A stretch of DNA of 35,881 nucleotides, taken from contig JAUMXF010000006.1 in assembly GCA_030529235.1 (NCBI GenBank), positions 9,816 to 45,696 of the forward strand. Reading direction: 5' to 3'. Source of the DNA: Pseudomonadota bacterium (GTDB lineage: Bacteria > Desulfobacterota > Desulfovibrionia > Desulfovibrionales > Desulfomicrobiaceae). Position numbers and translations under genes: made by a program. This document shows, piece by piece, positions 1-35,881 of this stretch (position 1 is its first letter; each line of letters starts with the position of its first letter). Under the pieces are notes generated by a model, which saw nothing but the letters and a program-made list of their open reading frames with translations, did not search any database and had not been told where the DNA came from.

Positions 1-38
1 GATTTGGATGGCGGAGCGGCTATGCACACAGGCTTCAT
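1..38 (-). CDS. aroA: EPSP synthase, N-terminal fragment (runs off the window)
   Basis: Only the first 12 complete codons are inside the window. They read MKPVCIAAPPSK, and the next partial codon fits Ser. The (A/P)PSKS stretch is the hallmark N-terminal motif of 5-enolpyruvylshikimate-3-phosphate synthase, whose Lys binds phosphate and PEP. The ATG at 38..36 overlaps the pheA stop codon in an ATGA arrangement, so the two genes are probably translationally coupled. Location in an aromatic operon directly behind pheA supports the call. The rest of the protein cannot be seen, so completeness and activity are unknown. Confidence 0.8.
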   Translation of the reverse strand, partial: MKPVCIAAPPSK

Positions 39-1135
39 GCGTCCTCCCGTCCGTGCGGCGAAAGACCCGGAGGGTAGCTGCCCAGCACGCGCATGGTGTG
101 GCACAGCCCGGCCAGTTCGGCCATGGTGTCTGCATGCCGTTTCTGGGAGAGATCGCACTCCACATCCATGAAGAAGACATACTTCCATCTTTCGGCCTTG
201 AGGGGACGGGACTCCAGCTTGGCCAGATTGAGCCCTTTGGCGGCCAGCAGGTTCAGGACGGCGGCCAGAGCGCCGGGCCGGTCCGGAGTGGTCAGCAGCA
301 GGGAGGTCTTATCCCGGCCTTCGCCTGTGGCGGGCGCGGAACCGATGACCAGGAAGCGGGTCCAGTTGCCGGGCAGGTCCTGAATATCCCCGGCCACGAC
401 TTTGAGATTCCCGTGGCCGGTCAGGGCCGGGTGCCCGATGGCGGCCGCGCCCGGTCCTTCCTGTTCGGCCCGGATCGCCGCCTGGGCGGTGCTTTCTGTG
501 GGGACCACAGCGGCGTGGGGCATGCGGGCGCGCAGCCACGCCGCGCACTGGTCCAGGGCTTGGGGATGGGAATAGACGGTATGAATCCGCCCCAGATCAT
601 TGTGGGCGGCCAGCAGGGCATGGCTGACGCGGCTGTACAGCTCGGCGTGGATATGCACGGGATATTGCAGGAAAAGGTCGAGGCTCTGTCCCACGCTGCC
701 CTGCATGGAATTTTCAAGAGGAATGACGCCCAGATCGGCCTTGCGGGAGTCCACGGCCAGAAATACGCCGCGCAGGGTGGCCTGAGGAGCGAACTCCATG
801 GATTGCCCCAGATGCTCCAAAGCGGCCTGATGGGAAAATGTGCCCTCGGGGCCGAGGTAGGCTACGGCTTGCGGCCGTTGCAGGGCGCGGGACGAGGACA
901 GAACCTCGCGGTAGATGGAGAGCAGGTGCTCCTCGGGCAGATCGCCGCGGTTCAACCGGACCAGCCGGTCCAGTATTTCCTTTTCTCTGGACGGCTTGAA
1001 AACCTCTTCCGAAGATGCGGCCTTGATCCGTCCCACCTCGCGGCTCAGGACCGCGCGCTGGTTCAGAAGCTCCACGATGCGTTCGTCCAGGGCGTCGATC
1101 CGGTCCCGGATTCCGGGCAGATGTCCGGTGGTCAT
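35..1135 (-). CDS. pheA: Bifunctional chorismate mutase / prephenate dehydratase (P-protein)
   Basis: The 366-residue protein converts chorismate to prephenate and then to phenylpyruvate, the committed steps to phenylalanine. Residues 1-85 form an AroQ-type chorismate mutase domain (IDALDERIVELLNQRA near 13-28). The prephenate dehydratase domain starts at VAYLGPEGTFS (91-101) and carries the catalytic-region TRF motif at 259-261. A C-terminal ACT domain has the phenylalanine-binding PGAL (287-290) and ESRP (308-311) motifs, so feedback inhibition by Phe is expected from the family. The length is normal. It starts 3 bp after the DHQ synthase II stop and overlaps aroA by 4 bp, inside an operon that is probably controlled by the aromatic-rich leader upstream. 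Confidence 0.95.
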   Translation of the reverse strand: MTTGHLPGIRDRIDALDERIVELLNQRAVLSREVGRIKAASSEEVFKPSREKEILDRLVRLNRGDLPEEHLLSIYREVLSSSRALQRPQAVAYLGPEGTFSHQAALEHLGQSMEFAPQATLRGVFLAVDSRKADLGVIPLENSMQGSVGQSLDLFLQYPVHIHAELYSRVSHALLAAHNDLGRIHTVYSHPQALDQCAAWLRARMPHAAVVPTESTAQAAIRAEQEGPGAAAIGHPALTGHGNLKVVAGDIQDLPGNWTRFLVIGSAPATGEGRDKTSLLLTTPDRPGALAAVLNLLAAKGLNLAKLESRPLKAERWKYVFFMDVECDLSQKRHADTMAELAGLCHTMRVLGSYPPGLSPHGREDA

Positions 1136-1138
1136 GGG

Positions 1139-2107
1139 CTACTCCCTGATGTCTTCGTCGATGCGCATGCCGAAATGCCGTCCCGTCTGGTCCGTGCGGC
1201 AGAGCACCGTATCGCCCGCGGCCAGATCGACCACGCTGACCGGCGCGCCGTCGGCCCGGACCAGCCGGATGGTTTCGGCGTTCTGCAGGAAAACGGCTCC
1301 GGTTCTGTCGCCGCATCGGGCCTCGATGAGCAGCATGGGCCGGACCTCGGTTTTGCAGCGGCCCACGGTGGCCAGGGTGGTGGAACCGTCGGCGGCCGCG
1401 AGCAGGACTTCCGTCCCGGCGCGCAGCTCTTCCAGATAGGAAGTCCTGTCGCCGGGCATGACGGCATAGGCGTGCACGGCCCCGGCGTTGATCCTGAACG
1501 GCCGGGGAGCCACATAAGGATTGGATTCCGTTTCCGCGTTGACCAGAAAGGTGAAGGCGCTGGAGTTGCCCACCAGCATTCCCTGGCCGGGCCGCATCAG
1601 GGTCATGGTGTCCACGCAGACGCGGTGGCCGAGACCGGCCGGGGTAACGGCCGTGATCGTGGCCGTTTCCAGCGGCAGAATACCCTGGCTGAGCTTCAGC
1701 TCGCGGACAATGCTCTTCAGCTCGCCCGCGCCCCCGGGCGTGACGACAACGGTGTCCGCACCCCGCTCCAGAATGCCGGCGGCAAGCCTGGCCCTGTCCA
1801 GCCCCGCCGCTTCCACGGCCAGTCCGCCGGACTGGGCCAGAATGTTTTCCACGGGAATGATCTCCCAGCCCTCGCGCAGGATCACGGTCCGGCCCTGGGC
1901 GAGCAGTCGTACGGCCTCTTCTTCGTCAGACTTATCCTTGAGGGCGATGAATTCCAGTTCCCCGGCATCCAGAACGGGAATTTTGCTCAGAGCCCGCAGC
2001 GCCTCCAGATGTTCGGCCTCGGCGATGACGGCGTCCACTCCGGACTCCAGAGCCAGGGTGACTTCGCCCTTGTCGAAGGGCACGGCTTCAAAAAAGATTT
2101 TTTTCAT
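1139..2107 (-). CDS. 3-dehydroquinate synthase II (archaeal-type, AroB')
   Basis: This 322-residue protein belongs to the MJ1249-like DHQ synthase II family. The family carries out NAD-dependent oxidative deamination and cyclisation of 2-amino-3,7-dideoxy-D-threo-hept-6-ulosonate to 3-dehydroquinate, replacing the classical AroB route. It begins MKKIFFEAVPFDKGEV and has the family pattern of two alpha/beta segments followed by a Gly- and Ala-rich C-terminal half (VTPAGLGHRVCVDTM, GMLVGNSSAFTF). The start at 2107 is chosen because a GGAG ribosome site lies 7-11 bases upstream; the longer reading runs back through the neighbouring gene. It sits between its pathway partner ADH synthase and pheA, the arrangement known in Desulfovibrio. 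Specificity is inferred from family and context. Confidence 0.9.
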   Translation of the reverse strand: MKKIFFEAVPFDKGEVTLALESGVDAVIAEAEHLEALRALSKIPVLDAGELEFIALKDKSDEEEAVRLLAQGRTVILREGWEIIPVENILAQSGGLAVEAAGLDRARLAAGILERGADTVVVTPGGAGELKSIVRELKLSQGILPLETATITAVTPAGLGHRVCVDTMTLMRPGQGMLVGNSSAFTFLVNAETESNPYVAPRPFRINAGAVHAYAVMPGDRTSYLEELRAGTEVLLAAADGSTTLATVGRCKTEVRPMLLIEARCGDRTGAVFLQNAETIRLVRADGAPVSVVDLAAGDTVLCRTDQTGRHFGMRIDEDIRE

Positions 2108-2141
2108 GGCGTTTCTCCGGGCGTCAGCCCGACTTCGGCGT

Positions 2142-2948
2142 CTAGACGGCGTTTTCCTCGAACAGGGCCAGGGCCTGATCCACGGAGTAGTCCAGATGCA
2201 CCACGCTGTGCAGAGCCCGTACCAGCCGGGCCGGGTCCTCGGCCTGAAAGATGTTGCGCCCCATGGACAGCCCCGCGCCGCCGGCGGCGATGGAGTCGTA
2301 GGCCATCTGCAGGATTTCTCTGGGCGAGTCCATGCGCGGCCCGCCGGCAATGACCACGGGAACGCAGCAGCTTTCGGTCACTCTGGAGAAGGATTCGGGA
2401 TCGCCGGTGTAGGCCACCTTGATCACGTCGGCGCCCAGCTCCACGCCCAGACGGGCGCAGTGGGCCACGGTGGACGCGTCCCATTCGGACTTCACCTTGG
2501 GGCCGCGGGCATAGACCATGGCCAGGAGCGGAATGCCCCATTCGGCGCAGGACGCGGCCACCCGCCCCATGTCCCGGAGCATGTCCCGCTCCGATTCGTC
2601 ACCCAGGTTCAGATGCACGGACACGGCATCGGCGCCGAGCTTGATGCCTTCTTCCACCGTACCCACCAGAACCTTGGCGTTGGGGAAAGGGGATAGGCTG
2701 GTGCTGGCGGAAAGATGGATGATGAGTCCGATGTCCCGGCCGTGCCTGCGGTGTCCGCACCGGGCCAGTCCTTTGTGCATGAGCACGGCGTTGGCTCCGC
2801 CTTCGGCCACCTTGTCCACGGTGACCCGCGTGTCCACCAGCCCGTCGATGGGCCCCACCGTGGTGCCGTGATCCAGGGGCACGATGATGGTCCTCTCCGT
2901 GTTGCGGTTGAAAATCCGCTCCATCCGGATATTTTTTCCCATGTGCAT
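2142..2948 (-). CDS. 2-amino-3,7-dideoxy-D-threo-hept-6-ulosonate (ADH) synthase, AroA'/DhnA-type aldolase
   Basis: This 268-residue class I aldolase-fold enzyme is expected to condense a deoxy-ketohexose phosphate with L-aspartate semialdehyde, the first step of the alternative shikimate entry. With the start at 2948, the Schiff-base lysine is K177 (GADVIKVAY). The general acid/base candidates are D26 (PLDHG) and Y146 (MVYARG), matching the catalytic set known for the Methanocaldococcus enzyme. Three in-frame ATGs exist (2954, 2948, 2942). AAGGAGGG is one base from the first and about 7 from the second, so 2948 is preferred. It is the first gene of the aromatic operon and follows a terminator-bearing leader. 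A fructose-bisphosphate aldolase role is possible from homology, but the neighbours argue for aromatic synthesis. Confidence 0.9.
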
Positions 2949-2986
2949 GATCATCCCTCCTTGGTTTCGACCGGGCTTCCAGCGGC

Positions 2987-3023
2987 GAAGAAAAAGGGCC
3001 GCCGGCGGTTGCCTGCGGCCCTT
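2987..3023 (-). terminator. Intrinsic terminator in the leader of the aromatic operon (putative attenuator)
   Basis: On the minus strand the arms AAGGGCCGC (3023-3015) and GCGGCCCTT (3002-2994) form a perfect 9-bp, GC-rich stem with a 12-nt loop. A T-tract TTTTTCTTC (2995-2987) follows. The hairpin lies about 40 bp upstream of the first structural gene, not behind a gene. It follows the short Phe/Tyr-rich leader ORF, which is the layout of a transcription attenuator. The loop contains GGCAACCGCC (3013-3004), complementary to GGCGTTGCC (3063-3055) near the end of the leader ORF, with one bulged base. Confidence 0.75.
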
Positions 3024-3050
3024 CGGTGCTTTGCACGTGTCGGAAAAAGG

Positions 3051-3140
3051 TTACGGCAACGCCTCCGGACCACAGGAGCCGTGCTGGTAATAGCCGTAAG
3101 CAAACACGCGCGGATTCTGGGTGGAAACGAAGCTTTTCAT
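3051..3140 (-). CDS. Aromatic leader peptide (29 aa), putative attenuator peptide
   Basis: This short ORF starts ATG at 3140-3138, ends TAA at 3053-3051 and encodes 29 residues. It contains two Phe (F4, F13) and three Tyr (Y15, Y17, Y18), with the dense block VFAYGYY at 12-18. It directly precedes an intrinsic terminator and then the aromatic amino acid operon, as pheL- or trpL-type leader peptides do. Segment GGCTCC (3080-3075), just beyond the Tyr block, can pair imperfectly with GGAGGC (3066-3061). A ribosome stalled at Tyr18 would cover the first segment. No clear Shine-Dalgarno lies at good spacing (AGGGA is 10 bases upstream), so translation may be leaderless or weak. The function is inferred; the peptide itself is probably only a sensor. 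Confidence 0.65.
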   Translation of the reverse strand: MKSFVSTQNPRVFAYGYYQHGSCGPEALP

Positions 3141-3152
3141 AATGTATTCGTC

Positions 3153-3180
3153 CCTATGCGCCGCCGCGGGATGCTGTCAA
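3153..3180 (-). promoter_or_regulatory. Putative sigma-70 promoter of the aromatic operon
   Basis: On the minus strand a consensus -35 TTGACA (3180-3175) is followed, after 16 bp, by CATAGG (3158-3153) as a weak -10; TAGGGA with an 18-bp spacer is an alternative. The start of transcription would fall near 3145, only a few bases before the leader ATG at 3140. This fits an attenuator arrangement but leaves almost no 5' untranslated region for the leader ORF. Confidence 0.5.
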
Positions 3181-3329
3181 GAAAGAATCCGGCAGGTTGC
3201 GAAATTTCTTCTGTCCCGCGTTTCCGGGACGGCTCCCAGAGCTTGCCGCCTGGACAGGCAGAGCATAGTGCGGGGAGAAAGGAAAACTCTGGGCGTGAAG
3301 ATCGCGGCCAGAAGACCATGGAGAAGCCC

Positions 3330-3746
3330 ATGACCACCGGAAAGGAACTGTCCAAGGTCGTCCGGAAACTCTGCCTGTGCTGCCAGGGGCAAAGCTGGAA
3401 GCTGGTCCGGGAGTGCGCCCAGAAGGGATGCCCTCTGCATGTCTTCCGGGACGGCGCGGCCGATGACGATGTCCTGCGTCCGGCCCTGGACGCCTTTTGT
3501 CTGGCCTGCGCGGGAAGTCCGGAAGATGTGCTTCACTGTCCGGCGGGACAGGCCATGGGCTCCCAGCCGCCCTGTCCGGCTCATCCTTTCCGGAGCGGCA
3601 CGCCAAGACAGCGGCTCCGGACGCTGCCCGGTCTGGTGACGCAGGAAGCTTTGCCCGCCCCGGAAGCGCCTCCGGCCGGAGAAGCTGAAGCCGCGGCGGC
3701 GCTCTTCCCGCTGGAATTTCTGGCTCCCGAAGCGCCGGATATCTGA
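3330..3746 (+). CDS. Small Cys-rich protein with two putative zinc-binding CxxC repeats
   Basis: A 138-residue protein of unknown function. The first half has CLCC followed by an R-E-C and KGCPLHVFR. The second half repeats the plan: CLAC, then LHC, and PPCPAHPFRSG. So there are two copies of C-x2-C-(x)n-C-(x)n-CP-x-H-x-F-R. A similar 'CLDCSGGS...CPLWPYR' pattern is familiar from small phage and proteobacterial proteins, which suggests metal binding, but no function is established. The C-terminal third is rich in Ala, Pro and Glu and probably disordered. The ATG at 3330 is preferred over the one at 3318 because GGAG lies six bases before it. It reads away from the aromatic operon and precedes the DUF2157 gene by 44 bp. 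Confidence 0.65.
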   Translation: MTTGKELSKVVRKLCLCCQGQSWKLVRECAQKGCPLHVFRDGAADDDVLRPALDAFCLACAGSPEDVLHCPAGQAMGSQPPCPAHPFRSGTPRQRLRTLPGLVTQEALPAPEAPPAGEAEAAAALFPLEFLAPEAPDI

Positions 3747-3790
3747 ACCGGGTGGTGATCCGGATTCCGTAACAACATCAGAGGATACAC

Positions 3791-5131
3791 ATGAGCAGAC
3801 TCGACAGAAAAACCAGAGCCAGGCTGGACGTCTGGACAAAGGCCGGGCTGATCTCCTCCGGGCAGGCGGCGGCCATTGACGCCTACGAAGAGGCCCGCGG
3901 CGGACCGTCCTGGGGAATCCTGGTCTTTGCGGGCTTCGGCGCGCTGGCGCTGGGCCTGGGCGTTATTTTGCTGTTCGCCTACAATTGGGAAAAGATGCAT
4001 AAATTCGCCAAGCTGGGCGTCATTTTCGGAGGGCTCGCTCTGGCGCACGGCGCAGGCTTGTGGCTGCGCCGGGAAAATCGTCCCCTTTTGGCCGAGACGG
4101 CCCACCTTGTGGGAACCATGCTCTTCGGCGCGGGCATTTTTCTGGTGGCGCAGATATACCACGTCTCCGCCCATTACCCTGACGCCTTCCTGATCTGGGC
4201 TCTCGGGGCGCTCCTTCTGACCTGGATTCTGCCCTCGGTTCAGCAGGGCTGGCTGGCCTCTGGACTGCTCTGCGCTTGGGCCTTTTCGGAATACATCTCC
4301 TACGATGCCAGAATGGCCGCCGCTCCGCTTCTGGTGTTCGCGGGCACGGGCCTTCCGGCCTGGAAGCTGCGCTCTCCGGCCTTGCTCACTGCCTCGGCCC
4401 TGTGCACCACCCTCACCGCCATGATGGGCATTGTCGTGAGCGATGAAACCATTTTCATGATTCTGCTGTCCATGGCCGTGCTCTTCGCTGCCCTGGGCTG
4501 GCTGCTCCGGCGGCGCGAGGACTTCCCGCAGGCTTCGGCCGTTTTCAGAAACGTGAGCCTTGCTTTGTACCTGCCCTTGGTGTTCGTCTTGAGCTTTTAC
4601 GACATGGGCAGATTTCTTCTGCCTGAAGCCGGGTTCTGGCAGGACGAGCCCTTTGTTTTCTGGGGCCGGCTGGTCGCGCTCCTGCTGGCAAGCGCCGTAC
4701 TGGGCGGCTGGGCCGTGTGGCAGGCCGTGCGCCGGGGCGAAGCGGGAAGTACCGCCTGCCGCGTGCATCTGTTGCTGCCTGTCGCGGTATATGCGGTCTA
4801 TCTGTTGCTTGCTCTGGTTTTTTCCGCAGACCTGCTTGATGTGGAACATTCATACACGGTTTGGGTGATTCTGGCCGCGCTGGGCAGCCTGGCCTTTCTC
4901 CACCATGCCGTGTTGGGACTATGGGGCGGCTCGCGCGAAACCCGGCCCTGGCTGGTGGCGGGAAGCGCCCTGCTGCTGACCGCATGGGTCTTCGCGCGGT
5001 TTGGCGATCTGTTTGAAAGCCTGCTGGCGAGGGGCGCGGCTTTTCTGGTCCTGGCCGGGGCTCTTTTCTTCATTGCGGCCATGTATCACCGTCAGCGGCG
5101 GGAAGCGGCCGCCGGGAGGAACGCGTCATGA
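3791..5131 (+). CDS. DUF2157 multi-pass membrane protein
   Basis: The 446-residue protein has a short soluble N-terminus (about 1-38, Arg/Lys-rich, LISSGQAAAIDAYEE), typical of the DUF2157 domain. Many hydrophobic spans follow from GILVFAGFGALALGLGVILL (about 41-60) to near the C-terminus, on the order of ten to twelve helices. The end is a basic cytoplasmic tail. It overlaps the next gene by 4 bp (ATGA). That gene encodes a GDYXLXY-domain protein, and the DUF2157 plus GDYXLXY pairing recurs in bacteria, which supports the call. The biochemical role is unknown; it should reside in the cytoplasmic membrane. An AGAGGA ribosome site precedes the chosen ATG. Confidence 0.85.
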   Translation: MSRLDRKTRARLDVWTKAGLISSGQAAAIDAYEEARGGPSWGILVFAGFGALALGLGVILLFAYNWEKMHKFAKLGVIFGGLALAHGAGLWLRRENRPLLAETAHLVGTMLFGAGIFLVAQIYHVSAHYPDAFLIWALGALLLTWILPSVQQGWLASGLLCAWAFSEYISYDARMAAAPLLVFAGTGLPAWKLRSPALLTASALCTTLTAMMGIVVSDETIFMILLSMAVLFAALGWLLRRREDFPQASAVFRNVSLALYLPLVFVLSFYDMGRFLLPEAGFWQDEPFVFWGRLVALLLASAVLGGWAVWQAVRRGEAGSTACRVHLLLPVAVYAVYLLLALVFSADLLDVEHSYTVWVILAALGSLAFLHHAVLGLWGGSRETRPWLVAGSALLLTAWVFARFGDLFESLLARGAAFLVLAGALFFIAAMYHRQRREAAAGRNAS

Positions 5132-6090
5132 AAACGGCAGCGGTCGTGGCCGCCATCATCATACAGTTTGCGGTGCTCGGCTGGATGGCCGGGCAGCGGG
5201 AATGGATCGTGCGTACCGGGCCTTCTGTCTGGTTGTGTACGGCACCTGTGGATCCGAGAGATCCGTTCCGGGGCGATTACGTAATCCTCGGGTACGAGAT
5301 TTCCACCATTCCGGCGGAGAAATGCGGCCCGGCGCTGCGGGCCAAAATGGATGAAATGAACGCGACGCGGCATTGGCAGCAGGAAACGGTCATCTTCGTG
5401 GCTCTGGAGGTCCGGAAAAACGGCTCCGCGGAAATCGCCAGTGCCGATCTGACCCCGCCCGAGTCGGGTCTGTTCATCAAGGGGCGGGTTCGGGGCAGCG
5501 GCGTCAGTTCCTCGGGATTGACCGGGGTGAGCTACGGCATTGACTTCTTTTTCGTGGAACAGGGACGGGGCCGTGAACTGGAGCGGGTCCCCGAGGGCAC
5601 GCCCGAAGGCATGCGCGTGCCGCTGGAAATGCGGGCGGCTCTCGGCTCCGGCGGAACGGCCGTTTTGACGGGTTACCGCTGGGGAGCTCTGGGCATTGAC
5701 CTGAAATCGGCATCGGAGACCAACGGCACCATGGAAATGATCCTGCACAATGTCTCCTCCGCCCCGGTGGCCGTGGTCCTGCCCGAGGACCAGCGGACCC
5801 TGCGGCTGCGGGAAACCCCGGGGATGGATGTCCCTGAACCTCGGACCTCGGCGCCCTTCTCGGACAGCGATGTGCGTGTACTGGCTCCGGGCGAATCCGT
5901 GGCCGTGCCCGTGCGCGTCCGGCCGCAATGGCGGGAGCGGTTTGAGGACAAGTCGTGGGCGGCATTTCAGCTTGTGTACACAGCGCCATCCGCCGCGGAA
6001 TGTGCGGCTCTGAAGGATTCGGACAAGATCTGGCGTGGTTCTCTGGTCAGCGACAGGTTTGCGCCCAGGGATACCGTGGTGGAGGAGTAG
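5128..6090 (+). CDS. GDYXLXY-domain membrane-anchored protein
   Basis: This 320-residue protein starts with a single hydrophobic segment (about residues 4-22), acting as a signal anchor or uncleaved signal. It is followed by the diagnostic GDYVILGYEI motif near residues 49-58, within PVDPRDPFRGDY. The rest is predicted to be an extracytoplasmic beta-rich region with a second part (about 200-320) of unrecognised type. It is translationally coupled to the DUF2157 gene through a 4-bp overlap, so the two products probably work together at the membrane. The function is not known for this family. It is the last gene of this plus-strand unit and ends 32 bp before the convergent CofD-like gene. Confidence 0.85.
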   Translation: MKTAAVVAAIIIQFAVLGWMAGQREWIVRTGPSVWLCTAPVDPRDPFRGDYVILGYEISTIPAEKCGPALRAKMDEMNATRHWQQETVIFVALEVRKNGSAEIASADLTPPESGLFIKGRVRGSGVSSSGLTGVSYGIDFFFVEQGRGRELERVPEGTPEGMRVPLEMRAALGSGGTAVLTGYRWGALGIDLKSASETNGTMEMILHNVSSAPVAVVLPEDQRTLRLRETPGMDVPEPRTSAPFSDSDVRVLAPGESVAVPVRVRPQWRERFEDKSWAAFQLVYTAPSAAECAALKDSDKIWRGSLVSDRFAPRDTVVEE

Positions 6091-6122
6091 GGCCTCGGCA
6101 TCACGGTCTCCGTCTGCCGGTT

Positions 6123-7331
6123 TCAGGCCGGTATGGAGCCGGGAGCGGTCCGTTCGGCCGGAGAATGGGCCAGTTCCAGCAGTGCCCGGCAGAGCAGATG
6201 CGGGTCAACGGCTCCGGCAGCGCTGGTCAGCGGTGTGACGACGACGCGTACGCCCAGACTGTTCAGTTCCCGCTCCGGACTGGCGCATCCCGGATAGGCC
6301 GCATTCGGATCGATCAGTACGTAGTCCAGCACGTCGTCTGGGGCGATGGCTTGCGGCGCGTCGGCCCGCAGATGGCGCAGCAGGACTTCCGTTTGCCCTT
6401 TGAGGGACAGGCCGATGCTTTCGGAATCGGGCAGGGTGTTGGGTACGAATACCTTGGGCGCGGCGGTCCGGCTTATGGCCCGGCCCACGCCGGACGGAAG
6501 CAGGTTGGCCACGAGGGAACTGTAAAAGCTGCCCATGGGATAGCAGATCAGATGGGCGGAGCGGATGCGCTCCAGAATGTCTTCCCCGGCGGGTGGCCGC
6601 ACGGGCCGGGCGGGCTCGTCCGGGCGCACCAGATGCAGTTCCCGCAGAGGAGATGTCAGCGGCGGCACTTCCTTGCCGGTCAGAAGGTGCTGCCCGAGAA
6701 TGCGCTGTCCGTTTTTCAGGACGCCCAGCAGGTGCAGATCATCTTCGAGCATGAGGCGCACATCTCCCCGTGCCGCCACCAGACCGGCATACAGCGCTGT
6801 CGCCGGGTCCATGCGCCGTCCATTTTCCAGATAGGCCGCCGTGAGCACAAGGTTCCCCAGGCTCGCTCCGCGCGGATCGAAATCCGGCCCGGCCTCCCGG
6901 AAGACGCCCAGCAGATGCCGAAGGCGAGCGTTCGCGGGCCCGGTCACCGCCGCAAGAAGCGGGTGTTCCCCCCTGGCCAGAGCGGCCAGCTCTGCGTGCA
7001 GAATTTCCGGATCGCCCTCCTTGGGCAGCCGGTGGGACAGCATGCCGCATATGGCGGAAATCTCCGGCCGGGAACAGTCTGCCAGGGCCATGAGGCGGCT
7101 GCGCATGTCGCCTACGGCGGGCATGCGGAAATACCGGCGCAGCACGGCCGAACTGCCTCCGGAGTCGAACGGAGTGACCAGATGGATGGAATGGGGCGTG
7201 TGTCCGGCCAGAACGCGGCTTGTTTCCCGCAGGGCCGTTCCGCCGGAGAAAAAAAGAATGCGCGGGCCCGGGGCGGCCTGAACGTCCCGCTTACTGATGG
7301 GGAGGCGTGGGATCGCTGTACTCCTCGCCAT
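6123..7331 (-). CDS. CofD/YvcK-superfamily protein
   Basis: A protein of about 402 residues with the N-terminal glycine-rich motif ILFFSGGTALRE (about 25-36) and HLVTPFDSGGSSAVLRR (about 50-66). These are characteristic of the CofD (2-phospho-L-lactate transferase) and YvcK (UPF0052) superfamily. Other family-like stretches include YPMGSFYSSLVANLLP and KVFVPNT. Some desulfovibrios carry a CofD-like protein of the so-called GAK system that resembles this, but no GAK partner genes are beside it, so that label is only a possibility. Substrate and role are unknown. The start is uncertain: 7331 is the ATG nearest the conserved core and overlaps the upstream gene by 41 bp without a clear ribosome site. 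No ATG lies between it and the core. Confidence 0.75.
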   Translation of the reverse strand: MARSTAIPRLPISKRDVQAAPGPRILFFSGGTALRETSRVLAGHTPHSIHLVTPFDSGGSSAVLRRYFRMPAVGDMRSRLMALADCSRPEISAICGMLSHRLPKEGDPEILHAELAALARGEHPLLAAVTGPANARLRHLLGVFREAGPDFDPRGASLGNLVLTAAYLENGRRMDPATALYAGLVAARGDVRLMLEDDLHLLGVLKNGQRILGQHLLTGKEVPPLTSPLRELHLVRPDEPARPVRPPAGEDILERIRSAHLICYPMGSFYSSLVANLLPSGVGRAISRTAAPKVFVPNTLPDSESIGLSLKGQTEVLLRHLRADAPQAIAPDDVLDYVLIDPNAAYPGCASPERELNSLGVRVVVTPLTSAAGAVDPHLLCRALLELAHSPAERTAPGSIPA

Positions 7332-7878
7332 CGACGGTTTCGGCATCGCGGATGATGGCAATGGTCCTGCGCAGCTGATCCTCGGAAATCAGGCGTTCCG
7401 AGTGCAGCCAGTGGAATTTGCGGATTTCCTCTTCGGGATCGTTGCCGAAGTCGATGTCGCCGTACCACTCCAATAGTTGTTTCTTCCTGCGCTTGCTGAT
7501 TTCCTCCATGAGCGTATCGTACCGGCCGTCGCGGAGAAGAGATATTTCTCCGGCGTCGGAAGGCAGATAAACCACCTCCGCCCTGATCAGGGCGTGGGCG
7601 GCCAGACATGCGGGAGCGGCCAGCAGAAAGAGTGGTCCGTACGGGTCGGCATGCAGCAGGGCGTGGGCGGCCTGAACCAGACCCCAGAAGAACAGGGCCA
7701 CGGCACAGGCGAAAAGTGCGGCGTTCTGTTCCAGGCCGGAACCGGGCTCCATCCGGATGGAGCCGTAGGGGACTTCGAGCCTCTGGACTCCGTGCCAGTC
7801 CTTGCGGACGCAGATCAGGTTTTCCGCTTCGAAAACGAAGCTCGTGGAGAGAAGAGGGCTTTTCTGAACGATGCGCAT
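7291..7878 (-). CDS. Unknown protein with two membrane helices
   Basis: A protein of about 195 residues with no family I recognise. The N-terminal 50 residues are polar (LICVRKDWHGVQRLEVPYGSI). Then come two hydrophobic segments, roughly 54-76 (ALFACAVALFFWGLVQAAHALL) and 80-99 (PLFLLAAPACLAAHALI). A cytoplasmic-looking charged tail contains EEISKRRKKQLLEWYGDIDF and ends in an acidic C-terminus. The start at 7878 has a good AGGAGG eight bases upstream; the longer frame has none. The next gene (CofD-like) begins inside its last codons, so both probably form one transcript that starts after the terminator at 8007-8039. Nothing in the sequence indicates a catalytic role. Confidence 0.7.
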   Translation of the reverse strand: MRIVQKSPLLSTSFVFEAENLICVRKDWHGVQRLEVPYGSIRMEPGSGLEQNAALFACAVALFFWGLVQAAHALLHADPYGPLFLLAAPACLAAHALIRAEVVYLPSDAGEISLLRDGRYDTLMEEISKRRKKQLLEWYGDIDFGNDPEEEIRKFHWLHSERLISEDQLRRTIAIIRDAETVDGEEYSDPTPPHQ

Positions 7879-8006
7879 GCTCACGGCCTCCTGTTGCCGG
7901 GCGATACGGTGGCAGGGCGGAGGCGGTTCGTCAAGACGGGGAGACGACCGGGTCTTCCATATGGCCGAACGGCTTCGCCAGCGGAATGAATGGTTTCGCC
8001 AGGCAC

Positions 8007-8039
8007 AAAAAAGGCTTCCCCGCATGAGGAAGCCTTTTT
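8007..8039 (-). terminator. Intrinsic terminator after qmoD
   Basis: Arms AAGGCTTCC (8011-8019) and GGAAGCCTT (8028-8036) form a perfect 9-bp stem with an 8-nt loop. It is flanked by A-runs on one side and T-runs on the other. It lies 20 bp beyond the qmoD stop and would end the qmo transcript on the minus strand. The symmetric A/T flanks mean it could work in both directions. Confidence 0.85.
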
Positions 8040-8058
8040 CTACGTGGAGAAACCTCTC

Positions 8059-8733
8059 CTACCAGTTCGTGTCGGAGAAAGGATCCTGGGCTCCGCCGGA
8101 GAATCCGAAGTCATCTCCGGCCGCGGCTTCGGCCGGGGCTCCGGAGTCGTTCGCAGCGGCCGGAGCGGCACCAGCGGCGGCCGGGGCTGCGCCCGCCACG
8201 CCGGCGACCACCACGCCGGTCTTTTTCACTTCATCCACTTCCTTCAGCAGGGCTTCCAGCTTGCCCGTGAATTCCACGATGCGGGCTTCGGTGGTCACAA
8301 ACAGGGCTTCGGCCTCGCTTTTTTTCTGATCCTCGAATTCCTTCACCTTGGCGGACAACTCGGCGATTTTGGCTTCCTTGGCTTCCAGAGCCTTGGTCAG
8401 TTCCTCGACCTTGGCCGCCTTGGCGTTGATCTGGGCCTTGTAGTCGGCCAGCCTGGCGAACACCTCATCCACTTCGGTCTTGGCCTTGACGGGCATGGGG
8501 GCCACGGAGACGGACTGCCCCAGTTCGACGACCTGACCCTTGGACATTCTGGTCAGTTCCGGATGCTGTTCATAGATCCAGGCCTTGGCCAGGGCGGCGG
8601 CGAAGGGCGTGGAATCGGCGTCCAGGGTTTTCTGGGTCAGATATCCGAGCATCTCGGCCACGGAGGCGTTTTCGTCGCCCTTCAGGCAGGCCACAAACGT
8701 ATCCATGGGAAAAATCTTGCGGGCTTCAGACAT
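8059..8733 (-). CDS. qmoD: QmoD-like coiled-coil protein
   Basis: This 224-residue protein is encoded directly after qmoC, the place of the gene known in Desulfovibrio vulgaris as qmoD. Residues 1-75 form a folded N-terminal part. Residues 86-170 are a heptad-rich, Lys/Glu/Ala coiled coil (KVEELTKALEAKEAKIAEL). Residues 176-206 are an Ala/Pro-rich linker, and the tail ends in an acidic, aromatic GDDFGFSGG segment. There is no Cys pair, signal peptide or membrane span, so it is probably a soluble accessory or assembly factor and not an electron carrier. AAGGAGGA precedes the ATG. It is 18 bp from qmoC and is followed by a terminator, so it is the last gene of the unit. The function is inferred from context. 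Confidence 0.8.
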   Translation of the reverse strand: MSEARKIFPMDTFVACLKGDENASVAEMLGYLTQKTLDADSTPFAAALAKAWIYEQHPELTRMSKGQVVELGQSVSVAPMPVKAKTEVDEVFARLADYKAQINAKAAKVEELTKALEAKEAKIAELSAKVKEFEDQKKSEAEALFVTTEARIVEFTGKLEALLKEVDEVKKTGVVVAGVAGAAPAAAGAAPAAANDSGAPAEAAAGDDFGFSGGAQDPFSDTNW

Positions 8734-8751
8734 GGTGTCCTCCTTAAAAAA

Positions 8752-9978
8752 TTAAAGAACAAAGATTTTATCGTCGTCGATGAGTTTTTCGCCGATGGGC
8801 AGCCGCCCCACATACCGGGCATAGATGAGCGCCGTGGTCCGGTACACCAGATGCCCCAGCTTGGACCAGGGCAGGTAGGCGATAAGCATGAAGACGCTGA
8901 CCAGGTGTATGTAATAGGTGAAGTAGGCCAGATGCGCGGCCGCCGCCAGACGGAACACCTGTGCGCCGATGCCGGTCAGGGTCACGGCCCAGATCACGCC
9001 CAGCAGATACCAGTCGTAGTAGGACGATACGGACTTTTTGGAGTCCGCATTGAGCCGCCGCCGGGTGAGCAGGGTCAGGCCGGTCAGCAGCAGAATGGCG
9101 CCCACGTTGGCCAGGATCTTGACCGGGTGCCACAGGGGCATGGGTGTGTGCCCGATGGGGGCCAGGACGGATATGACCTTGCCGCCCCAATGGGTCACGG
9201 CCACGATGGAGGTCACGATGAAGCAGGCCAGAAAGCCGTAAAACAGGATCTGGTGCCCCTTGACCCGTTCTTCGTCCTCAGGCTCGTCCACGCAGTTCTT
9301 GAAACGGGAGTGCCGCAGGATGTCGTATCTGATGGTGTCGATGATGGCGTCCTTCAGGGAGGGCTTTTTGTAGCCGATGACAAAGGTCTGCGGCACCGAT
9401 TCTCTGAATCCGTCGATCATGTTCTTAATGCCCAGGGCGAAGCAGATCATCACGAAGATGGCCGTCAGCCCGAACAGGGGGTCGATGGTGAAGTCGCCGG
9501 GAAAGAGCAGGCCATAGATCACCTGGCCCTCTTCCGTGACCGGGAAGAACGAGCCTGTGATGGAGGCCCGGATCATCCAGATGATGGCCCAGATCACGGC
9601 GGGAATGCCCGCCAGAATGGGCAGGTATTTGGGCGAGCTCATCCACCTGCCGATGGCCGCGGGCGGCACCAGTTTGCGGTAGGTCATGTTGCGCAGGGCC
9701 CCCAGCAGATCGCCGGGTTTGGCGCCGCGCGGGCACAGGTCCGAGCAGGTGCCGCAGTTGTGGCAGAGCCAGATGTCGATGTCGTTCAGCAGCCTGTCCT
9801 TCAGCCCCCACTGGGCCCAGATCATTTCCTTGCGCGGATAGGGATTCTCGGCGGGAGACATGGGGCACGCGACGGAGCAGGTGGCGCACTGGTAGCATTT
9901 CTTCAGATCAACGCCGCCCACCTCCTGCAGTTCCTTGACGAACTGCAGGCAGGGCTCAATCCTTGTTGTTTTGGACAT
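8752..9978 (-). CDS. qmoC: Quinone-interacting membrane-bound oxidoreductase subunit C (QmoC)
   Basis: The 408-residue QmoC fuses an HdrC-like iron-sulfur domain to a NarI/HdrE-like membrane cytochrome b domain. Two [4Fe-4S] motifs are visible: C28-x2-C31-x2-C34-x3-C38 and C72-x2-C75-x2-C78-x3-C82. Six hydrophobic spans follow, starting at LPILAGIPAVIWAIIWMI (about 119-136) and ending near YYIHLVSVFMLIAYLP, with His residues available for haem b. It should take electrons from menaquinol and pass them through the Qmo complex to AprBA. AGGAGGA precedes the ATG. It lies 11 bp after qmoB and 18 bp before qmoD. Length and order match known Qmo operons. Confidence 0.95.
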   Translation of the reverse strand: MSKTTRIEPCLQFVKELQEVGGVDLKKCYQCATCSVACPMSPAENPYPRKEMIWAQWGLKDRLLNDIDIWLCHNCGTCSDLCPRGAKPGDLLGALRNMTYRKLVPPAAIGRWMSSPKYLPILAGIPAVIWAIIWMIRASITGSFFPVTEEGQVIYGLLFPGDFTIDPLFGLTAIFVMICFALGIKNMIDGFRESVPQTFVIGYKKPSLKDAIIDTIRYDILRHSRFKNCVDEPEDEERVKGHQILFYGFLACFIVTSIVAVTHWGGKVISVLAPIGHTPMPLWHPVKILANVGAILLLTGLTLLTRRRLNADSKKSVSSYYDWYLLGVIWAVTLTGIGAQVFRLAAAAHLAYFTYYIHLVSVFMLIAYLPWSKLGHLVYRTTALIYARYVGRLPIGEKLIDDDKIFVL

Positions 9979-9989
9979 ACACGCTCCTC

Positions 9990-12281
9990 CTAATATCCCT
10001 TGAACGGGTTGGGACCAAGCTTGACGATGTCCTCGACAAACTGGTCGATCAGCTCCGGCACCTTGTCATACTCGTCGATGGCGATCTGCAGCTGCTGGAC
10101 CCGTTCCGTCTCGATGCCGAGCTTGCCGAGCGTCTCGCCGATGTTGTCCATGCGCCGGTTGCACAGCTCCGAGCCCTTCACGAAGTGGCACTGATAATCC
10201 TCGCCGTATTTGCAGCCGAGAAGCAGGCAGCCGTCCGTTCCCTTGGACATGGCGTCCGCGATCCAGATGGTGTTGACGGAGCCCAGGCAGCGCACGGGCA
10301 CGATGCGGACATAGGGGCTCCATTTCCGGCCCCTGAGGGCGGCCATGTCCAGAGCCGGATAGGCGTCGTTCTCGCAGGCCAGGATGAGCATGCGCGGACC
10401 GCCCGCGGCCATGTCGTCGGGCACTTCCACCTGTTTGATCATGGAACCGATCTGGTCGACGTTGTAGTTGTCGAAGGAGATGACCCGCTCCGGGCACGCG
10501 CCCATGCAGGTGCCGCAGCGGCGGCAGCGCGAGGTGTTGGGCAGCGGATTGCCCTTTTCGTCTTCATCCAGCGCGCCGAAGGGACATTCTTCCGTGCAGC
10601 GTTTGCACTGCGTGCAGCGGACCATGTTGAACTTGGGATAGGACAGGTCGCCGGAGCGCGGATGCACAGCCATGCCCCGGTTGGCCGATTCCAGACACTG
10701 GATGGCCTTGAGGGCCGCTCCCGCCGCGTCCATTTCCGCCGCGGGAAGGGCCATGGGCTGCCGCACGGCTCCGGCCGCGTAGATGCCGGTGCGGCGCGTT
10801 TCGTACGGGAAGCAGATGTAGTTGGAGTCGGCATAACCCGAAAACAGGTTCAGGTCGGGCATGGCCGGGCCCTGCCTGTATTTGAGGCGCAGCACCGGAT
10901 CGAGAGCCGTGGTCGGAACCATGGCCGTGGGCAGCACCAGCATGTCCACTTCCATCTCCACCCTGGGGCCCAGAAGCGTGTCCTCCAGCACCACCACGAT
11001 GTCTCCGTCGCCGCCGTCCCGGACCTCGCTGAGCACGCCCTTGGTCATCATCACGCCGGGATCGTTCTGCGCGGCCTTGTAGTAGAGTTCGTTCAGGCCG
11101 GGCATCATCATGTGTTCGTACACGATCATGGCCACGCCGTCCGGGATGAATTCCCGCACATAGTTGGCCTGCTTCAGGGCCGCGAGCGAAGTCAGCTCCG
11201 ACGTGTAAGGCAGATGCCGGTAGGTGTCCTGCTTGATGAAATTGGTCTTGGGCGTGTCGCTTTCCTCTTTCTTCCCGGCGTCGGCCTGCGCCGCGGCGAG
11301 GGCTTCGGCCTCCTTGTCCGCGAAAGGTTCGAGCTTGTCGCCGAAGCCCGTCAGGAACATGATTTTCCTGGGTTTTTCACCGTCCGAGGGCCGGGTGATG
11401 GCGCCGCCCTTGGCCAGGGCCTCGAACTCGCGGGATGTGAGCACGTTTTTCAGCGTTCCGTATCCGAAGGGTTTCAGGAAAGAGGTGTCCTGCGGGACCC
11501 AGCCCGTGGCCACGACCACCGCGCCCACGGACAGTCCGCGTTCTTCGCCGTTCACGGACAGGGTGACTTCGTAGTTGCCCGGCGCGCCGCTGATGGCCTG
11601 CACTTCGCTGCTCAGCAGGATTTCAATCCTGTCGCAGGCCCGTACGTCGGCGATTTTCTGTTCCACTCCGGTGGAGTGGGCCGCGTCGTACGGATGTCTG
11701 AAGGGAGCGGTCTTGTACATGCCCACGGCCGCGCCGCCGAGAATATCCTTCTTTTCCACCAGGGTGACGTCGTATCCCACCGATGCCACATGCAAAGCCG
11801 CGGTCAGTCCGGCCCAGCCGCCGCCGATGACCAGAACCCGCCGCACGACCTCCAGGTCCTCCTTCTGCGGAATGCCGGACTTCTGCAGTTTGATGATGCC
11901 CATGTTCACGTAATCATTGGCCATCTTGTACAGAAGCTCCGGCGTCTGGCCGGGTACGGGTGCCTGGCCGGACGGGTCCGCGTAGCACAGCACGCACAGT
12001 TCGCGCAGGTTCACACGGTCCACCAGGATGTCCGCGCCGAACTGGTAGAAGTCCCAGTCCACACGGGGAGAGGAGCCGCAGACGCAGACCGCGTCGATGG
12101 CGCCCGCGTCGATGTCGGCCTGGATCATGGAATGTCCCTCGGAGCTCGCCAGGCAGGGATGTGTTTTGACCACGGGGCAGGCGTCACGCCATTTTTTCTG
12201 CACATCCTCGCACAGCTTCTGCAGATCGAGAGCGCCGCCGAGGCTTGCTTCGTCGAAATATACACCGATTTTGTCGGCCAT
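9990..12281 (-). CDS. qmoB: Quinone-interacting membrane-bound oxidoreductase subunit B (QmoB)
   Basis: The 763-residue protein combines an HdrA-like flavoprotein with a C-terminal MvhD-like domain. Cys residues in the first 100 positions (C35, C43, C66, C68, C96, C99) precede the FAD-binding GGGWAGL (153-159). Two ferredoxin-type [4Fe-4S] motifs follow at about 556-596 (CTQCKRCTEECP and CRRCGTCMGACP). The MvhD part (about 630-763) carries the paired Cys signatures CLGS, LLGCKYGEDYQCH and LCNRR, which bind a [2Fe-2S] cluster in that family. It is a soluble subunit of the Qmo complex relaying electrons between QmoC, QmoA and AprBA. GGGAGG precedes the ATG; it starts 3 bp after the qmoA stop. 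Confidence 0.95.
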   Translation of the reverse strand: MADKIGVYFDEASLGGALDLQKLCEDVQKKWRDACPVVKTHPCLASSEGHSMIQADIDAGAIDAVCVCGSSPRVDWDFYQFGADILVDRVNLRELCVLCYADPSGQAPVPGQTPELLYKMANDYVNMGIIKLQKSGIPQKEDLEVVRRVLVIGGGWAGLTAALHVASVGYDVTLVEKKDILGGAAVGMYKTAPFRHPYDAAHSTGVEQKIADVRACDRIEILLSSEVQAISGAPGNYEVTLSVNGEERGLSVGAVVVATGWVPQDTSFLKPFGYGTLKNVLTSREFEALAKGGAITRPSDGEKPRKIMFLTGFGDKLEPFADKEAEALAAAQADAGKKEESDTPKTNFIKQDTYRHLPYTSELTSLAALKQANYVREFIPDGVAMIVYEHMMMPGLNELYYKAAQNDPGVMMTKGVLSEVRDGGDGDIVVVLEDTLLGPRVEMEVDMLVLPTAMVPTTALDPVLRLKYRQGPAMPDLNLFSGYADSNYICFPYETRRTGIYAAGAVRQPMALPAAEMDAAGAALKAIQCLESANRGMAVHPRSGDLSYPKFNMVRCTQCKRCTEECPFGALDEDEKGNPLPNTSRCRRCGTCMGACPERVISFDNYNVDQIGSMIKQVEVPDDMAAGGPRMLILACENDAYPALDMAALRGRKWSPYVRIVPVRCLGSVNTIWIADAMSKGTDGCLLLGCKYGEDYQCHFVKGSELCNRRMDNIGETLGKLGIETERVQQLQIAIDEYDKVPELIDQFVEDIVKLGPNPFKGY

Positions 12282-12284
12282 GTC

Positions 12285-13526
12285 CTACCTCCCTCTCACC
12301 GTCTGGATCGCTTGCATGGCGGCGCCCGTGGCGGACTGGGCCGATTTGGTCACGTCCAGAGGTTGTTTGGCGCAGCCCGCCGCGAAAATGCCCTTGCCTC
12401 CGCCGTCCTGGATGAAGCCTTCGGCATCCATGGAAATGTCCAGAGGCAGGGGGGAATCGGCCAGACTGGGCTGCATGCCCGTGGCCAGCACCACGAGGTC
12501 GAAACGCTCCACCGACTTGGCCCCGGAAACGGCGTCCTCCACGGTCACCCAGACATCATCTCCGGTCTTGTCCCGGACCACGGCCGCGACCTTGCCCTTC
12601 ACCGCGCGGACGTTCTCGTCGGACAGTATTTTGCGGGCGAAATTCTCATACCGGCCGGGGGTGCGCAGATCGATGTAGTAAATGGTCACTTCCGCGTCCG
12701 GGTACTGCTCCCGGACATACTGGGCCTGCTTCAGGGAGGCCATGCAGCAGATGTACGAGCAGTAATGGAGATGATTTTCATCCCTCGACCCGGCGCACTG
12801 CACGAAAGCCACTTTCCGGGGCGCGTTTCCGTCGGACGGGCGCAGAATTTTTCCGTTCGTCGGTCCGAAGGGGGAAGCCAGGCGCTCCATCTGCATATTG
12901 GTGATGCAGTTTTCTATTTCTCCGGCACCGAGGTTGGTCAGCTTTTTCACGTCGTAGGGCTTCCAGCCCGTGGCGATGACAATGGAGCCGACGTTTAGGG
13001 TGATTTCCTTTTCTTCCTCGTTCAGGTCGAAGTAGCTGCATTTCTGGACTTTGGCCTTGTCGGCGGAGCTCAGCGCCGCCTTGTCCACGACGTACCGCTG
13101 GGGAAAGGCGAAGGGGGCGTCCATGTACACGGCTTTGCGAGTGCTCAGGCCAAAGTCGAAATCGTTGGGTACTTCCGCGTTCAGTTCTCCGCACAGGCCG
13201 GAAAGATCGGGACTGTTCGGTCCGGCGTGGCGGGGTCTGATACGCACCGTGACCTCATAGGCTCCCGGGGCGCCGTTTACCCTGGTCACTTCGGCCAGGG
13301 TGAAAAATTTGACCCTGGGGTTGTTCTTGATCCGTTGATACTGGATTTCCAGGCCGCATGAAGGCGGGCACAGCTTGGGAAAATATTTGTTCAGCTGCAT
13401 GACGCGTCCGCCCAGAAACGGAGTCTTCTCCACGATGAAGACTTCGTGACCGAGCTCGGCGGCTTCAAGGGCGGCGGTGAGTCCCGAAAATCCGCCGCCG
13501 ATGACAAGTATGCTGTTGCTAGCCAT
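12285..13526 (-). CDS. qmoA: Quinone-interacting membrane-bound oxidoreductase subunit A (QmoA)
   Basis: The 413-residue HdrA-like flavoprotein starts ASNSILVIGGGFSGL, with the FAD Rossmann motif GGGFSGL at 10-16 and a second flavin-related motif near VEKTPFLGGR (32-41). LCPPSCGLE (C53, C57) and CSYICCMASLKQ are HdrA/Qmo-typical Cys motifs. The ATG at 13526 is chosen over the upstream in-frame ATGs because GGGAGGA lies 5 bases before it and the FAD motif then starts in the usual place. The first gene of the qmo unit, it is separated from aprA by a strong terminator and has its own 120-bp upstream region with an inverted repeat. It should interact with AprBA on the cytoplasmic side. Confidence 0.95.
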   Translation of the reverse strand: MASNSILVIGGGFSGLTAALEAAELGHEVFIVEKTPFLGGRVMQLNKYFPKLCPPSCGLEIQYQRIKNNPRVKFFTLAEVTRVNGAPGAYEVTVRIRPRHAGPNSPDLSGLCGELNAEVPNDFDFGLSTRKAVYMDAPFAFPQRYVVDKAALSSADKAKVQKCSYFDLNEEEKEITLNVGSIVIATGWKPYDVKKLTNLGAGEIENCITNMQMERLASPFGPTNGKILRPSDGNAPRKVAFVQCAGSRDENHLHYCSYICCMASLKQAQYVREQYPDAEVTIYYIDLRTPGRYENFARKILSDENVRAVKGKVAAVVRDKTGDDVWVTVEDAVSGAKSVERFDLVVLATGMQPSLADSPLPLDISMDAEGFIQDGGGKGIFAAGCAKQPLDVTKSAQSATGAAMQAIQTVRGR

Positions 13527-13586
13527 GAAGATTCCTCCCAGAACGCTCATGTTGAAGGCCATAAAAATGAATAGAACGGTCCATGC

Positions 13587-13619
13587 ATGATCTATAACCA
13601 CCTGACCGCTACAGATCAT
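13587..13619 (-). promoter_or_regulatory. Inverted repeat upstream of qmoA (possible operator)
   Basis: Arms ATGATCTATAA and CTACAGATCAT (11 nt each, 9 positions complementary) are separated by 11 bp. The repeat lies 60-90 bp upstream of the qmoA start, between the aprA terminator and the gene, where a promoter is expected. It resembles no operator I can name. No convincing -35/-10 pair was found next to it. Confidence 0.35.
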
Positions 13620-13647
13620 ACGCAGACCATTCTATTTCCCGATACAG

Positions 13648-13680
13648 AAAAGGCTGCGGGCCGTCCCGCAGCCTTTTTTG
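13648..13680 (-). terminator. Intrinsic terminator after aprBA
   Basis: Arms AAAAGGCTGCGGG (13648-13660) and CCCGCAGCCTTTT (13665-13677) form a 13-bp perfect stem with a 4-nt loop, T-rich in both directions. It lies 9 bp past the aprA stop and should end the aprBA transcript before qmoA. Confidence 0.9.
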
Positions 13681-13688
13681 GCCCATAA

Positions 13689-15674
13689 CTAGTCAGGGAT
13701 GATCTGGTAGTAGTGTCTCTTGAAGATTTCAGTTTCACCGGTGGCCGGATTGAACTTGGAGTTCACGAAGCACTTCCACTTGGAATCGTCCAGGCCCATG
13801 AAATCCGCACGATAGTAGAAGCCGGGATAGCGGCTTTCCTGGCGGAAACGGATGTGCTGCATGTGCAGACGGACGGTCCACAGCCTGTGGTACTGTTCCC
13901 AGCAGCGGAGCAGTTCGTGCAGGTCGCGGGCGGCCAGCTTCTTGGAGTCCTCTTCGAGCATGTCGAGCAGGGTGAAGCCGGTGTCCAGCAGTTTCTCGGA
14001 CGTGGTGTACAGGGTCGCCACACCGCCGCCGTATTCATCGGTGGCCTTGATCAGGCGCATCATGAAGTTGTTGGGCGTGATGTAGTTGGGGTTGACCACA
14101 GGATCCGTGGAAGCGGCCTTGAATTCCTCGTAAGTGTACCAGGGCTGATAGATTTCCTTCTTCAGGGCTTCGGCGTCGAGGGTCAAAGTGGGCTTGAAGT
14201 CCTTGTGATCCAGAGCGTAGCGGACCAGCTGCTTGCCCACGATGCGGCCCTCGGCATGGGAACCGGAGGAGAATTTGTGGCCGGACGCGCCCACACCGTC
14301 GGCGCAGGTGAACAGGCCGTTGACCGTGGTCATGCGGTTATAGACTTTTCCGTTGTCGGCCTTGATCTTGTATTCTTCGGGAACCCAGTCCTCGTTCGGG
14401 CCGGACACCCAGATGCCGCAGCAGCCGGAGTGGGAGCCGAGCAGGTAGGGCTCGGTGGGCATGATTTCGGAGCCGCGTTCCTCGGGCTTGACGTTCATGG
14501 CCGCCCACAGGTTGGCCTGACCCACGCACATGTCAAGGAAGTCTTCCCAGGCTTCGGATTCGAGATGTTTCTGCTCGGCCTTGGAGAGTTCCTTGAAGGT
14601 AGTCTGCAGGGCGGTGGCCGTATCCATGTAGATGGGGCCGCGGCCTTCGCGCATTTCACGCAGCATCATGTGGTTGCGCAGACAGGTCGGGATGACGTGC
14701 CCCTTGGCGTAGCCGCGATCCTCGTAGGGCTTCAGCATGGCGCGGTTGGTCACGCAGTAGTCTTCGCCCTTGGCATTGGTGGCCTTGGCCTTGAACAGCA
14801 GGAACCACGCGCCGACCGGGCCGTAGCCGTCCTTGAAGCGGGCGGGCACGAAACGGTTTTCCATCATGGTCATCTCGGCGCCGACCTGCGCGCACATGGT
14901 ATAGGTGGAACCGGCGTTCCATACGGGATACCAGGCGCGTCCGAGACCCTCGCCGGTGGAGCGGGGCCGGTACACGTTGACCGCACCGCCGCAGGCCACG
15001 GACATGGCTTTGGCCTTGATGACATACACTTTGTTCTCGCGCACGGAGAAACCGACCGCACCGGCGATCTGGTTGGGCACCTTGGCGTCGAGGAGCAGCT
15101 TCACGATGAACAGGCGCTCGATGTAACGGTCGCTGCCCAGAGCGTTTTTGGCGGCCTCACCCACGATGACCTTGTAGGATTCGCCGTTGATCATGATCTG
15201 CCAGCGGCCGGAACGCACGGGGGCGTCGCCCTTGGCCAGAGCCAGACCTTCTTTCTTGGCCTGGGCGCCGTCCAGATTCTTGCCGTCTTTCTTGATCCAG
15301 CAGGGCAGCCCCCACTCTTCGAACAGGTGCACGGAATCGTCCACGTGACGGCCCAGGTCGAAGATCAGGTCTTCGCGGACCAGACCCATGAGGTCGGTGC
15401 GGACCATGCGCACATAGTCATCCGGCTCGTTTTCGCCGATGTAGGTGTTGATGGCCGAAAGACCCTGAGCCACCGCACCGCCGCGGTCGATGGCGGCCTT
15501 GTCCACCAGGAGCACTTTCACACCGGCCTTGTCGGCCCAGCGGCAGGCTTCGAATGCGGTTCCACAGTTGCCCATGCCGGCACCAACCATGAGAATATCG
15601 GTTTCAAGCTCCACTACTTCCGGCTCAGCCAGGGCCAAACCCTTGACCGTGTCTTTGACAGGAATCTGAGGCAT
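13689..15674 (-). CDS. aprA: Adenylylsulfate (APS) reductase subunit alpha
   Basis: The 661-residue FAD subunit of dissimilatory APS reductase reduces APS to sulfite and AMP in the cytoplasm. The FAD-binding GAGMGNCG lies at 31-38. Further signature stretches are VDKAAIDRGGAVAQGLSAIN, VACGGAVNVYRPRSTGEG, AQVGAEMTMMENRFVPARFKDG and GSHSGCCGIWVSGP. The length is normal for AprA (about 660). AGGAGG precedes the ATG. It is 38 bp downstream of aprB and is followed by a terminator. In sulfate reducers the reductive direction uses electrons delivered by QmoABC, whose genes lie next. No residue looks aberrant, and the neighbours (sat, qmo) fit the reductive pathway. Confidence 0.98.
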   Translation of the reverse strand: MPQIPVKDTVKGLALAEPEVVELETDILMVGAGMGNCGTAFEACRWADKAGVKVLLVDKAAIDRGGAVAQGLSAINTYIGENEPDDYVRMVRTDLMGLVREDLIFDLGRHVDDSVHLFEEWGLPCWIKKDGKNLDGAQAKKEGLALAKGDAPVRSGRWQIMINGESYKVIVGEAAKNALGSDRYIERLFIVKLLLDAKVPNQIAGAVGFSVRENKVYVIKAKAMSVACGGAVNVYRPRSTGEGLGRAWYPVWNAGSTYTMCAQVGAEMTMMENRFVPARFKDGYGPVGAWFLLFKAKATNAKGEDYCVTNRAMLKPYEDRGYAKGHVIPTCLRNHMMLREMREGRGPIYMDTATALQTTFKELSKAEQKHLESEAWEDFLDMCVGQANLWAAMNVKPEERGSEIMPTEPYLLGSHSGCCGIWVSGPNEDWVPEEYKIKADNGKVYNRMTTVNGLFTCADGVGASGHKFSSGSHAEGRIVGKQLVRYALDHKDFKPTLTLDAEALKKEIYQPWYTYEEFKAASTDPVVNPNYITPNNFMMRLIKATDEYGGGVATLYTTSEKLLDTGFTLLDMLEEDSKKLAARDLHELLRCWEQYHRLWTVRLHMQHIRFRQESRYPGFYYRADFMGLDDSKWKCFVNSKFNPATGETEIFKRHYYQIIPD

Positions 15675-15712
15675 ATGTTCCTCCTGAAATTTCTTGCGTT
15701 AAAGGCGCTGGT

Positions 15713-16201
15713 TTAGGCGACGGCGGACTTGAACTTGACCTTCATGTCCGCTTCGGTGACCTCGAATTTCTTGCTCAGAGCTTCCTTCGGAGCCTTCAGG
15801 CTGGTCTCGGTGAAGAGCAGCTCGTTTTCCAGATCAGCGCCTTCGGGCTTGCCTTCATAGGGTTTGATGGAACCCTCAACGGTGGTGCGGATGGGGAACT
15901 TGAAGCGTTTTACCTCGCCATTGCGGAACTGTACGGTCCACATGATGTCCTCGGCGCCGCGCAGCGGAATACAGGTGCCGCCCATGGGAGCGAAGTCGGC
16001 GTAGGGCCGGGCCGTGATGGCACCCTGCGGACAGATTTTCACGCAGGAATAGCATTCCCAGCATGCTGCCGGCTCCTGATTGTAGGCTTTCATTTCCGTC
16101 GGGTCCAAGATCATCAGATCGTTGGGACAGATGTACATGCAGGCAGTTTTTTCACCGCCCTTGCACCCATCACACTTTGCTGGATCAACAAAGGTAGGCA
16201 T
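15713..16201 (-). CDS. aprB: Adenylylsulfate (APS) reductase subunit beta
   Basis: The 162-residue iron-sulfur subunit of APS reductase has two [4Fe-4S] clusters, visible as C10-x2-C13-x7-C21-x3-C25 and C47-x2-C50-x2-C53-x3-C57. The long spacing in the first motif (KCDGCKGGEKTACMYIC) is typical of AprB. The C-terminal 70 residues form the extension that wraps around AprA in the family. It passes electrons from the Qmo complex to the AprA flavin. GGAGGA precedes the ATG at 16201. It is the first gene of the aprBA unit, with a promoter about 80-110 bp upstream. Confidence 0.98.
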   Translation of the reverse strand: MPTFVDPAKCDGCKGGEKTACMYICPNDLMILDPTEMKAYNQEPAACWECYSCVKICPQGAITARPYADFAPMGGTCIPLRGAEDIMWTVQFRNGEVKRFKFPIRTTVEGSIKPYEGKPEGADLENELLFTETSLKAPKEALSKKFEVTEADMKVKFKSAVA

Positions 16202-16273
16202 AATTCCTCCGCTTAAAAGTTAAACCAACATGGCTATTTTTGGGCCTGATGACTCTCTATCTAAGTTCTTGGC

Positions 16274-16291
16274 TTGTGAATCTTTTACCAA
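16274..16291 (+). promoter_or_regulatory. Putative CRP/FNR-family (HcpR-like) site before aprB
   Basis: TTGTGA-N6-TACCAA matches TTGTGA-N6-TCACAA at ten of the twelve defined positions. It overlaps the predicted -10 of the aprBA promoter (16282-16287). The same left half and a near-identical right half occur upstream of sat (17745-17762). HcpR-type CRP/FNR regulators with this consensus have been proposed to act on sulfate-reduction genes in Desulfovibrio. Confidence 0.45.
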
Positions 16292-16310
16292 GTCGAGACA
16301 GGCACGTCAA
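16282..16310 (-). promoter_or_regulatory. Putative sigma-70 promoter of aprBA
   Basis: On the minus strand TTGACG (16310-16305) and TAAAAG (16287-16282) are separated by exactly 17 bp, a good -35/-10 pair. Transcription would start near 16275, leaving a leader of about 75 nt before the aprB ATG. GGCTTG and CAAGCC flank the promoter as an inverted pair. The site lies in the 183-bp gap after the sat terminator. Confidence 0.65.
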
Positions 16311-16340
16311 GCCATAGTTGAGAGAAAATCTTCCCTGTTA

Positions 16341-16377
16341 CAAAAACGGCCCGTCAGGACATTTCCCGGCGGGCCGC
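16341..16377 (-). terminator. Intrinsic terminator after sat
   Basis: Minus-strand arms CGGCCCG (16376-16370) and CGGGCCG (16353-16347) form a 7-bp GC stem around a 16-nt loop. TTTTTG follows (16346-16341). It begins 8 bp after the sat stop and separates sat from aprBA. Confidence 0.85.
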
Positions 16378-16384
16378 ATGCAAG

Positions 16385-17653
16385 CTACATTTTTGCGCCG
16401 GAAGCGGCACCCTGCATCTTGATTTCGACCTTTTCCGTCAGGCCGGAATAGTATTCGCGCAGAATTTCCAGAACTTCGTCGCGGCCGAAATGGTCGGCGA
16501 CCGGAGCACCTTCGGACAGGGCCTTGCGCAACTTGGTTCCGGACAGAACCACCCGGTCTTCCTTGCTGTGGGGGCAGGTACGCAGGGAGGCCATGCCGTC
16601 GCACTTGTAGCAGTAGAAGGTCCAGTCGATCTTCATGGGCTGGGTGATCAGAGCCTTGCCTTCGCCCAGATTCTTGGGGATGCGGTCGAAGATTTCCTGG
16701 GCTTCGAACAGGCCGTAGAAGTCGCCCACGCCCGCATGGTCGCGGCCGATGATCATGTCGGAAACGCCGTAGTTCTGACGGAATGTCGCGTGCAGCAGGG
16801 CCTCGCGGGGGCCGGCGTAGCGCATATCCAGGGGATATCCGCCCTGCACCACGTTTTCTTTGACAAAATAACGGTCAATCAGGGTGTCGATGCATTTGAT
16901 GCGCACTTCGGCCGGGATGTCGCCGGGCTTCAGGTTGCCTACCAGAGAGTGGATGAACACGCCGTCACAAACCTCGCAGGCGATTTTGGCCAGGAATTCG
17001 TGGGAGCGGTGCATCGGGTTTCTGAGCTGCAGGGCGGCGACACGCTTCCAGCCCCGCTTTTCGAATGTGGCGCGGGCTTCGGCCGGAGTCATGTAGCAGC
17101 CGGGGAAGCGTTCGCGATAGTCGCCTTCGGACAGGACTTTGACCGGTCCGGCGATGTTGTACTTTTTCTGAGCCATGACCATCTGCACACCGGGATGATC
17201 TTTGGGGGCCACCTCCCAGAACTTATCACCTACGGAATCATCTCCGTTGCCCCTGTAGATTTTTTCGCATTCCCATTTTTTATCGGCCTCGGTCATCTCA
17301 TAGACTTCCGTGACCTTCATGGTGGCCATGAACACATTCTTTTTGGGATCGAACAGGGCGATCTCTTCGCCGACTTTCACGGCCTCATCGGTGTCGAGGG
17401 TCACGGGTACCGGCCAGAAAGTACCGTCGGCCAGAGTGAAATTTTCACATACGGATTTCCAGTCGGCCTTTGTCATGAAGCCGTTCAGCGGGCTGAAGCC
17501 GCCGATGCCCATCATGATCAGGTCGCCTTTGGCGCGGGGGCTGATGTCAATCTTTTTCAGACCCTCGGCTTTTTTCTGTTCGGCAGCCAATTCCGCACCC
17601 TGAAGTAATGAGCAAACCAAGCCTTTTCCGCCATGGGGGGGTACAAGAGCCAT
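16385..17653 (-). CDS. sat: Dissimilatory sulfate adenylyltransferase (ATP sulfurylase)
   Basis: The 422-residue enzyme activates sulfate with ATP to give APS and pyrophosphate, the first step of sulfate respiration. Active-site motifs are QLRN (209-212), the HxxH of RNPMHRSH (H215, H218) and GRDHAG (303-308). A C348-x2-C351-x8-C360-x-H362 set ([16 protein letters not shown]) is the metal-binding motif typical of homo-oligomeric Sat of sulfate reducers and archaea. It begins [13 protein letters not shown], as Desulfovibrio Sat does, with AGGAGGA eight bases before the ATG. It is a single-gene unit with its own promoter region and terminator, immediately upstream of aprBA. Confidence 0.98.
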
Positions 17654-17710
17654 AACGCGATTCCTCCTAGAGATTTGTTTTTATTGGCGCAAAAACAGAA
17701 CGTTGGCTTC

Positions 17711-17739
17711 AATCTGCTCGGGTCGGGCCGCCTTGTCAA
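17711..17739 (-). promoter_or_regulatory. Putative sigma-70 promoter of sat
   Basis: On the minus strand a perfect -35 TTGACA (17739-17734) is followed after 17 bp by CAGATT (17716-17711), a moderate -10. The start would be near 17704, giving a leader of about 50 nt. The promoter lies in an AT-rich divergent region shared with the gene at 17975. Confidence 0.6.
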
Positions 17740-17744
17740 TTGTT

Positions 17745-17762
17745 TTGTGATTTTTTTATCAA
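17745..17762 (+). promoter_or_regulatory. Putative CRP/FNR-family (HcpR-like) site before sat
   Basis: TTGTGA-N6-TATCAA lies 5 bp upstream of the sat -35 box, centred near -49 from the predicted start, a position compatible with activation. It shares TTGTGA-N6-TA-x-CAA with the aprB site. The second half-site is imperfect against TCACAA (4 of 6). Confidence 0.45.
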
Positions 17763-17776
17763 CCTCTCGGGCTCCG

Positions 17777-17798
17777 TTTTATCCCCATGGCGATAAAA
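17777..17798. promoter_or_regulatory. Perfect inverted repeat in the sat/17975 divergent region
   Basis: TTTTATC-N8-GATAAAA has two perfect 7-nt arms. It sits upstream of the sat promoter and adjoins a further TTGTGA half-site. It may be an operator for sat or for the divergent gene; I cannot assign a regulator. Confidence 0.35.
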
Positions 17799-17853
17799 AT
17801 TGTGATATGCAGCATCGTTTGATTGTAATTTTTTATATTTATTTCAATATGAT

Positions 17854-17865
17854 ATATTCGAATAT
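17854..17865. promoter_or_regulatory. 12-bp perfect palindrome in the divergent region
   Basis: ATATTCGAATAT is a perfect palindrome in the most AT-rich stretch of the 321-bp gap between sat and the plus-strand gene at 17975. The rest of the gap holds the sat promoter elements already listed, and no clear plus-strand promoter was recognised. Confidence 0.25.
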
Positions 17866-17974
17866 GCGCTGGGCTCTTGCAATGGAAGGGCAAACGCTGT
17901 TAGGCAGCCGTCTGTTTCTGCGCGTGACAGTATGCACATTTCGGAACTTCCGGTTACCCTTTTGGACGTGACAC

Positions 17975-19642
17975 ATGGCGGAAAAGCATTCTCCCCTTTC
18001 CCTCACACAGGAACTGGCGCAAATTGACGAGAGACTGGTTTCTCTGCTGGCCTCGCGCACGGGGTTGCTGTCCCGGGCCGCCATGTCCAGGCGGGCCAAG
18101 AATCTGAGCATCACCGATCCCAATCAGGAAAAGACGCTCTGGCAGGTCTGGCGGGATTCTCCCAAGGCGGAAGGCCTGGAACCCCAGATGCTGAGGCGGA
18201 TTTTCCATCTGGCCAACAATCTTGCCTACTCCAGAGCCGAAAACAGCTCCGCTCCCGGAAAATCCCTTTCGCTTTTTCCCAGAAGAAAGCCGGTCAATAT
18301 CGATCTCGACGCGCCGCGGGATCAGATTCTCCGGAGCATGACATTTTTTCTTGGCGCATTGGGCTCCACTTCCCTGACTGTGGCGCCGTTTCAGAGCAAC
18401 AGCATCTCACTTGAGCTCATCAACGCCCTCAACCTGTGCGGATTCAACATCGCCATTCAGGACCGGCAGTGCCTGATCCGGCCCGCACCGTCGTGGTCTC
18501 TGGACAACAAGGCGGTGTACGCCGGGCAGAGCACCTTCCATTTTTATCTGCTTTTGTGTCTGGCCTTGGGAGGGGTGAACAGAGTCAAGTATACGGGGGC
18601 GACCAAGCTCAAAATTCTCGACCTGCGCCCGGTGCAGGAATTGCTGCCCAGGCTTGGATGCCGGCTGACCATCGTGGAGCCCCACAGCAACGGCCTGCCC
18701 GTCCGCGTGGAGACAAGCGGCCGGATTCCGGACAGTCTGGACATCCCCCCCGGTATTTCCCGGAAGTTCATTCTGGCTCTGATCGCCGCTGCCACGACCT
18801 TTAAGAAAACATTGTCCATCCGGCTCCATGAATCCTACGGAGACAGCAAGCTGTTGCGCAAGGGTATTGCTTTTTTGCAGCATTTTCTGCCGGAAGTGCA
18901 GTTTGACGGTTCGGTGGTCACCATTCCGGCCGGGTCTGCGGGGCTCGACGCCGCACAGATGGACATCCCCATTGATCCGTTGATGAGCCTGCATCTGCTG
19001 GTATTGCCCTTCTTTACGGACGGTCAGGTGACACTGCGCGGCAAATGGCCCGAATACACTCCCAATCTTCAGGACGTGATGGATATTCTGTACGAGTTCG
19101 GTCTGCGCATTTCCATCGAGCCCGACTCCATCACCTCCCGGATGGGCGACAGGCCTCCCCGGCTTTCTTTGGACATCACATCCTGTCAGGAATATCTGCC
19201 TCTTTTGCTGGCCATGGCCTTTGGTTTGAGAGGGGCCTGCGACATCACGCTTAACACGGCCCGCATCGATGTGGAGCACGCTCAGGATCTGCTTGAAGCC
19301 CTGGGTGCCGGTTATTTCCTGCAACCGGGCCTGCTGCGGCTGGGTCTGCCTTCCACCCGCAAGCCCAAGGAGGGACCCTGGCAAAGTCCGGGGCCATACT
19401 GGACGCTGGCGGGGGCCCTTATTTCCTTTACGCATCCCGGTGTCTGTCTGGCCAATGCGGACAACATTTCCTCCGCATGGCCCTGGTTCTGGAAGATTTT
19501 CATGAATCTGCCCGAGCCCCAGCACTTCATCCGCTCCGTAAGCGAGGGCGATGACGCTGACGGCGATGCCGATTTTGATGGCGCGCCAAAGCGCAGACGC
19601 ATCAAGGTCACAGGGCATGGACGACCTCACGACGCAGATTGA
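17975..19642 (+). CDS. Chorismate-mutase-like / EPSP-synthase-like fusion, probable non-canonical enzyme
   Basis: The 555-residue protein has an N-terminal AroQ-like helical domain (about 9-85; IDERLVSLLASRTGLLSRA, then SITDPNQEK). Residues 105-525 resemble the EPSP synthase/MurA inside-out barrel: repeated beta-alpha-beta units, LRPVQELLPRLGCRL, PPGISRKFILALIAAATTF and ESYGDSKLLRKG. The EPSPS phosphate/PEP motif (PSKS..R) is replaced by a region reading NIDLDAPRDQILRS, the N-x-GT-x-R motif by YAGQSTFHF, and no K-ESDR-type motif is present. It therefore probably lacks EPSP synthase activity, which is presumably supplied by aroA at the left edge. The tail (about 525-555) is Asp-rich, then basic. 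It is divergent from sat, the same neighbourhood as in D. vulgaris. The role is unknown. Confidence 0.7.
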   Translation: MAEKHSPLSLTQELAQIDERLVSLLASRTGLLSRAAMSRRAKNLSITDPNQEKTLWQVWRDSPKAEGLEPQMLRRIFHLANNLAYSRAENSSAPGKSLSLFPRRKPVNIDLDAPRDQILRSMTFFLGALGSTSLTVAPFQSNSISLELINALNLCGFNIAIQDRQCLIRPAPSWSLDNKAVYAGQSTFHFYLLLCLALGGVNRVKYTGATKLKILDLRPVQELLPRLGCRLTIVEPHSNGLPVRVETSGRIPDSLDIPPGISRKFILALIAAATTFKKTLSIRLHESYGDSKLLRKGIAFLQHFLPEVQFDGSVVTIPAGSAGLDAAQMDIPIDPLMSLHLLVLPFFTDGQVTLRGKWPEYTPNLQDVMDILYEFGLRISIEPDSITSRMGDRPPRLSLDITSCQEYLPLLLAMAFGLRGACDITLNTARIDVEHAQDLLEALGAGYFLQPGLLRLGLPSTRKPKEGPWQSPGPYWTLAGALISFTHPGVCLANADNISSAWPWFWKIFMNLPEPQHFIRSVSEGDDADGDADFDGAPKRRRIKVTGHGRPHDAD

Positions 19643-19820
19643 GCATCTGCGGCGGGAGCGGGCGGCCGTGCAGGCGCGGATCAAGGAACTGCTGCTGACC
19701 GAAGATCCTGGACGGGGCGTTGTTTTCCATGAGGAAATCTTCCGCCTGCAGCAGGACAGTCTACGCATGGAAACGGAAATCCAGATTCTCCAGGCCCGGT
19801 TGCGGCGCGGATCCTGCTGA
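19617..19820 (+). CDS. Small coiled-coil protein
   Basis: A 67-residue, highly charged helical protein: QIEHLRRERAAVQARIKELL, a short GRGVVFHEEIF break, then DSLRMETEIQILQARLRR. Two heptad segments separated by a loop suggest a helical hairpin or coiled-coil dimer. It starts at ATG 19617 inside the last codons of the preceding gene (26-bp overlap), with a modest AAGGT ribosome site. It is therefore likely co-translated with the EPSPS-like protein and may bind it. There is no Cys, signal or enzyme motif. The function is unknown. Confidence 0.65.
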   Translation: MDDLTTQIEHLRRERAAVQARIKELLLTEDPGRGVVFHEEIFRLQQDSLRMETEIQILQARLRRGSC

Positions 19821-19876
19821 TATTGCCAATCCCGCCATTTGCTTTTCAATGGCTCACTTTTTTCCAAGGACATTCC

Positions 19877-21799
19877 ATGAAACAGAATCTCACCCGCAAG
19901 ATCATTGCCGCGCACCTGGTCGAGGGCTCCATGACCGCCGGTAGTGAAGTGGCCGTGCGCATCGACCAGACCCTGACCCAGGACGCCACAGGCACCATGG
20001 CCTATCTGCAATGGGAGGCCATCGGACTGCCCAGGGTCAAGACGGAAGTCTCGGTCAGCTACGTGGATCACAACACCCTGCAGATGGGCTTCCGCAACCC
20101 CGACGACCATCGCTACCTGCGCAGTGTGGCGGCCAAATACGGCATTGTTTTTTCTCCTCCCGGCACGGGCATCTGTCATCAGCTGCATCTGGAAAATTTC
20201 GCCGTGCCGGGCAAAACCCTGATCGGCTCGGATTCCCACACGCCCACGGCCGGAGGCATCGGCTGTCTGGCCATGGGCGCTGGAGGGCTTTCCGTGGCCC
20301 TGGCCATGGCGGGCGAGCCTTATACCCTGGCCATGCCCAAGGTGTTCAAAATACGTCTTGAGGGACAACTGACCGGATACGCCTCGGCCAAGGACGTCAT
20401 TTTGCATCTGCTCGGTCTGCTTACGGTCAAGGGCGGAGTGGGCGCGGTCATGGAATACTGTGGCCCGGGCGTGGCCAGTCTGAGCGTGCCGGAACGGGCC
20501 ACCATCGCCAACATGGGCGCGGAGCTGGGGGCGACGGGCTCTGTTTTTCCGAGCGATGAGCAGACCAGGGCCTTTCTGGAACTCATGGGCCGGGCCGACG
20601 CCTTTACGCCGCTGGCGGCCGATGACGGCGCGGAGTACGACCGGGAAATCGTTGTGGATTTGAGTGCTCTGGTGCCGCTGGCCGCGCGGCCGCATATGCC
20701 CGATCTGGTGGTGCCCGTGGCCGAACTGGACGGGCTGGCCGTGGATCAGGTGGCCATCGGCTCCTGCACCAATTCGTCCTATTCCGACTTGCAGGCCGTG
20801 GCCCGGATTCTGGCCGGAGAACATGTCGCTCCGGGGACGGATCTCATGCTTTCACCGGGTTCCAAGCAGGTCCTGAAAATGCTCATGGCCGAAGGGTTGC
20901 TGGACCATATTCTGGACGCCGGAGGACGGCTTCTGGAATGTTCCTGCGGGCCGTGCATCGGCATGGGCGGCTCTCCCGGAAGCGGCGGAGTCAGCGCGCG
21001 GACCTTCAACCGCAATTTCGAGGGCCGCAGCGGCACTCAGGACGGGCAGGTCTATCTGGTCAGTCCCGTCACTGCCGCCTTCTGCGCCCTGCGCGGCAAA
21101 TTCACCGATCCGGCCACATGGGACAAAGAAATCCCCCGGCCGTCTCTTCCGGCCACCGCGCCGTCCATCAGGCACCTGTTTGCCTATCCGCCCGAGGACG
21201 CTTCCTTCGTCGAGGTGCTGCGCGGTCCGAACATCGTCCCGCTGTCGCCCTTCGACAGACTGCCCGATACTCTGACCCTGCCGGTTCTGATCAAGGTCGG
21301 CGACAACATCACCACGGATCACATCATGCCTGCGGGCGCGGCCATCACGGCCCTGCGCTCGAATATTCCGGCCATCAGCCGCCACGTGTTCGAGAGGGTG
21401 GACAAGGATTTCGTCGGTCGGGCCGAAGCCGCCGGACAGGGCGTGATTCTGGCCGGGGAGAACTACGGCCAAGGTTCCAGCCGCGAACACGCGGCTCTGG
21501 CCCCGCGCCACTTAGGCGTGCGCATGGTGCTGGCCAAGTCCTACGCGCGCATTCACAAGGCCAATCTGGTCAATTTCGGCATCCTGCCGCTGACTCTGGT
21601 CAATCCTGCCGATTACGATCTGCTGTCTCAGGGCTGTCCGCTCACGGTGGATCTGGCCGGACTCGCGCCGGGCAAGGAGCTGGCCGCAGTCATGGAAAAC
21701 GGCCGGGAAATCGCCCTGGCCCATGATTTGACGGGCAATGAAATAGCCATTATCAGGGCGGGCGGTTTGCTGAACTACGTCAACGACAGGCAAAAATAG
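19877..21799 (+). CDS. acn: Aconitate hydratase (short, single-chain type)
   Basis: The 640-residue protein interconverts citrate and isocitrate through cis-aconitate. Cluster-binding Cys are C297 (IGSCTNSSYSD) and C357/C360 (ECSCGPCIGMGG). The domain 1-3 motifs GSDSHTPTAGGIG (117-129) and YVDHNTLQ are present. The C-terminal swivel domain holds GENYGQGSSREHAALAPRH and KSYARIHKANL. The length and order match the short bacterial aconitase type, smaller than AcnA or AcnB. The start at 19877 is chosen because AAGGA lies 6 bases before it; the in-frame extension has no ribosome site. A LeuCD-like role is excluded by the single-chain layout and aconitase motifs. It stands 56 bp after the coiled-coil gene and 51 bp before ppiD. 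Confidence 0.95.
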   Translation: MKQNLTRKIIAAHLVEGSMTAGSEVAVRIDQTLTQDATGTMAYLQWEAIGLPRVKTEVSVSYVDHNTLQMGFRNPDDHRYLRSVAAKYGIVFSPPGTGICHQLHLENFAVPGKTLIGSDSHTPTAGGIGCLAMGAGGLSVALAMAGEPYTLAMPKVFKIRLEGQLTGYASAKDVILHLLGLLTVKGGVGAVMEYCGPGVASLSVPERATIANMGAELGATGSVFPSDEQTRAFLELMGRADAFTPLAADDGAEYDREIVVDLSALVPLAARPHMPDLVVPVAELDGLAVDQVAIGSCTNSSYSDLQAVARILAGEHVAPGTDLMLSPGSKQVLKMLMAEGLLDHILDAGGRLLECSCGPCIGMGGSPGSGGVSARTFNRNFEGRSGTQDGQVYLVSPVTAAFCALRGKFTDPATWDKEIPRPSLPATAPSIRHLFAYPPEDASFVEVLRGPNIVPLSPFDRLPDTLTLPVLIKVGDNITTDHIMPAGAAITALRSNIPAISRHVFERVDKDFVGRAEAAGQGVILAGENYGQGSSREHAALAPRHLGVRMVLAKSYARIHKANLVNFGILPLTLVNPADYDLLSQGCPLTVDLAGLAPGKELAAVMENGREIALAHDLTGNEIAIIRAGGLLNYVNDRQK

Positions 21800-21850
21800 C
21801 CGGAAAATCCGGCCTTTTCTCCCACTTCAAAGAAATCGATCGGAGCCTTC

Positions 21851-23743
21851 ATGCTGGATATACTGCGCCAGGGCGCACAGAGCTGGATGATAAAAGTTCT
21901 CTTCGGCATCATCATCGCCGTCTTTGTGCTGGCCTTCGGCATGAACCGCGTGGACCACGACCGGGGCACCACTGTGGCCACGGTCAACGGCGAGCCCATC
22001 CTCTTTCAGCAGTTTCAGGACCGCCTGCAACGCAGTCTGGAAATGGTCCGCGCCCAGAGCCCCGGCATGTCTTCGGAGATGCTGACCCAGATGGGATTCA
22101 AAAGGCAGATTTTCGAACAGATGGTCGTGGAAGAACTGCTGCTGCAGAAGGCCGCCGAACTGGGCGTGACCGTATCCAGGGAAGAGCTGGCCCGCGAAGT
22201 GCACATGCTCCCGGCCTTCCGGAACGAGGCCGGAGTGTTCGATCCGGCGGTCTACCAGAGCGTGCTGCAGAATAATCATCTCACGCCCGGCGTTTTTGAG
22301 GCCGACTACATGCGCGGCATGCTCATGACCAAGATGCGCGGCTATATAGGGCTGGCCGGCCGTCTGAACGAAGACCTGATCCATGATTTCTTCACTTACG
22401 GCCAGAGCAAGGCCGTCATCGCGTACAGGCTTTTTCCCTGGGAGGACTATCGCGGGCAGGTCAACGCCACGGACGAACAGGTGAGCAGCTATTACGAGAA
22501 CCACAAAAGCGAGTACGCCATTCCGGCCCAGGCCCGTGTGGCGTACCTGGAGATCACGCCGGCTTCCTTGGCCGACCTCGCCGCTGTGACCGATCAGGAA
22601 ATCCAGAAGCATTACGATGCCCGCAAGGAAGACTTCAAGGTGGAAGAAGAGGTCAAGGCCCGGCATCTGCTGGTGCGCGTGGCCGAGGATGCGCCTGAGG
22701 AAGACGTGAAAAAGGCCATGGAAAAGATCGAGACGGCGCGCAAGGAATTGCAGGCCGGCAAGAAGTTCGCGGATGTGGCCGGAAAGTACACCGAAGACCC
22801 TTCCGGAACAGATACGGGCGGTGCTTTGGGCTGGTTCGGGCGCGGCCGGATGGTCAAGCCTTTCGAGGATGCGGCCTTTGGCCTGGAAAAAGGTGCGGTC
22901 AGCGAACCCGTGCGCACCCAGTTCGGCTTTCATCTGATTGAGGTGGAAGACAAGAAGCCCGCCTACTACCGGGAGTTTTCCGACGTGAGCGGCCAGATCC
23001 GGGAGCGTCTCGCTCAGGACCGCGCCGCCGAGACACTTCAGGACCGTCTGGATCAGGCCCTGGAAATGCTGCTCGCCGGTGAGACGCTTCAGGCTGTGAC
23101 CAAAAGCATCGGCCTGCGTCTCGAAGTCAGGGAAACAGCTCCCTTCAGCCGTCAGCAGGGGCCGGGAGAACTGCCCGGACTTTCGGCCGAAAATGCGGAG
23201 GCGCTTTTCGATCTGGCCGTGAACTCCACCACCCAGGCTCCGCTGATGGTGCAGGACGGCTATCTGCTGGCCACCAAACTTGAGCAGACTCCGGAGCTTT
23301 TCACACCGCTGGACGAGGTCCGTCAGGGCATCAAGGAGACTATCGTGCGGGAAGAAGCCCTGAAACTGGCCAAGGCCGCTGCGGACAACGCGTTGCCCGG
23401 ACTTAAGGACGGAGGCGAAAACGCCACGCTCAAGGAAACCGAGCCCTTTGGCCGTCAGGACCAGATTCCCGGACTGGGGATGGTTCAGCCGCTGACCAAG
23501 GCGGCCTTCGGTGCCGCTCCCGGAACCTGGCTGCCGGAGAGCTACGCCGTGCCCGAAGGGTATGTGCTGGCCAAAACCGTCAGGGTGACACCGCCCACGG
23601 AAGAGGAATGGGAGGCCGAGAAGACGTCCTGGATCGAGTCCATGAACAGGGGCTCCGAGCAGCAGGCAGTACAGGCCTTTCTTACGGATTTGCGAAACAA
23701 GGCGGATGTCCGCATTATCAATCCGGCGGTTCTTGAGAACTGA
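21851..23743 (+). CDS. ppiD: PpiD-like periplasmic peptidyl-prolyl isomerase/chaperone
   Basis: The 630-residue membrane-anchored chaperone has a single N-terminal transmembrane helix (about 14-30, IKVLFGIIIAVFVLAFG). A SurA-N-like helical region (about 42-190) follows, starting ATVNGEPILFQQFQDRL. A parvulin (PPIC) domain lies at about 263-371 (ARHLLVRVAEDAP, GGALGWFGRGRMVKPFEDAAF, TQFGFHLIEVED). The C-terminal 250 residues form the second SurA-N/PpiD-like region. It should help fold secreted proteins at the periplasmic face of the inner membrane. GGAG precedes the ATG, and the gene ends just before a strong terminator. Length and layout match PpiD. Confidence 0.92.
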   Translation: MLDILRQGAQSWMIKVLFGIIIAVFVLAFGMNRVDHDRGTTVATVNGEPILFQQFQDRLQRSLEMVRAQSPGMSSEMLTQMGFKRQIFEQMVVEELLLQKAAELGVTVSREELAREVHMLPAFRNEAGVFDPAVYQSVLQNNHLTPGVFEADYMRGMLMTKMRGYIGLAGRLNEDLIHDFFTYGQSKAVIAYRLFPWEDYRGQVNATDEQVSSYYENHKSEYAIPAQARVAYLEITPASLADLAAVTDQEIQKHYDARKEDFKVEEEVKARHLLVRVAEDAPEEDVKKAMEKIETARKELQAGKKFADVAGKYTEDPSGTDTGGALGWFGRGRMVKPFEDAAFGLEKGAVSEPVRTQFGFHLIEVEDKKPAYYREFSDVSGQIRERLAQDRAAETLQDRLDQALEMLLAGETLQAVTKSIGLRLEVRETAPFSRQQGPGELPGLSAENAEALFDLAVNSTTQAPLMVQDGYLLATKLEQTPELFTPLDEVRQGIKETIVREEALKLAKAAADNALPGLKDGGENATLKETEPFGRQDQIPGLGMVQPLTKAAFGAAPGTWLPESYAVPEGYVLAKTVRVTPPTEEEWEAEKTSWIESMNRGSEQQAVQAFLTDLRNKADVRIINPAVLEN

Positions 23744-23747
23744 CGGG

Positions 23748-23773
23748 AAAGCCCGGCAATGCCGGGCTTTTTT
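23748..23773 (+). terminator. Intrinsic terminator after ppiD
   Basis: Arms AAAGCCCGGC (23748-23757) and GCCGGGCTTT (23761-23770) form a 10-bp stem with a 3-nt loop. A run of six T ends the site. It starts 4 bp after the ppiD stop. Confidence 0.92.
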
Positions 23774-23805
23774 GTGCCCATTTTCCAGAGCCCCCTTGAG
23801 GTCAT

Positions 23806-24048
23806 ATGGTTCTGGGTCTGCCGGATCTTTCCACAATTGTCAGTAACGCGATTTTCGGCGGGCAGTTGACCCGCATTGGCGGCACACGGACCGACTCAAT
23901 CCACGCTTATGTGGTACCCTCGATAAAGGCCGCCGATACAAATGGCCCGAAGCGGAAGTCCGTAAGAGGAAATGTTGAATCCGTGGAATGCGGGCGGCAG
24001 GGACGGCAATGGCGTGGCGGTTCAGCTGGGGCGATGGGCGTTCAATGA
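23806..24048 (+). CDS. Possible short gene or phage-gene remnant
   Basis: An 80-codon ORF begins at ATG 23806 with GAGG four to five bases before it, right after the ppiD terminator. It reads VLGLPDLSTIVSNAIFGG, then QLTRIGGTRTD. The opening faintly recalls small phage head-tail or tail-attachment proteins that begin 'DLSGIVSKAM', but the match is short. From about residue 45 the sequence loses any such character and becomes Gly/Arg-rich, as if read out of frame. It may be a decayed fragment, a small orphan gene, or not coding. The 389-bp gap between ppiD and the convergent gene at 24133 holds otherwise only the terminator and a weak hairpin at 24092-24134. Confidence 0.3.
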   Translation: MVLGLPDLSTIVSNAIFGGQLTRIGGTRTDSIHAYVVPSIKAADTNGPKRKSVRGNVESVECGRQGRQWRGGSAGAMGVQ

Positions 24049-24132
24049 CGGATAACTTCCCGTCGGGATAAAGGCGCCATAGGCCGAGTTTGAAGAAACT
24101 TCTCCTGCTCAGGCGCATAGGCGCGGGTTTCT

Positions 24133-24621
24133 TCAGGGGCTCACGTTTATCCATTCCACGGCGGGTGGCAGGTCTTTTTTCAGCGTCAGCAGTGCCAGAC
24201 CGGCCATGCCGTCTCTGGGCAGGGAAAAGGAACCGGGATTGAGCATCCATACGCCGCCGCGAAATCCCCAGTCACGGATGTGGGTATGTCCGTAGCAGAT
24301 CAGGTCCGCATTCTGGAATTCGGCGGCCACGGTTTCCGCCACCAGACTGCGCGGTCCCCAGCCGTGGGCCATGCCGATGCAGAACCCTTCGGCCTCGACC
24401 TCGCGCAGCGCCGGCAGGCTGCCACGGAGCGAAAAAGAATCGCAGTTGCCCAGAACCGCGTGAAAACAGTGGTGCGCGTTCAGAAAAGCCCAGGTGTCCT
24501 CGCCCACGCAGTCGCCGCAGTGCAGCAGCATGTCGGCCCCGGCGCAGTATCTGTCGAATGCGGCGGCCAGACGCGGAGAAGGGCGCTCCAGATGCGTGTC
24601 GGAGAGCACCGCGATGATCAT
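24133..24621 (-). CDS. YfcE/MJ0936-type metallophosphoesterase
   Basis: The 162-residue protein has the calcineurin-like metal-binding signature in order: SDTH (D8, H10), LHCGD, GNCD and GHTH, with a conserved MAHG before it. Such proteins hydrolyse phosphodiesters with two divalent metals; the physiological substrate is not predictable from sequence. The length fits the MJ0936/YfcE group. The start ATG (24621) overlaps the stop of the TonB-like gene (ATGA), so it is translationally coupled and is the last gene of the argJ operon. An imperfect hairpin with GAAGAAAC/GTTTCTTC arms covers its stop codon and may act as a weak terminator. Confidence 0.88.
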   Translation of the reverse strand: MIIAVLSDTHLERPSPRLAAAFDRYCAGADMLLHCGDCVGEDTWAFLNAHHCFHAVLGNCDSFSLRGSLPALREVEAEGFCIGMAHGWGPRSLVAETVAAEFQNADLICYGHTHIRDWGFRGGVWMLNPGSFSLPRDGMAGLALLTLKKDLPPAVEWINVSP

Positions 24622-25373
24622 GATTTTCTGCGTTCCGTGGGCGTAACCTTGAATTCGCATTCGAGCCAGAAGGATTCCCCCGGCCCGGCCTGGTTCCCAT
24701 AGGACGCCTTCAAGGTGGTCAGAAAGGAAAGGAGAAAGGTCCGGAAGGCCGCGTCGTCGGAGATGCGTTGCACCACGAATTCGCCGATGCCGCCATTGTC
24801 CAGAATATTGAGGCTGACCAGCGCATATCCCGGCTGCTCCGGCGCGGCTTTTGCCCAGAGGCGGTTGATGGCATCCTGCACAATGCGGATGCGTTCCAGA
24901 TTTTCTTCGGCTTCCGGCTTGGCTGTCCGCGCCTCGGGCGAGGGAAGCACATCTTTCGGTATCTGGGTCTGCATCCGTACCTGAACCGGATGCAGCTCCA
25001 TCGGAGCGGCGGACTGGGCCCCGCTTTCTTCCCGGAAAACACGGTCCCGGAACAGATTCATGGTCTCCAGATTCACTTCCAGTACATCGGGCAGACCATA
25101 ATGCGGGGCAAGCAAGGCATAAGCCGCCGGGGCGGCATGCAGACAGACGGCCAGAAAAGCGCAGGCGCACCACCAGCCGTTGCGGATTTTTTTCTCCTCC
25201 ATGTTGGAGAGAACGGCGAGAGGACCGGCGTACCGGGGAAGATTTTCCTCCTCTCCGGAGTCCGGAATCCTCCCGGCCATATCCGCGGGCTTCAGGATAT
25301 TCGCCCGGAGTCTGATTTTCTGCCGGATGCTGCGTCCGATTCTTCCGACTCTTCTGGAGGACTTTCGGGTCAT
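24618..25373 (-). CDS. TonB/TolA-like membrane-anchored protein
   Basis: A protein of up to 251 residues. A basic N-terminus (RKSSRRVGRIGRSIRQKIR) precedes one hydrophobic span at about 66-88 (NGWWCACAFLAVCLHAAPAA). A Pro/Glu-containing periplasmic linker follows (about 95-155), with a C-terminal domain reading YALVSLNILDNGGIGEFVVQ. The last resembles the TonB/TolA C-terminal fold, where a 'V-x-L-x-I-x-x-G-x-hydrophobic' strand is usual. The Pro-Lys repeats of true TonB are missing. The ATG at 25373 overlaps the HD-gene stop (ATGA), but M58 just before the membrane span is an alternative start, without a clear ribosome site. It has no ExbB/ExbD partners nearby. The role is uncertain; the TonB-like call rests on topology and a short motif. 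Confidence 0.5.
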   Translation of the reverse strand: MTRKSSRRVGRIGRSIRQKIRLRANILKPADMAGRIPDSGEEENLPRYAGPLAVLSNMEEKKIRNGWWCACAFLAVCLHAAPAAYALLAPHYGLPDVLEVNLETMNLFRDRVFREESGAQSAAPMELHPVQVRMQTQIPKDVLPSPEARTAKPEAEENLERIRIVQDAINRLWAKAAPEQPGYALVSLNILDNGGIGEFVVQRISDDAAFRTFLLSFLTTLKASYGNQAGPGESFWLECEFKVTPTERRKS

Positions 25374-26014
25374 GCCTTGTCATCAACCTGCGGAGACTGG
25401 GGCTTGCCGTTACCTCTGCGCCACCAGGACTCGTCGGGCCGGTCGAACCACCAGCCGGACTGGTCCGTCCGCAGCACGGCCTGGGCCAGTTCGCGGGCCG
25501 CGTCCGTCTTGAGGCGCAGTACCGCGTGTTTCAGCCATTTGGGGGCATACGGGTTGCCCATATCCTGCTCTTCCTTCAGGTTGGCGATGAAGTCGAGCTG
25601 GTCCGCATCCTGGGCCAGATGAGACTCCAGGGTCTCTCCCGCCTCCAGTTCCCGCCACAGGGCCAGGGCTTCCTCGCGCAGACCCGTGCCTTCCAGGGCA
25701 TGGGTCAGGGCCAGCTCCGGATTGGATGTGTTGTAGATGCGGTTGACGTAGTTGAAATCCCCGATCCGGGCTTCGTGCACGTCGTGGAACAGGCACAGGA
25801 AAACGGTTCTGGGGACGTCGGCTCCGGCCCGGCGGGCCAGAATATAGCCGATCATGGCCGTGCGGAAAGAGTGTTCGGCCACATTTTCCGCGCCCGAACG
25901 CAGAAACTGGTATCCCGTGCGCGGGGTGCGCCGCAGCATGCCCAGTTCGAAAATGAAGTCGGCCAGGCGTTTCCAGGTGGAGTCCGTGGCCGGATCAGGA
26001 GCGGTATTCAGCAT
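25370..26014 (-). CDS. HD-domain phosphohydrolase (YfbR/5'-deoxynucleotidase-like)
   Basis: The 214-residue HD-superfamily protein has metal-binding residues in order: the His of AEHSFRTA (H48), the doublet HD (77-78, CLFHDVHEA) and an Asp in QDADQLDFI (D136 or D138). The spacing and the RTGYQF/VAEHS context resemble YfbR and the related HD_3 family of 5'-deoxynucleotidases; the exact nucleotide substrate is an inference. The last 50 residues are rich in Trp and Arg (GWWFDRPDESWWRRG). It begins inside the final codons of argJ (20-bp overlap) and overlaps the TonB-like gene by 4 bp, so it is embedded in a tightly packed operon. Confidence 0.85.
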   Translation of the reverse strand: MLNTAPDPATDSTWKRLADFIFELGMLRRTPRTGYQFLRSGAENVAEHSFRTAMIGYILARRAGADVPRTVFLCLFHDVHEARIGDFNYVNRIYNTSNPELALTHALEGTGLREEALALWRELEAGETLESHLAQDADQLDFIANLKEEQDMGNPYAPKWLKHAVLRLKTDAARELAQAVLRTDQSGWWFDRPDESWWRRGNGKPQSPQVDDKA

Positions 26015-27170
26015 TGATTTTCACATATTCCTCGGTCAGGTCGGAGGCCATGAGCATGGTCCTGCTGTCTCCGGCCCCCAGGTCCACTTCGATATTCACC
26101 AGATCCCGGCGCAGGGCCGAGGCCAGCAGAGAATCCCAGTCCTCCTGAACGGGCGTGCCGTTTTGGAAAATGGTCTTGCCGGCTATGCGCACGGTCACTT
26201 TTTCGGGCTCGAAAGATGCGCCGCTGCGCCCGAGGGCGGCCACAATCCGCCCCCAGTTCGGATCGCGTCCGTAGAGCGCCGTCTTGACCAGAGGCGAATT
26301 GCCCACGGCTCTGGCGGCCATCTGGGCGTCCGCCGTGGTGCCCGCGCCGGTGACATGAATGTGCATGACTTTGGTTCCACCCTCGGCATCCTGCACGATC
26401 ATATAGGCCAGGTCCTGGCATATCTCCAGCAGCGCGCCTTCCAGCGGAGGCAGATCGCCCGCATCGGCCCGGACGCTTGCGCCGTTGGCCAGGGCGAAAA
26501 CACAGTCGTTGGTGCTGGTATCTCCGTCCACGGTGATGGCGTTGAAGCTTCGCTCCACGCAGCGGGTCAGGGCTTCCTGCCACCACTGGGGCTCCACTCC
26601 CGCGTCGCAGAAGATGAAACCGAGCATGGTGGCCATGTCCGGACAGATCATGCCCGCGCCCTTGCAGAACCCCGCCAGCCGGGCGGTACCGCCGTGCAGC
26701 CGTACTTCCCTGGCCGCGATCTTGGGAAAGGTGTCCGTGGTCATGACAGCCTTGGCCATGTCCATCAGGCTGGCCCGGCCCAGTGTTTCCCGCAGGCCCG
26801 CCGCGCCTTTTTCCCACAGGTCCATTTTCAGCTGGTCACCGATGACGCCCGTGGACGCGGGCAGCACTTCCGAGGGCTCTAGTCCCAGAATGCCTAGCAG
26901 GCGCAGACTGGCCCGGCAGTTGTCCAGACCCTCCTGGCCGGTACAGGCGTTGGCCTGTCCCGAGTTGGCCACGATGGCGCGGATGGATTCGCGTCGGGCC
27001 TCCAGATGCTGGCGGGCCACCTGAATGGGCGCGGCCTGGAAGCGGTTGGTGGTGAATACGCCCGCGGCCACGGCCGGGACATCGCTGACCGCGACGCCGA
27101 GATCGAAGCGGTCAGGACGCTTGAAGCCGCACCGGGCGACGGCGAAACGAAATCCTGCGGGAATGTTCAT
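25995..27170 (-). CDS. argJ: Glutamate N-acetyltransferase / amino-acid acetyltransferase (ArgJ)
   Basis: The 391-residue ArgJ transfers acetyl from N-acetylornithine to glutamate in the cyclic arginine pathway. The precursor self-cleaves at the ATML motif (KGAGMICPDMATMLGF), whose Thr becomes the nucleophile of the beta chain. Upstream, STGVIGDQL and NSGQANACTG are family motifs; downstream, NAITVDGDTSTNDCV, HVTGAGTTADA and YGRDPNWGRI match the family. Whether it also acetylates glutamate from acetyl-CoA cannot be told. GGAGG lies four bases before the ATG. It is the first gene of an operon in which the following three genes overlap end to start. Length and motifs are complete. Confidence 0.95.
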   Translation of the reverse strand: MNIPAGFRFAVARCGFKRPDRFDLGVAVSDVPAVAAGVFTTNRFQAAPIQVARQHLEARRESIRAIVANSGQANACTGQEGLDNCRASLRLLGILGLEPSEVLPASTGVIGDQLKMDLWEKGAAGLRETLGRASLMDMAKAVMTTDTFPKIAAREVRLHGGTARLAGFCKGAGMICPDMATMLGFIFCDAGVEPQWWQEALTRCVERSFNAITVDGDTSTNDCVFALANGASVRADAGDLPPLEGALLEICQDLAYMIVQDAEGGTKVMHIHVTGAGTTADAQMAARAVGNSPLVKTALYGRDPNWGRIVAALGRSGASFEPEKVTVRIAGKTIFQNGTPVQEDWDSLLASALRRDLVNIEVDLGAGDSRTMLMASDLTEEYVKINAEYRS

Positions 27171-27253
27171 GGGGCCTCCATGATGGCGGAACTCCGCGCC
27201 ATGTTTGACTAATATGTGGCATCACGTCCTGACAGGGGAAAAAATCTTTGTCA

Positions 27254-27278
27254 AACGGATGCGAAAGGCGCATCCGTT
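27254..27278 (-). terminator. Hairpin after rimO (probable terminator)
   Basis: AACGGATGCG (27254-27263) and CGCATCCGTT (27269-27278) form a perfect 10-bp stem with a 5-nt loop, about 38 bp past the rimO stop on the minus strand. The T-tract directly after the stem is short (TTTGACAAAG), with TTTTTT only eight bases further on, so termination may be partial. argJ starts 83 bp beyond. Confidence 0.6.
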
Positions 27279-27315
27279 CCCGAAAGTCCTTTCCTTTAGA
27301 CGCCAAATCTGCCGT

Positions 27316-28608
27316 TCAGGCCAGCGCGACAAGATCGTAGGTTTTGGCCTCTTCCACCGTGGCCCGGACCATGCGGCCGGAAGCCAGCCCGTCCCCGCTG
27401 ACATAAGTGAGGCCGTCGACTTCCGGGGCCTGGAACCAGGCCCGTCCCTCGAAAAGCCCCGGCCATTCCTCGTGGGGCCGGTCCACCAGAATGTCCAGTT
27501 CCTGTCCTTCCTGTTCCCGGAGAATGGCCGCACTGATGCCCGACTGGATGCGCATGATGGCGTCCCGCCGCCGCTTTTTGACCGCGCCGGGCAGTTGTCC
27601 GGGCAGGGCGGCCGCGGCCGAACCGTCTTCCGGGTAATACGGGAAAACACCCAGATGATTAAAGCGCGCTTCCCGTACAAAAGACTCCAGCGCCTTGAAA
27701 TGGGTCTCGGTTTCGCCCGGATATCCGGTAATGAATGTAGTGCGCAGCGCGGCTTGCGGGAAGAAGCTGCGTACCCGTTCGACAACCTCGCGCGGATCGC
27801 GCCGGAAAGGGCGGCCCATGGAGGCCAGGATTTCCGGATGCGCGTGCTGCAAGGGGATGTCGAAGTACGGCAGCAGAGGCGGCCCCAGGTCCGCCAGAAA
27901 GGAGAGAAGTTCCCGGTCCAGCCCCGCCGGATACAGATACATGAGGCGCAGCCATTTGAGGCCGGACAGCCGGGTCAGATCACGAAGCAGGCCGGGCAGA
28001 GCGCTTTTTCCACCCCGGTCCCGGCCATAGGCCGTCACATCCTGGGCGATGAGCACCAGTTCGCTGCGACCCTGATCGAGACATCGCCGGGCGTCTTCCA
28101 GAATGTCCGCTTCCGGCCGGCTTTTGAGCGGGCCGCGAATGGACGGGATGGTGCAGAAGCGGCAGCGGTTGTCGCAGCCTTCGGCGATTTTCAGGTAGGC
28201 GAATCCAGAAGCCGTGGTCAGCAGCCGGGATGGCGGCGTGTCCTCCCCGCGTCCCAGAAGTTTCCGGACATGTGCCCCGAGTTCCCCCTGCCGGGCTATT
28301 TCCAGAAAAAGGTCCACTTCCGGCAGTTCCCGCCCAAGTTCCTGCCCGTAGCGGCTGACCAGGCAGCCCGTGACCACCAGCAGGGGCCTGGGCCGCAGAG
28401 ACGCGATGCGCTCCGCCGCATCCAGAATGATCTGCAGGGATTCGTTCACGGCAGGCTCGATGAAACCACAGGTATTGATGAGGATGACCTCGGCCTCTTC
28501 CGGTTCCGGAGCGTGAATGAGGCCCGGCCCGAATCCGCCGAGCATCCACTCCGTGTCCACACGGTTCTTGGGACAGCCCAGGCTGATGGTGTGCACGCGT
28601 ATGTCCAT
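27316..28608 (-). CDS. rimO: Ribosomal protein S12 methylthiotransferase RimO
   Basis: The 430-residue radical SAM enzyme adds a methylthio group to the conserved Asp of ribosomal protein S12. The N-terminal UPF0004 domain has its three cluster Cys at C12 (SLGCPKNRVD), C47 (NTCGFI) and C82 (TGCLVSRYG). The radical SAM CxxxCxxC motif is C145-C149-C152 (GCDNRCRFCTIP). A C-terminal TRAM domain (about 365-430) contains GQELDILVD. The SLGCPKNRVD and CGFI signature separates RimO from MiaB. The start at 28608 follows AAGGA at six to seven bases; the longer frame has a Pro-rich lead. It is 58 bp after the radical SAM gene upstream, probably co-transcribed. Confidence 0.95.
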   Translation of the reverse strand: MDIRVHTISLGCPKNRVDTEWMLGGFGPGLIHAPEPEEAEVILINTCGFIEPAVNESLQIILDAAERIASLRPRPLLVVTGCLVSRYGQELGRELPEVDLFLEIARQGELGAHVRKLLGRGEDTPPSRLLTTASGFAYLKIAEGCDNRCRFCTIPSIRGPLKSRPEADILEDARRCLDQGRSELVLIAQDVTAYGRDRGGKSALPGLLRDLTRLSGLKWLRLMYLYPAGLDRELLSFLADLGPPLLPYFDIPLQHAHPEILASMGRPFRRDPREVVERVRSFFPQAALRTTFITGYPGETETHFKALESFVREARFNHLGVFPYYPEDGSAAAALPGQLPGAVKKRRRDAIMRIQSGISAAILREQEGQELDILVDRPHEEWPGLFEGRAWFQAPEVDGLTYVSGDGLASGRMVRATVEEAKTYDLVALA

Positions 28609-28666
28609 ATGCGTTCCTTGTGAGAAATGGCTGCCCGGCGGGGGCTTGGCCTCACCGGTCGGGAAT

Positions 28667-29719
28667 TCAGGCGTGTGCTTCACCGGGAATCGGGTCCGGC
28701 CCCGAAAGTTCCACCCCGATGTCCGCCTCGGACCAGAATTTTACCCGCTCTCTGGTGACGCCGATCCGGGCCAGAGTCGGGACGTTGGCCCGGCCGTGCC
28801 CCCACAGTTCCCCACTCAGAGTGCGCGGTATCCACACGGCACAGATGCGGCCGGTCAATCCTGCCAGCCGTTCCTCCAGAAAGAGGCGCAAAGCCGCCGA
28901 GCGGACCATGTTGCCGAAGGCCGGATGCCAGGGCCCGGCCTGCAGTCTGGCCAGCATGTCCGGCTGCGCCGCCAATCCCAGGCGGATGACCCGGATTCCG
29001 GCCCTCCAGAAGCCGAGCACGGCCCGGGCGGTTTCCTCCACGGCCAGGGGCAGAGACCATGGCGTGTATTCGCCCCGGGCATGCATGTCCGCCAGAGGCG
29101 TGCCGCCAATGACCACGCATGGATAGATGCGGACCACTTCCGGGCGCAACGCGACCACGTGGGCCGCATCTTCCCTCCATAATCCGGCATCGTGTCCGGG
29201 CAGGCCGGGCAGAAGCTGAATGCCCAGCTTAAATCCGCCGTCGCGGACATCCTCGCAGGCCCGTATGGCGCGCGCGCCGTCGTACCCCCGGCCGCTCGCG
29301 GCCAGAACCGGTGTGGAAAAACTCTGCACGCCCAGTTCCACCATGTCCACTCCGCCCGTGTGCAAGAGGCTCAGGGCCGCCCGGTCAATGCGGTCGGGGC
29401 GGGTGGAGACGCGCAGGTGCGTCAGCGTACCATTTTTGCGGAATCGTGCAGCCTGCTCCAGAAAACGTTTTTGCCATTCCGGTGGCAGGCCGGTGAAGGT
29501 TCCGCCGAAAAAGCCCAGAGCAAAGGAGCCGTCCATAGCCGTGAGAAGCTCTGCCAGCGAGATCAGCGCCCGTTCCAGTCCGCCGTGAGTCACGCCGGTT
29601 TGAACCCGCTGGTCGCAGAACGCGCATCTTCCCGGACAGCCCATGCCCGGCAGAAAAAAAGGGACAAGGCGCATGACCTTTCCCTCTGGTTCGGGATGGG
29701 GAAACCGCCACAATTTCAT
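28667..29719 (-). CDS. Radical SAM protein, Elp3-like family
   Basis: The 350-residue protein has the SAM-cluster motif C28-x3-C32-x2-C35 (GCPGRCAFCDQ), followed by FALGFFGGTFTGLP, STRPDRID, VDMVELGVQSF and GIQLLPGLPGH. These are the core motifs of the Elp3/COG1243-related radical SAM proteins. The HAT domain of full Elp3 is absent, so it belongs to the shorter bacterial branch whose substrate is not known. I chose ATG 29719; a TTG six codons earlier is possible but would place the only AGGA-like site inside the gene. It diverges from ihfA and reads toward rimO, with which it may share a transcript. The C-terminal 100 residues have no recognisable domain. Confidence 0.85.
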   Translation of the reverse strand: MKLWRFPHPEPEGKVMRLVPFFLPGMGCPGRCAFCDQRVQTGVTHGGLERALISLAELLTAMDGSFALGFFGGTFTGLPPEWQKRFLEQAARFRKNGTLTHLRVSTRPDRIDRAALSLLHTGGVDMVELGVQSFSTPVLAASGRGYDGARAIRACEDVRDGGFKLGIQLLPGLPGHDAGLWREDAAHVVALRPEVVRIYPCVVIGGTPLADMHARGEYTPWSLPLAVEETARAVLGFWRAGIRVIRLGLAAQPDMLARLQAGPWHPAFGNMVRSAALRLFLEERLAGLTGRICAVWIPRTLSGELWGHGRANVPTLARIGVTRERVKFWSEADIGVELSGPDPIPGEAHA

Positions 29720-29769
29720 GGTCCTGTCTTTATTCAATGGCGTTGTTCAGGGAATTCGGGATGTTGTCC

Positions 29770-29798
29770 TTGAAAAAGAAAAACGCATCGATTATCGG
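29770..29798 (+). promoter_or_regulatory. Putative promoter of the IHF-like gene
   Basis: TTGAAA (29770-29775) and TATCGG (29793-29798) are 17 bp apart on the plus strand, a moderate -35/-10 pair. They lie about 75 bp before the ihfA start, inside the AT-richer gap that separates the two divergent genes. Confidence 0.4.
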
Positions 29799-29873
29799 AA
29801 ATCTGCGGAAAATATACATGCTGCAAGCGGCGGCTGTTTTTTCGTGGCGAACACCCCCCAAACAGGAGGAATC

Positions 29874-30164
29874 ATGACAAGCACTCTGACCAAAGCGGAG
29901 ATCGTGGACAATATCTATGAGAAATCCGGCCGTAACCGGGCCGAAGTCAAAATACAGGTCGAAGCCATGCTGGACATCATGAAGGCGGCCATCAAGGAAG
30001 ACAGCTCCCTGCTCATCAGCGGATTCGGCAAATTCGAGTCCTATGAGAAGAGTCCCCGCAAAGGCCGCAACCCCCAGACCAGCGAGTCCATCATCCTGTC
30101 CGGACGCAAGGTGGTGGTTTTTCGCATTTCCCGCAAGCTGAGAACCGAACTCAATCCGCAATGA
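29874..30164 (+). CDS. ihfA: Integration host factor-like DNA-bending protein (alpha type)
   Basis: The 96-residue protein belongs to the HU/IHF fold. TLTKAEIVDNIYEKSGRNRAE (residues 4-24) forms the first helices, GFGKFESYEKSPRKGRNP (50-67) enters the DNA-contacting beta arm, and P67 is the intercalating proline. It ends with VVFRISRKLRTELN. The KAEIVDNIYEK/GRNPQT pattern fits IHF alpha better than HU, but alpha and beta assignments in this group are soft. It bends DNA as a dimer, so a partner must lie elsewhere. AGGAGGA precedes the ATG closely (three bases between). Its last 14 bp overlap the end of the convergent rlpA gene, so no separate terminator can be placed there. Confidence 0.9.
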   Translation: MTSTLTKAEIVDNIYEKSGRNRAEVKIQVEAMLDIMKAAIKEDSSLLISGFGKFESYEKSPRKGRNPQTSESIILSGRKVVVFRISRKLRTELNPQ

Positions 30165-30897
30165 CGAAGCAGTCGGGGCTTTCCTGAAGAAGTCCGGCCC
30201 GGACGCCTTCGGCCTGTTCCAGAGTATTGAAAGCCCCGATCTGCACTCTCCAGTATATCGTTCCCCCCAATTCTCCCCTGGTGACGCGGGTTCCCCTGTA
30301 GCCCCGGCCGGCCAGCCGGTCCCGCAGACGCAGGGCGTTTTCCCGGACCACAAAGGCTCCGTACTGCACGTAAAACGGCCCTACGTACCGGATGGGCTGG
30401 TTGCCCACGCTGCGCACATGCACCCTGGCCGTGCCCGGACCGACGACGCCCAGCGCGTTGGCGGCGGCGTAGGACAAGTCGATGATGCGGTTATTGACGA
30501 AGGGACCGCGGTCGTTGATCCGCACTTCCGCCGTGCGGCCGTTGTCCAGGTTTCGCACAAGAACCCTGGTATTCATGGGCAGAATGCGATGGGCCGCGGT
30601 CATCTGGTGCATGTTGTAGGTCTCGCCGTTGGCCGTTTTCCGGCCGTGGAACTGCGGGCCGTACCAGGAGGCCACGCCGTTTTCGGAGTAGCCCTCGCCC
30701 GATGCCAGAGGGTAATAGGTCTGCCCCCGGATGGTGTAGGGGCGGTATGTTCCGCCCTTGCCCTTGCCGCTTTTGCCTGGCGGCGGAGTGATGCTGCCGC
30801 CGGGCGGGACGGACCTGAAGCCGCATCCGCCAAGCCCCGCCAGCAGGGCGAGCGTAAGCAGAATGCCGATGATTTTTGCCGTGCGCGTGGGTGTCAT
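30151..30897 (-). CDS. rlpA: RlpA-like lipoprotein with SPOR domain
   Basis: The 248-residue secreted lipoprotein has a signal peptide (about 1-24) and lipobox LGGC, with Cys 25 as the lipidation site. The RlpA double-psi beta barrel spans about 78-170: GVASWYGPQFHGRKTANGE, then AAHRILPMNTRVLV and VRINDRGPFVNNRIIDLSYAAA. The Asp of NDRGP and the His of FHG match the lytic transglycosylase-type residues. A C-terminal SPOR domain (about 172-248; YVQYGAFVVRENA, YWRVQIGAFNTLEQA) targets denuded septal glycan. The start at 30897 follows GAGG. It lies 35 bp after the AT-rich gene on the same strand and could belong to the ribF-clc transcript. Confidence 0.92.
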   Translation of the reverse strand: MTPTRTAKIIGILLTLALLAGLGGCGFRSVPPGGSITPPPGKSGKGKGGTYRPYTIRGQTYYPLASGEGYSENGVASWYGPQFHGRKTANGETYNMHQMTAAHRILPMNTRVLVRNLDNGRTAEVRINDRGPFVNNRIIDLSYAAANALGVVGPGTARVHVRSVGNQPIRYVGPFYVQYGAFVVRENALRLRDRLAGRGYRGTRVTRGELGGTIYWRVQIGAFNTLEQAEGVRAGLLQESPDCFVIAD

Positions 30898-30932
30898 GGT
30901 GCCTCGTTTTGCCGTTGGGAGAGCGCTATGAT

Positions 30933-31886
30933 TCAGTTTCGGACTGGTACAGATCGTGCTTGTGGGTGCACTGGAGCGCATTGAAGGACTCCGTAAACGT
31001 CAAGCCATTCTTCTGCAAACCAGTCTTCATCACACCCTGTGATGCCGGGAAGTCCTGATATGGATGTGGAACACACATATTTTGCTTCGTGCTTTCCACC
31101 TCCGATGTCAGTATATCTTATGTTCAAGATAATTTTCGGCAGTTCAGGTTCGATTTTCGGATCTTTTTTAAAAGAGAAAAACAAAATTGCGTTAACGAGC
31201 TTGCAGTACACAGAAGGAATTTTCATTGTGATCGGCATTGGGTCTATAGATACAGGAAGAATATAATCAATTTTTTTATTTTTTTCGTGTTTTTTGACGT
31301 ATTTTTCTATGAAAAATGGCGTATTTTCTTTCTTTATATTCATTTTCAACCAGTTATCATCTAACTCAAAATATCTGTAGTCTGTGTTATACACTTCGCT
31401 TGCGAGCTGGTTTGCCTCTTCGATTACCTTCTCGATTTCAAATTCCCACCCTATTTCTACGTTCTTCGCTGCGCCGGACCCTATATTGATGATGGGGATA
31501 TCTATTTTTTTAGCTCGCTTCATCTTGTATGGCTCTCCTTCAGAGTATGAAGGCAGTTCCAGCCATTCGATATTAATAATAATATTCTCTATGCTTCTCT
31601 TTTCCGCAGAGTTTTTCATGTATCCCATTTTGAAATTGATGGATGAAAATGGAATGATCTCCGGGCGGGACATCATTTCGCGCTGTTTTTTCATTTCATT
31701 TGCCGTACGGAATGTGGCCAGCGCCGCAAAGCAGGCAGCCAGGCTGGCGCCTGAACCGGTGACAAGAGAGAACAGTGTGAAGGAATCTATTTCCGACAAA
31801 ACGAAACTATTGACTGCTGCAAGGGAAAATCCCGCAAAGATGCCGATTATTGCCGTCAGGGCAATGTGAGGAAGAAACGTTTTCAT
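30933..31886 (-). CDS. Unknown AT-rich membrane protein, likely acquired
   Basis: The 317-residue protein is of unrecognised family. Two hydrophobic segments occur near the N-terminus (about 7-27, IALTAIIGIFAGFSLAAVNSF, and 36-54). A charged segment TANEMKKQREMMSRPEIIPF and a predominantly polar 200-residue domain follow, rich in Lys, Ile, Asn and Glu (KKENTPFFIEKYVKKHEKNK). Base composition is clearly AT-richer than all neighbours between about 31080 and 31650. The ATG at 31886 overlaps the clc stop (ATGA) and has GGAGAG eight bases before it, so it is translated with clc. No enzyme motif was seen. The composition suggests recent transfer, yet the precise junction with clc suggests it is expressed. 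Confidence 0.75.
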   Translation of the reverse strand: MKTFLPHIALTAIIGIFAGFSLAAVNSFVLSEIDSFTLFSLVTGSGASLAACFAALATFRTANEMKKQREMMSRPEIIPFSSINFKMGYMKNSAEKRSIENIIINIEWLELPSYSEGEPYKMKRAKKIDIPIINIGSGAAKNVEIGWEFEIEKVIEEANQLASEVYNTDYRYFELDDNWLKMNIKKENTPFFIEKYVKKHEKNKKIDYILPVSIDPMPITMKIPSVYCKLVNAILFFSFKKDPKIEPELPKIILNIRYTDIGGGKHEAKYVCSTSISGLPGITGCDEDWFAEEWLDVYGVLQCAPVHPQARSVPVRN

Positions 31887-33709
31887 TTGTCTTTCTCTCC
31901 GCTGCGGATGGTCTTGAGCGTCTCCGCATAGGCCGTGAAAACATCCGCCCGGTCCAGGGTGCCCAGCACCCGAGTGGGGTCCTCCGTGTCTACCACCGGG
32001 AGCTGCGCCAAGTCCGACTCCACGAATTTGAGCAGAGCCGAGTAGAGGTCGTCGTCCGGGCGCAGCAGCACCGGCGGGCGGGCCACATCGCCGGCCACCA
32101 GCAGCTCGCCCAGGCAATCCTCGTACATCACCTTGCGCAGGTCCTGCACGGACAGGATGCCGGTAATGGCGTCATCTTCTCCGCGTACCGGAAAACAGAG
32201 CTCGTTGGAATTGACGATGATGTCCGTCAGGGCGCCGAAATGCGTACCTTCCTCCACCACTGTGACCCGGCTGCGGTGGAAGTGTTTCTCCACGGTTTCT
32301 TTCTCCAGAATGTTGATGGTGGCGTCGCCGACGTGGGCCGGGGAGTCGAACTTGTTGCCTGTCTGGTTTTCGTAGAGGGAGACATTCCGGCACAGCACAA
32401 GGGAAATGGCCGAGGCCAGCATGAGCGGAGCCAGAAGGCCATACCCCTGGGTCAGTTCGCAGACCATGACCAGCGGGCCGATGGGGGCGTGGGCCACCCC
32501 CGCGAAAAAGGCGGCCATGCCCACCAGCACATAGCCGCCGGGCTCATGTACCACCGTGGGGAAAAGGCGCTGCGCCAGAGTGCCCACCACGCCGCCGCTC
32601 ATGCCGCCCACCAGCAGGGCCGGGGCAAACATGCCGCCGCTCATGCCAGACCCCATGACCAGCGAGGTCGCCAGCGTCTTGCCTGCGATCATGCCGAGCA
32701 TCATGGTCACGGAAAGCTTACCCAGAATGGCCATTTCGAGCCAGCCCTGACCGCCGCCCAGAAGCTCCGGAAAGGCGTACCCGAGGGCGGCCATGGACAT
32801 CGCCCCCAGGGTCAGGGAAGGGACGAAGCCGAAACGGTCGGTCAGGGGCCAGAATATTCTGTATTTGATGCCTCGGAACGTCGTCACATAGAACCAGCCC
32901 GTGGCCGCGCAGATAAGACCCAGCAGGGCGTAGAGCGGCAGTTCCCGGATGTCCGCGAAGGTGAAGGACGGAATGCCGAAAATCGGGTCCGCTCCGAAAA
33001 CGAGAGTGAACAGGGAATACGAAACCACGGAGGAAATGATGGACGGCAGCAGGGCTTCGGCCTCGAAATCCTCCTTGTAGATGACTTCCACGGCGGTGAG
33101 AGCCCCGCCCAGAGGGGCGCGGAAAATGGCTCCCAGTCCTCCGGCCGCCCCGGCCAGAAGCAGAATCCGCCGTTCTTTGGCCGAGAGTCTGAGGCGCGTG
33201 GCCAGCCAGGAGCCGCAGCCCGCACCGAGCAGGGAGATGGGGCCCTCACGTCCCGCACTTCCGCCCGAGGCAATGGTCAGGATGGACGTGCCGACCTTGA
33301 TGAGGGGCACTGCGGGTTCGATGCGTCCTTCCTGGTAGTGGAAGGCCTTGATCATGGAGTCCGTGCCGTCCGTGCCGGAGTAGCGGGTGAAAGGCACGAA
33401 AAATCGCAGGAGCAGGGCTGTGAAAAGCCCCACGGGTATCAGAAAGGCGAACAGGAGCCAGGGGCGGGGCTCCCCGGACGGTCCGGAAAAAAGCGCCTCT
33501 CCGGCGGGCGCGGGCAGGGAAAAACCGGCCAGTTCGTGCAGCAGAAAATGGTGCAGCCACTCGATGGCCACATAGAAGACGATGGCGCCAAGGCCGGTCA
33601 TGGCCCCCACGACCACGCCCAGAACCAGCCATTTGAAATTGAGAATGGAGCGATAGCTGCGGGCCAGCTCCAGAGGGATGGTGAAAAACGGTCGCAACAG
33701 GGTCTTCAT
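31883..33709 (-). CDS. ClC-family chloride channel/antiporter with CBS domains
   Basis: The 608-residue ClC protein has about ten to twelve hydrophobic spans over residues 25-440, with a CBS pair at about 465-600. The gating glutamate motif GREGP is at 153-157 (E155) and GMFAP at 359-363. The first filter motif, usually GSGIP, reads GTDGT (112-116). The intracellular proton-path residue, Glu in the E. coli exchanger (second E of FIIEE), aligns with Val (TAVEVI, 205-210), as in channel-type ClCs. The length agrees with CBS-containing bacterial ClCs. It starts 8 bp after ribF and overlaps the AT-rich gene by 4 bp. Whether it is a channel or exchanger cannot be settled by sequence. Confidence 0.9.
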   Translation of the reverse strand: MKTLLRPFFTIPLELARSYRSILNFKWLVLGVVVGAMTGLGAIVFYVAIEWLHHFLLHELAGFSLPAPAGEALFSGPSGEPRPWLLFAFLIPVGLFTALLLRFFVPFTRYSGTDGTDSMIKAFHYQEGRIEPAVPLIKVGTSILTIASGGSAGREGPISLLGAGCGSWLATRLRLSAKERRILLLAGAAGGLGAIFRAPLGGALTAVEVIYKEDFEAEALLPSIISSVVSYSLFTLVFGADPIFGIPSFTFADIRELPLYALLGLICAATGWFYVTTFRGIKYRIFWPLTDRFGFVPSLTLGAMSMAALGYAFPELLGGGQGWLEMAILGKLSVTMMLGMIAGKTLATSLVMGSGMSGGMFAPALLVGGMSGGVVGTLAQRLFPTVVHEPGGYVLVGMAAFFAGVAHAPIGPLVMVCELTQGYGLLAPLMLASAISLVLCRNVSLYENQTGNKFDSPAHVGDATINILEKETVEKHFHRSRVTVVEEGTHFGALTDIIVNSNELCFPVRGEDDAITGILSVQDLRKVMYEDCLGELLVAGDVARPPVLLRPDDDLYSALLKFVESDLAQLPVVDTEDPTRVLGTLDRADVFTAYAETLKTIRSGEKDK

Positions 33710-33717
33710 GACGAATC

Positions 33718-34659
33718 TCAGAGCCGGGCTTCGGGTGCGGCCAGAATGGTCCGCCCTTGGGCGACATCCCTGCTGATCTGCTCTTTCAGTTCCTCGAGCC
33801 CGGAAAATCTGCGCTCCCCGCGCAGGCGCCGCACGAAGTGTACGGTGAGATGCTGGCCGTAAAGGTCTTCGTTCAGATCCAGAATGTGGACTTCCATGGA
33901 GAGGTCGTCGTTGCCGAAAGTGGGATTGTATCCGACGTTGGCCATGGCCTGATGGATTCGGCCATGCAGTTCCGCCCAGCAGCAGTATACGCCGGTTTTG
34001 GGGAAAAGCTCTCCGGCGGGCTGAAGGTTGGCCGTGGGGAACCCCAGAAGGCGGCCGCCCCGGCCCCGGCCGTGAATCACGGTTCCGGGCACGCAGTAAA
34101 AACGGCCCAGCAGAGGCCGTGCGGCCCAGACGTCGCCCGATTCAATCAGCTTGCGGATACAGGTGGAACTGACCACCACGCCGTCCGCCGTCACGGGCTC
34201 CATCCGCTCCACGCCAAACCCCCATGTTTCGCCCAGAACCCGCAGCAGTTCGTAATCACCCTGCCGCCCTTTCCCGAAAGCGTAGTCATGACCGATGATC
34301 AGCTCTCGCGCGTGCAGGTGTTTCACCAGTATCCGGCGCACAAATTCCTCGGGTGGCATCTGCGCCAGAAAGTGATTGAATTCGAGGCAGAGCAGGTATT
34401 CGATGCCAAGGTCGGCGATGAGTCCGGCGCGCTGCTCATATGATGTAATGAACGGAGGAATTTTTTGGCCGGTAAAAAAGCGCACCGGGTGCGGCTCGAA
34501 GGTGACGGCCACGGATGCCAGGCCAAGCCCGGCGGCCCTGTCCCGGACCCGGGCGATGAGCCGCTGGTGTCCGATGTGGACGCCATCGAAATTGCCGATG
34601 GTGACGCAGGCTCCCTTTTCCAGGGCAATGGGCCCGCCGGGCCATGTGACGCGCTGCAT
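33718..34659 (-). CDS. ribF: Bifunctional riboflavin kinase / FAD synthetase
   Basis: The 313-residue RibF makes FMN from riboflavin and FAD from FMN. The N-terminal nucleotidyltransferase domain contains GNFDGVHIGH (22-31) with the HIGH motif at 28-31. SSTCIRKLI (164-172) is its KMSKS-like equivalent. The C-terminal flavokinase domain contains GFPTAN (206-211), the NVGYNPTFG stretch (241-249) and MEVHILDL. GGAGG lies 7-8 bases before the ATG. It is the first gene of a minus-strand series leading to clc, the AT-rich gene and rlpA; a functional link is not obvious. It supplies FAD for flavoproteins such as AprA and QmoA/B. Confidence 0.95.
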   Translation of the reverse strand: MQRVTWPGGPIALEKGACVTIGNFDGVHIGHQRLIARVRDRAAGLGLASVAVTFEPHPVRFFTGQKIPPFITSYEQRAGLIADLGIEYLLCLEFNHFLAQMPPEEFVRRILVKHLHARELIIGHDYAFGKGRQGDYELLRVLGETWGFGVERMEPVTADGVVVSSTCIRKLIESGDVWAARPLLGRFYCVPGTVIHGRGRGGRLLGFPTANLQPAGELFPKTGVYCCWAELHGRIHQAMANVGYNPTFGNDDLSMEVHILDLNEDLYGQHLTVHFVRRLRGERRFSGLEELKEQISRDVAQGRTILAAPEARL

Positions 34660-34834
34660 GCATATCCTCCCGAAAATGACTGGGCCTCGCGTCTATCTCA
34701 AAAGGTCCGGAGCTTCAACAGAAGGTGATAGCCCGGCATTCACGGAAGATTTTCGTGCCGGGAGCGGCCTGCGGATTTCTAAAAAAAGACTTGCCAAGGC
34801 ATATGCTCTCGCATAGAGGCATTTCTCACGTCAC

Positions 34835-34921
34835 GCCGAAGTGGTGGAATTGGTAGACACGCTAGGTTCAGGGTCTAGTCGGGGTTCCCCGGTGGAGGTT
34901 CGAGTCCTCTCTTCGGCACCA
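34835..34921 (+). tRNA. tRNA-Leu (anticodon CAG)
   Basis: An 87-nt class II tRNA. The acceptor stem GCCGAAG pairs with CTTCGGC (34911-34917), followed by A and an encoded CCA (34919-34921). The anticodon stem CTAGG/TCTAG encloses loop TTCAGGG with anticodon CAG (reads CUG). A long variable arm follows (TCGGGGTTCCCCGG region), as in tRNA-Leu, and the T arm has GGTTCGAGTCC. The gene is followed by an intrinsic terminator. Leu is assigned from the CAG anticodon and the long variable arm. Confidence 0.97.
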
Positions 34922-34929
34922 TGAAAGAA

Positions 34930-34970
34930 AAAATCCGGAATTTCTGTTCAGAGATTCCGGATTTTCTTTT
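34930..34970 (+). terminator. Intrinsic terminator after tRNA-Leu
   Basis: Arms AAAATCCGGAAT (34930-34941) and ATTCCGGATTTT (34954-34965) form a 12-bp stem with a 12-nt loop, ending in CTTTT (34966-34970). It is the expected terminator of the tRNA transcript, 8 bp after the CCA. Confidence 0.9.
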
Positions 34971-34990
34971 GCCCTCTGGAAATCCGGCGG

Positions 34991-35036
34991 CATGAACGAA
35001 CAGTGGAATGATTGCTCACTCGACCGTTCATTCATG
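34991..35036. repeat. Inverted repeat between tRNA terminator and hydrolase gene
   Basis: CATGAACGAAC (34991-35001) and GTTCATTCATG (35026-35036) are complementary at ten of eleven positions around a 24-bp spacer. It lies 15-60 bp past the stop of the minus-strand hydrolase. The long loop and lack of a T-tract make a terminator doubtful, and its position is unusual for an operator. Confidence 0.3.
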
Positions 35037-35050
35037 ACTCTCTATGCAAT

Positions 35051-35839
35051 TCATTGTTTCAGGAACCCATCCGCTATTTCCAGAAACCGCTTCGGATTCT
35101 CGACGCAGCCGCCGTGTCCGGTTTCCATCTCCGCATAACGGGCGTTGGGGATGAGTTCCGCTAATTTTCTAGCGTGGAAAACCGGCACAATGTAGTCGTG
35201 TGTGCAGCCGAGTACCAGAGTTTCCTGCATCATGGTCCTGGCTTCTTTTGTGACATTGACGCGCAGATCCAGCTCGATCTGCCGTACTGCGCCTTTCCAA
35301 TCGGTTGTGGCGAAGATATCCCGCACGGTTTTTCGTACGGCACAATCTGTCAGGGCCGCCACAAATGCAGGGCTGAAGGCCGTGAATAGGAATGTCTGCG
35401 CCAGAAGCTCCGGGTTGGTTTCCGCCATTTCCTTCCACATTCTGAATTGGAGTTGCGAGCGGGCGTCCCCTGTGGAGGCGAATCCAGCCAGCAGCAGGAC
35501 TTTTCCGATCCGTTCGGGATGATTGGCCGCCAAGTACACGGCAACGCAGGTACCGAGCGAGTGCCCCACGATGTCGAACCGGCGAAGTCTGGCATGGTCT
35601 GCGGCAGCCAGCACCTGATCCCCAAGAAGTTCGACTGTAAGCTCTTCATTATTGTCCTGGGTTTTGCCCGTACCGGAATAATTGGGGCAGACAACCTTGT
35701 AGTGGGACGAAAAATGCCTGGCTGTTTCAGTCCAGGTATTTTCTGCCGATTGTCCCGTTCCATGGACGAGGACGAGGCCTTTACCCCTGCCAGTGACTGA
35801 GTATTCAATACGGAAATGTTTGAATGGTGCGAACGGCAT
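35051..35839 (-). CDS. Alpha/beta-hydrolase family protein
   Basis: The 262-residue protein has an intact alpha/beta-hydrolase set: oxyanion region VLVHGTGQSAENTW (about 24-37), nucleophile elbow GHSLG with S94, acid D215 (GCTHDYIVP) and H242 (TGHGG). A cap region of moderate length lies between about 120 and 185. The substrate cannot be predicted; esterases, lactonases and haloperoxidase-like enzymes share this pattern. The start at 35839 has AGGAG seven bases before it; longer in-frame starts lack one. It points away from the window edge, with its promoter region beyond 35839, and converges on the tRNA-Leu unit. No sign of secretion. Confidence 0.88.
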   Translation of the reverse strand: MPFAPFKHFRIEYSVTGRGKGLVLVHGTGQSAENTWTETARHFSSHYKVVCPNYSGTGKTQDNNEELTVELLGDQVLAAADHARLRRFDIVGHSLGTCVAVYLAANHPERIGKVLLLAGFASTGDARSQLQFRMWKEMAETNPELLAQTFLFTAFSPAFVAALTDCAVRKTVRDIFATTDWKGAVRQIELDLRVNVTKEARTMMQETLVLGCTHDYIVPVFHARKLAELIPNARYAEMETGHGGCVENPKRFLEIADGFLKQ

Positions 35840-35881
35840 AGCATGTCTCCTGTTTGTTAATAAAGCATGAAACAAAGAAAA

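Follow-up and report, generated by a model that had tools for sequence, protein, structure and literature searches.

How is the synthesis of aromatic amino acids controlled in sulfate reducers that use the route through ADH synthase (2-amino-3,7-dideoxy-D-threo-hept-6-ulosonate synthase, ADHS) and 3-dehydroquinate synthase II (DHQS II)? The question is raised by a stretch of 35,881 nucleotides from a Desulfomicrobium genome, here called the window, whose minus strand carries a region of interest upstream of the ADH synthase gene. An original prediction, made from the sequence alone, read this region as a leader-peptide attenuator of classical order that senses tyrosine and phenylalanine. Our computational analysis supports that reading, replaces one of its central parts, and suggests that the sensor has been recoded during evolution as the genes behind it changed.

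The operon and its leader

The ADH synthase gene (2142-2954, minus strand) was identified by TIGR01949 (387.6 bits, cut-off 299.45) and PF01791; it is preceded by the Shine-Dalgarno sequence AAGGAGGG (2955-2962, minus strand), and its conserved start may be the ATG at 2948 or 2942. It is followed on the same strand by the gene for DHQS II (1139-2350 when the reading frame is taken from its first start; PF01959, E 1.5e-97, match from residue 94), whose true start is probably at about codon 70-90, and by the gene for chorismate mutase-prephenate dehydratase (PheA, 35-1135; PF01817, PF00800, PF01842). Past the window edge, aroA and tyrA come after pheA and then no trp genes, as judged from the operon order read in L032. 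In most relatives the operon runs on into trpEGDCFBA, giving a 12-gene aro-trp operon. Named Desulfomicrobium contigs encode ADH synthases 83-85% identical to that of the window, which agrees with its assignment to this genus. ADH synthases 62-63% identical to it are found in the methylotrophic methanogens Methanomethylovorans and Methanococcoides (L122, L125, L126, L127), where no terminator of the leader type lies 5' of the gene; this similarity suggests a transfer between archaea and sulfate reducers. In one genus, the ADH synthase frame extends to ~638 aa if a single TAG is read through (G029:C1:3472954, G053:C21:13272, G037:C7:82745); ADHS and its downstream neighbour may share a frame there, separated by a stop codon. 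The window also holds a tRNA gene at 34835-34918 on the plus strand (Rfam RF00005).

Upstream of the ADH synthase gene, the TTGACA, the 29-codon reading frame with its VFAYGYY block, the pairing arms and the perfect 9-bp terminator with its T tract are all present where the original prediction placed them. The -35 element TTGACA (3175-3180, minus strand) is followed, after a 16-nt spacer, by a weak -10-like element, CATAGG (3153-3158, minus strand), recognized by sequence and spacing. TTGAC sits 35-40 nt 5' of the leader start codon in 104 out of 166 distinct leaders, so that the transcript probably starts within a few nucleotides of the AUG; in the window the predicted start is at about 3147-3144, leaving a 5' UTR of only a few nucleotides. 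The leader reading frame (3051-3140, minus strand), encoding MKSFVSTQNPRVFAYGYYQHGSCGPEALP and ending with the stop codon at 3053-3051, is thus nearly leaderless, and no clear Shine-Dalgarno sequence was seen 5' of it. Its codons include those of the operon's end products: the sensor block VFAYGYY (3087-3107, minus strand) contains Phe13, Tyr15, Tyr17 and Tyr18 and lacks a Trp codon, with other Desulfomicrobium having Trp (TGG) at a codon aligned to the block. Between the leader frame and the first gene stands an intrinsic terminator: the 5' arm GGGCCGCAGGC (3011-3021), the 3' arm GCCGGCGGCCC (2996-3006) and the T tract TTTTT (2991-2995), all on the minus strand. Its stem consists of nine perfect base pairs (AAGGGCCGC/GCGGCCCTT), a mismatch and three more pairs, directly before TTTTT.

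This layout is kept ahead of the ADH synthase gene in almost all of the Desulfovibrionales tested: a short reading frame dense in aromatic codons (for example, MTNFSLNHSLYFFWYFYFSRACGLRGLL), then AGGGCCGCAGGC...GCCGGCGGCCCTTTTTT. The original prediction had named its absence from relatives as grounds for refutation, and on this check the prediction stands. The usual sensor block, before the 12-gene operon, combines Phe, Tyr and Trp, as in YFFWYFYF. A covariance model of the element matches in 272 out of 297 Desulfovibrionales genomes, and in 229 out of the 243 good ones. In a phylum-wide sample it matches 16 out of 297 genomes, a count that falls to 5 out of 286 once 11 members of the Desulfovibrionales are removed, which indicates that the model rarely fires by chance. 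The window itself scores 76.6 bits (E 2.9e-12), being one of the 56 sequences on which the model was trained. In some Desulfobacterales the element also lies 5' of ADHS, often with Phe-rich leaders. No Rfam family, including Trp_leader, Phe_leader and T-box, matches at its gathering score, and a permissive threshold gave only weak matches, all of them unrelated.

An antiterminator within the leader reading frame

The original prediction proposed a helix of GGCTCC with GGAGGC and, as the antiterminator, a helix of GGCGTTGCC with GGCAACCGCC. Both pairings exist in the window, but neither is conserved among 56 relatives, where the median longest contiguous pairing is 5 and 4 bp, respectively; both were therefore rejected. 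The conserved antiterminator is a different one: in the window, CCTGTGGTCC (3067-3076, minus strand), which lies inside the leader reading frame, pairs with GGGCCGCAGG (3021-3012) of the terminator 5' arm, and in relatives GCCTGTGGTCY, directly 3' of the aromatic block, pairs with the entire 5' arm. Because the partner is the whole arm, the difficulty left by the original prediction, namely a partner located mainly in the terminator loop, is resolved.

Over the 56 diverse relatives, 95.1% of the antiterminator cells are paired, a share that drops to 47.6% or less with a slid partner, and 98.5% of the terminator cells are paired. The pair formed by columns 60 and 140 is complementary in all 56 sequences (U-A in 42, C-G in 11, U-G in two and A-U in one). 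As its arm-side base faces a mismatch within the terminator, the covariation of these columns can be explained by the antiterminator only. The covariation score of the antiterminator is 0.164, compared with 0.130 after shuffling (0/500) and at most 0.095 when slid, with just one of the 11 pairs changing on both sides. Antiterminator and terminator thus exclude each other, and the former is supported by covariation at that one pair. Within the window alone, its complementarity is moderately unusual, being reached by 1.8% of codon shuffles, so that the case is carried by conservation. A protecting 1:2 helix, which is a feature of the Escherichia coli trp attenuator and does not define all attenuators, was not found conserved in the region 5' of the terminator (RNAalifold, -0.3 kcal/mol).

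The spacing of the leader is informative as well. Counted from its first nucleotide, the last aromatic codon precedes the antiterminator by 9 nt in 133 out of 175 distinct leaders and by 12 nt in 23, and the stop codon falls 21-30 nt past the start of the antiterminator in most of them. The footprint of a ribosome is of a standard size, generally known; when it is assumed, a ribosome with Tyr18 in the A site has its leading edge at about 3076 and leaves the antiterminator just free, and a ribosome at the stop codon covers part of the antiterminator strand. The stall codons are thus placed so as to free the strand, and the finishing ribosome so as to cover it. When the window RNA was folded as it stands before the 3' arm is made, the probability of the antiterminator was 0.89 with a ribosome at Tyr18 and 0 with one at the stop codon. 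At equilibrium, with the full terminator available, the terminator prevails even when a ribosome is stalled; the switch must therefore be kinetic, the choice being made during transcription, as in known attenuators.

The computed elements, their conservation, covariation and geometry, together with the matching gene losses described below, lead us to regard it as very likely that this region controls the ADHS-DHQS II-pheA-aroA-tyrA operon by ribosome-mediated transcription attenuation, and that it would sense charged tRNA-Tyr and, to a lesser extent, charged tRNA-Phe. For its operation we infer the following course of initiation, translation, stalling and regulation. Transcription would begin a few nucleotides 5' of the leader AUG. 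Under a shortage of Tyr or Phe, stalling of the ribosome in VFAYGYY would leave the antiterminator strand (3076-3067) free. This strand would capture the terminator 5' arm (3021-3012) ahead of synthesis of the 3' arm, so that no terminator would form and the operon would be transcribed. When both are plentiful, the ribosome would reach the stop codon, partly cover the antiterminator strand and allow termination at 2995-2991.

It might be argued that translation of the leader is dispensable, and that a tRNA, a protein or a small molecule binds the RNA instead, in the manner of a T-box, of TRAP or of a riboswitch. The lack of a clear Shine-Dalgarno sequence agrees with this, as does the finding that in the isolated segment the antiterminator forms by default without a ribosome (mean 0.91). 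However, the conserved part is a reading frame whose aromatic codons keep a constant spacing, the identity of these codons tracks the downstream genes, and the Rfam search returned no such family, which makes binding without translation extremely improbable. Alternatively, the peptide could act in trans, besides or instead of attenuation in cis, as is reported for peTrpL of Sinorhizobium meliloti (PMC7298713). Action in trans by an attenuator peptide thus has a precedent, but in the present family the peptide varies once the aromatic block and the codons overlying the antiterminator are set aside, and we consider an action in trans very improbable.

A third possibility is that the window leader is a decaying relic, which drifted after the loss of the trp genes and whose terminator mostly lowers expression without real sensing. 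The window block is sparser than those of relatives, with one Phe and three Tyr against seven to eight aromatic residues (four Phe, three Tyr, one Trp), so that its sensing may be weakened; moreover, the genome is reduced, at 2.3 Mb compared with 3.7-4.5 Mb in many congeners. Yet the leaders of the window genome and of its sister (MKSFVSTQNPRVFAYGYYQHG and MRSSMFTQNSYVFVYDYYCRN) differ at most codons while keeping the length of the reading frame and the Tyr-x-Tyr-Tyr spacing, and start, stop, antiterminator and terminator are kept in both too. This looks like maintained function, and decay appears improbable to us.

Trp codons and the loss of trp genes

In the window genome and in its sister G011, a complete genome of 2.78 Mb, the operon ends at tyrA, and neither trpA nor trpC was found in either. 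Both leaders are without Trp, the codon aligned to TGG being TAC. A stand-alone trpB is kept in both genomes (G000:C33:1209-2357 and G011:C1:2308230-2309378), perhaps for indole salvage.

Among the 119 genomes with a readable leader of the main operon, the Trp codon and trpA are both present in 94 and both absent in six; the codon is absent with trpA present in 13, and present with trpA missing in six (Fisher p 0.0038, from an uncorrected table that ignores kinship). The six double absences represent four lineages on the ADH synthase tree, on which the Trp codon needs seven changes, and trpC is missing in all six too. The seven changes amount to a natural experiment in the retuning of a genetic sensor after gene loss.

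Two strict rules were considered and rejected. That operons without trp genes have no Trp codon is contradicted by L199-L206, L129 and L138, which keep Trp in the aro leader and have trp elsewhere. That loss of trpA entails loss of the Trp codon has apparent exceptions, most of which resemble assembly gaps: in G142 the genes trpE-trpB run to the end of the contig, G299 has trpC, and G303, G004, G019 and G021 are fragmented or incomplete assemblies.

It is conceivable that chance or drift changed the Trp codon in operons lacking trp genes, with no adjustment to the pathway involved. In line with this, the codon is also missing in genomes that keep trpA (G147/G250, G301, G101 and the g29 group), and when fragmented and incomplete assemblies are left out, four out of four independent pairs agree with matched loss (p 0.125), a number of pairs that cannot reach significance alone. 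However, this agreement points away from drift, as does the absence of the codon from all six contiguous trpA-negative genomes. In addition, the separate trp operons with a readable 5' end have leaders of their own with Trp codons, mostly WWW, and these include the operons of G101 and of two members of the g29 group, which dropped Trp from the aro leader. A division of labour between leaders thus explains several of the exceptions, and we consider drift possible but rather unlikely. We therefore prefer matched loss: the comparisons argue that the Trp codon was dropped from the window leader as the trp genes were lost, with matched losses in four lineages, and we hold the explanation as a whole, attenuator included, with high confidence.

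A possible recoded family of leaders

The division of labour extends to other genes. Most of the g29 group have two ADH synthases in tandem, and tandem ADH synthase genes were seen at L215, L221-L224, L227, L229 and L246. Where both attenuators were readable, Trp and Tyr codons (with some Cys) are in the upstream one, and Phe/Tyr only in the downstream one. Phe-only leaders precede second ADH synthases or sodium:solute symporters (PF00474, SSF); leaders with Tyr alone are found ahead of second ADH synthases too, and ahead of one of two tandem symporters. At L181, L185, L189, L191, L175, L207 and L196, SSF symporters have leaders of this family 160-265 nt 5' of them, of Phe-rich, Phe/Tyr or Tyr-rich content. 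L196 has two tandem symporters, one behind a Phe leader and one behind a Tyr leader; this arrangement suggests that the two are Phe and Tyr transporters. There are also two weak matches, namely a WWW leader directly 5' of a DctP-type TRAP transporter (L211:6539-6679, minus strand) and a Phe-rich stretch 5' of a phenylacetate-CoA ligase-like AMP-binding enzyme (L187:426-555, plus strand).

We think it somewhat probable that all these leaders belong to one family, ancestral to the Desulfovibrionales, whose copies were each recoded to match the amino acid served by the gene downstream. The joint operon would then have Phe, Tyr and Trp codons, SSF transporters and isozymes of the first enzyme Phe or Tyr codons, and split-off trp operons and possibly the TRAP transporter Trp codons, with codons being dropped along with a lost branch. 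If this is true, the end products of each operon can be read from the codons of its leader, and the leaders could be used to predict transporter substrates and auxotrophies. In sulfate reducers with the ADHS/DHQS II route, which form a large group, the element appears to be a main regulator of the synthesis of aromatic amino acids.

Relation to known attenuators

The original prediction named no earlier description of the same regulation for the DHQS II route. Its novelty is weaker than that, as Table 7 of PMC1173090 (2005) lists, from Merino's database, a putative attenuator before aroA'-aroB'-aroQ/pheA-aroF-tyrA-trp of Desulfovibrio vulgaris, a supraoperon that begins with the alternative-route genes. 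The operon and the gene order are those of the window family, and the listed attenuator is very probably the same element. It is listed there as a putative attenuator only; the paper gives no mechanism, spread or codon changes, and the word "leader" does not occur in its text. Beyond this table entry, we found no earlier account of the leader, its mechanism or its retuning in the openly accessible literature covered, and a survey of delta-proteobacterial regulation does not mention the element.

Among known systems, the window element would work in the same way as those of the Rfam families Trp_leader (RF00513) and Phe_leader, but without a covariance-model match at the gathering score. In Sinorhizobium meliloti, trpL/rnTrpL acts by leader-peptide attenuation, with a transcript starting on or close to the AUG, and senses Trp only, before trpE(G). 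The mode of attenuation and the transcript start resemble what we propose for the window, whereas the restriction to Trp, the position before trpE(G) and the unrelated sequence set the two apart.

The classical ribosome-mediated attenuators are the enteric ones, trpL, pheL, ilvL and thrL. With these the window family shares a short reading frame with codons for the regulated amino acids, ribosome stalling as proposed here, mutually exclusive antiterminator and terminator, and a T tract. In contrast to them, a single block covers two or three of the aromatic amino acids, the antiterminator strand is embedded in the leader reading frame with no conserved protecting 1:2 helix, the predicted 5' UTR is very short, and there is no match in Rfam. 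By the features tested, all of them computational, the window element is a variant of the leader-peptide attenuators and belongs with them.
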